Below the pieces are notes generated by a model. The model saw only the letters and a list, made by a program, of their open reading frames with translations, ran no database searches and had not been told where the DNA came from. Source: Myxococcota bacterium (GTDB taxonomy: Bacteria > Myxococcota_A > UBA9160 > SMWR01). Taken from it: a DNA stretch of 57,176 nucleotides. The position numbers and the translations under genes were made by a program. The stretch is from assembly GCA_039030075.1 (NCBI GenBank), contig JBCCEW010000032.1, forward strand, positions 1 to 57,176, in the 5' to 3' direction. Positions 1-57,176 of this stretch are shown here, piece after piece. Within the stretch, counting starts at the first letter, position 1. Every line of letters starts with the position of its first letter.

Positions 1-287
1 CGCGCATCGACGCGGCCCAACCGGCTGGCGTCGACGACTTCATTGGCGAGCAGCAGGTCGTCGCCGAGTCCGGCGGCGGCCATGCCCTCGACCTCCCGCA
101 CCGTCGCGCAGGTGAAGGTGCGATGGCCGTGGGCGGCCTGGCGCTTCGCGAGCGATGTGCACTTGTGCGCCTTCACGTGGGGCCGCAGGCGCGCCCCGGG
201 CAGCGCTTTGGCCATCGTCGCGAGGTTGTGCTCGAGCGTCTCGGCGTCGACGAGGAGTGCAGGGGTCGTCAGGTCGGCTACGCGCAC
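1..287 (-). CDS. D-threonine aldolase / D-serine dehydratase-like PLP enzyme (N-terminal part, cut by window edge)
   Basis: The first 95 codons are present and read into the left edge. The start is GTG at 287, with GGAGGA seven bases upstream. The translation opens TTPALLVDAETLEHN and carries RPHVKAHK, in which Lys39 is the expected PLP-binding lysine of the alanine-racemase-type barrel in the DSD1 / D-threonine aldolase family. These enzymes use pyridoxal phosphate to cleave or deaminate D-hydroxy amino acids in the cytosol; the exact substrate cannot be told from the N-terminus. The gene begins 46 bases after the stop of the ribbon-helix-helix gene on the same strand, so the two probably form an operon and the regulator may control it. 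The metal-binding C-terminal domain lies outside the window. Confidence 0.8.
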   Translation of the reverse strand, partial: MRVADLTTPALLVDAETLEHNLATMAKALPGARLRPHVKAHKCTSLAKRQAAHGHRTFTCATVREVEGMAAAGLGDDLLLANEVVDASRLGRVDA

Positions 288-333
288 GGCGGGTTCCTCC
301 GTCGCGCAGCGTACCCCCACCGAAGGGGGTGCG

Positions 334-870
334 TCAGCGCAGCGCGGCGACGCAGGTGGCGCAGAGCACGTCGGGCCCGAGCCCATTCCCGGTCACGGCG
401 ATGTGGGCCTCACCGCCGCGTTCGATCGACTGGCCGCAGTCCGCGCAGCGGGCTTCGCGGTTCAAGAGGAGGGGCTGCCAGCCCAGCACGTCCGGATGGT
501 CCTCGGAAGGCGTCGCACCAGCGCCGTCAGCCGCGGGCTCGGGAGCCGGCTCCGGGCTCGGATCGCGCGCTTCCCAGCGGGCTCCGCGACGCCGTCCGCG
601 CTGCCGCCGGCGAACCCGCTCGCGCGCCGCTTCGGCCTCGTCGACCACGTCCTCGAAGAGGTCGCCCATGTTCTCGGTGACGCTCTCGACGACGCTGAAG
701 GTCTCTTCGAGCACGTTGCGCACCAGGTTCGAAACGGGGACCCGGAGCTCCTCGGCCGCTCTTCGGAGGTCATCGGCCAGGGCCTCGGAGACCCGGGTGT
801 GGAGGACACGCTCGTGGCGGCGGCGACGGCCGCGCGACGAGCCGCAGGAGGATCGGTGTGTATCACGCAT
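334..870 (-). CDS. Ribbon-helix-helix DNA-binding protein with C-terminal zinc ribbon
   Basis: This 178-residue protein has three parts. An Arg-rich tail is followed by a ribbon-helix-helix-like segment (about residues 20-57: RVLHTRVSEALADDLRRAA then an Asn-Leu-Val-Arg helix). Next comes an acidic, Pro/Ala-rich linker (about 95-130). The C-terminal knuckle has Cys142-x2-Cys145 and Cys170-x2-Cys173, which probably binds zinc. RHH proteins dimerise and bind tandem operator half-sites with the N-terminal strand. Here the start codon lies inside a cluster of ATCAC half-sites (861-895), so autoregulation is likely. No toxin gene follows, so I do not call it an antitoxin. The next gene downstream is the PLP enzyme, the likely co-regulated target. 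The function is inferred from the fold only. Confidence 0.75.
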   Translation of the reverse strand: MRDTHRSSCGSSRGRRRRHERVLHTRVSEALADDLRRAAEELRVPVSNLVRNVLEETFSVVESVTENMGDLFEDVVDEAEAARERVRRRQRGRRRGARWEARDPSPEPAPEPAADGAGATPSEDHPDVLGWQPLLLNREARCADCGQSIERGGEAHIAVTGNGLGPDVLCATCVAALR

Positions 871-895
871 GGATCACAATGTATCACAATGTGAT
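861..895. promoter_or_regulatory. Operator-like cluster of ATCAC half-sites over the RHH start codon
   Basis: ATCAC occurs at 862-866, 873-877 and 883-887, and its inverse GTGAT at 891-895. The direct copies are spaced 11 and 10 bases, one helical turn, and the outer pair forms a GGATCA...TGATCC dyad. Helically phased short half-sites are the usual operator form for RHH repressors, and the cluster overlaps the start codon of the RHH gene. No other regulator is encoded nearby. Direct binding is an inference. Confidence 0.6.
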
Positions 896-907
896 CCAAA
901 CACACCC

Positions 908-1912
908 TCAGGAGCCGCCTCTGCCTCCCGAGGCCTCGGGGCCGGCCAGATCGAGGACGACCGCGCCCGTCCGGCTCCCCCCGTCCACGTAGCAATGGGC
1001 CGCCGCCGCCTCTTCGAAGGGGAAGCGGCGATCGATCACCCCGCGGATGGCGCCGGACCCGGCCAGCTCGACGAGGGTCTCCAGGTCCGCGGGGCGCGAA
1101 GCGGCAAACCGGCTCCGCACCCGCTGGGTGCGCGTCGCGTTGGTCCAGTGACTCCGCAAGAGCGATGGCAACGAGGCATTGGCCAGGAGGTAGCGGCCGC
1201 GCGACGTCAGCGCGGAGAGGGCCCGCGCGTAAGAGCTTCCGAACACCAGATCGAAGATCACGTCGTAGCGGGGGCCCGCGGCGGCGAAGTCCTCGCTCGT
1301 GTAGTCGAGCGCGTGGTCCGCGCCGATCTTCCGCAGCCGCTCGAGCTTCGGTCCCGCATCCACCGCGGTCACCTCGGCGCCGAAGTGCTTCGCGAGCTGG
1401 ACCGCGAGCACGCCGATGTTCCCGCCGGCACCGTTCACCAGGACGCGTTCACCGGGTTGCACGTCGGCCATTCGCAGGAAGTGGAGCGCGTTGTCGCCGC
1501 CGACGGGGAGCGTCGTCGCCTCGGCGAATTCGAGGTTCGGTGGGATGTGCGCAATCGCGCCGCGGCTCGACACGCAGGCGAACTCGGCGTGCCCTCCGAA
1601 GCCGAGCCCCAGCGACGCGCAGACCCGATCGCCGGCGGCGAAGTTCGTGACCTCGCTGCCGACGGCGTCGACCACGCCGGCCGCTTCCTGCCCGAGGATG
1701 GGCCAGCGTGGGGTTCGAAGGCCCATCGCCAACCGGAGGGGAATCCCGAACCAGAGCGGAAACGAAAACGCACGCGCTTCCGCGTCCCAGGTGCCGACCG
1801 TCGTCGCGCAGACGCGCATCCGCACCTCGTGCGGTTCCGGCGTCGGCGTCGGAACCTCCTCGATCCGCACGACCTCCGGCGGTCCGTAGCGGCGGTAGAC
1901 GGCTGCCTTCAT
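908..1912 (-). CDS. Zinc-independent medium-chain dehydrogenase/reductase (quinone oxidoreductase-like)
   Basis: The 334-residue protein begins MKAAVYRRYGPPEVV, a typical MDR start, so I chose ATG 1912 over longer frames. The GroES-like domain (about 1-125) has the GQEAAGVVDAVG turn, and the Rossmann domain has GAGGNIG at 161-167 for NAD(P)H binding. The Cys/His ligands of zinc alcohol dehydrogenases are absent, which favours the quinone oxidoreductase / enoyl-reductase branch. It would act in the cytosol as an NADPH-dependent reductase of an unknown small substrate. It lies 19 bases after the stop-side end of the PEP-CTERM gene on the same strand, so read-through transcription is possible, but no functional link is obvious. 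Confidence 0.85.
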   Translation of the reverse strand: MKAAVYRRYGPPEVVRIEEVPTPTPEPHEVRMRVCATTVGTWDAEARAFSFPLWFGIPLRLAMGLRTPRWPILGQEAAGVVDAVGSEVTNFAAGDRVCASLGLGFGGHAEFACVSSRGAIAHIPPNLEFAEATTLPVGGDNALHFLRMADVQPGERVLVNGAGGNIGVLAVQLAKHFGAEVTAVDAGPKLERLRKIGADHALDYTSEDFAAAGPRYDVIFDLVFGSSYARALSALTSRGRYLLANASLPSLLRSHWTNATRTQRVRSRFAASRPADLETLVELAGSGAIRGVIDRRFPFEEAAAAHCYVDGGSRTGAVVLDLAGPEASGGRGGS

Positions 1913-1931
1913 CCGAACCCCCGATTCGGCG

Positions 1932-2813
1932 CTAGCCCCTCGCGCGCGGCGCGTGGGCGCGGTGTTTCGCGTCCATCGCTCGCCTTCGCCAGTGCGCGAG
2001 GCCCACCACCGCGCAGGCGCCAAACCCCAGACCACCCGAGGGCTCGGGGAGGGGCACGAAGCCCTCGAGCTGGTGGACCGTCACGCGGTGGTCGGTACCT
2101 CCGCAGCACATCGCGTAGTTCCACGACATCTGTCCGAGTCCTCGAATGTCTCCGAGCGTGAGCGCTCCGATGTCGATCACGGGCGTCTGCAGCTCCATCC
2201 CGTCCGTACTGAGGGAAGCCGTGGCCTCAGCAGTGGACAAGTCGACCACAAGGTCGATCCAGAAGACGTCGCCGTCGAGGATCGCCTGGCTCATTGCGGG
2301 GGGGAGATCGACGCCTACTTCTCGAAACGACACGCGCGCGGGAATCACCTGCGAGATCGCGAGCACCGGTACCACCCCGTCTTCCATGAACACGGCGGCC
2401 GTCAAGCCGATACCGGGGCTGGGGTCCTGCGTCGTCTGGAAGATCACACCGGCTTGAGACTCGAGTTGCCCGAACTCGAATCCGCTGAAGACTCCGCGTA
2501 CGCCGAACTGGCCGGGCAACGTGGGCACCACGTCGTCGCCTCGGGTGAGCCCCTCGAGTCCGAAGAGTCCGATCTTCAGATCGAACCAACCCGCTGGATT
2601 CAGCGTCAGCGTGGAGTTGGTGCCCGGCACGATGTCCAGCAACTCCAGACCACCCACCCCATACGCGTCGGTCTCGGGAGTGGTGGGAAACGTCGTCTCG
2701 CCAATGAAGTTCTCGCGGTAGATCGGCGCATACCCCGTATCGAGCAGCGCCGCGCTCGCGCCCTGCGCCACGAGGAGCAACACCAGGGTCTGTCGAACCG
2801 TCCAGCGGGCCAT
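1932..2813 (-). CDS. PEP-CTERM sorted exported protein
   Basis: The 293-residue product has an N-terminal signal peptide (MARWTVRQTLVLLLVAQGASA) and a Gly-rich, beta-predicted body. Near residue 253 it has VPLPEPSGG followed by a hydrophobic stretch and WRRR, the PEP-CTERM sorting layout recognised by exosortase. The ATG at 2813 has GAGAGG eight bases upstream. Unusually, about 14 residues follow the basic stop-transfer cluster, rather than the usual few. The body resembles no enzyme I can name. A paired CysCys lies near residue 238. PEP-CTERM proteins are exported and anchored or released at the surface, often in biofilm or floc matrix; that role is known for the sorting class, not shown here. 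Confidence 0.75.
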   Translation of the reverse strand: MARWTVRQTLVLLLVAQGASAALLDTGYAPIYRENFIGETTFPTTPETDAYGVGGLELLDIVPGTNSTLTLNPAGWFDLKIGLFGLEGLTRGDDVVPTLPGQFGVRGVFSGFEFGQLESQAGVIFQTTQDPSPGIGLTAAVFMEDGVVPVLAISQVIPARVSFREVGVDLPPAMSQAILDGDVFWIDLVVDLSTAEATASLSTDGMELQTPVIDIGALTLGDIRGLGQMSWNYAMCCGGTDHRVTVHQLEGFVPLPEPSGGLGFGACAVVGLAHWRRRAMDAKHRAHAPRARG

Positions 2814-2877
2814 GCGGGCACCTCTCGGGGCCCAGCATACGCGAGCGACCTCGCGCGCGGTGAGGTCGCAGCAACGC

Positions 2878-3798
2878 CTAGAGGAACGTCAGCCAGTCCT
2901 GGTACTTCGCCTGGCTGCCCGCGACCACGTCGAAGAACGCCTTCTGTAGCGTCTCGGTGACGGGGCCGCGCCCGCCGGCGCCGATCGTGCGGCGGTCGAT
3001 CTCGCGGATCGGGGTCACCTCGGCGGCGGTCCCGGTGAGGAACACCTCGTCGGCCGTGTAGAGCTCATCGCGGGTGATCTGGCGCTCTTCGATCGGAACG
3101 CCGTGGTCGCGCGCCAGGTCGAGCACCGTCGCCCGCGTGATCCCGCCGAGGACACTGTGGAGCGTCGGCGTCGCCATCACCCCGTCGCGCACCACGAAGA
3201 TGTTCTCACCGCTGGCTTCCGAGACGAGACCCTGCGGGTCGAGCATGATCGCCTCGTCGTAGCCGTCGAGCAGGGCCTCGCGCTTCGCGAGGATCGAGTT
3301 GACGTAGTCGCCGCAGGTCTTGCCCTTGGTCATCTTCGAGTTCACGTGGTGGCGGCTGAAGGTGGACACCTTCGCGCGAATGCCGCGCTCGACGCCCTCG
3401 TCGCCGAGGTACTTCCCCCAGGCCCAGGCGATCACGGCGACGCGGATGTCGTTGTTGCCCGGGTTGAGACCCATCTCCCCGTCTCCCACGAACACGAGCG
3501 GTCGCAGGTAGCCCTCGGGCAAATCGTTCTGACGGAGCGTCTCGAGGCAGGCCGCCTCGACGGTCGCAGCGTCGAAGGGAACGTCCATCAGGTTGATGCG
3601 GGCCGAGTCGAACAGGCGCCGCACGTGCTCCTCGAGGCGGAACACCGCCGAGCGCCCGTCGGTCGTGCGGTAGCAGCGGATCCCCTCGAACACCCCGAGC
3701 CCGTAGTGGAGGGTGTGGGTGAGGATGTGGACGTTGGCGGCGTCCCAGTCGACGAACGCGCCGTCGAGCCAGATCTTCTTGCCGGATACCTTGCTCAC
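2878..3798 (-). CDS. ilvE: Branched-chain amino acid aminotransferase
   Basis: This 306-residue fold-type IV PLP aminotransferase interconverts Leu, Ile and Val with their 2-oxo acids. It shows HYGLGVFEGIRCY at 31-43, the likely PLP lysine in KTCGDY (Lys160), and the EASGENIF cofactor-phosphate segment at 194-201. Length and motifs match the IlvE family. The start is GTG at 3798. A near copy of the same GTGAGCAAGG sequence lies 17 bases upstream (3813-3822), a small duplication at the start site. It sits alone between the PEP-CTERM gene and the response regulator on the same strand. Confidence 0.95.
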   Translation of the reverse strand: MSKVSGKKIWLDGAFVDWDAANVHILTHTLHYGLGVFEGIRCYRTTDGRSAVFRLEEHVRRLFDSARINLMDVPFDAATVEAACLETLRQNDLPEGYLRPLVFVGDGEMGLNPGNNDIRVAVIAWAWGKYLGDEGVERGIRAKVSTFSRHHVNSKMTKGKTCGDYVNSILAKREALLDGYDEAIMLDPQGLVSEASGENIFVVRDGVMATPTLHSVLGGITRATVLDLARDHGVPIEERQITRDELYTADEVFLTGTAAEVTPIREIDRRTIGAGGRGPVTETLQKAFFDVVAGSQAKYQDWLTFL

Positions 3799-3869
3799 GG
3801 AAAACCCTTGCTCACGGAATCACCTCGCTCACCCCGGGCTCTTTCGTGTCGTTCCAGGGCGCTCGGCGA

Positions 3870-5855
3870 TCAGCGACGCAGCAGGCGTCCGATCAGTCCC
3901 TTGGACTTGTCTCGCCGCATCTGGATCAGCCGGAGCTCCCGGAGCGCCTCCAGGCACTCGGGCTCGATCTGCACGGCCCGGACGAACATCTTCTCGGCGT
4001 CGTCGGCGCGGCCGACCGCCTTGTGGAGGCGGCCGAGGAAGAGGTAGGGCTTCTCGCGGTGGCTTGCCAGCTTCACCCCCCGCTTCACGTGCTCCATGGC
4101 CTCGGCCACCATTCCCGCGTCACCCGGGTGACACAGATGCAGGGCGTAGCCGTAGTGGGCGTGGTAGTCGCCCTCCTCGGGGTAGAGCTCGAGCGCCTTG
4201 CCGAAGTGGACCAGACAGGTCTCGTAGTTCCGGGTCGCGAGGGCGTCCTCGCCCTTGCGGAACTCGATCTCGGCCTGGAAGGCCTTCTCGGCGGTCTGAT
4301 GCTCGCGGGCCTCGCGGGCTTCGCGCTTCGCGGTGAGCTCCTGCGGCGACGGGCCAACCGACTGCGGCGGCTCGGTATCGGCGCTGCAGAGGGTTTCGTA
4401 GGCCTCGCGCACACGGCCAAAGACGTCTTCGGCGAGGCGCTGGAGCGGTTGGCTCCCGTCCTTGAAGCGGTCGGGGTGGGAGTGCGCGGCGAGTCGCTCG
4501 TAGGCGGTCGCCACGTCCTCGGGTGATGCGTCGGCGGCCACGCCGAGCACCTCGTGGGGCGCGCCCGCGCGAAGCTGGTCGGCCAGGGCCATCAACTCTG
4601 CATGACGCGGATCCTCGCGACGCGCGTCGCGGCGCGGCGGGTCGACCACCCGCTCTTCGACGGCGTCGATGCTCGGCGTCGTGGCCGCCGCCGGAGACCG
4701 GCGCTCGGGCACGACCGACGGCTTCGCCTGGAGTTCCAGCATGCCGGCCGCCAGCAGCCCATAGACCGTCCGGCGCAGGCGTTCGTCGCGGCCGGTGAAG
4801 CGCGACAGCTTCTGGGTGCCATCGATCTCCTGGAGGATGCCGTCGTGCTCCGGATCGATGTGCAGGTCCTGGAAGCGATAGAAGGGCGACTCGCCGTGTC
4901 GCACGAAGCGGCCCTTCTGTCGGTCGAGGTAGCGATCGATGCGGTCGAGGGGGAAGCGCGTACGCACGCCTTCGAGGATCAGGCTGGCGGGGCTGCGGCC
5001 GAGGCCCATCGCGTTGGCGCGCTGCAGCTGACTGCCGCGCTCGAAGCGGAAGGTGCCGCCCTTCCAGGAGAAGATCTCGAAGAACTTCTCGTCGGCCTGC
5101 TCCCGCAGCGCCTGGGTGACCTCTTCTTCCGAGAGGATCTGCATCGCGACGAGGATCTCGCCGTGGCGCACCGACTGCTTGTCGGCCTCGCGTCGCGCCG
5201 CTTCGATCACGCCGGCGTCGGTGCTACGGGTGCGCTCGAGGTAGCGGCCGAGGGTCTCGCGCACGAGGTTCGAGCGAATCGACACGGGGTAGCCATCGCG
5301 CAGCTGCACCCACTTCCGCTTCTTCTCGTGGGCCAGGTGCAGCGTGCCGGTGGCGCGTAGTCCATGGAGGTGGTGCAGGAGCGCCGGGAAGGGCACGCGG
5401 TCGAAGGTCCCCGAAGAGCGGCGCCGACGCGACGGCGCTTCGGACGGCTCTTCCTGGGCGGTCATCGGCCCCTTCGACGACCGGATCGCCTCTTGCACGA
5501 CGGTGAGCAGCTTGTCGAGAGGAACCGGCTTCGACAGCAGATCGAAGGCCTTCAGAGCGTTCGCGCGCTGGGCGTAGGCCGGAGTCGGCGACGCGCCCGT
5601 GAGCACGATGACGGGCAGCTCACGCAGATGGTCCTGACCCTTCGCGTTGCGGATCGCGTCGAGGACCTCGAAGCCGTCGCGGCGCGGGAGCATCAGGTCG
5701 AGGAGCACCAGGTTCGGGGTGTGCTCCCGCAACACCTCCAACGCCTCGTCACCATCGTGACAGGTTCGGACCAGGTATCCCTCGCTCACCAGAGCCTTCG
5801 CGACGATCTGGCACAGGTTCCGATCGTCGTCCACGTACAGGACGCTCGCAGCCAT
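3870..5855 (-). CDS. Receiver-PATAN(DUF4388)-J domain-TPR fusion protein
   Basis: The 661-residue protein begins MAASVLYVDDD at ATG 5855, with purine-rich GGAAGTGGGG upstream; a longer frame from 5885 adds ten unsupported residues. A receiver domain occupies 1-120, with acidic pocket Asp9-11, phosphoacceptor Asp53, Thr86 and Lys109. A PATAN/DUF4388 domain follows at about 150-275. A J domain at about 433-492 has an intact His-Pro-Asp at 460-462, which in DnaJ stimulates Hsp70 ATPase. TPR repeats fill about 545-640. There is no DNA-binding or output enzyme domain, so output is probably by protein contacts, perhaps recruiting DnaK. No cognate kinase is adjacent. Each domain is recognised; the combined function is inference. 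Confidence 0.85.
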   Translation of the reverse strand: MAASVLYVDDDRNLCQIVAKALVSEGYLVRTCHDGDEALEVLREHTPNLVLLDLMLPRRDGFEVLDAIRNAKGQDHLRELPVIVLTGASPTPAYAQRANALKAFDLLSKPVPLDKLLTVVQEAIRSSKGPMTAQEEPSEAPSRRRRSSGTFDRVPFPALLHHLHGLRATGTLHLAHEKKRKWVQLRDGYPVSIRSNLVRETLGRYLERTRSTDAGVIEAARREADKQSVRHGEILVAMQILSEEEVTQALREQADEKFFEIFSWKGGTFRFERGSQLQRANAMGLGRSPASLILEGVRTRFPLDRIDRYLDRQKGRFVRHGESPFYRFQDLHIDPEHDGILQEIDGTQKLSRFTGRDERLRRTVYGLLAAGMLELQAKPSVVPERRSPAAATTPSIDAVEERVVDPPRRDARREDPRHAELMALADQLRAGAPHEVLGVAADASPEDVATAYERLAAHSHPDRFKDGSQPLQRLAEDVFGRVREAYETLCSADTEPPQSVGPSPQELTAKREAREAREHQTAEKAFQAEIEFRKGEDALATRNYETCLVHFGKALELYPEEGDYHAHYGYALHLCHPGDAGMVAEAMEHVKRGVKLASHREKPYLFLGRLHKAVGRADDAEKMFVRAVQIEPECLEALRELRLIQMRRDKSKGLIGRLLRR

Positions 5856-5972
5856 CCATTCACCCCACTTCCAGGCCCTTTGCATCGCCCAATTGCCGGG
5901 TCGACTTGAGGTGGAGCGTTGCGCCCCGACTGGAAGTCGGAAGTGGGAACCGGTCCGTGAGCGCGGCCCGGC

Positions 5973-8116
5973 TCAGCGACCGCCGAGGATCCCCTCGAGC
6001 ACCCGGTCGACGATCTCGCCGGTGCCCTCGCCGAGCTCCTTGTCGACCTTGCGGCGCAGCTCGCCGCGCTGGGCGTCGGTGGCGTAGGCGGCGGCCAGCT
6101 GGGTCGCGGAGTTGGTGGCCAGGCGCACCTTCGGTGACCCCATCTCCCCCTGGATCGAAGCAAGCTCGACCGAACGCTGGCGGGGCGTGTAGCCCTTGCG
6201 TGCGCCGAAGGCCTTCGCGAGCTCTGTATCGAGGGCTTCGTAGAACGTGAAGGAGCCGCGCAAATCGAGCGCGAGGTTTTCGAGGGCGATCGGGCCGGTC
6301 AGCTCGGCGCCGTACTCGCGATGGATCAGCTCGACGGGCTCGGTGATGATCTCGCCCTTGGCGATACGCAGGACGCCCGAGAGACGTTCGAACTCCTCTC
6401 CGTAGAAGCGCTGAAGGTCGCGACCCCCCTGCCCCCGTCCGAGCTCTGCGAGGCGGGAGCCCAGCGGTCCGAGTACCGCTTCGAGCAGCGAGCCCCCGAC
6501 GATCTTGCCCTTCAGGATCTCGAAGTTCAGCCGCCCGTTCAGCGTATTGGTGAAGCTGCCTTCCCCCGACAGTCGGCCGCGCAGCGTCCCCTTCGAGTCG
6601 AGCGGCCCGTGCAACCGGTTGGGCTGGTCCGCCAGTGCGGTGAGGAGCTTGTCGCTGTCGGCCTTCTTGGTTTCGAAGCCGAGCTCGAGGTCACGCGCTC
6701 CGAACAGGTCCTTCACCGTGAGCGCCAACGGGATCGCCTGCTCGGCGATCGTCGCGACGAGCCCCTGGGTCGCGAGTGCGTCGCCCTGCAGGTCGATGTC
6801 GCCGTTCAGGCGAATCGAGGTGAAGTCGGGCACGGCGACGTCGAGGTCGGCGAGCGACAGCGCCCCTTCGACGCGCGTCGGTTCCGTCTGGAGGGTCAAC
6901 GCCGGGATCGCGAGCTGCCCTTTGAGGGGGGCGACGCCGAGCGGCGGAACCAGGGATTCCCAGCCGTCCATGCGGAACGCCGGCGCCTGCAGGTTCAGCT
7001 GGGTCGAGGGGTGGGTGCGCACGCTTCCCGTCGCTTCGAGATTGCGCAGCACGAGCTTCAGGGCGTCGACGGCGAGATGTCCCGCGTCGTCGGACGCGAG
7101 GGTGCCCGACACCACCGCCGGCACTTCCGGGGCCTTGGTGAAGTCGACGCCGTAGCGGAGGTCGGCGTCGGTCAGGTCGACGCGGAAGGGCCCGGTCACG
7201 CTGCTCGAGAGGTTCGCGACCTCGAAATCCATCGCGACGGGACCCGCGAGCTGCAGCGGACCGTCCTCGATCGCGGCTTCTTCGATGCGCAGCGTGTCGC
7301 TCTTCGCGGACGGATCGCCGGTCTCGCCGGCGAGTGCGACGACACCCGAGAGGCGTCCCGCCCACTCGCCCGTCAATCCCGCGTAGGGAGCGAGGGCGTC
7401 GAGGGGCAGCGCATCGAGCTGGACGTCGAGGTCGAGGGGGCCCGACAGTGTCGCATTCCCGTCGATCGAGACGTGACCGCCCTGGACGTCGAAGCCACCC
7501 TCGACCGCGATCGGGTCGCCGAAGCCGCCGCCTTCGGCGGTGATGTCGAGGTTCTCGAAGCGGGTCACCGCGGGCGGCGAGAGGGTGCGGTCCTCGAGCT
7601 CGATCGTTCCATCGCGCAGCGCGATCCGGCCGATGCCCAGCATGATCCCCGCCTCGGGCGCGGGCGTGGAGTCGGGCGTCGCCTCCGCCTCGCTGGGTGC
7701 GTCGCTCGCCTCCTTCCCGGCCGGCGTAGGCGCGACCGGCGTCGGCAACACGAGCCCGTCCTCGGTGCGCACCAGGTGGACCGAGAGCGACTCCACCACG
7801 AACGAAGCGACCTCGAACTGACCGCGCAGGAGTGGCCAGAGTCCGACCCGCAGATCGATCAGATCGGCGCTCGCGAAATCCGGTTCGCCTTCCGCCTCCC
7901 CCAGCAGGCGCGGCGCCTCGACGTGGAGCGCGGGGGGCAGGAGCGCGAAGTCGATCGTCTCGTAGCGGAGCTCGAGACCCACCATCTGGCGGGCGGCGGC
8001 CTCGATCCGCGCGCGAACGGCGTCGTCGTTCGCGAAACGGGGCAGGACGATCGCGAGCCCGGCCACCAGCACGATCAGCAGCGCCAACAGCCCGAGTGCG
8101 GCGCGTGCGAGCCACT

Positions 8117-8120
<4 letters not shown>
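5973..8120 (-). CDS. AsmA-family envelope protein
   Basis: The 715-residue protein starts at GTG 8120 (MKWLARAALGLLALLIVLV), giving one N-terminal membrane anchor and a large periplasmic body. The body follows the AsmA pattern: repeated amphipathic beta segments, an N-terminal region with GLELRYETIDFALLPP, and a C-terminal segment with LNGRLNFEILKGKIVGG. AsmA-like proteins are thought to help move or organise lipids between the inner and outer membranes. The start overlaps the gatB stop (GTGA), so it is translated as the last gene of the gat operon. A Pro/Ala/Glu-rich spacer occurs near residue 150. The function is by family only. Confidence 0.8.
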
Positions 8121-9582
<1,462 letters not shown>

Positions 9583-9586
<4 letters not shown>

Positions 9587-11046
9587 GGAAACTCCGGCGG
9601 CGTCGCCGTGTGGTGGTCGGTGCGGCGCTGGAAGGCGTCGGCCGCTCGCAAGAGCGTCGCCTCGTCGAGGGCCGGACCGAGCAGCTGGAGCCCGATCGGA
9701 AGCCCTTCGGCGAAGCCACAGGGAAGCGAGACACCGGGCACGCCCGCGAGGTTCGCGGACACGGTGTAGACGTCGGACAGGTACATCGTGAGCGGGTCGT
9801 CGGTCTTCGCCCCGATCGGGAAGGCCACCTCCGGGGTCGTCGGCGTCGCCAGGAGGTCGCAGCCCTCGAAGGCGGCTTCGAAGTCGCGGCGCAGGAGCGT
9901 CCGCACCTGCTGGGCCTTCTTGTAATAGGCCTCGTAGTAACCCGCCGACAACACGTAGGTGCCGAGCACGATGCGCCGTTTCACCTCGGCACCGAACCCT
10001 TCCGAGCGCGAGCGGAAGTAGAGATCGGTGAGGCTCTCCACCTGGTCGGCGCGGTAGCCGTACCGCACGCCGTCGTAGCGGGCGAGGTTGCTCGACGCCT
10101 CGGCGGTCGCGATCAGGTAGTAGGTCGCGACCGCATAGGAAGTATGGGGCAGCGAAACGGGGCGCACCTTGGCGCCCGCCGCCTCGAGCTCGCCCACCGC
10201 GGTACGAACGGCGTCGAGCACCGCCGGGTCCGCGCCCTCGGTAGCGAAGTACTCGTCGGGCAGGCCGATCACCAGCCCCGACACGTCCCCGTCGAGGCGG
10301 CCGGAGAGGTCCGGCGCCGGCTCGGGCAACGACGTCGAGTCGCGGGGATCGTGGCCGCAGAGGCACTCGAGGCCGAACGCCGCATCTTCTGCGCTGCGCG
10401 CGAACACGCCGATCTGATCGAGGGAAGAAGCGAAGGCGACCAGGCCCCAACGCGACACCCGCCCATAGGTGGGCTTGATCCCCACCACGCCGCAGAGTGC
10501 AGCCGGCTGCCGGATGGATCCGCCGGTGTCGCTGCCGAGAGCGAGCGGGACGATGCCCGCCGCCACCACGGCGGCCGAGCCGCCCGAGGAGCCGCCCGGC
10601 GCGCGCTCCAGGTCCCACGGGTTGCGGGTCGCGCCCTGACAGGACTGCTCGGTCGAGGAGCCCATCGCGAACTCGTCGAGATTCGTCGCGCCGATCACGA
10701 CCGCCCCAGCCGCCTCGAGGCGCTCGACGGCGGTCGCGTCGTAGGGCGAGACGAAGCCCTCGAGGATCCGCGAGCAACAGGTGGTGCGCTCCCCGCGCTT
10801 CACCAGGTTGTCCTTCAGCGCGACGGGGATGCCATCGAGAGGGCCGCGCACCGCGCCCTGGGCCCGGCGGGCGTCCGACGCTGCCGCGTCGGCCAGCGCC
10901 CCCTCCTTGCGGAGCCACACGAAGGCGCGCAGCTGCGGTTCGAGGGTCTCTGCGCGCTCCAGGCTCGCCTGCACCAGTGCGACCGAGGTGGTGTCCCCCG
11001 ACTCCAGTGCCGCCCGCAACGCGCGCAGCGAAGTGTACGCGGCCAC
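9583..11046 (-). CDS. gatA: Asp-tRNA(Asn)/Glu-tRNA(Gln) amidotransferase subunit A
   Basis: This 487-residue amidase-signature subunit hydrolyses glutamine and passes ammonia to GatB. The catalytic triad is visible: Lys78 in GIPVALKDN, the cis-Ser in GGSSGGSAA (about 153-154), and nucleophile Ser178 in [10 protein letters not shown]. The start is GTG at 11046, overlapping the last base of the gatC stop codon (TAGTG). Together with gatB and gatC it makes a complete GatCAB, implying that the organism lacks GlnRS and/or AsnRS; those genes are not in view. Confidence 0.97.
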
Positions 11047-11351
11047 TAGCCTTCTTCCTCGCCCGCGATGACCTTCGGAACGACGAAGGCGGAGCCGCTC
11101 GCCTCGGGAGCGTTGGCGACCGCGAGGGCCGGATCGAGCGGGGACGCCGGCTCGTCGTCGCGCAGCGGTGTGGGCATCGGCAACACGTGGGAGGTCGGCG
11201 GCACGCCTTCGGTGTCGAGGCCTTCGAGGGTCTCGACGTACTCGAGGATGGCGAGGAGGTCGCTCTGGGCGCGGGTCAGCTCGGCTTCGTCCATCGACAA
11301 CCGAGCGAGGGCGACGACTCGCTCGACCTCGTCGCGCGAGATTCGGGCCAT
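11046..11351 (-). CDS. gatC: Asp-tRNA(Asn)/Glu-tRNA(Gln) amidotransferase subunit C
   Basis: The 101-residue protein (MARISRDEVERVVALARL) is the small GatC subunit that wraps GatA and GatB and stabilises the complex. ATG 11351 is preferred; twenty extra in-frame residues upstream have no family support. It is the first gene of gatC-gatA-gatB-AsmA and is divergent from the DEAD-box helicase across 62 bases, so the operon promoter should lie between 11352 and 11413. The C-terminal segment VVPKVIAGEEEG is typical of GatC. Confidence 0.95.
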   Translation of the reverse strand: MARISRDEVERVVALARLSMDEAELTRAQSDLLAILEYVETLEGLDTEGVPPTSHVLPMPTPLRDDEPASPLDPALAVANAPEASGSAFVVPKVIAGEEEG

Positions 11352-11374
11352 GCCCCGACGGTAGCACGGGCTTC

Positions 11375-11402
11375 TTGCGGGTAGAGGGCGCCGGGGTATG
11401 CT
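11375..11402 (+). promoter_or_regulatory. Sigma-70-type promoter for the DEAD-box helicase gene
   Basis: TTGCGG (11375-11380) and TATGCT (11397-11402) are 16 bases apart. Transcription would start near 11409, only about five bases before the ATG at 11414, so the message would be almost leaderless; no clear ribosome binding site lies before that ATG. Confidence 0.5.
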
Positions 11403-11413
11403 GCGCGCCACTC

Positions 11414-12901
11414 ATGTCTGCCGAAACCGTCTTCTCGAGCCTTCCCGAGCCCGTCCAGCAGGGCATTCAATCGCTGGGCTGGTCCGAGCCGATGCCCGTG
11501 CAGGCAAAGGTGCTGCCCATCATGACGAAGGGCAGCGACATGATCGTGAAGGCGATGACCGGCAGCGGCAAGACCGGCGCCTTCGGCATCCCGATCGTGG
11601 CTTCGATCGACTCTGACACTCTTGGGTGTCAAGCGATCGTGCTGGCGCCCACCCGCGAGCTCGCGAAGCAGGTGGCCACCGAGATCGAGGCGCTCGGCGC
11701 ACCGAAGGGCATCCGCTGCCTCCCGATCTACGGCGGCGTCGGTTACGCCCAGCAGATCGAAGGCATCGAGGCCGGCCACCACGTGATCGTGGGCACCCCA
11801 GGCCGCATCCTCGACCACCTCGGCTCGGGGCGCCTCGTCCTCGACAAGGTGCGCATGCTCGTCCTCGACGAAGCCGACGAGATGCTCTCGCTCGGGTTCT
11901 GGCCAGACATGCGCGAGATCGCCACCTACCTGCCGAAGGAACGGCAGTCGTGTCTGTTCTCCGCGACGATCCCCGAGAAGGTGAAGTCGCTCTCTCGCTT
12001 CTTCCTCAACGAGCCCGAATACGTCTCGCTCGCCGAGGATCAGAGCTCGCCCCAGGAAATCGAGCACTACTACATGATCACGACGGCGCAGGAGAAAGAG
12101 GCGAACCTGCTCCGGATCATCGAGTACGAAGATCCCGAGAGCGCGATCATCTTCTGCAATACGAAGGACGACGTCCGTTTCGTCACGGGCTACCTGCAGC
12201 GTCGGGGCATCGACGCCGACCAGATCTCGGGCGATCTCTCCCAGGCCGCGCGCGAAGCGGCGATGGCCCGGATCAAGGCCGGCAACCTGCGGATCCTGGT
12301 CGCGACCGACGTCGCGGCCCGCGGCATCGACATCAGCGACCTCACCCACGTCATCGGCTACGCCGCACCCGAGTCGCCCGAGGTGTATGTGCACCGTACG
12401 GGTCGCACCGGCCGCGCGGGGAAGAGGGGCACCGCCATCTCGCTCGTGTCGGGGCTGGACATCGGCAACTTCCGGATGATCCAGAACGTCAACAAGATCA
12501 AGATCACCGAGCGCAAGGTCCCGACCGACGCGGACATCGCCGAGCGAGTCCGCGAGCGGCTCGCGGTGAAGGCCGAACAGGAGCTGCGCCATTTCGACGA
12601 TCGGGAGCAGAAGGCGCTGCTCGACCGCTTCCTGCCCGCCGTCAACCAGCTGGTGCGCAGCGACGAGGGTCTGGCCGAGCTGGCGACGATTTGTGCCTTG
12701 TTCCTGAAGGAGCACCGGCCCGAATCTCCCGATACGCCGGGCGCGGCCCCCGCGGCCGACCCCGAAGACCCGAGCCATCGCCCGCCCCCGCGCGGCGGCG
12801 GCGGCGGCGGTGGGCGAGGCGGTCGTGGTGGAGGCGGCGGGCGCGGTGGGCGTGGCGGCGGACGCGGTCGCTCTCGAGGCGGACGCGGCAAACGCTCCTG
12901 A
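11414..12901 (+). CDS. DEAD-box ATP-dependent RNA helicase with RGG-rich tail
   Basis: The 495-residue helicase remodels RNA, probably in ribosome assembly or mRNA turnover. Seen in order are a Q motif (GWSEPMPVQ, 22-30), Walker A TGSGKT (49-54), PTREL (79-83), TPGR (128-131), DEAD (152-155), SAT (183-185), then the second RecA domain with VATDVAARGID and HRTGRTGR. A region of about 55 residues then links to a C-terminal tail (about 455-495) made almost only of Gly and Arg, an RNA-binding RGG-like tail. The ATG at 11414 fits the -10 element just upstream. Fourteen bases after its stop the LOG gene starts, probably co-transcribed. Confidence 0.95.
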   Translation: MSAETVFSSLPEPVQQGIQSLGWSEPMPVQAKVLPIMTKGSDMIVKAMTGSGKTGAFGIPIVASIDSDTLGCQAIVLAPTRELAKQVATEIEALGAPKGIRCLPIYGGVGYAQQIEGIEAGHHVIVGTPGRILDHLGSGRLVLDKVRMLVLDEADEMLSLGFWPDMREIATYLPKERQSCLFSATIPEKVKSLSRFFLNEPEYVSLAEDQSSPQEIEHYYMITTAQEKEANLLRIIEYEDPESAIIFCNTKDDVRFVTGYLQRRGIDADQISGDLSQAAREAAMARIKAGNLRILVATDVAARGIDISDLTHVIGYAAPESPEVYVHRTGRTGRAGKRGTAISLVSGLDIGNFRMIQNVNKIKITERKVPTDADIAERVRERLAVKAEQELRHFDDREQKALLDRFLPAVNQLVRSDEGLAELATICALFLKEHRPESPDTPGAAPAADPEDPSHRPPPRGGGGGGGRGGRGGGGGRGGRGGGRGRSRGGRGKRS

Positions 12902-12914
12902 CGGTCCGCGTCCC

Positions 12915-13475
12915 ATGCGCGTCACCGTCTACTGCGGTTCCAGCCGCCGGATCCCCGACGCGTACCACGACGCGGCGCGACGCGTCGGGACGGCGCTCGC
13001 GAAGCGCGGCTGCACGCTCGTCTACGGCGGAGGCCGGACGGGCCTGATGGGCACCGTGGCCGACGCGGTGCTCGCGGCCGGGGGCAGCGTGGAGGGCGTG
13101 ATCCTCGATCGCTTCGTCGACATGGACGTGCAGCACGACGGTCTCGACCGCCTGCACCAGGTGTCGGACATGCGGGAGCGAAAGCGCGGCCTCGAGGAAG
13201 CGGCCGATGCTTTCCTCGCACTCCCCGGCGGACTCGGGACGCTCGAAGAACTCACCGAGGTGCTCTCGTTCCGAAAGCTCGGCTTCCACGCGCGGCCCCT
13301 GGTTCTGCTCGACACCCGGGGTTTCTTCCAACCCCTGGTCGCGCAGATCGAGCGCGGCATCGCCGACGGCTTCGACGACGCGAAGCTGCGCGAGGGTTTC
13401 ACCGTGCTCGAAGATCCGGAAGCCGCCGTCGCCCACTGCGTCGAGGCGGCCGGGGCCGAGCCCGCGCGGCGCTAG
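12915..13475 (+). CDS. LOG family nucleotide 5'-monophosphate phosphoribohydrolase
   Basis: The 186-residue protein has the two LOG hallmarks: YGGGRTGLMG (37-46) and PGGLGTLEE (104-112). Enzymes of this family remove ribose 5-phosphate from nucleoside monophosphates, classically cytokinin riboside 5'-monophosphate, and many bacterial members act as purine nucleotide nucleosidases. It was formerly annotated as lysine decarboxylase; there is no PLP site. The protein is soluble with no signal peptide. It follows the helicase gene by 13 bases on the same strand. The physiological substrate cannot be told from sequence. Confidence 0.9.
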   Translation: MRVTVYCGSSRRIPDAYHDAARRVGTALAKRGCTLVYGGGRTGLMGTVADAVLAAGGSVEGVILDRFVDMDVQHDGLDRLHQVSDMRERKRGLEEAADAFLALPGGLGTLEELTEVLSFRKLGFHARPLVLLDTRGFFQPLVAQIERGIADGFDDAKLREGFTVLEDPEAAVAHCVEAAGAEPARR

Positions 13476-13486
13476 GGCGACGTCCC

Positions 13487-13563
13487 GTCCCCAGGCTTCG
13501 AGAGACGTTCCAGTCCTCAGGCTTCGAGAGACGCTCCAGTCCTCAGGCTTCGAGAGAAGTCCA
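13487..13563. repeat. Three tandem copies of a 26-bp unit over the 3' end of the C45-like gene
   Basis: Units lie at 13487-13512, 13513-13538 and 13539-13563 (26, 26 and 25 bases), sharing CAGGCTTCGAGAGA with one to three differences. The unit nearest the minus-strand gene encodes its last residues (Trp-Thr-Ser-Leu-Glu-Ala) and stop codon. The other two copies repeat that end, stop codon included, beyond the gene. It is a local tandem duplication, not a CRISPR, since there are no spacers. Confidence 0.85.
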
Positions 13564-14373
13564 ATCCGCGACGGCCGAGGGCCGCAGACGCCCGGCGGGA
13601 TCCGCGAGCACAGGCGTGCCCGCGGCCGCGAGGGAACGTTCGACCGCCGCCAGGTCATGGCGTTGCTTGCGCAGCTCCGCCACCACGTCGTCGCCAAGGC
13701 CGAAGGCGAGGACGCCATCGTCCTCGGGAAGGGCTCGGCGCTCGGCACCGCTGAAGTCGACCCCGGCCGCGACACCCGCCGCGTCGGCGAGAAGCATGGC
13801 GCCGCCCGGGGCCGCCGGTCGAGAGAGACACCACTCGAGAGCCGGCCCGACGGCCTCGAAGCGCTCCAGACAGTCACGCGCAAGCATCGCCGCCGGCGCT
13901 GCGAAGCGTCCCTTGGGTCCGGGGCGCGCTGCGAACGCCACCACCAGACCCGAGGCGTTCACCCCGAGCCACGGCTGGCTGGCCGTGACCGCGGCGAGCT
14001 CCAGGGCACCGAAGCGGCCCTCGGGTGCCACGCGCCGCAGCGTGCTGTCGGGCACCGCGGTAGCCCCCACCCGCACGCCATCGTCGGTGACCACCACGGC
14101 GATCGCCGTTTCCGGCGTGTCCGCGAGACCGGCGATCAGCGCATGGGTCGGGACCCCCGCCGCGCGCGCCATCCCCTCTAGCCACTCGGCCTGGTGCGGG
14201 AAATAGCGCCGCACGTCGCGGGCCTGCCGTCGCGCTTCCGCGCCCGAGCGCCAGGCTCTCCAGAGGGTGGCAACGCCACCGCCGCCGCAAGCGGCGACGA
14301 TCGCATCGCGCAGCGCACGCCCCTGATCGCCACCGCAGTCGCGCGGCGCGCCCTCGCATTCCACGACGCGCAC
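13543..14373 (-). CDS. C45 peptidase / acyltransferase-like NTN-fold protein, probably degenerate
   Basis: The 276-residue protein resembles the C45 (isopenicillin acyltransferase-like) family. It opens with a cofactor-less segment GGDQGRALRDAI, then YFPHQAEWLEGMARAAGVP, and has QPWLGVNASGLVVAF in the middle. In active members a Cys becomes the N-terminal nucleophile after self-cleavage. At the equivalent place here (ETAIAVVVTDDGVRVG) I see no Cys, so activity is doubtful. It starts at GTG 14373, two bases after the larE stop, so it is the second gene of a larE operon. The last codons lie in a 26-bp tandem repeat. Function unknown. Confidence 0.6.
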   Translation of the reverse strand: MRVVECEGAPRDCGGDQGRALRDAIVAACGGGGVATLWRAWRSGAEARRQARDVRRYFPHQAEWLEGMARAAGVPTHALIAGLADTPETAIAVVVTDDGVRVGATAVPDSTLRRVAPEGRFGALELAAVTASQPWLGVNASGLVVAFAARPGPKGRFAAPAAMLARDCLERFEAVGPALEWCLSRPAAPGGAMLLADAAGVAAGVDFSGAERRALPEDDGVLAFGLGDDVVAELRKQRHDLAAVERSLAAAGTPVLADPAGRLRPSAVADWTSLEA

Positions 14374-14375
14374 GG

Positions 14376-15221
14376 CTAGCGCTCGCTGGGAGCGCTGCGG
14401 ATCTGGAGCACTTCGTTGAGTGAACCCGTGCGATACCCGTCGAGATCGAGGGAGACCCAGCGGAAGCCGAGCGGGCGGATCGCCTCGCTCATGCGCACCG
14501 CCATGTCCGGGTCGAGGGCGCGCGACAGCTCGCTCGGCTCGACCTCGATGCGCGCGACGTCGCCGTGGTGCCGCAAGCGCACCTGGCGGAAACCGAGCTG
14601 GCGCAGCGCTTCTTCGCCGAGCTCCACCTGGCGCAACCGCTCGGGCGTCACCTCGGTGCCGTAGGGCAAGCGGGAAGACAGGCAGGCAGAGGCCGGGAGT
14701 TCCGCGGTGGGCAGACCCGCCGCGCGCGACAGATCGCGAATGTCCTGCTTCGAGAGCTCCGCGTCGAGGAAGGGCGACAACACGCCGCGTTCGTCGGCCG
14801 CACGGTGACCGGGACGAAAGTCGCCGGTGTCGTCGGTGTTCACCCCGTAGGCGACCGCTTCGAAGCCGAGGTCGCCGCGCAGGCGGCCGAGCACATCGAA
14901 GAGTTCGGTCTTGCAGTGGTAACAGCGGTCCGGGCGGTTCGCGCGGTACTCGGGGCTGGCCATCTCGTCGGTTTCGATCCAGCGATGGGCGAAGCCGAAA
15001 TCGCGCGACACCTGTTCGGCCATGTCGCGGTGGGTATCGGGGTAGGAGGGCGACAGCGCCGTGACCGCCAGCGCGTCCTCGCCGAGGACCTGGTGGGCAG
15101 CGAACGCCAGGTAGCTCGAATCGACCCCACCCGAGTACGCGACCAGCAGGCGGCCGGCAGTCCGCAGACTGTCCTCGAGGAGAGATTGTTTTCTTTGGAG
15201 TTCCGGGGAGATGGCCGACAC
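14376..15221 (-). CDS. larE: ATP-dependent sacrificial sulfur transferase LarE
   Basis: This 281-residue PP-loop enzyme has SGGVDSS at 30-36, RCYHCK near 99-104, and Cys180 in PASACLSSRLPYG, which matches the cysteine that LarE sacrifices as sulfur donor. LarE sulfurates pyridinium biscarboxylate during synthesis of the nickel-pincer cofactor of lactate racemase-type enzymes. LarB, LarC and LarA are not in the window, so this larE is separate from the rest of the pathway. GTG 15221 is my choice; in-frame upstream residues are low-complexity. It is divergent from ddl, and 134 bases between them hold both promoters. Confidence 0.88.
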   Translation of the reverse strand: MSAISPELQRKQSLLEDSLRTAGRLLVAYSGGVDSSYLAFAAHQVLGEDALAVTALSPSYPDTHRDMAEQVSRDFGFAHRWIETDEMASPEYRANRPDRCYHCKTELFDVLGRLRGDLGFEAVAYGVNTDDTGDFRPGHRAADERGVLSPFLDAELSKQDIRDLSRAAGLPTAELPASACLSSRLPYGTEVTPERLRQVELGEEALRQLGFRQVRLRHHGDVARIEVEPSELSRALDPDMAVRMSEAIRPLGFRWVSLDLDGYRTGSLNEVLQIRSAPSER

Positions 15222-15355
15222 GTGAGGCAGGGTACGAAGGGCCTCAGAGACGGTCAACCGAGCGCCGGAGCCCTCCCCCTGGAAGGCTCGGCCCGGGGGT
15301 TCTGGGCGGGCGGCCCGGGATTCCATAGCTTCCGGGGCAAGGGGGAGGAGGGGTG

Positions 15356-16441
15356 ATGACGAAGCTGCGCGTGGGCCTGTTGTTCGGGGGGCGCTCGGTC
15401 GAGCACGAGGTGTCGCTGGCATCGGCGGCTTCGATCTTTCGAGCGCTCGACCCGGCCCGCTACGACGTGCGCCTGATCGGCGTCGACCCCGGGGGCCGCT
15501 GGCACCTGGCGGCGCCGGCACTCCCGCCCCACGCGGCGCTCCAGGGCGACGAGGTCCTGCTCCCCGCCGCTCCCGGCGGCGGCGCCCTCGTGGCCACGGG
15601 CCAGGGCGGAGCCGTGGCCGAGCTCGACGTGGTGTTCCCGATCATCCACGGACGCGGCGGCGAGGACGGCTCGCTCCAGGGACTGCTCGAGATGGCCGAG
15701 GTCGCCTACGTCGGCTCGGGCGTGCTCGGCTCGGCCGTGCAGATGGACAAGGAGGTGAGCAAGCGCCTGCTCGCCGCGGCGAACCTGCCGGTGCTGCCCT
15801 ACCGCTGCGTCCGCGAGACGGATGTCGCGGGAAACGCGGAAGCGGTGGTCACCGAGATCCTCGAAGCGCTCTCCCTGCCCGTCTTCGTGAAGCCCGCGAA
15901 CCTCGGCAGCAGCGTCGGCATCCACCGCGTGACCGAAGCCGACGCGCTCCTGCCCGCGCTGCAGGACGCACTCCGCTACGACCCCAAGCTGCTGGTGGAG
16001 CAGGGCATCGCCGCGCGCGACGTCGAGGTGGCGCTGCTGGGAAACGACCCGATCGAAGCCTCGGTGCCCGGCGAGATCCGCACCGACCGCGCCTTCTACG
16101 ACTACGAAGCGAAGTACATGGACGAGGCAACCGAGCTCCTGATCCCGGCGCCCGTTTCGGACAGCCTGGCTCAGGGACTGCGCGACACCGCCATCGGAGC
16201 GTTCCGCGTCCTGGAAGGCCGCAGCATGGGGCGCGTCGACTTCCTCGTCGATCGCGAGACGGACGCTTACTACGTGAACGAGGTCAACAGTCTGCCGGGC
16301 TTCACCGACGGATCCATGTACCCGAAGCTCTTCGAAGCGAGCGGAGTGAGCTACCCGGCTCTCCTCGACCGCCTGATCGAGCTCGCCCTCGAAGATCACC
16401 GGCGCAAGTCGCGGCTCGAGACCCAGTTCCGGATTGCTTGA
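15356..16441 (+). CDS. ddl: D-alanine--D-alanine ligase
   Basis: The 361-residue ATP-grasp ligase joins two D-alanines for peptidoglycan stem peptides. It has GGRSVEHEVSLASA at the N-terminus, IIHGRGGEDGSLQG, the ATP-binding PVFVKPANLGSSVGI, and C-terminal YYVNEVNSLPGFT with metal ligands. AGGAG five bases before ATG 15356 decides the start over the GTG one codon earlier. It stands alone rather than in a mur/fts cluster. Length and all core motifs are normal. Confidence 0.97.
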   Translation: MTKLRVGLLFGGRSVEHEVSLASAASIFRALDPARYDVRLIGVDPGGRWHLAAPALPPHAALQGDEVLLPAAPGGGALVATGQGGAVAELDVVFPIIHGRGGEDGSLQGLLEMAEVAYVGSGVLGSAVQMDKEVSKRLLAAANLPVLPYRCVRETDVAGNAEAVVTEILEALSLPVFVKPANLGSSVGIHRVTEADALLPALQDALRYDPKLLVEQGIAARDVEVALLGNDPIEASVPGEIRTDRAFYDYEAKYMDEATELLIPAPVSDSLAQGLRDTAIGAFRVLEGRSMGRVDFLVDRETDAYYVNEVNSLPGFTDGSMYPKLFEASGVSYPALLDRLIELALEDHRRKSRLETQFRIA

Positions 16442-16489
16442 GTTCCCGGAGCGCCTGAGCCGTTCGCACCGCGGCCCGGGCGCGCTCAC

Positions 16490-17896
16490 TCAGGGCAGCA
16501 CGTAGCCCAGGGCGCGCAGGTGGTTGAGGCGCATCTCGTCGAGCTCGATCGTCTCGGGCGAGGCTTCCCAGGGCGTGGCCGCGTCGCTCCGGTAGCGCTC
16601 GAGCTCGGCGCGCAAGGACGCCACGCCCTCCGGGTCAGCGTCGGACAGGTCGTTCTGTTCGCGCGGGTCGCGCGTGCGGTCGTAGAACTCAGCGGGCGCG
16701 CCTTCGACGAGCGGCGCGATGAGTCGGCGGCCGGCATGGGTCACCGAAACGAGCGACGCATCGCCGCCGCGCCGCGGCTTTCCCCAGCCGCGCAGCAGGT
16801 GGGCGAATACGGGCGGAGCGGCGTCTGCGTCGGGCCCGGCGTCGCCCCCGGCCAAGAGCAGCGGGACCAACGAGCGACCGTCGGCGGCGGGAAGCGGCGG
16901 CAACCCCAGCAGGTCGAGCAGCGTGGGCCAGATGTCCGCGTTGGAGACGGTCTGCCGAACGCGGACGCCAGGTTCGAGAAGGAAGGGGGGCAGCACGATC
17001 CAGGGCACCCGCGTGACTTCGTCGTAGAGGTTGCGGGCGTGCCCCTCCTCGCCGTGTTCGAGGAACGACTCTCCGTGGTCGGCGGCGATCACGACGAGCG
17101 TCCGGCGCAGCAGGTCGCGGTCTTCGAGACGCTGCAAGAGCACGCCGATCAAGCGGTCGGTCCAGTGGATCGCCTGGTCGTAGATGTCCGAGTAGCTGTT
17201 CCCGAAGACGGCCGCTGCTTCGTCGTACACGTACTGGTGCACGTCCATGTAGTGCAGGTAGAGGAAGAAGCGCTCGTCGCCGACCTGGTCGAGGAAGTCG
17301 AGGGCGGTGATCGTGAGATCCTCGTCACTGCCTGCCAACGGCTGGGGAATCCGCGTCTCGCGGTGCAGACGGCGCCGCTCTGCGCCGGGCACGGGCTTCA
17401 GGTAGGTGTCGAAGCCCTGGGCGAACCCGAAGTTCGGCTCGACCCAACCGTTCCGCCAGAGCCCGACCGTCCGGAAGCCCGCGTCGCGAAAGATCTCCGC
17501 CGGCAGCACGGCGCTGTCCGGCAACACGTGGTCGAAGCGGAGCACGCCGTTGTTGATCGGGTGGGTTCCCGTCCACAGCGACGCCATCGAGGTCTTCGTC
17601 CAGCTCGATTGGGCGACGACGTCCTCGAAAACGATGCCGTAGGAAGCCGCCTCATCGAGGATCGCAGAGGTCGGCCTCGCGTATCCGTAGGTGCCCAGGC
17701 GGTCGGCGCGCAGGGTGTCCACCAGCAGGAATACCACGTTGAGATCGTCGCGCTCCGCGAGTGTCCCCAGGGCCTCGACCGGCGCTACGGAACGGCTGGG
17801 CACGCGCACCTGGAACTGGCTGGCGACGGCGGCCGCGAGCAGCCCGAGCGCGAGGACGACGTAGAAGCGAGGCGAATCCAGCCAGCGGCGCGACAT
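16490..17896 (-). CDS. Sulfatase-fold (alkaline phosphatase superfamily) hydrolase, membrane anchored
   Basis: The 468-residue protein has one N-terminal membrane segment (about 10-28) and a periplasmic alkaline-phosphatase-superfamily domain. LLVDTLRADRLGTYGY gives the first metal site, and IAADHGESFLEHGEEGH gives the second, with the usual Asp-His. At the nucleophile position the sequence is SSWTKTSMASLWTG, with Thr where true sulfatases have the Cys converted to formylglycine, and without the Pro-Ser-Arg that follows it. It is therefore more likely a phosphate, phosphonate or phosphoglycerol-type hydrolase or transferase than a classical sulfatase. It is divergent from the TPR lipoprotein gene. 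Confidence 0.8.
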   Translation of the reverse strand: MSRRWLDSPRFYVVLALGLLAAAVASQFQVRVPSRSVAPVEALGTLAERDDLNVVFLLVDTLRADRLGTYGYARPTSAILDEAASYGIVFEDVVAQSSWTKTSMASLWTGTHPINNGVLRFDHVLPDSAVLPAEIFRDAGFRTVGLWRNGWVEPNFGFAQGFDTYLKPVPGAERRRLHRETRIPQPLAGSDEDLTITALDFLDQVGDERFFLYLHYMDVHQYVYDEAAAVFGNSYSDIYDQAIHWTDRLIGVLLQRLEDRDLLRRTLVVIAADHGESFLEHGEEGHARNLYDEVTRVPWIVLPPFLLEPGVRVRQTVSNADIWPTLLDLLGLPPLPAADGRSLVPLLLAGGDAGPDADAAPPVFAHLLRGWGKPRRGGDASLVSVTHAGRRLIAPLVEGAPAEFYDRTRDPREQNDLSDADPEGVASLRAELERYRSDAATPWEASPETIELDEMRLNHLRALGYVLP

Positions 17897-18016
17897 GGTG
17901 CGCGCCCGAGGCTACCCGCGTGCCGCTCGCCGCGCCGCGAACATCGGCCCCTCGCGCCGGAAACACCCGCTCCTCGACTCTGGAACACCGGGGCTCGGAG
18001 CGTGGGGGAGCACTCC

Positions 18017-18047
18017 CTGACGAGTCGGGCTCGCGGCGTCCTATACT
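18017..18047 (+). promoter_or_regulatory. Putative promoter of the TPR lipoprotein gene
   Basis: A good -10, TATACT at 18042-18047, has a weak -35 (CTGACG, 18017-18022) at a long 19-base spacing. The transcript would start near 18054 and include GGAGG at 18066-18070 before ATG 18083. The -10 is convincing, the -35 is not. Confidence 0.4.
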
Positions 18048-18082
18048 CCCCGCGTGCGTTTCGCCGGAGGCGACCCATCGCC

Positions 18083-20515
18083 ATGTCTCGGAACCCGGTC
18101 CGCAGCCTGAGCCTGCGGGACCTCCGCCACCGGCTCTCCGCGCGCGGGATCGCGCGGACCGCGCTCTGCGCCGTCCTCGTCTTCGCGGCCTGCGGCAGCG
18201 ACGTCGAAGCGCGACTCGTCCAGGTGCGGGCGCTGCAGGATGTCGGCCAGTTCCAGGCCTCGGTGCCCGAGCTGCGACAGGTGTTGGCGCTCGACCCGGA
18301 GCAGCCCGAAGCCAACTACCGCCTCGGCGTCGCGCTGGTCCAGATCGGCGAGCCGTCGCGCGCGGTGTGGCCGCTCCAGAAAGCCGCTTCGGCATCGGAC
18401 TACCAGATCCCTGCGGGCGTCCTGCTCGCATCCACCCTGTTCAAGACCGGCAACTACGACGACGCGATCCGCGCCGCCGATCAGGTGCTCGCTGCCGACC
18501 CGGAACGTCACGCCGCGATGCGCATTCGCGCCAACGCCCACCTCGCCGCGCGCCGCCTCGAGAACGCGCTCGCCGACACGAGCATCCTCGTAGAGCGCTT
18601 CCCGGAGGACTGGACGGTCCGCGGGCTCCACGCGACGGTGCTCGGCGAACTGGGCCGACTCGAAGCCGCGGAGCGCGAACACGCGCGGGTGAAGGAGATC
18701 GGGTCGAAGAGCGAAGATCCCTCCTTGCGCAGCCGCGCCTGCCTCGCGCCAGCGCTGTTCGCCGATGAGGTCCTGAAGGACCCGGTGCGCGCCCTCGCCC
18801 TCTACAGCGAATGCGCCGAGGGCCGCCCCACCGACATCAGCGTGCTCAACCACCTGGTGAGCTTCTTCGACCGTCAGGGTGACACCGAACCCGGCACGAA
18901 CCTGTGGCGGCAGGCCGTCGAGGCGGCGCCCGAGAAGCTCGCGTTGCGCCAGGGCCTCGCGCTGCGCCTCCAGGCCGTCGGCGAACCGGCGCAGGCCGAA
19001 GACGTGCTGCGCGAAGCCGTCGCGAGCTTCGACTCCGCCGCCGCCTGGAATCTCCTCGCCGGCTTCTACCGTGCGCGCAACGAACCCGGGAAGGCTCTCG
19101 ACGCAATCGAGAAGGTGATCGCCCGCGGCGGCGACGCCGACGAGCGCGTGCAGTTCATGCGGGTCGACGTGTTGATCGACCTCGGCGAGCTCGAACGGGC
19201 ACGCGAGGCGACCGACGAGCTGAGCCAGGCCACCTACGCCCAGCTCTTGCGTGGCCGGATCCATCTGATGGAAGGCGAGCCGGCGGAAGCGCTCGCGAAT
19301 TTCGAACAGGGTATTCGGGCCTGGCCCAACAACGCTGCCGCACGCTATCTGGCGGGCATTGCCGCGCGCGACCTCGGAGACTTCGAGCGCGCCTCCTCCG
19401 AGTTCCGCGAGGCCGTGCGTGCGAACAACGCCGAGACCGACGCGGCGCTGGAACTCGCGCGGCTCTTGTACCTCCAGGGCGAGTACGAGCAGGCGATCCA
19501 GTTCGCCAACCTGGCGCGTGGCGGACGCAGCGGACCGCGCCTACCCGAGCCCTACGCGATCGCCGCCCGCTCGATGGCAGCGCTCGGGCAGGCCGAACGG
19601 GCCCGTGCCACGCTGGCCGCACTCGAACGGCTCGGGCTCCCGGTCGATGCCCTGCGCGAGCGCGCGCTGCTCGCGCGCGAACTCGACGGCCCGGTGGCGA
19701 GCCAGCGCGCCCTCGAAGCCGGGGGGCTCGACGTGAGCCTCCCCGAGCACCGCGAGCTCTTGCACGTCTCGGTCGAGAACCAGGTGCTGAGCGGCGCGGC
19801 CGAAGCGGCGCTGGAAGACGTCGAGCGCGCGCTGGCGCAGTCGAAGGACGACCCGGAGCTGCTGGGCATGAAGGGCGCCACGCTCCAGGCGGCCGGCCGG
19901 GCCGAAGAAGCCGAGGCCAGCTTCGATCGGGCCCTCGCGCTGGCACCGGACAATGCACCGGCCCGCGCCGGACTCGCGAGTCTGCGCGCCGAGCAGGGAC
20001 AGATCGACGCCGCCATCGAGCTCTACGACGCGGCCTACGCTGCGATCCCCGCCGAAGGTCGCTACGGCTACGCCGCCGCCCAGCTGGTCTTGCGTGCGGG
20101 TCCGCAAGAGGCGGCCGTGGAACGTCTGCGCGCGCTGACCGGACGCCACCCCGGTCTGGCCGAAGCCCGCAACGACCTCGCGTGGCTCCTCGCCTCGCGC
20201 AGGGAGTCCCTCGACGAGGCGCTCTCGTTGGCCCTCGAGGCGCGGCGACTCGGCGGTGGCAACGCCGTCCTCGACACCCTGGGGTGGGTCCATTTCCAGC
20301 GCGGCGAGTATCCCGACGCCGTCGCGGTCCTCGAGAAGGCGTCCGCCGCCGCGCCCAACGACGCCTCGGTGCGTTACCGGCTCGCGCGCGCGGTGGCAGA
20401 AACCGGCGACGCGGAACGCGCGCGAGCGCTCTTCGCCGAAGCGCTGCGTAGCGGACCCTTCCCCGAGTCCGAAGACGCCGAGCGCCGACTCGCAGCCGCC
20501 GCAAGCGGCAGCTGA
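18083..20515 (+). CDS. TPR-repeat lipoprotein
   Basis: The 810-residue protein has an N-terminal export signal ending VFAACGSD, with Cys37 as the probable lipidation site. About 20 tetratricopeptide-like helical repeats follow, for example QFQASVPELRQVLALDPEQP and AEEAEASFDRALALAPDN. TPR superhelices bind other proteins. The layout, a lipid-anchored solenoid of about 800-900 residues, resembles PrsT lipoproteins of PEP-CTERM/exosortase systems, and two PEP-CTERM genes are in this window, but no exosortase is next to it, so that link is only suggestive. ATG 18083 follows GGAGG by 12 bases. The body is very Ala/Glu/Arg rich. Confidence 0.85.
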   Translation: MSRNPVRSLSLRDLRHRLSARGIARTALCAVLVFAACGSDVEARLVQVRALQDVGQFQASVPELRQVLALDPEQPEANYRLGVALVQIGEPSRAVWPLQKAASASDYQIPAGVLLASTLFKTGNYDDAIRAADQVLAADPERHAAMRIRANAHLAARRLENALADTSILVERFPEDWTVRGLHATVLGELGRLEAAEREHARVKEIGSKSEDPSLRSRACLAPALFADEVLKDPVRALALYSECAEGRPTDISVLNHLVSFFDRQGDTEPGTNLWRQAVEAAPEKLALRQGLALRLQAVGEPAQAEDVLREAVASFDSAAAWNLLAGFYRARNEPGKALDAIEKVIARGGDADERVQFMRVDVLIDLGELERAREATDELSQATYAQLLRGRIHLMEGEPAEALANFEQGIRAWPNNAAARYLAGIAARDLGDFERASSEFREAVRANNAETDAALELARLLYLQGEYEQAIQFANLARGGRSGPRLPEPYAIAARSMAALGQAERARATLAALERLGLPVDALRERALLARELDGPVASQRALEAGGLDVSLPEHRELLHVSVENQVLSGAAEAALEDVERALAQSKDDPELLGMKGATLQAAGRAEEAEASFDRALALAPDNAPARAGLASLRAEQGQIDAAIELYDAAYAAIPAEGRYGYAAAQLVLRAGPQEAAVERLRALTGRHPGLAEARNDLAWLLASRRESLDEALSLALEARRLGGGNAVLDTLGWVHFQRGEYPDAVAVLEKASAAAPNDASVRYRLARAVAETGDAERARALFAEALRSGPFPESEDAERRLAAAASGS

Positions 20516-20528
20516 CGCGAACGCCGAC

Positions 20529-22124
20529 TCACGGCGCTTCGCCGGTGTCCGGGCGCTGCGCTTCCTCGAGCGCGCGACGCACGCGCCTGGTCCACGGCCC
20601 GCCCAGGGCCAACGCCTGCTCGAGCGCGGCGCGCTCGCCTTCGCGCTCCCCGCGCTCGGCGTGTGCCCGCGCCACGAGCCACCAGGCGGGCTGACTCCGC
20701 GGGGGACGGGTGCGCGCTCGCGCAACCGCGCGTCCGGCCAGGGCGTCGACATGCGCTTCGAAGGCGGGCATCCCGCGCAGGGGAGCGAGTCCCAGATCTT
20801 CCGCGACCGTGTGAAACGCGAAGTGTTCGCCGCGCGTGGCGGCCTCGAGGGCATCCAGTGCGTCCTGCGGTTCGCCGCGCTGGGCGGCGGCGCGGGCCGC
20901 GAGCCAATGGGCACTGCTCCCGTCCGGGAAGGCGCGTGCGGCATCGACGAGCAGCCGCGTCTCGTTCGTCCACAGCGCGGCGCGTTCGTACGAACGGGCG
21001 GCGAAACCGAGCGCCAGCCCCGCCACCAGTATCCACGCGACGCTTCGCGCGGCGGAGGGGAGCACCGCGTCGCGGCACGCGAGGCAGAGGGCGCCGACGA
21101 CCGACGGCACGATGAAGTAGAGGTAGCGATCGGCGACCGGATGCAGGAACGGAAACCACTGGGAGACCGGGGCGAAGGCCGCGATCGCCGCGAGCCAGGC
21201 GACGCCCTCGAGCCGCTTCGCCCGGAGCGTGACGACGCACCGCCACGTGACGCCGAGCGCGATGATCGCGCCGACGAGGCGCCAAGCGACGCTCGGACGC
21301 GGCTCCTGGAAAGCGGCCACACCCAGCGAGCTCGCACCGATCCACGCCGTGCGCCCCGTCGCCTCGAGCACCCCGCCCAGGCGCTCCCCGAGACTGTCCG
21401 CCACCTCGACCGCACCGAGCGCCTGGTGGGCCTGCCAAGCGGGAACCGCATAGGCGAGCGAGAGCCCGCACCAGAGTGCCCACCAGCGCCAGCCGTTCCC
21501 GTCGGCGCGCCGACATGCGAGCCAGGCGGCGATCGTCGGCAGCAGGAAGAGCGCCTGCGCCTTCGCCGCAAGCGCCGCCACGTAAAGGACGGTCGCCCAG
21601 CCCGGCCGGCACGCGAAGAGACACCCCGCCCCGGCAGCGAGCCCGAAGGCGAGTAGGGTCTTCGACTGGGAGATCCAGGCGACCGCTTCGACGTTGGCAG
21701 GATGCAACGCAAAGAGCAGTGCCGCCGCCAGGGAAACCGAGCGGGTCACGCCCGAGCGGTTCAGGATCGCCGCGACGGCGGTGGCATTGGCTGCGTGCAG
21801 CACCACGTTCGCGACGTGCAGCGGGACCACCGCGTCGCCGAAGAACGCGCGCTCGAGGGCGACGAAACCGAGGTGCAGCGGGGCGTAGTTCCCGGTGAAG
21901 AACTTCGCGGGCCCGGTCGGGTCGAAGATCGCCAGCCAATGCTCGACGCGGAGCGCGCCGGTGTAGGGGTGCGCCACGAAGTAGGCGAAGTCGTCCGAGA
22001 CGAAGGGTCCCGATAGCGCCGGCGCATAGACCGCAAGGAGCAGCAGGGTGAAGGACCCGAGGCACCCGAAGAGATCGACGCTGCCGAGCCGTTCTTCCTC
22101 CCGACGCGCTTCGGTGTCGCTCAC
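20529..22124 (-). CDS. Polytopic TMTC-like membrane protein (glycosyltransferase family type)
   Basis: The 531-residue protein has roughly ten hydrophobic segments from residue 18 to about 400, then a soluble C-terminal tail with TPR-like helices. The first loop carries FVSDDFAYFVAHPYTG and NYAPLHLGFVALERAFFG, and the body has ALHPANVEAVAWISQSKTLLA and FPFLHPVADRYLYF. These are hallmarks of the TMTC / dolichyl-phosphate-mannose O-mannosyltransferase-like group, including the acidic Asp-Asp of the first loop. It may glycosylate exported proteins. GTG 22124 overlaps the methyltransferase stop by four bases, so the two are translationally coupled. Confidence 0.75.
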   Translation of the reverse strand: MSDTEARREEERLGSVDLFGCLGSFTLLLLAVYAPALSGPFVSDDFAYFVAHPYTGALRVEHWLAIFDPTGPAKFFTGNYAPLHLGFVALERAFFGDAVVPLHVANVVLHAANATAVAAILNRSGVTRSVSLAAALLFALHPANVEAVAWISQSKTLLAFGLAAGAGCLFACRPGWATVLYVAALAAKAQALFLLPTIAAWLACRRADGNGWRWWALWCGLSLAYAVPAWQAHQALGAVEVADSLGERLGGVLEATGRTAWIGASSLGVAAFQEPRPSVAWRLVGAIIALGVTWRCVVTLRAKRLEGVAWLAAIAAFAPVSQWFPFLHPVADRYLYFIVPSVVGALCLACRDAVLPSAARSVAWILVAGLALGFAARSYERAALWTNETRLLVDAARAFPDGSSAHWLAARAAAQRGEPQDALDALEAATRGEHFAFHTVAEDLGLAPLRGMPAFEAHVDALAGRAVARARTRPPRSQPAWWLVARAHAERGEREGERAALEQALALGGPWTRRVRRALEEAQRPDTGEAP

Positions 22125-23227
22125 GCGCGGTCGAGGGTACGCAGTGCGACCACGTGGACCGTCGCCCCGCTGCGCCGAAATGCCGAACGCATCGAACGCC
22201 ACAGCGCCCAGGGCGCGAGCAGAGCGCCGAGCAAGCGCAGCTGCCAGCGGGTGGTCGCGCGGAATGGCGACGGGACGCCTGGAGATCGGCGCTGCAGCAG
22301 GGTGTAGAGGCCGTTGCGAGGGAGCGACGCCAGCCGGTTCTGGGCGCTCTGGATCCAACCGAACGGGTTCTGGCGCAGCGAGAAGTGGTGATCGTGGATC
22401 GGTTCGAAACCCGTGTCCTCGAGGAGCCCCCGCAGCGCCTTCAGCGGGAACTGATAGAGGTGCCGGGGCAGATCGAGGTGGAACCACTCGGCGCCCGCCC
22501 AGCGGGCCTGCTCGCTCTCGAAGTTCGGCACCGCCACGACCAGCCGCCCGCCCGGACGCAGCACGCGCCGGATCTCCTCGAGCGTCCCGCGCGGATCCGT
22601 CAGGTGCTCAAGGACGTGCCAGATGAGCACCTGGTCGAAGTAGGCGTCGGGGTAGCCGGCGCTCGCGAGATCCGGGGCGATGCGCACCTCGGCGCGTGGA
22701 TCCGCGCCGGTCGCCGCCGCCGGCGACTGCTCCATGCCGTGCACTTCGAAACCGCGATCGGCGAGCGCGCCCAGGACCACGCCGCGGCCACATCCCACGT
22801 CGAGAACGCGGGCGCCTTCGGGCATGCCCCAGGAGAGGAACGACGCGTGCCGCGCGCCCACCCAACGCACCAACCACTCGAAGCCGTCGCCGAACTTCGC
22901 GCCGGGCGAGCCGTAGTAGTCCGCTGGGTAGAAGGCGGCGACGGTCTCGACGTCGAGCATCGGCACGAATCGCGCCAGCCCGCATTCGGTGCAGATGCAG
23001 ACGGGAGACGTCAGGCCCTCCACCGCGAAACGCGGCGCCGCCGTTTCGGCCCCGCAAGCGGGACAGGGATCGACGGGCTCCGGCGGACCCGACAGGGGCC
23101 GCACGGCCGCGCCGTAGAGCGCCTGCACGACAGAGGGCGATGCGGGTTCGGGGAGCGATTCGGACGCGGCGGACGGCGCTTCGGACACGGCGACTCGCAA
23201 CGTGCGTCGGCCGGCACGGCGGGTCAA
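22121..23227 (-). CDS. Class I SAM-dependent methyltransferase with N-terminal zinc ribbon
   Basis: Up to 368 residues. A Cys4 knuckle (CPACG and CTECG, about 54-83) precedes a Rossmann methyltransferase domain with VLDVGCGRGVVLGAL and the later LIWHVLEHLTDP and LRPGGRLVVAVPNFES segments. This architecture is common in polysaccharide and surface-sugar clusters, where it often methylates sugars or lipid-linked intermediates. The start is uncertain: TTG 23227 gives the longest form, and GTG 23188 removes 13 Arg-rich residues; neither has a good ribosome site. Overlap with the TMTC-like gene suggests a shared glycan or surface role. Confidence 0.82.
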   Translation of the reverse strand: MTRRAGRRTLRVAVSEAPSAASESLPEPASPSVVQALYGAAVRPLSGPPEPVDPCPACGAETAAPRFAVEGLTSPVCICTECGLARFVPMLDVETVAAFYPADYYGSPGAKFGDGFEWLVRWVGARHASFLSWGMPEGARVLDVGCGRGVVLGALADRGFEVHGMEQSPAAATGADPRAEVRIAPDLASAGYPDAYFDQVLIWHVLEHLTDPRGTLEEIRRVLRPGGRLVVAVPNFESEQARWAGAEWFHLDLPRHLYQFPLKALRGLLEDTGFEPIHDHHFSLRQNPFGWIQSAQNRLASLPRNGLYTLLQRRSPGVPSPFRATTRWQLRLLGALLAPWALWRSMRSAFRRSGATVHVVALRTLDRA

Positions 23228-23300
23228 GCCGAACGGTTCGCTGGCGAGATCGACGCGCGTGATCGTCTAGGCTTCCGGCGCGCGCCCGGAGGAGCCCGCC

Positions 23301-23726
23301 ATGTCCGCCATCGAGATCACCAAGCTCGACCATGTCGTGTTGCGGGTGCGCGACGTGGATGCGTCCCTGCGCTTCTACTGCGAGGTCCTCGGCTGCCGAG
23401 AGGAGCGACGCATCGAGGCCCTGGGCCTGGTCCAGCTGCGCGCCGGGGCTTCGCTCATCGACCTGGTCGACCTCGACGCGCCCCTCGGCCAGGCCGGCGG
23501 CGCGCCCCCAGGGGAAGAGGGGCGGAACGTCGACCATGTGGCCCTGCGCCTGGCCCACTTCGACGAGGCCGCGATCCGGGCCCAACTCGCCGCCGCCGGG
23601 ATCGAGATGGGAGAGGTGGGCCAGCGCTACGGAGCCGATGGCACCAGCCCCTCCGTGTACTTGCGCGACCCCGACCTGAACGTCGTGGAGCTCTGCGGCC
23701 CGGCTACCGAGCCGCCCCTTTCCTGA
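23301..23726 (+). CDS. VOC (glyoxalase/bleomycin resistance) family protein
   Basis: The 141-residue protein is a single vicinal-oxygen-chelate unit: LDHVVLRVRDVDASLRFYCEVLG at the start, NVDHVALRL in the middle, and VYLRDPDLNVVELCGP at the end. The metal-ligand positions His (LDHVV), His (VDHVA) and Glu (VVELC) are all present, so a metal-dependent lyase, isomerase or dioxygenase role is possible; the substrate is unknown. GGAGGAG lies seven bases before ATG 23301. It is divergent from the methyltransferase. Confidence 0.88.
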   Translation: MSAIEITKLDHVVLRVRDVDASLRFYCEVLGCREERRIEALGLVQLRAGASLIDLVDLDAPLGQAGGAPPGEEGRNVDHVALRLAHFDEAAIRAQLAAAGIEMGEVGQRYGADGTSPSVYLRDPDLNVVELCGPATEPPLS

Positions 23727-23742
23727 CCCCGTCGAGACGGGG
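23727..23742 (+). terminator. Hairpin directly after the VOC gene
   Basis: CCCCGTCGAGACGGGG folds into a six-pair GC stem with a CGAG loop, starting at the first base after the stop codon. No T-run follows, so intrinsic termination is uncertain. Confidence 0.45.
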
Positions 23743-23745
23743 GCG

Positions 23746-23900
23746 CCGGCCCGAGAAAAGTGCCGGATCTCGGGAACCCGACCGCGGAAGCCGGTGTCTC
23801 TCTTCATGTGGCGAGGGACAGCGCCACAGGGTCCGATTCACTCTGCAGCAGCACGCGCCGCGCCTTTGGGGTTCCACTCCTCCCTCAAAGGCGCGGTTCG
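23746..23900. other. Structured intergenic stretch of unknown role
   Basis: About 290 bases between the convergent VOC and FHA-cyclase genes hold no credible ORF but several dyads. CCGGC...GCCGG encloses a CCGAGA/TCTCGG hairpin (about 23746-23794). GTGGCG/CGCCAC lies at about 23808-23826. A perfect ten-pair stem CCGCGCCTTT/AAAGGCGCGG spans 23858-23867 and 23887-23896 around a 19-base loop. It could be the 3' end of either transcript or a small RNA. I match it to no known RNA family. Confidence 0.35.
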
Positions 23901-24019
23901 TCATTGGGGGCACGGCTCCCAGTTGGAACCGCAGCGGGGGCGGTCGCGCGCGCAGGCTGCGTGAAACCGCGCCGTCGTGCGAGCTTCGCGGGGCCCACTG
24001 CCGGACGGTTGCCGGTCCC

Positions 24020-25474
24020 TCAGTCCGTCGCGGGCGCGTCGTCCGAGGTGCCCTCGAGGCGATGGGCGAGCACTTCTTCCTTTCCGAGCGGTCCCATCGC
24101 TTCGAAGCCGTCGCGCTCGGGGAGCTCGGACAGGGTCTCCTCGGAGATCAGCAGGCCGTTCACCGGCGCGTACTTCTGCAGGTGTCCAGCCACGTCGAGG
24201 ACCGGGCTGTAGGCCACGCCGCGCTCGCGATCCACCAGGGAACGCCCCGTGTGGATGCCGAGCCGCACGCGGAAGGGAAGCTGGAGCAGGTTCTCGTCGG
24301 CGTTGAAGGTGCCGAGCCGATCGAGCACGGCGGTGGCCGCACGCACGGCGTCGAGGGGAGCGTCGAAGAAGCACATCAGCTCGTCGCCGTTGCTGTTGAG
24401 CACCTGCCCGGTGTGGTCCTCGACGACCTGCTGTGCGAACCCGCGAAACCGCTCGAAGGAGACGATCACGTGCTCCGGCCGCGTCGCACGCACCTTCAGC
24501 CCATGGGAATCGACGACGTCGATGTCGAGGAAGCTGCCGAAGAACCCGTACTCCCGCTCGATCTCCTCGTCGCGGAGGATCTTCTCCTCCATCCGGTCCT
24601 TCAATGAGGGCTCTGCCGTTCCAACGCTCCCGACGCTCGCGCTGCGCTCCTCGGGAGCGTCCTCGGGAAGGTCGATGCGCAGGGACACGCGATCGGCGAG
24701 CTGGATCACCTGTCCGTTGCGCAGTGCGGTCCGATCTTCCACGCGACGCCCGTCGACGTAGCTCGGGTTGGTCGCGCTCTTGTGGACGAGGTGCCAGCGC
24801 CGTTCTTCCCACACGAGCTCGGCGTGGAAGCGTGACACACCTTGTTCGGTCAGCACGACGTCGTTCGTCGGGTGGCGCCCCACCTGATTGCGCTGCGACA
24901 GGAGCGGAAGTCGCTGGCCCTCGAGGGCACGGATCCCGCGCAGCACCACCAACGAGGCGGTCGGCGGCAGCGCTTCTCGGATCTCGGTGCTGGCGTCCCC
25001 GCCCGGCTCGGCGAGGACGGGACCCTCGAAGGTGGTGTCCTCGGGTCGGGATTTCGGGATCGCCATCAATCCCGATAGCGAGATTCCCGGGCGCGAACGC
25101 ACCTCGAAGACGGTGCCGCCCATCTGAATCCGGTCGCCGACCTGGATCAGGGTGTGGCCCACGGCGCTGCCGTTCACGAGGGTGGGCGACGCGGCGCCGG
25201 GCTGGTGTTCGAGCTCGACGGCCACCTCGCCGACGCGGATCGACGCCTGCGTCGGCGAGACCTGGGGATCGTGCAGTCCGATCTCGCCGGTGCGCGCACG
25301 CTCGCCAGCGAGCCGTCCGATCGTGACCTCGTCTCCGTCGATCGTGAAACGGCTCCCCGTATCCGCCCCTTCCACCACGAGGAGTTCGAGGGTGCGGTCC
25401 GCCTGCTCTCCCGACGGGGAGTCGGGCGACGCGTCCGGAGACGGGCGTCCGAAACGGGGAATCCAGCGACGCAA
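24020..25474 (-). CDS. Double-FHA adenylate/guanylate cyclase-type protein
   Basis: The 484-residue soluble protein has two forkhead-associated domains (about 28-127 and 173-270) and a class III nucleotide cyclase domain (about 300-470). The second FHA keeps Gly-Arg, Ser-x-x-His and Asn (VGRHPTNDVVL, VSRFHAEL) for phosphothreonine binding. In the first, His is replaced by Gln (SPTQAS), so binding there is doubtful. The cyclase part shows FLDID, SNGDELMCFF and RVRLGIHTG, so both metal Asp positions seem present, though the first region is atypical. It probably couples Ser/Thr kinase signalling to a cyclic nucleotide. TTG 25474 has GGAGGA six bases upstream. Confidence 0.85.
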   Translation of the reverse strand: MRRWIPRFGRPSPDASPDSPSGEQADRTLELLVVEGADTGSRFTIDGDEVTIGRLAGERARTGEIGLHDPQVSPTQASIRVGEVAVELEHQPGAASPTLVNGSAVGHTLIQVGDRIQMGGTVFEVRSRPGISLSGLMAIPKSRPEDTTFEGPVLAEPGGDASTEIREALPPTASLVVLRGIRALEGQRLPLLSQRNQVGRHPTNDVVLTEQGVSRFHAELVWEERRWHLVHKSATNPSYVDGRRVEDRTALRNGQVIQLADRVSLRIDLPEDAPEERSASVGSVGTAEPSLKDRMEEKILRDEEIEREYGFFGSFLDIDVVDSHGLKVRATRPEHVIVSFERFRGFAQQVVEDHTGQVLNSNGDELMCFFDAPLDAVRAATAVLDRLGTFNADENLLQLPFRVRLGIHTGRSLVDRERGVAYSPVLDVAGHLQKYAPVNGLLISEETLSELPERDGFEAMGPLGKEEVLAHRLEGTSDDAPATD

Positions 25475-25518
25475 CGGTTCCTCCTCGCGCCGGCCCCCTC
25501 GGCCCGTCGCGGCGCCGA

Positions 25519-25547
25519 ATTCTACCGCCCCGTCGGGGCGCCGGGAA
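25519..25547 (-). promoter_or_regulatory. Putative promoter of the FHA-cyclase gene
   Basis: On the minus strand TAGAAT (25524-25519) is a good -10, with TTCCCG 17 bases upstream (25547-25542). The transcript would carry about 38 bases of leader with the GGAGGA ribosome site. It lies in the 88-base gap after uvrD, so the cyclase gene can be expressed on its own. Confidence 0.4.
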
Positions 25548-25562
25548 CCGAGGCGCCTGCGC

Positions 25563-27758
<2,196 letters not shown>

Positions 27759-27910
27759 TGGGGAGCGTCTCCGTCGGAGGAAACGTCGGGAGCCAGGGGG
27801 AAGTCCGAAGGTACCGGCTCTCGTCGTCGGGCGCAGCGTGGGCCCCTACCGACGCGGCGCGCCCGGCCGAGCCCGTTTCGCGCGGCGCCGTGCCCGCTTC
27901 CAGCTTTCGC

Positions 27911-29746
<1,836 letters not shown>

Positions 29747-29797
29747 ATCCGTTTCTCCCCGCCCGCGGTCCGCTGGTCGGACTCCTGGGCTTCGCTG

Positions 29798-31117
29798 CTA
29801 CTTGCGACGCCGCCGCGCCACCCAGCCCTCGACGTTGCGCTGCTTCGCCCGGGCCACGCCGAGCGCCTCTTCGGGAACCCGGGTCGTGATCGTCGATCCG
29901 GCGGCGACGAAGGCATCGGCTTCGACGACGACCGGTGCGACCAGGTTCGCGTTGCACCCGATGAAGGCGCGCTCGCCGACCTCGGTGCGGTGTTTCGCGA
30001 CGCCGTCGTAGTTCACCACGACCGAGCCACAGCCGAAGCTGGCACCGGCGCCGACGCTCGCGTCGCCGATGTAGCTCAGGTGGTCGGCCTTCACGCCGTC
30101 GCCCAGCACGCTGTTCTTCACCTCGACGAAGTTCCCGATGCGGACGCCGTCGCCCAGCTCGCAGTCGGGGCGGATGTGGGCATTCGGCCCGAGTACCACG
30201 GCGTCGCCGAGCCGGCTCGACTCCACGACGCACCCGGGCTTCAGATGGGCGTCGCTCCCGATCACCGTCGGGCCTTGGATCACGCAGCCGGGCTCGATCA
30301 AGCTGTCCTCGCCGATTTCCACGTCGACATCGATGTAGGTCGAAGTGGGATCCACGATCGTGACACCGCCCGCCAGCAGACGGTTCATCACCCGCTTGCG
30401 CATCGAGGCGGCGGCCTGGGCCAGCTCGGCCCGGGTGTTCACGCCCACGGCCTCCTCGGCGTCTTCGAGCTCCAGGGCTTCGACCCGCAGGCCGTCGCCC
30501 ACCGCGAGCTCGATGATCGTCGTGACGTAGATCTCGCCCTGGGCGTTCCGATCGTCGACGCGGTCCAGGAGCTTCCAGAGCAGCCCCGCGTCGACGAGGT
30601 AGACGCCGGTGTTGCGTTCGGGGATCGCCAGCTCGTCCGGCGTGGCGTCGGTGGCCTCGACCACCTTCGCGACGCGGCCCTGGGCGTCGCGGACGACGAT
30701 GCCTGGCACGTCGACGGCGGCCGTCAGCATCACCAGGTCGGCCTGGGTCTCGGCCTTGTGGGCGCGCATGCGCGCCAGCGTCTCGCCGCGCAGCAGCGGC
30801 GTATCGCCGTAGAGGATCAGCACATCGCCCTCGAACCCGGCGAGTGCCTCGCGGCATTGAAGGACCGCGTGGCCCGTGCCGCGCTGCTCGGCCTGGAGGA
30901 CGAAGTCGGCCTGGCCCGAGAAGCGCTCCTCGACCCGCTCGGCCCCGTGCCCGATGACGACCAGACTGCGGCTGGCACCCGAGGCTGCGGCGGCGGCCAG
31001 CGAGAACCCGAGCATGGGACGCCCACAGACCTCGTGAAGGACCTTGGGGGTCTTCGAGCGGAGACGGGTGCCCTTCCCCGCGGCGAGAATGACGGCTGCG
31101 CAGTCGCGATCGGCCAT
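29798..31117 (-). CDS. glmU: Bifunctional UDP-GlcNAc pyrophosphorylase / glucosamine-1-P acetyltransferase
   Basis: The 439-residue protein has an N-terminal nucleotidyltransferase (VILAAGKGTRLRSKTPKVLH) and a C-terminal left-handed beta-helix of hexapeptide repeats (about 250-425), ending with the acetyl-CoA region. Both catalytic halves are present, so it should make UDP-GlcNAc from glucosamine-1-phosphate. It is about 15-20 residues shorter than E. coli GlmU, mainly at the C-terminus. AGGGAG lies seven bases before ATG 31117. First gene of the glmU-glmS pair; divergent from hflX. Confidence 0.96.
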   Translation of the reverse strand: MADRDCAAVILAAGKGTRLRSKTPKVLHEVCGRPMLGFSLAAAAASGASRSLVVIGHGAERVEERFSGQADFVLQAEQRGTGHAVLQCREALAGFEGDVLILYGDTPLLRGETLARMRAHKAETQADLVMLTAAVDVPGIVVRDAQGRVAKVVEATDATPDELAIPERNTGVYLVDAGLLWKLLDRVDDRNAQGEIYVTTIIELAVGDGLRVEALELEDAEEAVGVNTRAELAQAAASMRKRVMNRLLAGGVTIVDPTSTYIDVDVEIGEDSLIEPGCVIQGPTVIGSDAHLKPGCVVESSRLGDAVVLGPNAHIRPDCELGDGVRIGNFVEVKNSVLGDGVKADHLSYIGDASVGAGASFGCGSVVVNYDGVAKHRTEVGERAFIGCNANLVAPVVVEADAFVAAGSTITTRVPEEALGVARAKQRNVEGWVARRRRK

Positions 31118-31284
31118 GGCGTCTCCCTGTTTCGGCGAGTCGGGAGCGAAGCTGACGGGGGAAGCGCCCGAAGCCGAGGGAGTCGGACGCTACCAGTGCC
31201 GATGCGGCCCGGGTAGCGGCCTGACGCACGCTGATCCCCGCGGGGCATCTAGCGTCGGCCCGCTCGCCGGGAGCCCTTCCGCGC

Positions 31285-31308
31285 TAGATTGGCGGCCGTC
31301 GAAGGGAG
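31285..31308 (+). promoter_or_regulatory. -10 element and ribosome binding site for hflX
   Basis: TAGATT at 31285-31290 is a fair -10, giving a transcript start near 31297. AGGGAG at 31303-31308 then lies six bases before ATC 31315, ideal spacing for a ribosome site, and there is no ATG, GTG or TTG at that place. The -35 is weak. These signals decide the hflX start. Confidence 0.5.
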
Positions 31309-31314
31309 CCTCCG

Positions 31315-32997
31315 ATCCACGTCACCGGCAACACCCATGGCCTGAAGGCCAGCCAAGCCCGCGCTCTCGAGCGTCTCGGTCGACGACGACTCCCCCCCGA
31401 ACGTTTGGTCACCCAGGAATTCGCGCGCCAGCTCACCGAACTGAGCGCCGAGACCGGACGTCAGGTGGGCGTGCTCGTCGACCGCCGCGGCAACGTCACC
31501 CACGTGATGATGGGCGACGCCCGCGGCGTCGAGATGCCCGATTGGGGACGTTTGCGCGCAGGTCGCGGACGCCTGCGCGGCTTGCGCTGCATCCACACGC
31601 ACCTCTCGGGCGAAGGGATCTCGCGCGACGACGAGACCGACCTCGCCGTGCTGCGCCTCGACGCGATGGTCTCGATCGAGGCCCGCGACGATGGTCTGCC
31701 CGGACTCGCGCACGTCGCGGCGCTGCGTCCGAGTCAGGACGCCGCCTCGGCGATCGAACGCCTCGATCCCACCCCCCCGGCCCAGCTCGACCTCGATTTC
31801 CGCGACTGGATCCGCGCCCGCGAAGAAGAGCTCGCCCGCCAGGACCAGACCAAGGAAGTCGGTGACGGCGAGCGCGCGATCCTGGTGTCGGTCACCGCGG
31901 GACGGAAGCCCCTCGACCTCGAGACCCAGCTCGAGGAGCTGCGCGAGTTGGCGCGCTCCGCCGGCGTCGATGTCGTCGACACCGTCACCCAGCACCGCCC
32001 GCGCATCGACCGCAAGTTCCTGATGGGACCGGGGCGCCTGCAGGATCTCGTCATCCGCGCGTTCCAGACCGACGTCGATCTCGTGATCTTCGACCAGAAC
32101 CTGACGGCGACCCAGGCGCGCAACCTCGCCGAGCGCCTGGAGCTGCGGGTGATCGATCGCACCCAGCTGATCCTCGACATCTTCGCCCAGCGGGCGCGCA
32201 CCCGGGACGGCAAGCTGCAGGTCGAACTCGCCCAGCTGAAGTACCTGATGCCGCGGCTGGCCCAGCGCGCCGACGTGTCGCTCTCGCGACTGGCCGGTGG
32301 CATCGGCGGGCGTGGCCCGGGTGAGACGAAGCTCGAGGTCGACCGACGGCGGGTTCGCGATCGCGTCGCCCGCCTCGAGAAGGAGCTGTCGAAGCTTCGC
32401 AACCAGCGCGAGTCGCGGCGCAAGCGACGCACCCGGCGCGAGGTGCCCACCCTCTCGATCGTCGGATACACGAACGCGGGCAAGAGCACCCTGCTGCGCG
32501 CGCTCACGAAGACGGAAGTGCACGTCGAGGATCTGATGTTCGCGACCCTCGACCCCACCTCGCGACGGCTGCGCTTTCCGCAGGAGCGGGAGGTGATCAT
32601 CACCGACACGGTGGGATTCATCCGCGACCTGCCCGAAGACCTGGTCGCGGCGTTTCGCGCGACGCTGGAAGAGCTCGAAGACGCCGACCTGCTGCTCCAC
32701 GTCGTCGACGCGGCGACGCCCGAGTTCGAGCGACGCATCGAGGCGGTGCGCGAGGTGCTGAGCGACATCGGGCTCGGCGACACCCCCGAGCTCCTGGTGT
32801 TCAACCAGATCGATCGCCTGCCCCGGGGCGTCGGTGCGAGCCTGGCCGCGCGCAACGGTGGCGTCGGGGTCTCGGCGCTGAGCCGCGAGGGTTTCGCCGA
32901 GCTGATCCAACGCGCGGAAGAAGTACTGTGGGAAGAACAGCGGGCCGAGGCCGCGCTGTCCGGCGGCGACCAGTTCGCCGAGGGGGGAGCACGATGA
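31315..32997 (+). CDS. hflX: Ribosome-associated GTPase HflX, apparent ATC start
   Basis: The 560-residue GTPase splits or rescues stalled ribosomes. The G domain shows GYTNAGKSTLL, DTVGFIRDLP and NQID; the HflX domain shows GPGRLQDL and GIGGRGPGETKLEVDRRRVRD. The extended N-terminal domain typical of this HflX type begins GNTHGLKASQARALERL. It is preserved in frame only if translation begins at ATC 31315, six bases after AGGGAG; an in-frame TAG lies at 31285. The first ordinary start (TTG 31405) would remove 30 conserved residues and has no ribosome site. The stop overlaps the next gene by four bases (ATGA). Confidence 0.92.
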   Translation: MHVTGNTHGLKASQARALERLGRRRLPPERLVTQEFARQLTELSAETGRQVGVLVDRRGNVTHVMMGDARGVEMPDWGRLRAGRGRLRGLRCIHTHLSGEGISRDDETDLAVLRLDAMVSIEARDDGLPGLAHVAALRPSQDAASAIERLDPTPPAQLDLDFRDWIRAREEELARQDQTKEVGDGERAILVSVTAGRKPLDLETQLEELRELARSAGVDVVDTVTQHRPRIDRKFLMGPGRLQDLVIRAFQTDVDLVIFDQNLTATQARNLAERLELRVIDRTQLILDIFAQRARTRDGKLQVELAQLKYLMPRLAQRADVSLSRLAGGIGGRGPGETKLEVDRRRVRDRVARLEKELSKLRNQRESRRKRRTRREVPTLSIVGYTNAGKSTLLRALTKTEVHVEDLMFATLDPTSRRLRFPQEREVIITDTVGFIRDLPEDLVAAFRATLEELEDADLLLHVVDAATPEFERRIEAVREVLSDIGLGDTPELLVFNQIDRLPRGVGASLAARNGGVGVSALSREGFAELIQRAEEVLWEEQRAEAALSGGDQFAEGGAR

Positions 32998-34019
32998 CGA
33001 CGGCGACGCCGGGAATCCGAGCCAAGATCAGCGGTACGGGCATGCACGTCCCCGAGCGGGTCGTCAGCAACGATGATCTCGCCGAGCTCATGGAGACGAG
33101 CGACGAGTGGATCCGCCAGCGCTCGGGCATCGCAACCCGCCACTGGGTCGAGCCTGGCCAGAAGCCGTCGGAGCTGGCCGCCCACGCCGTGGAACAGGCG
33201 CTCGAGAGAGCGGGCTGCGAGGCCTCGGAGATCGATCTGATCGTGCTCGCCACGCTCTCGGGCGAGGCCGACTTTCCGGGCACGTCGTTCTTCCTGCACG
33301 AGCGGCTCGAGCTGTCGGACACGCCCTGCTTCGATCTGCGGGCCCAGTGCAGCGGGTTCGTGTACGCGCTGTCGGTGGCGAACGCCTTCGTGCGCAGCGG
33401 GCAGTACCGCCGCGTGTTGGTGATCGGCTGCGAGATCCACTCGACGGGCATCGACGTCAGCACCGAGGGACGCGACGTCGCGGTGCTCTTCGGGGATGGC
33501 GCGGGCGCGATCGTGGTCGAGGCGAACGAAGACCCGGCCGATCCGGGCGAGATCCTCGAGGTGCGGCTGCACGCCGAGGGTCGCTTCGCCGACAAGCTGT
33601 GGATCGAGGCGCCCGGTTCGGGCTTCCAGCCCGTCCGTATCACTCAGGAGCTGATCGACGAGAAGCGCCACTTCCCGCGCATGCAGGGTCGCTTCGTGTT
33701 CAAGCACGCGACGCGCCGCATGCCCGAGGTGCTGATGGAGACGCTCTCGGCTGCCAGCGTGAAGCTCGAGGACGTCGACCACTTCCTGTTCCACCAGGCA
33801 AACCTGCGGATCAACGAGTACGTCGCGGGCCAGCTGCAGATCCCGCCCGAGCGCTGCCCGGCCAACATCGATCGCTATGGCAACTGTTCGGCCGCCTCGA
33901 TCCCGATGCTCCTCGACGAAGGCGTGCGAGCCGGGCGCATCCAGCCCGGCCAACTGGTAGCGATGACCAGCTTCGGCTCCGGGTTTTCCTGGACGAGCGC
34001 CCTGGTTCGCTGGAGCTGA
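32994..34019 (+). CDS. 3-oxoacyl-ACP synthase III family protein (KASIII)
   Basis: This 341-residue thiolase-fold condensing enzyme has the FabH triad: Cys in RAQCSGFVYAL, His in FLFHQANLRI and Asn in DRYGNCSAAS. FabH starts fatty acid chains from acyl-CoA and malonyl-ACP; relatives make other acyl chains. The isolated position, away from fabD/fabG/acpP, leaves the substrate open. ATG 32994 overlaps the hflX stop (ATGA) with a GGGGGAG ribosome site, so it is co-translated with a ribosome-rescue GTPase, an unusual pairing. Confidence 0.88.
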   Translation: MTTATPGIRAKISGTGMHVPERVVSNDDLAELMETSDEWIRQRSGIATRHWVEPGQKPSELAAHAVEQALERAGCEASEIDLIVLATLSGEADFPGTSFFLHERLELSDTPCFDLRAQCSGFVYALSVANAFVRSGQYRRVLVIGCEIHSTGIDVSTEGRDVAVLFGDGAGAIVVEANEDPADPGEILEVRLHAEGRFADKLWIEAPGSGFQPVRITQELIDEKRHFPRMQGRFVFKHATRRMPEVLMETLSAASVKLEDVDHFLFHQANLRINEYVAGQLQIPPERCPANIDRYGNCSAASIPMLLDEGVRAGRIQPGQLVAMTSFGSGFSWTSALVRWS

Positions 34020-34140
34020 GCGAGGCCCGACCGCGTCGCTCGACGCGCTATGCCGCGCCGCGTCGGGCGGGCGACCCCGCCTCCACACTGACCTGAAAAC
34101 CAAGCATTTCCAGGTGTTTAGAGATCCGTATGCGCGTGCG

Positions 34141-34168
34141 TTGACGCATCGACGCAGCGCGTTATACT
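34141..34168 (+). promoter_or_regulatory. Near-consensus sigma-70 promoter
   Basis: TTGACG (34141-34146) and TATACT (34163-34168), spaced by 16 bases, form the best housekeeping promoter in the window. Transcription should begin near 34175, about 95 bases before the coiled-coil gene, suggesting high expression. Confidence 0.8.
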
Positions 34169-34270
34169 GCACTGCGTCGTCGCGGGGGTGGACCTTCTTT
34201 ACTCCTCGGCCTGCCCCCATCGGCGACCCCCTTCCGACGGGCTCCCAGCCCGCGCAACGAGGTACCTCCA

Positions 34271-34708
34271 ATGTTCGAATCCACGACCGCGACGCTCCAG
34301 GATGGCGTCGAGTACGTCCGCGAGGCTGTTGGCTCCCTCGAGGACGAGTTCCAGCGGGTCCAGAAGGACCTGGAAGGCCGCCGCAAGAAGCTCGAGAAGC
34401 GGGTGGCCAGCGAGCGCAAGGCGTTCGAGAAGCGCGTCCAGACCCGCCGCCGCGAGATCGAGAAGCGGACCAAGAAGTTCCGCACCGAGATCGAGAAGAG
34501 CGGCCCGGTGAAGCGCCTCGAGGCGCTCCGCAAGGACGCCACGAAGCAGTTCGAGCAGGGCGTGTCCGACGTCCTGAGCACGCTGCGCATCGCGTCGAAG
34601 ACCGACGTGCAGCGGATCGACCGGAAGATCTCCCAGCTCAACCGCAAGCTGCGCGAGATGGAAGGGGCGAAGCCCCGGACGAACGCCAAGGCGCGCAAGA
34701 CCGCCTAG
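34271..34708 (+). CDS. Small basic coiled-coil protein (phasin-like)
   Basis: The 145-residue protein is almost entirely helical and charged, with Lys/Arg/Glu heptads from about 25 to 90 and a second helix at 95-130; it has no Cys and no signal peptide. Short coiled-coil proteins of this form occur in the phasin family (polyhydroxyalkanoate granule coats), but the match is by character only. Other possibilities are a nucleoid-associated or scaffold protein. It has its own strong promoter and a strong terminator, so it is an abundant single-gene transcript. Its leader is about 95 bases. Confidence 0.75.
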   Translation: MFESTTATLQDGVEYVREAVGSLEDEFQRVQKDLEGRRKKLEKRVASERKAFEKRVQTRRREIEKRTKKFRTEIEKSGPVKRLEALRKDATKQFEQGVSDVLSTLRIASKTDVQRIDRKISQLNRKLREMEGAKPRTNAKARKTA

Positions 34709-34762
34709 GCTCGGGCGCGGATCCGCACCGCGCCCATCCCACCCCCCGGTCGACTCTCGGTG

Positions 34763-34800
34763 AGCCCGGAGGCACCCCGCCTCCGGGCTTGCCTGTTTCT
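34763..34800 (+). terminator. Intrinsic terminator after the coiled-coil gene
   Basis: An 11-pair perfect stem (AGCCCGGAGGC 34763-34773 with GCCTCCGGGCT 34779-34789) has a five-base loop, followed by a moderately T-rich TTGCCTGTTTCT. It separates this transcript from the dehydrogenase gene downstream. Confidence 0.8.
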
Positions 34801-34872
34801 GGGGCCCGGCTCTGCGCGGCAGGTCCCGGCCGGGCGCATTACTCTGGGAAGCCTGAAGGAGACCCCACCCCC

Positions 34873-36039
<1,167 letters not shown>

Positions 36040-36140
36040 CCCCGCCTGGGGGTTGCCGGCGCAGGAGCATCGCGCGATGCGGTCGCAGGGCGCGGCCCGA
36101 GGCGCTCAGCCCTTTCGTCGTGCGCGAAGCGCCCGAGGCC

Positions 36141-36968
36141 TCAGCCTGGGTTCGACGCGAGTCTCCGCGAAGCCTCGGCGACGTTGCCGTCGCAGTCCGC
36201 GAGCAGCTCGCTGGCCGACTCGCGGTCGAGGCCCCCCAGCGCCATCACGATGCGAATCCCGCGGTCGCGCAGCTTCTCAGAAGCGGGCGTCAGGTGGGTC
36301 ATCAGGTTCCCGGCGACGTACCCGAGCCGCACCATCACGGTCGTGGAGAGCAGGTGGAGCACCATCTTCTGGGCCAGACCGCCCTTCATGCGCGTCGAAC
36401 CGGCGATCACCTCGGGACCGACGACCGGCACGATCGCGATCTCCGCTCCCTCCGCGAGGGGCGAGCCCGGGTTGCAGGTGATCGCCACCGTGCGCGCTCC
36501 GACCTCGTGGGCCGCGTCGAGACTGCCGAGGGTGAACTTCGTGTGCCCGCTCGCCGAGATCGCGACGACCACGTCGCCCGCGGTGAGGCCCCGCTCCTGG
36601 AGCGAGAAGATCGCGCGTTCGGGCTGGTCTTCCGCGCCTTCGACCGCGCGCACGAGGGCTCCCTCGCCGCCGGCCATGATCGCCTGCACCCGGTGATGCG
36701 GCAGACCGAAGGTCGGCGGAACCTCCGCGGCATCGAGGGTACCGAGCCGGCCACTCGTCCCGGCCCCCACGTTGAACCAGCGTCCGCCCCCGGCCAGCGC
36801 CACGGCCAACACCTCGGCCGCGTCACCGATCTGGGGCAAGACGGCACCCACGGCTTCCCAGGCGCGGCGGTCTTCGCCGTGGATGGTCTCGACGATGCGC
36901 TCGACGCTCCACGCGTCGATGTCGCGGGTCGCTTCGAGGACGGCTTCGGTGGGAGGCGTTTCGGGCAT
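36141..36968 (-). CDS. murQ: N-acetylmuramic acid 6-phosphate etherase
   Basis: This 275-residue SIS-fold protein has VGAGTSGRLGTLDAAEVPPTFGLP, AISASGHTKFTLGSL and GSTRMKGGLAQKMVLH, which are diagnostic of MurQ. MurQ cleaves the lactyl ether of MurNAc-6-P to GlcNAc-6-P in cell-wall recycling. It is slightly shorter than usual (about 300). ATG 36968 follows GGGAG immediately, too close for normal initiation, so the true start might differ by a few codons; family alignment starts about here. It is divergent from mutS2 and convergent with gcdH. A 14-base palindrome GCATCGCGCGATGC lies just past the stop side (about 36067-36080). Confidence 0.93.
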   Translation of the reverse strand: MPETPPTEAVLEATRDIDAWSVERIVETIHGEDRRAWEAVGAVLPQIGDAAEVLAVALAGGGRWFNVGAGTSGRLGTLDAAEVPPTFGLPHHRVQAIMAGGEGALVRAVEGAEDQPERAIFSLQERGLTAGDVVVAISASGHTKFTLGSLDAAHEVGARTVAITCNPGSPLAEGAEIAIVPVVGPEVIAGSTRMKGGLAQKMVLHLLSTTVMVRLGYVAGNLMTHLTPASEKLRDRGIRIVMALGGLDRESASELLADCDGNVAEASRRLASNPG

Positions 36969-37040
36969 CTCCCGACGTTTCGGCTCGCCCGCCGTTCCGG
37001 AAAAGCCCTTCCGTAGCCAGGTGGCGAGCCGCGGCTGCTC

Positions 37041-37046
37041 TAGGAT
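37041..37046 (+). promoter_or_regulatory. -10 element placed for a leaderless mutS2 transcript
   Basis: TAGGAT lies six bases before the GTG start of mutS2, so transcription would begin on or next to the start codon. No ribosome site is visible upstream of that GTG. Similar spacing occurs at 39475, 41825 and 42602. Confidence 0.45.
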
Positions 37047-37052
37047 TCGACC

Positions 37053-39464
37053 GTGCCGTTCAGCGTGACGCAAAAGACGTTGGAGAGACTCGACTGGCCG
37101 GAGATTCTGGCCCGGTTGGGCGAGCTCACGCGTACGCCCCGCGGCCGCCAGTGGCTCCTGGAGCCCGGACCGGAGGCAGGGCCGGAGCTCTTCGCTTCGA
37201 GTGATGCCGAGGCCCAGGCGCGTCAGGAGCTCACGGCCGAGGCGCGGGCCATTCTCGAGAGCGGCGTCGCGCCGCCGCTCGGCGGGACACAGCCGCTGGA
37301 AGAGCCGCTGGGTCGCGCAGCGCGCGGAGGCGCGCTGACCGGCGACGAGCTGCGCGACGTCGCGCACACCGTCGACACCCTGCACCGCGCGCGGCGCTTC
37401 CTGGCGGCCCGAGCGGACGAGGCGCCCGAACTCGCCGATCTGGCTTCGCTGCTGCCCGAGCTCACCGCGCTCGCCTCCCAGATCCACGACTGCATCGACG
37501 AGGGCGGCGCCGTGCGCGACGACGCGTCGGCCGCGCTCGCGAACGGGCGACGCGAAGCGCACGAGCTCGCGTCTCGGATCCAGGACCGACTCGCGCGCAT
37601 CCTGCGCGACGAGACCGTCCGCGGAGCCCTCTCGGACGCCTACTTCACCGTCCGCAACGACCGCTACGTGCTGCCCGTGCGTGCCGACGCCCGGGGCACC
37701 GTGCGCGGCATCGTGCACGACGCGTCGGGATCCGGGACGACTCTGTACATCGAGCCCGAGGGACTGGTCGAGCTCAACAACCAGCACAAGCGCGCCGAGC
37801 TCGAGGTCGAACGCGAGATCGCCCGCATCCTGCGCGAGCTGTCCGCGGCCGCGGCCCGATCCTCCCCGGAAGTCCTCGGGGGCCTCGACACGCTGGCGCT
37901 CCTCGATCTCGCCTTCGCCCGCGCCGCCCTCGCCATCGAACTGAACGCGGTGCGGCCGGAGCTGCAGGATGGCGGCGTGCTCTCGCTGCCCCAACTGCGT
38001 CATCCCTGTCTCGACCCCGACAGCGCCGTCCCGAACGATGTGCGGCTCGGCGACGGATTGCAGGTCCTGGTGGTCTCGGGGCCGAACGCCGGCGGCAAGA
38101 CCGTGGCGATGAAGGCCGCGGCGCTCGCCGTGCTCTTCACCCGCGCCGGGCTCCAGGTTCCCGCCGAGACCCCCGCCCGCTTTGATCTCTTCGACGCCGT
38201 CCTGGCCGACATCGGTGACGAACAATCGATCGGACAGAACCTCTCCACCTTCTCGGCGCACATGGCCAACCTCGCCCGCATCGTCGACGAAGCGACCGAC
38301 CGCAGTCTGGTCGTCCTCGACGAGATCGGAGTCGGCACCGATCCCGGCGAAGGCGCGGCGATCGCCCAGGCGATCCTCGAGACCCTGGCCGACACCGGCG
38401 CCACGGTGATCACGACCACCCACTACGGCCTGCTCAAGGAAATGGCGGACGTCGACCCGCGCTTCACCAATGCCAGCGTCGAGTTCGACCCCGAGACCCT
38501 GGCTCCCACCTACCGACTGCGCGTCGGCGTGCCGGGGACGTCGTCCGCCACCGCCGTCGCGGCGCGCATGGGGCTGCGCAGCGACGTGCTCGACCGCGCC
38601 CACACCTTTCTCGAACGCGAGGACCGCAAGCTCGACCGCATGCTGCACGAGCTCGCCACCAGCCGCGCGGCGCTGGACAGCGAACAGCGGGAGGCATCGC
38701 GACTCCGCGAAGAAACCGAAGCGGCGCGCACCGAATACCGCGAGAAACTCGAGCGCCTCCAGGAGCGCCGCGACCAGCTCTACCGCAGCATGCGCGACGA
38801 CCTCGACGCGGCCTTCCGGGACGCCCATGGCCAGATCGCCGCGGTCATTCGCGATCTGCAGCGCGGAGGCGCGAACCGCGGTCAGCAAGCCACCCGCGCG
38901 CGCGAACGGCTCGTCGCGTTGGCCGAGCGCCAGGACGTGAAGGAGCGCGAGGCCGGGGTGCAGCCCACGCCGGACGAACGACCGACACCGATCGACTGGA
39001 GCCAGGTGCGTCCCGGAGACCGCGTGCGGGTACTCGGCGGCGGAGAAGGCACGGTGCACGCACTCCCCGACCGCCGCGGTCGCGCCCGCATCGAGGTCGG
39101 CGCCGCGCGCCTCACGGTCCCGGCGGATCGCGTCGTCGCGGTCGCGGATTCCACCCAGCCGCGGAAACCGCGCACCGCGCCGAAGCCCCGCCCGACTCCC
39201 GTGCCGGCGCCCGCCGAGGGCGGCACCGAGCGCTGCGACCTGCGTGGTCAGCGTGTCGCCGAAGCGATCGATGCACTGACCGAAGCGCTCGATCGCGCGA
39301 CATCCAGTGGGCGCGACCGGCTGCTGGTGGTGCACGGACTCGGCACCGGCGCGCTGCGGCGTGCCGTACGCGAACACCTGGTGCAATCGCCCTACGTGAG
39401 CGGTGTCGCCGCGGCCGGCGCCGACGAAGGCGGAGACGGAGCCAGCGTCGCGCTATTGCGCTGA
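37053..39464 (+). CDS. mutS2: Endonuclease MutS2
   Basis: The 803-residue protein has the MutS core and ATPase domains (Walker A GPNAGGKT, Walker B LVVLDEIGVGTDP, then TTHYGLLKE), a long coiled-coil insertion (about 515-620), and a C-terminal Smr domain (DLRGQRVAEAIDALTEALD and LLVVHGLGTGALRRAVREHL). MutS2 lacks the mismatch-recognition domain. It suppresses recombination and, in some bacteria, splits collided ribosomes. The start is GTG 37053 (VPFSVTQKTLERLDW). The presence of both HflX and MutS2 in one window is notable but they are in separate transcripts. Confidence 0.96.
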   Translation: MPFSVTQKTLERLDWPEILARLGELTRTPRGRQWLLEPGPEAGPELFASSDAEAQARQELTAEARAILESGVAPPLGGTQPLEEPLGRAARGGALTGDELRDVAHTVDTLHRARRFLAARADEAPELADLASLLPELTALASQIHDCIDEGGAVRDDASAALANGRREAHELASRIQDRLARILRDETVRGALSDAYFTVRNDRYVLPVRADARGTVRGIVHDASGSGTTLYIEPEGLVELNNQHKRAELEVEREIARILRELSAAAARSSPEVLGGLDTLALLDLAFARAALAIELNAVRPELQDGGVLSLPQLRHPCLDPDSAVPNDVRLGDGLQVLVVSGPNAGGKTVAMKAAALAVLFTRAGLQVPAETPARFDLFDAVLADIGDEQSIGQNLSTFSAHMANLARIVDEATDRSLVVLDEIGVGTDPGEGAAIAQAILETLADTGATVITTTHYGLLKEMADVDPRFTNASVEFDPETLAPTYRLRVGVPGTSSATAVAARMGLRSDVLDRAHTFLEREDRKLDRMLHELATSRAALDSEQREASRLREETEAARTEYREKLERLQERRDQLYRSMRDDLDAAFRDAHGQIAAVIRDLQRGGANRGQQATRARERLVALAERQDVKEREAGVQPTPDERPTPIDWSQVRPGDRVRVLGGGEGTVHALPDRRGRARIEVGAARLTVPADRVVAVADSTQPRKPRTAPKPRPTPVPAPAEGGTERCDLRGQRVAEAIDALTEALDRATSSGRDRLLVVHGLGTGALRRAVREHLVQSPYVSGVAAAGADEGGDGASVALLR

Positions 39465-39474
39465 CGGCGCGTGG

Positions 39475-39480
39475 TAGGCT
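39475..39480 (+). promoter_or_regulatory. -10 element close to a start codon
   Basis: TAGGCT ends eight bases before ATG 39489, so the message would have a leader of one or two bases. It lies in the 24-base gap after mutS2. Confidence 0.35.
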
Positions 39481-39488
39481 TCCGCGCC

Positions 39489-39965
39489 ATGGAGCTCCCC
39501 AGGCGATCGTTCATGGCGCTGGCCCTGTGCCTGGCGACGAGCGCGTGCGCGACCCCCAGCCCCGAGCCGCCCGTCGATCCCCCCGCCGAAGCCGTCCCGC
39601 CCGCAGCCTTCTTCGCCGGGGACTACGAAGTCGTCGGGCGCGACATCGAGGGCAAGCCCTACGCGGGCTGGGCGCGACTCCTCGCCGAGGGCGAAGAACT
39701 CTCGATCCACCGCTGTGTCGACGGCATCGAATCGGTCGTTGCGTTCGAACGCTCCACGGCCACCGCCGACGACATCCCTGTGTGGCGCACCCGTTTCTCG
39801 CGCGGCGAGGTTCCCTACGAAGCGATGTGTCAGTTCCACGTCGATCTCGACAACTACGCCCGCTTCACCTGCTACACGGTGCCCGTGGGCGAACGTGTCG
39901 AGACCCCGGGGCTCGAAGCCCTCTTCCACGCCCAGTGGCCCGTCCCTGAACTCGCCTGTGACTGA
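39489..39965 (+). CDS. Hypothetical lipoprotein
   Basis: The 158-residue protein has a short export signal with two Arg and a lipobox-like TSAC, giving Cys20 as the probable lipidated residue. A Pro/Glu-rich linker (21-42) and a compact domain with three further Cys (CVDG, CQFHVD, CYTVP) and a final Cys-Asp follow. I recognise no family. The mature domain looks beta-rich and could form disulfides in the periplasm. It is 12 bases before the next small membrane gene, so the two are probably made together. Confidence 0.7.
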   Translation: MELPRRSFMALALCLATSACATPSPEPPVDPPAEAVPPAAFFAGDYEVVGRDIEGKPYAGWARLLAEGEELSIHRCVDGIESVVAFERSTATADDIPVWRTRFSRGEVPYEAMCQFHVDLDNYARFTCYTVPVGERVETPGLEALFHAQWPVPELACD

Positions 39966-39977
39966 CCGGGGGCGTTC

Positions 39978-40427
39978 ATGATCCTGCGACTCCTGGTCAG
40001 CGGGGCGATCGCCCTCGCGCTGCTCTTCTTCGTGATCTGGTTTGGCTACGGGGTGATCCGCGGTGGGATCGGTCCGCTCTACGAAGAAGGCGACCCGGGA
40101 CTGCCGCTCCGGCTCGAGGGGGAGACGCCGCTCCAGAGCGACGCCGAGGCCCTGCGCGCCTTCCTCGGCACGAATCCGGCCGCGCGCCTCGAGCGCGCCC
40201 TGGCCGAGCAGGACGTGCGCTTCCTCGGCGTGCAGCGCGAAGGCCTCGAGGTTCCGGGACTCCCGCCGGGCGAGTCGATCGCGCCCTCCCGGGTGCTGGT
40301 GGTCCCGGGCACCGGCACTGTGTACCGATCGGGCGATCACGCGAACCTCGACCGACGCGCGCTCCGCTATGCGAGCGCCTACAACGCGCTGCTGCTGAAG
40401 CGACTCACGGAGCTCCGCGGCTCCTGA
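39978..40427 (+). CDS. Hypothetical membrane-anchored protein
   Basis: The 149-residue protein has one N-terminal membrane segment (about 4-30, MILRLLVSGAIALALLFFVIW) and a soluble domain with a conserved-looking VLVVPGTGTVYRSGDHANLDRRAL near the C-terminus. I see no catalytic motif and no family I can name. It directly follows the hypothetical lipoprotein, and the pair looks like a small envelope operon. The stop is followed by 50 bases and the convergent FAD oxidoreductase gene. Confidence 0.7.
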   Translation: MILRLLVSGAIALALLFFVIWFGYGVIRGGIGPLYEEGDPGLPLRLEGETPLQSDAEALRAFLGTNPAARLERALAEQDVRFLGVQREGLEVPGLPPGESIAPSRVLVVPGTGTVYRSGDHANLDRRALRYASAYNALLLKRLTELRGS

Positions 40428-40477
40428 GCGCGCGAGCTCGTCCGCGCGCCACAGCGACGGCGCGGGGTATCGATGGG

Positions 40478-41818
40478 CTAGCCGGCCGTCTCTTCGCGCA
40501 ACAGACTGTCGGCCGCCTGTTCGCCCGAGCGCACGGCGCCTTCGGGGGTCGGTGCCACGCTGTAGTCCCCGGCGAACGCGAGTCTTCGACCGGTCGCGCG
40601 CCGGTCGCGTTGCACCCGCCGGAAGCGGGCCAGCTCGCGGTACGCGCCCACATCGAAGCGCGGCGCACCGAAGCGATAGCGGAAGACTCGGGTGAACTCG
40701 ACGCTGCGCGCGAGCCCCGGCCAGAGCCGCTCGACCTCGACGAGGAGTTCCTTCTCGAGGGTCTCGTCGGGAGTCTCCAGGTGGTTCGCCGCGAAGCGGC
40801 CGCTGGCCACCAGCGTCGCAACGCCCCCGTCGCTGGGAGCGCGCCCGCCGCGCTCCCCAGGCTCGACCAGCACCGCGCCGAGCGGCGAACCCGACTCGGT
40901 CGACACCCAGAGGTGTCTCGTGCGGTTGACCAGCGGCCGTACCAGGGCAGCGGACACCGTCAGCGCCGGTGCGTAGCGCACGCCGCGCAGATAGCGAAGC
41001 TCGGGCGTGGTCAACACGGGTGCGGAGAGTCGCGCCGCCAAGGGCGCCGGCGTGGCCAGCACCAGCGCGTCGCCGACCAGGCTGCGCCCCTCCACGGTCA
41101 CGGCGCGGAAGCCGCCGTCCTGCCCCGGTTCGATCGAGCGCACCGGGCAGCCCAGGACGACTTCGAGATCCTCGGCCGCGCGTTCGAAAAGGTCACTCAG
41201 GGGCCCTCGCAGGCGACCGGGCATGGCGAACCCGTCGCAGGCGAGCTGCTGCAGGAACTGGAGCCGGCTCACCTCGTGCGGGTCTCCCAGCGTGGTCCCG
41301 CAGCCGACGGGCCCCATCCAGCGTTCGAGCACGCTGCTCCCGAAGTACAGCCGCGCGAAGTCGGCGAGGCTGCGGTCGTCGTACTGCTCCGCCGCTTCGG
41401 CGGCCCCCAAGTCCAGCGCCGCGCCGTAGCGGGACAGCAGGCGCGGCAGGCGAATCAGCCGCAGCGCATGCCAGCGCTGGACACCGGGAATCTTCGCAAC
41501 GTCCCGCCAGCTGCGCAGCGCGATCTCGCGCGCGCCCCCCTCGTCGCAGAATGCGGTGGCGACGGGCTTCACCGGCAGCAGCTCGTCGCGGAGACCGAGC
41601 GCATCGATCCAGGCGAGCAACCGCTGCTGGCCCGCGGTCACCAGGAAGGGCGACGGCTCGAGGTCATAGCCGTCCACCCGGCCGCCGGCATGACGGCCGC
41701 CGAGTCGCTCGGCGCCGTCGATCACGGTCACGCGGCAACCCGCGCGTGCGAGACGCGAGGCGCAGGAGAGCCCGGCGAGACCGGCTCCGACGATGAGCAC
41801 GTGGCGGGGGGGCGGCAC
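40478..41818 (-). CDS. FAD-dependent amine oxidase / protoporphyrinogen oxidase-like oxidoreductase
   Basis: The 446-residue flavoprotein begins with the dinucleotide fold VLIVGAGLAGLSCASRLARAG and the FAD-ribose Asp in VIDGAERLGGR. It ends with LAFAGDYSVAPTPEGAVRSGEQAAD, the second FAD-contact motif of the NAD(P)-binding-8 / amine oxidase family. Members oxidise amines, porphyrinogens or carotenoids; the substrate is not apparent. It has no transmembrane segment. The start is GTG 41818, with a -10 six bases upstream, so the message would be leaderless. Confidence 0.85.
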   Translation of the reverse strand: MPPPRHVLIVGAGLAGLSCASRLARAGCRVTVIDGAERLGGRHAGGRVDGYDLEPSPFLVTAGQQRLLAWIDALGLRDELLPVKPVATAFCDEGGAREIALRSWRDVAKIPGVQRWHALRLIRLPRLLSRYGAALDLGAAEAAEQYDDRSLADFARLYFGSSVLERWMGPVGCGTTLGDPHEVSRLQFLQQLACDGFAMPGRLRGPLSDLFERAAEDLEVVLGCPVRSIEPGQDGGFRAVTVEGRSLVGDALVLATPAPLAARLSAPVLTTPELRYLRGVRYAPALTVSAALVRPLVNRTRHLWVSTESGSPLGAVLVEPGERGGRAPSDGGVATLVASGRFAANHLETPDETLEKELLVEVERLWPGLARSVEFTRVFRYRFGAPRFDVGAYRELARFRRVQRDRRATGRRLAFAGDYSVAPTPEGAVRSGEQAADSLLREETAG

Positions 41819-41824
41819 GCGGGG

Positions 41825-41830
41825 ACGGTA
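41825..41830 (-). promoter_or_regulatory. -10 element placed for a leaderless oxidoreductase transcript
   Basis: On the minus strand TACCGT (41830-41825) ends six bases before GTG 41818. It is a weaker -10 match than the others, but the spacing repeats the pattern at 37041 and 42602. Confidence 0.35.
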
Positions 41831-41869
41831 CCCGGTCCCCGGCGTCCCGCTAGCGCGCGTCCGGCCCCG

Positions 41870-42589
41870 CTAGAGGTCTGGAGACGGCGCTCCGAGCCGA
41901 TCGAGCGCCGCCACCACGTCGTGGAGGGTTTCGAAGCGCTCGAAGGGGGCGCCTTCCCGCGCGAGGGCCGTCGCCAGCGAGTCCTTCGCGAATGCGGTGT
42001 CGGCTTCGATGGCGCCGCAGCGATCCGAGACGCGGCCGTTTCCCACGTGCACGAGATGGGCCCCGGGCTGTTCCCGGCGGTAGGCCCGCAGCCAGTCGCC
42101 CTTGCAGGTGCCGGTCCCGCAGCCGCAGGAGTCACTGGGTGCGCCCGGGGCGATCCGCCAGCACCCCCCTTCGAAACGCAATCCGTTCGCCGTGTAGTCG
42201 AAGCGCACGCCGTGGATCACCTGGAGCCGGTCCAGGTTCCAGTCGAAGCCGTCCGACAGGATCCGGAACGGCACGCCCCGGTCCTCACAAGCGGTCAGGA
42301 GCGCCGACGCGCCCGGGTCGAGGTCGATCGTCTGCAGGAATGCCTCGGTGGCCGCCTCATCGATGGCGAGGCCATCGAGGATCTCGAGGTTGTACTCCCA
42401 GGGCGTGATCTCGCCGCGTTCGTAGCGCTGCCACTCGCTGGCCTGGCGCTGGCCGCCGTAGCGGACGCCGAGTGTCGCTCCGACGTCCTGCACAGAGAAG
42501 GTGCCATCGAAATCGCAGAACACCGCGAGCGGCACCGCGCCGTGGTCCGTGTCGACGCCGTCGGGATCCAGGGTGGGCGCATCGGGCAT
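41870..42589 (-). CDS. HAD-family phosphatase, MtnX-like
   Basis: The 239-residue HAD hydrolase has motif I FCDFDGTF (Asp26 nucleophile, Asp28), motif II ILSDGFD, a CGCGTGTCKGDWLRAYR segment and motif III VGNGRVSDRCGA. The layout fits the MtnX / phosphoserine-phosphatase-like group; MtnX dephosphorylates an intermediate of methionine salvage. Five Cys occur in or near the CGCGTGTC stretch and could bind metal. Divergent transcription from a homocysteine methyltransferase, 23 bases away, supports a methionine-related role, but the substrate is inference. Confidence 0.75.
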   Translation of the reverse strand: MPDAPTLDPDGVDTDHGAVPLAVFCDFDGTFSVQDVGATLGVRYGGQRQASEWQRYERGEITPWEYNLEILDGLAIDEAATEAFLQTIDLDPGASALLTACEDRGVPFRILSDGFDWNLDRLQVIHGVRFDYTANGLRFEGGCWRIAPGAPSDSCGCGTGTCKGDWLRAYRREQPGAHLVHVGNGRVSDRCGAIEADTAFAKDSLATALAREGAPFERFETLHDVVAALDRLGAPSPDL

Positions 42590-42599
42590 GGGACGCGCG

Positions 42600-42607
42600 A
42601 GTATACC
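42600..42607. promoter_or_regulatory. Symmetric bidirectional -10 element shared by two divergent genes
   Basis: The 8-mer AGTATACC contains TATACC on the plus strand (42602-42607), five bases before ATG 42613, and TATACT on the minus strand (42605-42600), ten bases before ATG 42589. The palindrome GTATAC lets one element serve both directions in a 23-base gap. Plus-strand transcription would start at the ATG itself, and minus-strand transcription about four bases before its ATG. The -35 regions, inside the opposite coding sequences, are poor matches. Confidence 0.6.
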
Positions 42608-42612
42608 CAGCG

Positions 42613-43491
42613 ATGGATTCCGAACCGCGCGCTTTCGCCTCCCGGCTCCACTCCCGCGAACTCCTGGTTCTGGACGGCGCAACCGGCACCGAGCTCGAGC
42701 GGCGCGGGGTCGCGACGCAGCTCCCGCTCTGGTCCGCGGCCGCGATCGAGTCGCACCCCGAGGTGCTGGCGGAGATCCACGCGGACTACGCGGCGCGCGG
42801 GGTCGACGCGCTCACCGCCAACACCTTCCGGACCCAGCGGCGCACCCTCGCCCGCAGCGGACGTGCGGACGTCGCGGGAGCGTGGACGACCGCGGCCGTC
42901 GCGATCGCCCGGCGGGCGGCGGGCCACCGGCTGGCCGTACTCGGTTCCTGCCCCACCCTCGAGGATTGCTATCGCCCGGACCGGGTTCCGGAAGCCGATG
43001 CACTCGCCACAGAGCACGCGGAACACACGGGCCACCTCGCGCGCGCCGGGGTCGACGGCATCCTGGTCGAGACCATGAACACCCAGCGCGAGGCCGTCGC
43101 CGCCACCCGCGCTGCCATCGCGCATGGGCTGCCGGTCATCACGACCTTCGTGTGCTGGGAAGGGCCGACGCTCCTGTCGGGGGAGCCCCTCGCGGACGCG
43201 TTGCGGGCAGCTGCCGATGTCGGCGCGGACGTCGTCGGCGTGAACTGTCTGCCCGCCTCGAACGCGTTGCGTTGTCTCGACACCCTCGCTGCCAGCGACC
43301 TGCCGTTCGCGGTCTACGCCAATCTCGGAGAACCCGAAGACGAGCAAGGCTTCCGTCGCAGCGAAGCGCTTTCGCCCGACGCGTTCGCGCAACATGCGCA
43401 TCGCTGGTGCGAAGCCGGCGCGCGCATCGTCGGCGGCTGCTGCGGAACCGAGCCGGCGCACCTCGAGGCGGTCGTTTCGCGCTTGCGGTGA
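42613..43491 (+). CDS. Homocysteine S-methyltransferase family protein
   Basis: This 292-residue zinc methyltransferase has LVLDGATGTELERRG, the zinc ligand Cys212 in GVNCLP, and Cys276-Cys277 in GGCCGTEP. Enzymes of this group move a methyl group to homocysteine from S-methylmethionine, betaine or a corrinoid, making methionine. The free-standing domain (no cobalamin or folate domain) suggests the MmuM/BHMT type. ATG 42613 is five bases after the -10, with no ribosome site, so it should be translated from a leaderless message. Confidence 0.88.
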   Translation: MDSEPRAFASRLHSRELLVLDGATGTELERRGVATQLPLWSAAAIESHPEVLAEIHADYAARGVDALTANTFRTQRRTLARSGRADVAGAWTTAAVAIARRAAGHRLAVLGSCPTLEDCYRPDRVPEADALATEHAEHTGHLARAGVDGILVETMNTQREAVAATRAAIAHGLPVITTFVCWEGPTLLSGEPLADALRAAADVGADVVGVNCLPASNALRCLDTLAASDLPFAVYANLGEPEDEQGFRRSEALSPDAFAQHAHRWCEAGARIVGGCCGTEPAHLEAVVSRLR

Positions 43492-43516
43492 CCGAGGGTG
43501 TCGCTCGGCGGAGAGC

Positions 43517-43537
43517 GGTGACGCGAATTGTGTCACC
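43517..43537. promoter_or_regulatory. GGTGAC dyad upstream of the sigma-54 promoter
   Basis: GGTGAC (43517-43522) and GTCACC (43532-43537) form a perfect six-base inverted repeat around nine bases. It lies 26 bases after the methyltransferase stop and about 110 bases before the sigma-54 promoter, the usual distance for an activator binding site. It could also be part of a terminator; no T-run follows. Confidence 0.35.
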
Positions 43538-43645
43538 CGCTCGCGGTGGGCTGCCGGTGTGCTGCCGGCCCCGCTTCTTGCGCATTGCCGTGAATCGGGA
43601 CGAGAAACGAACGCTTAGGGCGTCAGTCGCCGACCGGGGCCTCGC

Positions 43646-43661
43646 TGGCACACGGATTGCT
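43646..43661 (+). promoter_or_regulatory. Sigma-54 promoter
   Basis: TGGCACACGGATTGCT matches the -24/-12 consensus: TGGCAC, five bases, TTGCT, with the GG and GC exactly 12 apart. Transcription should start near 43672, reading into the hairpin-rich region and not into a recognisable gene. It is the best sigma-54 site in the window. Confidence 0.7.
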
Positions 43662-43671
43662 CTAGCAGGGG

Positions 43672-43970
43672 TCACCACATACGGAGTCCCCACTCCAAAA
43701 CGATGTGCCCGGGCCGGCAGCCCCTCCCGTCGCGAAATGCGACGTGCCGGCCCGGGCTACTCGTTTCTGCGACTCCCGACGTCAGGCTCGACGGAAGCGA
43801 AGGCGTGCAGAAACGAGTCGGGCGCAGCGCTCCTCCGTCCCTGCTTCGGTCCGCAGTGAGGACGAAACTCCGCTCTCAGGCCGAGCGGATGTCGGAGTGC
43901 GCAGCCCGTGCCAGGGCCGGCAGGTCACGCGCGAATCCGGCCGACCCCGCGCCAGGCGGAATCGGCCGGA
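43672..43970 (+). ncRNA. Candidate structured RNA transcribed from a sigma-54 promoter
   Basis: The roughly 300-base stretch from the predicted start holds several hairpins. H1 is GGAGT/ACTCC (43683-43696). H2 is a perfect 13-pair stem (GCCCGGGCCGGCA 43707-43719 with 43745-43757) that continues, past an eight-base bulge, into CGTCGC/GCGACG with a GAAAT loop. H3 is a perfect 12-pair stem (ACTCGTTTCTGC 43759-43770 with 43807-43818). H4 has GTCC-CTGC/GCAG-GGAC (about 43837-43863) and ACTCCG/CGGAGT. H5 is a nine-pair stem (43936-43944 with 43962-43970) enclosing CCGC/GCGG. No credible protein is encoded. The Myxococcus sRNA Pxr is also sigma-54 driven and multi-hairpin; I claim analogy, not homology. 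The RNA runs tail-to-tail into the PEP-CTERM gene. Confidence 0.45.
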
Positions 43971-43983
43971 AGGGGGAATCGCG

Positions 43984-44610
43984 CTAGGCGAGGCTCTTGC
44001 GTCGCGCGCGGCTCGCGATCACGAGACCCGTGGCGAAGATCAGCGCCGCCGAGGGCTCGGGAACCGGGCGCTCCAGGTTCCAGTTGAAGTCACCGCGGTG
44101 CCAGTGCTGATCGTTGTAGAACCCGAGCCAGCTCGACAGACCGTACTCGTCGTTCTTGTCGTTGAGCCCGGTACCGAGCTGCGCCCAGTAGTCGTGCTTT
44201 CCGCCGATTCGGGTGATGTTGTAGCTGTCGAACGTCCCGTGGGTGGCCGTCAGGGTCCCCGCGACCGTCTTCGCGAACATCCAGTCGTCCTGGCGCTCGT
44301 GCCAGCCCGCGCCCTTCAGCGCGGTATGGCCGGCGTCGAGGTACTGCTGGGCCGTCTTGACGTCGCTGAAGGTCACGCTCAGCGCGTAGGTCTTCGAGGG
44401 ATCGGACTTCGAGTACAGAGCGCCCTCGAGGGTCCAGTGGTCGTCGTTCTTGGTGAACGTGCCGTGGGGATCGAAGTGCAGGTCGGTGGCCACGCCCGGC
44501 ACCCAGACGGCGTGCTTGTCGGGGTGATGAGCGGAAGCCTTGTAGAGAGTGCTGGCCGAGGCTGCCGCGGGCAGAGCGAGCGCGAGGGCCAAGACGAAGA
44601 TGCGCAACAT
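43984..44610 (-). CDS. PEP-CTERM sorted exported protein
   Basis: The 208-residue protein has a signal peptide (MLRIFVLALALALPAAASAS) and a Trp/His/Asp-rich body. Its C-terminus is classic PEP-CTERM: RPVPEPSAALIFATGLVIASRARRKS, with the motif at about 183-186, a hydrophobic segment and a basic end. Such proteins are exported and processed by exosortase. ATG 44610 has GGAG eight bases upstream; a longer frame toward 45129 is the shadow of the MFS gene. A sigma-54-like site lies 94 bases upstream of the start, which fits sigma-54 control of PEP-CTERM genes known in some bacteria. Confidence 0.88.
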   Translation of the reverse strand: MLRIFVLALALALPAAASASTLYKASAHHPDKHAVWVPGVATDLHFDPHGTFTKNDDHWTLEGALYSKSDPSKTYALSVTFSDVKTAQQYLDAGHTALKGAGWHERQDDWMFAKTVAGTLTATHGTFDSYNITRIGGKHDYWAQLGTGLNDKNDEYGLSSWLGFYNDQHWHRGDFNWNLERPVPEPSAALIFATGLVIASRARRKSLA

Positions 44611-44703
44611 GAGGTGTCTCCGGTGGATGGGGTTGCGCTGAGTGAGTGCCCTGGGCTCGCAAAGGGGTGGCGAACCTGCACTTTTGGCCGCAAGTCGGCC
44701 GCA

Positions 44704-44719
44704 GGCATTGCCGCTGCCA
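44704..44719 (-). promoter_or_regulatory. Sigma-54-like site upstream of the PEP-CTERM gene
   Basis: On the minus strand TGGCAGCGGCAATGCC keeps TGGCA and TGC with GG and GC 12 apart, but differs from consensus at two places (G for C after TGGCA, A for T before TGC). A transcript would start near 44693, about 83 bases before the ATG. Confidence 0.4.
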
Positions 44720-44767
44720 GCGAATCTTCGCGCGGGAGCGGAGACGCTCCCTTCCGATCGGCCCGGC

Positions 44768-46033
44768 TCAGCGCCTGCGCGGGTCGGTGACCCGGAGCGC
44801 CACGATCGCGAAGGCCACCAGCTGAAAGCCCGTCGCGATCCACAAGACGGGCGCCTGCCCCACCGCGACCGCCAGGAGACCGCCGGCGAGCGCCCCGAGC
44901 GCCGCCACGAGCTCCGAGGCCGAGTTCGCCACGGCGATCCGCAGTGGGAGCTGCTCGCGGCTCCCGAACTCGAGGACGAGGTTCTGCGCGGACATCTGGA
45001 AGCCGCCGAGCCCCAGGCCGATCCCGCCGAAGACGAGCAGCAGGATCCCGAAGGAGGCCGTGTGAAGCAGGGCCACGACCGAGAGGATCCACAGCGCGAG
45101 CGCCGCGAGGAAGGTGGCGCGATACCCACGCCGGTCGGCGACGACGCCCCAACCGAAGTTGCCGACGCTCTGCGTGAGAACGAAGGCCGCGGTCAGCTGC
45201 CCGAGTTGGCTGCCGCCGATCTCCTGGGTGCCGGACGCGTACAAGACATACAGGGGCATCCCCATCCGTCCCATCACGGCGAGCGCTCTTGCCAGGAAGT
45301 AGACCGTGAACTCCCGGTCCGAGCGCAACAGGCTCGGGAGCTCGCGGAGACGCTCGAACACCCCTGCGCGTTCCCGCACGGCGGGCGACGCGGGCTCGCG
45401 CACGAAGAGCAGCGTGGCGAGCCCGACCGAGGTGAACACGAAGGCCAATAGGAAGGTGGCGGCGTAGCCGTTCCCGAGCGCGTTGCGCTCGATCAGTACC
45501 TCGCCGGCCGCGAGCGAGACGAGGAACGCGGTGGTCCCGCCGAGCGCGTTGCGCAGCCCCATCAAGCGGCCGCGTACCTCGACCGGGATCACCTTCGCGT
45601 ACAGGAAGTTGAAGACGACGCCCTGGATCCCGAGGAACACACCGAACAGACCCAGGAACACCCAAGCGCTGTAGAGCGGACCGGGCTGGGGCAGGAAGAG
45701 TCCGCCGAGCGCGAGCCCGAGGATCATCACACGCATCGACACGCCGATGAGGAAGCCGACGGGGAGCACGCGGCGCCGGTGCTCGATCAGGGTCGCCCCG
45801 ACGATCGGAGACAGGAACATCCCCAGGTACTGGAGCGCGCGCGCCACGCCGACCGCCCATTCGGTCCCCGCCAGCGCAAACACGTAGGCCGGCACCAGCG
45901 TCGGCGCGTTGAGCAGACGCATGCCGGTCTGGCCGAGCATCCCGTGCGCGAGATGCGCCACATAGTTGCGCCGTAGGGTCGCGCGGACCTCGGCCTGGAA
46001 GGCCGCTTCGGCGCTGGCCGACGGCGGGTTCAC
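44768..46033 (-). CDS. Major facilitator superfamily transporter
   Basis: The 421-residue protein has about 12 hydrophobic segments in two halves, with the MFS loop signatures EVRGRLMGLRNALGG in the centre and GVVADRRGYRATFLAALAL after helix 8. It would move a small solute across the inner membrane, possibly as an efflux pump; no substrate clue exists. GTG 46033 overlaps the folC stop by four bases (GTGA), so it is translated with folC. The N-terminal helix is unusually hydrophilic at its start (residues 1-25). Confidence 0.85.
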   Translation of the reverse strand: MNPPSASAEAAFQAEVRATLRRNYVAHLAHGMLGQTGMRLLNAPTLVPAYVFALAGTEWAVGVARALQYLGMFLSPIVGATLIEHRRRVLPVGFLIGVSMRVMILGLALGGLFLPQPGPLYSAWVFLGLFGVFLGIQGVVFNFLYAKVIPVEVRGRLMGLRNALGGTTAFLVSLAAGEVLIERNALGNGYAATFLLAFVFTSVGLATLLFVREPASPAVRERAGVFERLRELPSLLRSDREFTVYFLARALAVMGRMGMPLYVLYASGTQEIGGSQLGQLTAAFVLTQSVGNFGWGVVADRRGYRATFLAALALWILSVVALLHTASFGILLLVFGGIGLGLGGFQMSAQNLVLEFGSREQLPLRIAVANSASELVAALGALAGGLLAVAVGQAPVLWIATGFQLVAFAIVALRVTDPRRR

Positions 46034-47415
46034 GCGGGGTCCGCGAGCGCTTCGGCTTCGGGGGTTGGGCTCGGGGGGTCCGACCAGAGGCGCCGCGCGA
46101 TGCCAGCCAGGTAGACCGACCCCGACGCACACAAGGTGGTGCCGGAGGGCAGAGCAGCCCGGGTTCGACGGAGCGCCTCCTCCGCGTCGTCGATCGCGAG
46201 CACGGGCAGGGTGGAACGTCGCGCCTGCACCGCGGCAACCAGCTCGTTCGGATCGAGCGCGCGGATCGGCTCGGCGCGCGTGAACGTGATCGACCGCGCG
46301 AGCGGGAGCCACGCCTCGAGGATCGCGTCGCGGTCCTTCCCCGCCGAGAGCGACACGACGAAGTCCACGGCATCGCCGCGCTCGGCGAGAACCCGGGCCA
46401 GAGCACGCGCCGACGCCTCGGTGTGGGCCGAGTCCACCACGATCCAGGGATCGGCGGCGAGCGTTTCGATGCGGCCGGGCAATCCGACGCCGGCCAGGCC
46501 TTCGCGGGCCGCTGCCGCGATCGCTTCGGGCGCATGGCTGTCGGCGAGCAGACGTCGCGCCGCCGCCACCGCGAGCGCGGCGTTCGCGGGCTGGTGGTCA
46601 CCGGCGATGGGCAGCGCGAGGGTCACCTCGAATGCGCCCTCTCCCGTCGTCAGGGTCGCGCCCGTCGCGCTGGTCTCGAAGGCCAACGCGATGTGCTCAC
46701 CTACGCGAAACAGCGGCGCCCCGACTGCACGAGCGCGCTCCTCGGTCACCGCCGCCGCTTCGGGCACCAGCGGGCCCATCAGCGCCGGGACGCCCGGCTT
46801 CCAGATCCCCGCCTTCTCGCCCGCGATCGCGGCCAGCGTCGTGCCCAGGCGGTCGGTGTGCTCGAGCTCGATCTGGGTCACTGCGGTGACCGCCGGCGTC
46901 ACGGCGTTGGTCGAGTCGAGGCGCCCGCCGAGTCCGACCTCGAGGATCGCGTGGTCGACGTCGGCCTCCTGGAAGAGCAGCAGCGCGACCGCGGTGGTGG
47001 CGTCGAAGAAGGAGGGCACGCTGTCGCCCCCCGCCTCGCGCAGGGCGTCCACCTCGGGGCGCACCCGCTCGACCGCCGCCGCCAGCGAGGCCTCCGCGAC
47101 CGGGACCCCATCGATGCGGAACCGCTCGATCCAACTCTCGAGATGCGGAGACGTGAAGGTTCCCACGCGGCATCCCGCAGCGAGAAGGATCGCCTCCGCA
47201 AAGAGCGCGGTGGAGCCCTTCCCCTTCGACCCGGCAACGTGGAAGATCGAGAGCCCGGCGTCGGGGCGATCCAGTCGCGCCAGCAGGGCCTCGATGGGCG
47301 CGAGGGAGAGTCGGGCCGGTCCCGGCACCCGCTCCTTCTCGAGGTTGATCAAGCCTTCGAGGTAGGACGCGGCCTCGGCGAGGCTGGCGATCGGGGCGGT
47401 AGCACGACGCGTCAT
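46030..47415 (-). CDS. folC: Bifunctional folylpolyglutamate / dihydrofolate synthase
   Basis: The 461-residue Mur-ligase-fold enzyme adds glutamate to folates or dihydropteroate. It shows FHVAGSKGKGSTALFAEAIL (P-loop), TSPHLESWIERFRIDG, LEVGLGGRLDSTNAV and IELEHTDRLGTTLAAIAGEKAGI, all FolC hallmarks. ATG 47415 is preferred over the longer frame that runs into the upstream gene's 3' region. The C-terminal domain has VVDSAHTEASARAL. It is followed directly by the MFS gene with overlap. Confidence 0.92.
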   Translation of the reverse strand: MTRRATAPIASLAEAASYLEGLINLEKERVPGPARLSLAPIEALLARLDRPDAGLSIFHVAGSKGKGSTALFAEAILLAAGCRVGTFTSPHLESWIERFRIDGVPVAEASLAAAVERVRPEVDALREAGGDSVPSFFDATTAVALLLFQEADVDHAILEVGLGGRLDSTNAVTPAVTAVTQIELEHTDRLGTTLAAIAGEKAGIWKPGVPALMGPLVPEAAAVTEERARAVGAPLFRVGEHIALAFETSATGATLTTGEGAFEVTLALPIAGDHQPANAALAVAAARRLLADSHAPEAIAAAAREGLAGVGLPGRIETLAADPWIVVDSAHTEASARALARVLAERGDAVDFVVSLSAGKDRDAILEAWLPLARSITFTRAEPIRALDPNELVAAVQARRSTLPVLAIDDAEEALRRTRAALPSGTTLCASGSVYLAGIARRLWSDPPSPTPEAEALADPA

Positions 47416-47505
47416 GGGGGTGGCCTTCCGGGCCGCAGGACGCTCGGGGTCGCGCGCAGACGCCCCCTGTCGAGACGTGGACGCGCTTCCTGCGCCCGAA
47501 ACGAA

Positions 47506-47529
47506 ACGAGGCGGCCGAAGCCGCCTCGT
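47506..47529 (-). terminator. Intrinsic terminator with UUCG loop after the Cys-rich small gene
   Basis: A perfect ten-pair stem (ACGAGGCGGC with GCCGCCTCGT) closes, on the minus strand, on a TTCG tetraloop and is followed by TTTCGTTTCGG. It lies 27 bases past the stop of the minus-strand gene at 47556. Confidence 0.8.
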
Positions 47530-47555
47530 CGAATCAGTCGAGAAAGGTCTCGGCG

Positions 47556-47882
47556 CTATTGGACCATGTAGCGCTTCCACTGGCGGTACTCCTTGACCGC
47601 CTCGCTCGTGGAACCCGCTGCCGGGAAGAAGAACTTCACCGCATGGCCGCACTCGCGGCAGATCTTGTAGCAGAACTTGAAGCCGTCGATCTCCCGGTTG
47701 CCGCCAACCAGCTCCCGGTTCTCGTCGCGGCAGCACGCGGAGGCGTTCACCGGCGAGACGATCTTCTTCGGGTAGTCGTTCCGCGGCTTCTCGTCGTCCG
47801 TGTACTTGATGATGTTGCGGACGATGCGGTTCGCCTTGGCGTCCGTGTTCTGCTTGCGAATGTTGCTGCCGATTCTTCTCAA
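47556..47882 (-). CDS. Small basic Cys-rich protein, possible zinc binder
   Basis: The 108-residue protein is Lys/Arg/Asn rich, unlike the Ala/Arg-rich neighbours, with Cys50-Cys51 and FCYKICRECGH (Cys71, Cys75, Cys78, His80), which could hold a metal. It starts at TTG 47882 with AGGAAG about six bases upstream, ten bases after the stop of the NRDE gene, and a strong terminator follows. Codons are still GC-ending, so recent transfer is not indicated. I recognise no family. Confidence 0.7.
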   Translation of the reverse strand: MRRIGSNIRKQNTDAKANRIVRNIIKYTDDEKPRNDYPKKIVSPVNASACCRDENRELVGGNREIDGFKFCYKICRECGHAVKFFFPAAGSTSEAVKEYRQWKRYMVQ

Positions 47883-47892
47883 CGGTTCTTCC

Positions 47893-48657
47893 TCATGCTT
47901 GCACCCCCTCCGTCGCCTGGATTCCCAGGTCGTGGAGGAGTGGGGTCAAATCGCGATAGGTCGCCTCGCAGGGCGGGCCGTCGGCGTAGTGAAGCCACGG
48001 AGACGGTCCGTTGCGAAACAGGGTGGAGCTGCGTGTGCCGTAGGGGCCCGCGTGAACGCAGGTGGCGTCGAGGCCGTCACCGGTGTGAGCGCGGCAGAGG
48101 TCCGCCAACCGCTCGGGGCCGGCGTCGCCCTCGGCCGCGACCGCGTCGACTTCGCGCCGCAGGCGATCGAGCTTCTGGGAGGGTTCGTCGGGGTGGACGT
48201 TCCCCACGACGTGGGCGCCGGGCGCGAGCGGGCGATGCTCGGGCCGATCGGCGTAGGTGATCCAGTGGGCGCTCTCGCCGTCGGCGAGGAAGAGATTGAA
48301 GGGGTTGTAGGTCGCCTCGGGCAGGTCGGCGAAGCGCTTCGCGGCCTCGGCCGCGGTGGGCTGGGCCAGGGCATCCATCACCAGCAGGCCTCGCGAGCGG
48401 CGGTTCGGATCGGGCTCGGTAACCCGGCGATTCGTGATCGCGGTGAACAAGCCGTGCGCATTCACACCCAGCCACGTCCCACCCGCCCGCAGATCCCGCG
48501 GGGCCACCACGCTCGCTGCGTCGGCGGTGTGATCGGTGGGCGTGAGAGTGCGCAGGGCCGGTCCCTCCGTGGGGCGCTCGTGGAATTCGTCCCGGTTGGC
48601 TGCGACGACCAGCGGAGCTCCCGCGAGGCATCGGTGGAAGGCGATCAGTGTGCACAT
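47893..48657 (-). CDS. NRDE family protein (TANGO2-like)
   Basis: The 254-residue protein begins MCTLIAFHRCLAGAPLVVAANRDEFHERP, containing the ANRDE motif that names the family, with Cys2 as possible NTN-type nucleophile. GGTWLGVNAHGLFTAITNRR and the C-terminal RSSTLFR are typical. The eukaryotic relative TANGO2 is linked to lipid and heme handling; the bacterial function is not known. It is the first gene of a two-gene operon with the Cys-rich protein, ended by the terminator at 47506. Confidence 0.88.
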   Translation of the reverse strand: MCTLIAFHRCLAGAPLVVAANRDEFHERPTEGPALRTLTPTDHTADAASVVAPRDLRAGGTWLGVNAHGLFTAITNRRVTEPDPNRRSRGLLVMDALAQPTAAEAAKRFADLPEATYNPFNLFLADGESAHWITYADRPEHRPLAPGAHVVGNVHPDEPSQKLDRLRREVDAVAAEGDAGPERLADLCRAHTGDGLDATCVHAGPYGTRSSTLFRNGPSPWLHYADGPPCEATYRDLTPLLHDLGIQATEGVQA

Positions 48658-48827
48658 CCAGCGATCCGAGGCGTTCGGGACGACAACCGGCCGAGGTTTC
48701 CGGGGGCCGCGAGCGCGAGGCGCCGGCTCGGGCGAGTCGGGGAAAGTAGCGGAAATGTGGAGGTTTCGCCACTACACCGACACGAACGAGAACACGTTCC
48801 CTTAGTGGCGGGCGAGGCTCGAAAGGC

Positions 48828-50177
48828 TCAGGACGCCACGAGGCGAAGGTTGGCCTCTTCGGGTCCTTCCTCTTCCACGTCTTCGGTGTCCCAGCCCTGG
48901 GCGACGCGCGCCCGGGCAGCGCGCCGCTGCGCCGCGGCGCGGTCGAGGCCCAGGCCGTAGCGCCCGAAGACCGCCTCGAGCTGGTCGTAGTTCTGCTCGA
49001 TCGTCGATCGGACCGACTCGAACCCCTGCTGGACCGCCGTCGCACGCCGCCACACCGCCATCGGGTTCGTCGAGAAGTAGTCGGCGTCGTTCTCGCGCGG
49101 CTCGAGCAGCACGATGTCGCCCTGGAAGCGGTCGTCGGCGAGATAGCGCTGGACGCCGAGCTTGAGGCGCGAGTGCAGCAGGGTGCGGAAGACCTGATTG
49201 ATGATCGCCTTGAGCCCGCGATCGGCGAGGTAGCGCCCTTCGGCGAACGACTGGGAGTCCTCCTCCTCGTCGTCGATGCGGTTCAGGAAGGGGCGGAACG
49301 GGTTGTAACAGATGATCAGGTCGGCGCCCTTCTCGATCGCGACGTCGATGTTCGCCGTGTGGCGGACACCACCGTCGACGTAGTCGACGCCGTTCAGGCG
49401 CGCCGGCTTGTAGAAGATCGGCAGAGCGCTCGATGCCTGGACGGCCTGCGAGATGGTGAGCTCGCTGTTCTCGTCGGCCCCGAAGATCACGCGCTCGGCC
49501 GTGTCGAGGTCGCAGGCGGTGACGTACAGCTGCTTTCCGGTCTTCCGCACGAAGGCGCGGAAGTCGTTCGGGATCTTGATCTTCTCGAGGCTGCGACGCA
49601 GCCAGCGCTCGAGGCTGGCGTTGTCGAAGAGCCCACCGGGAATGTGGTTCGTGAGCGAGGGCACCTCGCGCTTCGGCGCGATGTGCTGGAAGAGGTGGAG
49701 GGCGATGGCCTCGGCGCTCGTGTAGTTCGGCTTGCGCGCGAAGTCCCGGAGCGGGCCCTTGAGCGCGCTGGGGAGGCCCGGCAACCCGCGCGCGAACTCC
49801 ACGCTGATGCTGGGCAGATAGGCCGCGAGGTCGTAGCTGTACTTCGCGGGACGCGTCAGCCACTCGGAGACGTTGGGCTGGTAGAAATCGATGGGACGCA
49901 GCTGGTCGAGCCGCGAGCTCGTTCCGTCGAGCACGCGCACCATCTCGTCGGGCGACACGCCGGCCGCGAGCGAGGAACCGAGGATCGCCCCTGCGGAGAT
50001 TCCGACGTAGACATCGAGATCGGTGATCTTCCGCTCGACGAGGAAGTCGTTGAGGGCCTTCAGCCCGCCGACCTTGAACGCACCGCCTGTGACGGCGCCC
50101 CCCGCGAGTACGAGGGCGACCTTGGGTTGGCGGGGGAGGCGCTTCCCCTCGCTCTTTCGGATCAGAGTCAGTCCCAA
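48828..50177 (-). CDS. Patatin-like phospholipase
   Basis: The 449-residue protein has the oxyanion segment LVLAGGAVTGGAFKVGGLKAL, the nucleophile elbow GISAG (Ser61) and the catalytic Asp in VDGGVRHTAN. These define a Ser-Asp dyad lipid acyl hydrolase. There is no signal peptide; N-terminal residues are basic (MGLTLIRKSEGKRLPRQPK). The C-terminal 150 residues are an extension with no domain I know. The start is TTG 50177 with AGGGG seven bases upstream. The true lipid target is not evident. Confidence 0.88.
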   Translation of the reverse strand: MGLTLIRKSEGKRLPRQPKVALVLAGGAVTGGAFKVGGLKALNDFLVERKITDLDVYVGISAGAILGSSLAAGVSPDEMVRVLDGTSSRLDQLRPIDFYQPNVSEWLTRPAKYSYDLAAYLPSISVEFARGLPGLPSALKGPLRDFARKPNYTSAEAIALHLFQHIAPKREVPSLTNHIPGGLFDNASLERWLRRSLEKIKIPNDFRAFVRKTGKQLYVTACDLDTAERVIFGADENSELTISQAVQASSALPIFYKPARLNGVDYVDGGVRHTANIDVAIEKGADLIICYNPFRPFLNRIDDEEEDSQSFAEGRYLADRGLKAIINQVFRTLLHSRLKLGVQRYLADDRFQGDIVLLEPRENDADYFSTNPMAVWRRATAVQQGFESVRSTIEQNYDQLEAVFGRYGLGLDRAAAQRRAARARVAQGWDTEDVEEEGPEEANLRLVAS

Positions 50178-50528
50178 TGCGAACCCCTGGCGGGAGCGTT
50201 CAGAACGAAGAATGCGGGTTCGGGGGGGAGCGTCACCTGGCGGGCAGTTTCGGCCCCATCCCTATGACGCCTTTCGCGAAGTCGCCAGTCTGACGCAGCG
50301 CGCGCAGAAAGGGAAGACCGGGAATCCGGGACAGGATCGTCGATATCGCGTAAATCGTTCAGAAATCGAAGCGTTTCCGCTCTTCCTGCGTCGGAGCGAA
50401 GCGTCCGGAAGCCGCCGCCAGCATGTCGCGTCGCGTCACATTGAGCGTGGGGATTTGAACACATGCCGATCTTTGTGGTAGGAAGGGAGTTCGCGGGAAG
50501 GGCTGTCGCTCGCCTCGGGGGTGAACCG
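50178..50528. promoter_or_regulatory. Divergent intergenic region (351 bases) with a weak promoter for the repeat lipoprotein
   Basis: This gap separates the patatin gene (minus) from the repeat lipoprotein gene (plus). The clearest signal is TTGAAC (50455-50460) and TAGGAA (50479-50484) with 18 bases between, reading plus. The minus-strand promoter is not clear. The middle is somewhat less GC-rich, with TATCGCGTAAATCG near 50345. I see no gene or strong hairpin here. Confidence 0.35.
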
Positions 50529-51908
50529 ATGACCAAGCAAGCGCTTGCGGTCGCGCTGATCGCAGCTCTCCTCTTCCTGCCCGGCACCACCGGTTGCGCC
50601 TCCTTTGGAAGCTCGGGCGGCGCCGATCCGACCGTCCAGACAGACCCGACGGCCCAAACGGATCCGACCGATCCCGCCGCGCCCGGCAACGCAGACCCCG
50701 TAGACCTCCCCGACCATCCGCCCGTGGTCGAAGCGCCGAAGAGCGGCGGCAAACCCGGTGTCAGCATGGCCACCCGCGCCCAGAGCGCGATCGAAGGCCT
50801 GGTCCTCGGCGCGGTGATCGGTGCCCAGGCCGGACCCATTGGCGCGGCCGTGGGAGCGGGAACCCTGATGCTCTACGGCGCAGTGACCGGCCGCGTTCCG
50901 CTCTCCGGCGGCCCGGCCCCGAGCAACCGGCCGCGCGACTACGAAGAACGCCGCGAAGAAGAGCTGGAGGAGGAACTCGACCGCGAGATCGAGCGTGGCG
51001 ACGACCTCGAGAGCCAGATCGAAGCCGAGCTGAAGCGCCAGGAAGTCCTCCTCGATCAGATCGAAGAGGAAGAGGCCGCGCGTCAGGCCGACGCCGAGCG
51101 CCGCTCGGCCGAGCTCTCCCAGGACACGCTGGGCAGCCGCACCGACACGCGCCAGGCCCCCGAGGCCCCGGAAGACCGCGCCCTGCCCCTCGCCATCTTC
51201 GAGAAGGAAACGCGCACCATCGAAAAGGGCGAATGGGGCAACAGCCGCGAGCTCGAAGTGATCGTGCGCAGCCTCGACGCCGACGAAGACGGCCAGCCCG
51301 AGCAGATCCGCTACTTCGACGAGAAGACCGGCGAGTTCGTGCGCAAGGAGCTGGACCGGGACTACGACGGCAAGATCGACGCCTGGCACGACTACGAGAA
51401 CGGCAACCTGGTGCGCCGGGCCCTCGACGAAGACAGCGACGGGACCGCCGACGCGTGGGAGGACTACCGCGCCGGCCGGATGGCGGCCCGCGAAGTCGAC
51501 CGTGATCACGACGGTACCCGCGATGCGTTCTACACCTTCGTCGGGGACTCGCTCGTGGAAGAGCAGCACGACGCGAACAACGACGGCGTGCCCGACCTGA
51601 TCATCAAGTACGAGGACCGCCTGCGCGTGACCCTCGACGAAGATCGGGACCGCGACGGCCGGATCGACCACTGGACGAAGTACACGATCCGGGACGGCGA
51701 GGAGATCGTCGAAACGGTACGCCGAGATACCTCGGGCGACGGCAAGGCCGACGTCTTCGAGAGCTACGACGGCAGCACCGGCAAGGCCGTGCTCGCGAAG
51801 CGCGAAGAGGATCGCAACGGCGACGGCGAGATCGACGTGACCTCGATCTACAAGAAGGGGAAGCTGGTCAAGCGCGAGATCAGCAACCCGGACCTCGTTC
51901 CGCTCTAG
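50529..51908 (+). CDS. Lipoprotein with eight Asp-rich calcium-binding-type repeats
   Basis: The 459-residue protein starts at ATG 50529, with a signal peptide whose lipobox gives Cys23. A Pro/Asp/Thr linker, a Gly-rich hydrophobic stretch (about 85-125, SAIEGLVLGAVIGAQAGPIGAAVGAG) and a charged coiled coil (about 135-195) follow. The C-terminal half is about eight repeats of roughly 24 residues with the core D-x-D-x-D-G-x-x-D, for example LDRDYDGKIDAWHDY and LDEDSDGTADAWEDY. Such D-x-D-x-D-G loops bind calcium in EF-hand-like and thrombospondin-type-3 repeats. It probably sits on the outer membrane as a structural or adhesive protein. Confidence 0.8.
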   Translation: MTKQALAVALIAALLFLPGTTGCASFGSSGGADPTVQTDPTAQTDPTDPAAPGNADPVDLPDHPPVVEAPKSGGKPGVSMATRAQSAIEGLVLGAVIGAQAGPIGAAVGAGTLMLYGAVTGRVPLSGGPAPSNRPRDYEERREEELEEELDREIERGDDLESQIEAELKRQEVLLDQIEEEEAARQADAERRSAELSQDTLGSRTDTRQAPEAPEDRALPLAIFEKETRTIEKGEWGNSRELEVIVRSLDADEDGQPEQIRYFDEKTGEFVRKELDRDYDGKIDAWHDYENGNLVRRALDEDSDGTADAWEDYRAGRMAAREVDRDHDGTRDAFYTFVGDSLVEEQHDANNDGVPDLIIKYEDRLRVTLDEDRDRDGRIDHWTKYTIRDGEEIVETVRRDTSGDGKADVFESYDGSTGKAVLAKREEDRNGDGEIDVTSIYKKGKLVKREISNPDLVPL

Positions 51909-51950
51909 CCGGCCGCGGGTGGCCCCCGCAGCCGCTCACGCCTCACCTGA

Positions 51951-53267
51951 TCACTCCGCGGTGTCGGCCTCGATCTCGAGCTGCTTGCGTTGGATCTCGC
52001 GGAAGCGCTTGATCCGGTCGCGCTCGATGTAGAGCATCAGCTCCTTGTTGCGCTCGCGGATGCGTTCGAGCTCGAGGGCGAGGCTCCGTCCGCCCTGGCC
52101 GGACGGCTCGAAGTCGAGTTCCACATCGATGTGGGTACTCGTCCCATCCGAAGCCAGCGCGGTGACGCGCACGGCGTTGCGCCCCTCGCGGACGGGCACG
52201 AAGCCCGAAAAGCGACCGTCGGGCAACAGACTGACGTCGTAGGAGACCTCGCGGGTGGTGAGGTTCGTGAAGACGACGTCCTCGATGTCGGCGAAGCTCG
52301 CCGCCTGCAGGAACGACACGATGTCTCCCGGCTTCTGGACGGGCAGGAACGTGCCTCCGGTGATCCGCGCGATCTCGGTGGCCGCGAAGGGGTTGGTGAG
52401 CGCCTTCGGTCCGAGGGCGTAGGTGTTCACAGTGACGCCGGCGCGCTCGGCGAGCCGCGCGGCCGCCACCGCCGCTTGCACGTCGCCCGGATCCGACTCG
52501 GAGCCCAGGCCGATCGGGAAGGTCGGCACACCGTCGGTGAGGAAGAGCACGAGCTTCTGGGTGCCGACCCGCGGCGCGCTGCGCGCGCCCTGGAGCCCGG
52601 CGAGTTCGGTGATCGCGAGTCGCAGACCCGCGGCGAAGTTCGTGCCACCGTACGGACCGCGGGCGAGGATCTCGGGCAAGCGCGCGCGCACGGCACCGAA
52701 GTCGTTCGTGAGCGGCACCTCGAGCCAGGCGTCTTCCTGGTCGTAGCGCTTGCGAAAGCCGGTGTCCGGATTCATCTCGCCCGAGAAGCTGATCACGCCG
52801 ACGCGAATGCGTCCCGATCCCCGTTGCCCGGCGAGAGTGGCCAACAGCGCGTCGGCAGCGCGCACCTCGGCCGCGAGGATCGCGTCGCCCGGATCCGTGG
52901 ACACCGTGCGCGCTGGATAGGTGCCCGGCGGCGCACCGCTGGTCGTGGGGTTGATGCCGACCACGCCGTCGCCGTCGACGTCCGTCCCACTGGCGGATCG
53001 CGTCGAGCCGGAGATGTCGAGCACGACCATGATGTCGAAGTCGACGGGACGACCGGCGGAAGCGACGGCCACGCCGCGGAGCGGTGCCTGGTGCACCTCG
53101 TTGCGGACGACCTCGCCCGGCTCGGGCGACTGCACGAAGATGCGCAAGGGAGCCGGCAGCGCGGGGGCGACGGGCGCTGCGGCCTGCGCATGAGCCGGCC
53201 CGGACGCGAGGAGCCCCGCGAGCAACCAGGCGCCGACGAGGGCGACGCCGCGCGCAGCGGCGCTCAT
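51951..53267 (-). CDS. Secreted von Willebrand factor A-domain protein
   Basis: The 438-residue protein has a signal peptide (cleavage after about 27, AHA-Q), a VWA domain with MIDAS motif DISGSTRS (Asp84, Ser86, Ser88), a TDGVPTF segment, and a C-terminal charged helix (about 400-430). An Asp/Gly-rich loop DVDGDGVVGINP is inserted right after the MIDAS, resembling a calcium loop. VWA domains bind proteins through a metal ion. ATG 53267 overlaps the stop of the M28-like gene (ATGA), so the two are coupled and probably act together in the envelope. Confidence 0.85.
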   Translation of the reverse strand: MSAAARGVALVGAWLLAGLLASGPAHAQAAAPVAPALPAPLRIFVQSPEPGEVVRNEVHQAPLRGVAVASAGRPVDFDIMVVLDISGSTRSASGTDVDGDGVVGINPTTSGAPPGTYPARTVSTDPGDAILAAEVRAADALLATLAGQRGSGRIRVGVISFSGEMNPDTGFRKRYDQEDAWLEVPLTNDFGAVRARLPEILARGPYGGTNFAAGLRLAITELAGLQGARSAPRVGTQKLVLFLTDGVPTFPIGLGSESDPGDVQAAVAAARLAERAGVTVNTYALGPKALTNPFAATEIARITGGTFLPVQKPGDIVSFLQAASFADIEDVVFTNLTTREVSYDVSLLPDGRFSGFVPVREGRNAVRVTALASDGTSTHIDVELDFEPSGQGGRSLALELERIRERNKELMLYIERDRIKRFREIQRKQLEIEADTAE

Positions 53268-54409
53268 GAGGTCGGCGTCGCCTCGGCGGCCGGCGTCTCT
53301 GCCGAATCCGCGTTCGAAGTGTCGGCGTCGGCGGGAGCGTCGTCCCCGGACTCGGCCGCCGCTGCCGTTTCGGTGGACGGTCGCGTCGGTTCGGGACGTA
53401 CCGAGAAGCGATCGATCTTCGCGAGGCGCGCCGCGATCGTGTCGAGCGCGTCGACGATCACCGCGCCGACGCTCGCCAGACTCTCCTCGGCGCAGTGCAT
53501 CGGCAGATCGTCTGCGGTGCCCGCGTAGACACCGGGCGCCTCCGCGCCACCGAAGGCGGTATCGGCGAGGCCCACGACGGCGCGCAGGCCGCGTTCGCGG
53601 AAGGCGGCGTGGCTCGACGTGAAACTCTCGTAGCCGGCGTGCGGCACGAAGCTCTCGGTTTCTCCGAGGCGACGGGCCGCGCGCCAGAACTCCTCGCGGT
53701 AGTTGCGATGCGAGCCGAGGTCGCGCGCGATCGCGAGCTCGGCGTCGCAGACGCGGTTGACACTGACCAGCAAGCGCACGTCGTCGAGACGTCCGCCCTG
53801 CTGCCAGGTTTCGGCGAGGGTGCGGCTGCCCCACCAGCGCGAGTTCGCCACGTCGCCTTCGCCCTGGCCGAGGCGCCCTTCCCCGTCGAGGAACACGATC
53901 TCGACCGTGTAGGGGAACTCGCGACGGGCGAGCACGCGCGCCACCTCGAGCAGGACCGCCGTACCCGACGCACCGTCGTTGGTCCCGACGAAATCGAAGC
54001 CCTCGTGACGACCGCTGTCGTAGGGGGCGACGAGCACGAAGCGGTCTGCAGACGTGCCAGGCAGCCGCGCCAGGACGTGGGTGAGCGCGACGGGGGGGAG
54101 CCCGTCGGGCGTGGCAACCGTGTCGACCGTCTCGACGGGAACGCCGTAGCGCTCCAGGTAGTCGCGGATGCGGCGCCGGGCCGCCTCGGCTGCGTCCGAG
54201 CCCGGCGTTCGGGGCCCCAGAGCCGCCAGCATCTCCAGCTCGGCCCAGGCGGCGGACGCCTGGAAGTCCGCGGGCATCTCCTCGACGGGAGCCGCGGGCT
54301 CGGCAGCGTCGTCGACGGGAGACGATCCGCCCACACAGGCGCCGCAGGCCGGCAGGGCCAGGGCGAGGGTCCAGACGAGCGCGCGGGGACGGCGGAGACG
54401 GCGGGGCAA
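53264..54409 (-). CDS. M28 peptidase-fold lipoprotein with degenerate zinc site
   Basis: The 381-residue protein starts at TTG 54409 with GAAGGA upstream, and LPAC gives Cys22 as lipidation site. The M28 / glutaminyl-cyclase fold is clear from FVLVAPYDSGRHEGF, FVGTNDGASGTAVLLEVARVL and TVEIVFLDGEGRL. In active enzymes the first reads HYDS and the last DGEE; here the zinc-ligand His is Pro and the second Glu is Gly, and the later Asp region reads VSVNRVCD. The metal site is probably lost, so a binding or scaffold role is more likely than peptidase activity. The C-terminal tail (about 335-381) is low-complexity Ala/Asp/Thr. It is followed by the VWA gene with overlap. Confidence 0.82.
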   Translation of the reverse strand: MPRRLRRPRALVWTLALALPACGACVGGSSPVDDAAEPAAPVEEMPADFQASAAWAELEMLAALGPRTPGSDAAEAARRRIRDYLERYGVPVETVDTVATPDGLPPVALTHVLARLPGTSADRFVLVAPYDSGRHEGFDFVGTNDGASGTAVLLEVARVLARREFPYTVEIVFLDGEGRLGQGEGDVANSRWWGSRTLAETWQQGGRLDDVRLLVSVNRVCDAELAIARDLGSHRNYREEFWRAARRLGETESFVPHAGYESFTSSHAAFRERGLRAVVGLADTAFGGAEAPGVYAGTADDLPMHCAEESLASVGAVIVDALDTIAARLAKIDRFSVRPEPTRPSTETAAAAESGDDAPADADTSNADSAETPAAEATPTS

Positions 54410-54615
54410 GCCTCGAAATCCTTCGAAGAATCGGGGGCCTAGTCTAGCGCCACGGCCTGCCGGCGGGACCGGGATCGGGCTTGCCCGGGCGATGCCCCGA
54501 CGATCGGCGCCAGGCCACGGACCGTCCTCCCCACCCGCTCCCCGACGCGAACTGGGGGTTCCCCGAAGGGGATACGAAAAAAGTTGCGTGCTTGTGTGAC
54601 ACGAAAGGGTCTTTT

Positions 54616-54660
54616 GGGCCACTTCCTCAACAGTGGGCCCCTTCTTCGGGTGGGGCTTTT
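54616..54660 (+). terminator. Attenuator-like pair of mutually exclusive hairpins in the comM leader
   Basis: Hairpin A pairs GGGCCAC (54616-54622) with GTGGGCCC (54633-54640). Hairpin B pairs GCCCC (54637-54641) with GGGGC (54652-54656), has a C(TTCG)G cap inside, and is followed by TTTT: a terminator. A and B share 54637-54640, so only one can form, the logic of a transcription attenuator. The flanking 404-base gap (54410-54813) is otherwise gene-free and also holds a minor TCCCCGAAGGGGA dyad and an A6 tract near 54577. Confidence 0.5.
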
Positions 54661-54668
54661 CAAGAGTG

Positions 54669-54715
54669 GAAGGGCAGGATCTCGTCCTCTGCGGGATCCT
54701 GCCTTTCTTCCTTCT
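54669..54715 (+). terminator. Strong intrinsic terminator upstream of comM
   Basis: A 13-pair stem with one G-T pair (54669-54681 with 54695-54707, core GGCAGGATC/GATCCTGCC) and a 13-base loop is followed by TTCTTCCTTCT. It ends about 100 bases before ATG 54814, so it either ends a small upstream RNA or is part of a regulated comM leader. Confidence 0.7.
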
Positions 54716-54813
54716 GGAGCCCGGGATCGTTCTGCGACCCCATTTTCCCCGTCGGCCACCTCGCTGACTCGACGCCCACGCCTCTCACCCCTCGGTCCCG
54801 ACTCGAGGGAAGC

Positions 54814-56319
54814 ATGTCCAGAGTCGTCTCCGCGGCGCTCAGCGGCATCGACGGGTTCGGCGTGGAAGTCGAGGTGCGGATCAGCTCGCAGCTTCCGCGC
54901 GTCGAGATCTTCGGCTTGCCCAGCGCGGCCGTGCGCGAGAGTGCCGCTCGGGTGCGGGCGGCGCTCGTCGCCGCCGGTGAGAAGTTCCCCGACCGGCGCG
55001 TGACGATCCATCTGGCCCCCGCCGATCGGCGCAAGAGCGGGGCGAGCCTCGACCTCGCGATCGCCGTCGGTCTGCTCGCGGCGGCCGGACAACTCGAAGC
55101 GCCGGCGCTCGAAGGCGTGGGGTTCCTCGGCGAGCTCGCCCTCGATGGACGCCTGCGTCCCGCGCGCGGTGCCCTGGCGCTCGCCCTCGGTGCACGTGCT
55201 GCGGGCTGCCACACGCTGATCGCACCGGGCGCGAGCGCCCGCGAAGCGGCATTGGCGTCCGGGCTGCGGGTGCTCGGGGCCGAAGACCTCGCGACGACGC
55301 TGGCGCATCTGCGTGGGGGCGAGCCGCTGTGCGAGATCGGCCCGGCGCCCTTCGATGCAGCAGCGACCCACGTCCCCGACCTGGCCGACGTGCGCGGCCA
55401 GACCGTGGCGAAGCGCGCGCTCGAGATCGCGGCCGCTGGAGGACACGGGGTGCTCCTCGTCGGAGCACCAGGTTCGGGGAAGACGATGCTCGCGCGTCGT
55501 CTGCCCGGCTTCCTTCCCCCGCTCTCGTGGGACGAAGCCGTCGAGGTGACCCGCATCCACGGCAGCGTCGCTCCGCTGAACGGACCCATCGCAGGACAGC
55601 GACCCTTCCGCGCTCCCCATCACACCGCGAGTCCGGCCGGTCTGATCGGAGGCGGCAGGCCGCTTCGGCCCGGCGAGGTATCGCTCGCCCATCACGGCGT
55701 GCTCTTCCTCGACGAGTTGCCCGAGTTCGATCGGCGCAGCCTCGAGTCCTTGCGACAGATCCTCGAAGAACGACGCGTCGTGCTGGTGCGCGCCGGGCAG
55801 CAGTCGGTGCTGCCCGCCGACTTCCAGCTCGTCGCTGCGGCGAACCCGTGTCCCTGCGGTTGGCTCGGAAGCGGCGTCCGCGACTGCCGCTGCGACGAGG
55901 GGCGCGTCGCGCGCTACGGGGCGCGGGTGTCGGGTCCGTTGCTCGACCGCATCGATCTGCACGTGGGGGTGCGACCTGTCCGCTGGTCGGAGTTGGGCGC
56001 GCTGCCGAGCGACGGGGACACCTCGCGCGAGGTCCGGACACGGGTCGAGCGCGCTCGGCAACGGCAAGCACACCGCGGCGCGACGAACGCGCGTCTCGAC
56101 GACGCCGGGCTCGATGCGGCGTTCGACGCAACCCCCGAAGCCCACGCGCTGCTCGGACGCGCGGTCGACGGCCTGGGCCTCTCGGCCCGGGCGGCCCGAC
56201 GGGTCCTGCGGGTCGCCCGCACCGTGGCAGACCTGGCCGGCGAAGTGCGCGTGGGGCCGCCCGCGATCGCGGAAGCCCTCGGCTACCGGGCCGCTCCCGA
56301 CGGGATCGGGACGCCGTGA
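54814..56319 (+). CDS. comM: ComM/YifB family Mg-chelatase-like ATPase
   Basis: The 501-residue AAA+ protein has an N-terminal Lon-protease-like domain (MSRVVSAALSGIDGFGVEVEV), Walker A VGAPGSGKTMLA, Walker B GVLFLDELPEF, FRAPHHTASPAGLIGGG, and a zinc-type ANPCPCGWLG with a later CRC. ComM is a helicase that promotes branch migration of incoming DNA in natural transformation. GAGGGA lies four to ten bases before ATG 54814. Other competence genes are not near. Upstream lie tandem terminator hairpins. Confidence 0.93.
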   Translation: MSRVVSAALSGIDGFGVEVEVRISSQLPRVEIFGLPSAAVRESAARVRAALVAAGEKFPDRRVTIHLAPADRRKSGASLDLAIAVGLLAAAGQLEAPALEGVGFLGELALDGRLRPARGALALALGARAAGCHTLIAPGASAREAALASGLRVLGAEDLATTLAHLRGGEPLCEIGPAPFDAAATHVPDLADVRGQTVAKRALEIAAAGGHGVLLVGAPGSGKTMLARRLPGFLPPLSWDEAVEVTRIHGSVAPLNGPIAGQRPFRAPHHTASPAGLIGGGRPLRPGEVSLAHHGVLFLDELPEFDRRSLESLRQILEERRVVLVRAGQQSVLPADFQLVAAANPCPCGWLGSGVRDCRCDEGRVARYGARVSGPLLDRIDLHVGVRPVRWSELGALPSDGDTSREVRTRVERARQRQAHRGATNARLDDAGLDAAFDATPEAHALLGRAVDGLGLSARAARRVLRVARTVADLAGEVRVGPPAIAEALGYRAAPDGIGTP

Positions 56320-56496
56320 AGCCGCCAGGAGTGCCGTATCGCGTCCCGTTCGGGCGGCCGAACGACGAAATCCGTCACTCGGGCGGCGGACGGCGCCGGC
56401 AGCGAGCACGCCGATCGCCGGCGGCGCGGCGGCAACTTCCCGCAAATACAGGGAAATTTGGAGAATCCGAACTTTTCGAGGCGGCCGGCGTCGGAC

Positions 56497-56512
56497 TGGC
56501 ACGGACTCTGCT
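56497..56512 (+). promoter_or_regulatory. Sigma-54 promoter of the 69-residue protein gene
   Basis: TGGCACGGACTCTGCT keeps the GG and GC 12 apart and the full TGGCACG; only the first T of TTGC is C. Transcription would start near 56523, giving a 25-base leader with GAAGGAG at 56535-56541 before ATG 56548. The upstream 56440-56480 stretch is unusually AT-rich for this genome and has a TTCCC/GGGAA dyad. Confidence 0.65.
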
Positions 56513-56547
56513 TTTCCATAGGGCAAGTCCGCCGAAGGAGAGCTGCC

Positions 56548-56757
56548 ATGCGCGCTTTCGACCGAGCGATCCCGGTTTCGCACCCCTCTCATGCGCCTGA
56601 TGGGCGCCCGACGACCCTGCTGGCCTTGATCCAGGCCATCGGCGACGTCACTCCCGACGACCGCGAGGTCGTGGCCACCGTCGTGAAGATGCTGCGCGAC
56701 GGCGAGGTCCGGCTCTGCGGGATCCTGCGGGACACCCCCCTCGACGAAATCCGCTGA
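56548..56757 (+). CDS. Small conserved-looking protein under sigma-54 control
   Basis: The 69-residue protein has a helical core (TLLALIQAIGDVTPDDREVVATVVKMLRDGEVRLCG) and ends in ILRDTPLDEIR. Small proteins with a similar pattern, a helix then VxxLLxxGxVRLxGxFR, occur in other deltaproteobacteria without known function; I recall the pattern and cannot check it here. It has a clear ribosome site (GAAGGAG, six bases before ATG) and a sigma-54 promoter. It is single-gene, cytosolic, and likely induced by stress or starvation signalling. Confidence 0.8.
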   Translation: MRAFDRAIPVSHPSHAPDGRPTTLLALIQAIGDVTPDDREVVATVVKMLRDGEVRLCGILRDTPLDEIR

Positions 56758-56882
56758 CCTCGCTCCTCTCGCCCCGCTCCCATCCCGCCTGAGTTCGCGC
56801 GCCTTGACCCGCTCGCGGCGGCCAGGGAACATCCGCACCGTGCGGCGGGCACCGCGGGGAATCCGCCGCCGGGGGGTATGGC

Positions 56883-57176
56883 ATGGGGGAACGGGACGAA
56901 ACGGTCCCGCGCGCGGGATCCGCGCGCGGTGGTCGCAAGCCGCCGCGCGGCGGCACCCAGAAGCGAAACGTGAGCCAATCGAAGAAGCGCGGACGCAAAC
57001 CGGCGAAGAGCAGCAAGCGGGCGGCTGGAGACGAAGAGGGCGGGAGCCGTCGCTCCGCCGCCGAAATGGCGCGCCAGGCGCGCGACATCTCGGTCTCCGA
57101 GTTCTTCGCCAAGAACCGCCACCTGCTCGGCTTCGACAACCCGTCGAAGGCGTTGCTCACGACGGTCAAGGAAGGC
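56883..57176 (+). CDS. DNA topoisomerase VI subunit B-like (N-terminal part, cut by window edge)
   Basis: The 98 codons present give a basic, low-complexity tail (about 1-61, Lys/Arg/Gly/Ser) then ARDISVSEFFAKNRHLLGF and DNPSKALLTTVKEG, which is the opening of the GHKL ATPase domain of topoisomerase VI B. The next residues in the family (AVDNSLDA, the ATP-binding Asn) lie beyond the edge. Topoisomerase VI relaxes and decatenates DNA and is mainly archaeal, with scattered bacterial members. Start ATG 56883 is uncertain: ATG 57066 would remove the tail and fits the family start better. Confidence 0.75.
   Translation, partial: MGERDETVPRAGSARGGRKPPRGGTQKRNVSQSKKRGRKPAKSSKRAAGDEEGGSRRSAAEMARQARDISVSEFFAKNRHLLGFDNPSKALLTTVKEG

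Follow-up and report, generated by a model that had tools for sequence, protein, structure and literature searches.

In the anti-Shine-Dalgarno sRNAs of alphaproteobacteria and staphylococci, a short C-rich single-stranded seed, CCUCCUCCC or UCCC, is complementary to ribosome-binding sites. The mycobacterial sRNA 6C/B11 has two C-rich loops, and B11 pairs with G-rich tracts at ribosome-binding sites (PMC10470900). Transcription of an sRNA under sigma-54 control is also an established theme, as in the case of Qrr1 (PMC10162802). In Myxococcus xanthus, which has no Hfq (PMC5684412), the sRNA Pxr is made from a sigma-54 promoter with an upstream enhancer region. Pxr is 108 nt long and forms three stem-loops (SL1-SL3), of which the SL1 loop is essential, and it lies directly downstream of the NtrC-type activator gene nla19/pxrR (PMC5684412, PMC5568312).

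We analysed a stretch of 57,176 nucleotides from a Myxococcota bacterium (contig JBCCEW010000032.1, the window), in which the original prediction had placed a sigma-54 promoter and a multi-hairpin RNA at 43517-43983. The reading as a regulatory RNA was strongly supported by the covariation, by the conservation of the promoter and the enhancer, and by downstream genes that are convergent or unrelated. We regard the existence of a sigma-54-controlled RNA at this locus as highly probable. The promoter, the putative enhancer, the fold, the invariant bulge and the T-rich tail were established by comparison of sequences, and the RNA is predicted to be about 98 nt long (about 43672-43769, + strand, both ends predicted) with a single conserved hairpin (Table 1). 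A search of the window against Rfam gave no match at the gathering threshold, and at E ≤ 10 the interval 43640-43990 gave chance-level matches to other families alone.

Table 1. Features of the sigma-54 RNA locus (positions in the window)
Feature	Position	Strand	Basis or remark
Enhancer dyad GTGACGCGAATTGTGTCAC, presumed site of a sigma-54 enhancer-binding protein	43518-43536	.	Conservation
Sigma-54 promoter -24/-12, TGGCACACGGATTGCT, TGGCAC-N5-TTGCT	43646-43661	+	Fits TGGCA-N6-TTGC
Variable 5' leader	43672-43706	+	Predicted start 12 nt after the -12 C
Conserved sRNA hairpin	43707-43757	+	Covariance-model matches, two-sided changes, fold z -6.1
Hairpin lower stem, 13 bp	43707-43719/43745-43757	+	
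C-rich 5' bulge, 8 nt, GCCCCTCC, consensus ACCCCTCC	43720-43727	+	Proposed seed for G-rich ribosome-binding sites
Hairpin upper stem, 6 bp	43728-43733/43739-43744	+	Continues the 13-pair stem
T-rich tail, probable intrinsic termination site	43758-43769	+	T enrichment

The hairpin at 43707-43757 has the order GCCCGGGCCGGCA-GCCCCTCC-CGTCGC-loop-GCGACG-TGCCGGCCCGGGC, and the 13-pair stem that had been pointed out originally proved to be real. The folding energy of the 54-base element was -41.5 kcal/mol (z -6.1 against shuffles), and the 99-nt RNA from the predicted start gave a z of -6.9 against shuffles. In an alignment of 79 loci, which was fitted to a covariance model and is therefore biased towards that structure, two-sided compensatory changes were found in 17/20 base pairs (151 cells), and 97.9% of the base-pair cells were in the paired state, with 46 further pair types. 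Shuffles gave 34.9 ± 4.6 cells, and slid controls gave 8-23 cells in 4-6 pairs. When 12 sequences were aligned with MAFFT and not fitted to the model, two-sided changes were seen in 6 pairs, compared with 0-1 in slid controls. The compensatory changes exceeded those in controls that preserve relatedness, as in a structured non-coding RNA. Covariation in relatives had been proposed as a check on the predicted RNA; the first hairpin passed it, whereas the downstream stems were not conserved.

The tip loop of the hairpin varies in sequence and length across the 79 loci, and the outer pairs of the lower stem are near-invariant. Base-pairing alone is insufficient to explain this near-invariance, and termination or protein binding could account for it. 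The conserved element is 63-70 nt long and changes length in single-base steps, which agrees with the earlier statement that the region holds no credible ORF. A protein-coding reading was rejected on these shifts by single bases and on the covariation of the stems.

The sigma-54 site of the original prediction held up. At 70/79 loci a strict TGGCA-N6-TTGC was present in the 140 nt that precede the hairpin; among control windows from these loci the figure was 69/12,028, with the real sites counted in. Six more loci retain GGCA-N6-TTGC, so that the GG-N10-GC core is found at 76/79, and a recognisable sigma-54 promoter was not found at three loci of the 79 (L151, L158 and L163). The sequences of the promoter, the dyad and the tail lay outside the hairpin covariance model. 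The source genome has a match to RpoN (PF04552; E 7.7e-62), as do 84/91 genomes of the class. With a conserved -24/-12 promoter, RpoN in the genome and a presumed enhancer site 80-200 nt upstream, the locus has the features expected of a sigma-54 transcription unit.

The upstream dyad had been put forward as a possible activator site. Its centre precedes the promoter by 119 nt. With family f12 set aside, a GTGACRCAAWTTGYGTCAC-like dyad with at least 11/15 specified positions was found at 62/69 testable loci and in 1.2% of control windows. The dyad, which precedes the -24 element by 106-150 nt, is therefore conserved, and binding of an activator to it is presumed. The site in the window is the sole zero-mismatch site in the source genome, and 18/21 sites with no more than one mismatch in 80 genomes of the order are at the RNA locus; from this distribution of sites, the activator would seem to have essentially a single target of high affinity. 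About 20 strong matches to Sigma54_activat were found in the source genome, and no enhancer-binding protein gene of this genome lies near a dyad-like site, so an autoregulated activator was rejected. The dyad was not found in the loci of family f12, which retain the promoter, and the activator in the order of this family may differ. These loci (L098, L106, L109, L111, L131, L136 and L143) mostly have an extra small hairpin in the leader and GGGA before the main hairpin.

A blastn search of the originally predicted interval against 60 relatives matched ten other genomes, nearly always in the first hairpin alone; one match (L007) was to the upstream dyad. Outside the matched stretch, these loci have sigma-54 sites and mostly also the dyad. 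From 12 sequences of the hairpin alone we built a covariance model (R1, 43705-43769), which detected the hairpin in 70/80 genomes of the order and in 78/91 genomes of the class, probably GTDB UBA9160. These genomes represent 45 genera and usually have one locus each. Outside the class, none of 288 phylum genomes was matched at E ≤ 0.001 (78/379 overall, all in the class). A broader model from the 79 loci gave weak matches alone outside the class. Those in family f18 were rejected as homologues and are plain terminators, and a match in G176 (E 5.6e-4; L295, G176:C73:22272-22329) was rejected as a terminator-like hairpin with no sigma-54 site. The f18 loci L293 and L294 carry GGTGACC-N-GGGTCA-type short-repeat arrays upstream of ordinary terminators. 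L295 has a large C-rich loop, AACCCCTCCCCC, in its terminator-like hairpin, and is possibly a distant relative or an analogue.

An exact-pattern scan for the hairpin in 84,980 named species gave 35 matches. Those with both the fold and a sigma-54 site were all MAGs, labelled Myxococcota, Myxococcales, Deltaproteobacteria, Proteobacteria or unassigned, and the remaining ones (Streptomyces, Xanthomonas etc.) had neither fold nor promoter. A repeat or mobile element was rejected: the hairpin has a single copy in the source genome and otherwise merely an antisense echo of itself. One genome, G008, has two different copies of the RNA gene (L089 and L101) on separate contigs, each with promoter and dyad, and these are either paralogues or the product of a mixed bin.

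The asymmetric bulge (A/G)CCCCUCC is near-invariant at the 79 loci while the stems change. The base counts along it are A70/G7, C76, C79, C79, C79, T78, C79 and C79, and positions 2-8 of the motif ACCCCUCC are identical in 76-79/79 loci. The hairpin thus contains an unpaired, invariant C-rich segment, as do anti-Shine-Dalgarno sRNAs. At locus L139 (G024), the leader contains a diverged tandem copy of the hairpin (G024:C400:14309-14374), which precedes the main hairpin by about 60 nt and retains ACCCCTCC in its bulge; this retention in a second copy appears to be an independent sign that the bulge is important. At locus L142 (G023), the main hairpin is immediately followed by a further, weak match to the model (G023:C341:21494-21556), in which GACCCCCCTC replaces the bulge.

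We consider it reasonably probable that the RNA is a stand-alone trans-acting sRNA, with a bulge that base-pairs to G-rich ribosome-binding sites. Its synthesis by sigma-54 polymerase would require the activity of a dedicated enhancer-binding protein, and the hairpin would terminate transcription and keep the C-rich bulge exposed. The bulge would then pair with GGAGGGG-type sequences at the ribosome-binding sites of several mRNAs and lower their translation, and the neighbouring genes would not be needed. We infer the stand-alone nature of the transcript, its start near 43672, its end near 43769, the dedicated activator and the GGAGGGG pairing. In 17 genomes of the family, about 54 sites of the form GGGAGGGGT-N2-9-ATG were found, against 17 for the reversed pattern; ordinary Shine-Dalgarno usage could equally produce this excess of about threefold. 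The screen of these 17 genomes yielded no credible recurrent orthologous start-site target. Two recurring pairs were examined and rejected: L192/L206 resembles an internal codon match, and L195/L240, which is metallo-hydrolase-like, shares just 27% identity. Near the starts of the neighbouring genes, complementarity to the bulge was equal to scrambled controls or slightly above.

The same conserved parts can be read differently. A sigma-54-made sRNA might serve as a decoy for a protein, such as a chaperone, a translational regulator or a ribosomal component, which would be held by the bulge and the invariant base of the stem. The near-invariance of the bulge, and likewise of the outer pairs of the lower stem, would suit a protein-binding bulged helix, and the screen of the 17 family genomes gave no recurrent base-pairing target. 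C-rich single-stranded motifs of sRNAs such as B11/6C, however, pair with G-rich ribosome-binding sites (PMC10470900). A terminator role also explains the near-invariant outer stem, because ordinary terminators elsewhere in the phylum share the GCGCCCGGGC stem. We therefore regard a decoy as unlikely, though worth keeping in mind beside the preferred reading of a base-pairing sRNA.

The tail that follows the hairpin is T-rich: in the 79 loci its T content is 49%, against 15% in the background, and 67/79 tails have at least 5 T in 12, against 3.2% of background 12-mers. At the other end, the leader is 6-109 nt long and differs in sequence between families. The widely kept gene order is mutS2, FAD oxidoreductase, HAD phosphatase, homocysteine S-methyltransferase (HMT), the RNA, MFS transporter, folC and TANGO2. 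The HMT gene is near 47 loci and elsewhere absent or off the contig; upstream it is replaced by other genes, for example at L105 and L112. The stem and its T-rich tail, flanked by genes on the + and the - strand, could be a terminator and nothing else, which would serve the upstream HMT gene or separate convergent genes, the promoter being fortuitous; similar stems do terminate elsewhere in the phylum. This reading, which we judge very improbable, leaves the invariant 8-nt bulge, the promoter at 76/79 loci and the dyad at 62/69 unneeded, and the element is kept at loci such as L105 and L112, where another gene, in the opposite orientation, takes the upstream place.

The RNA of about 300 bases with several hairpins, as originally proposed, was not borne out, and the conserved unit ends in the T-rich tail at about 43769. 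We give an equally small chance to a multi-hairpin RNA whose downstream stems function in the source species. Taken together, the 312 nt have a better fold than shuffles (z -4.7), and a 12-bp inverted repeat (43760-43818) overlaps the tail, but the low energy stems from the first hairpin. The stretch 43758-43822, which holds the 12-pair stem of the original prediction, gave a z of only -1.7 against shuffles, and 43822-43960 gave +0.1. In the blastn search of the 60 relatives, hardly anything past the first hairpin was matched, and no other genomic copies of the downstream stems were found in the source genome. Without conservation, and with a fold little or no better than shuffles, the downstream stems (43758-43983) were rejected as part of the RNA. 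The inverted repeat itself, CTCGTTTCTGC...GCAGAAACGAG, was not recovered in relatives and has no repeats in the genome; its role is perhaps that of a reserve terminator between the two convergent genes.

Least probable of all is that the RNA belongs to a downstream gene, as its 5' leader or as a riboswitch-like element: the RNA is structured and stands behind its own promoter, and some loci have other genes inserted downstream (strand checked for part of them), but no Rfam riboswitch was matched (chance-level matches alone at E ≤ 10), the tail is terminator-like, and the first recognised genes downstream are convergent with the RNA, among them MFS or folC no more than 400 nt away at 24 loci and a PEP-CTERM gene here. 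Wherever the MFS, folC and TANGO2-type genes were found downstream they were convergent with the RNA, which is therefore not their leader.

The sRNA reading does not depend on the neighbours that had been named as possible partners. A tie to surface proteins was suggested by the PEP-CTERM gene, which is convergent with the RNA in the source window and was found at 0/78 other loci. A tie to methionine genes is positional alone, given that HMT is near 47 loci and its start region has no enriched complementarity. A functional tie to either type of neighbour was thus rejected, with the PEP-CTERM gene restricted to the source, HMT inconstant and complementarity not enriched. The preferred reading of a trans-acting sRNA could be extended to a class-wide RNA switch with a private activator, an enhancer-binding protein with its high-affinity site essentially confined to this one RNA gene, in which the bulge of a terminator hairpin would globally affect translation initiation, through Shine-Dalgarno masking or as a decoy, as a master post-transcriptional regulator of the class; we offer this as speculation, about as unlikely as the decoy reading.

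Taken together, the data describe a previously uncatalogued, deeply conserved sRNA family in a class known almost solely from metagenomes. Promoter, enhancer, fold, seed and terminator are all independently conserved, which is rare in such a family. The bulge, dyad and promoter give a precise handle on how sigma-54 signalling leads to post-transcriptional control in the myxobacterial group, and the covariance model is suitable for deposition in Rfam.

Among the described systems, the anti-Shine-Dalgarno sRNAs differ from the new RNA in that ACCCCUCC is held in a bulge here, in another lineage and with no shared structure found. The RNA resembles 6C/B11 in a conserved structure that exposes C-rich single-stranded segments; it differs in having one C-rich asymmetric bulge in a probable terminator hairpin and a sigma-54 promoter, and it has no Rfam 6C match. 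With Qrr1, GlmY/GlmZ and CrcZ/CrcY it shares transcription of an sRNA under sigma-54 and enhancer-binding proteins, and these are unrelated to it in sequence and structure. To our knowledge, a dyad essentially exclusive to the RNA has not been described for any of them. The parallel with Pxr drawn in the original prediction holds for sigma-54 control and size, along with the enhancer region, the stable stem-loop and the wider myxobacterial group, but fails for structure and genomic setting. The new RNA has one conserved bulged hairpin instead of three stem-loops, and it lies between mutS2/FAD-oxidoreductase/HMT and MFS/folC with no linked activator. Because these structural and positional tests fail, we do not file the RNA as Pxr, from which it is set apart by the published description of Pxr. 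No public RNA family describes the RNA, which is a new sRNA family of a known kind, the sigma-54 sRNA.
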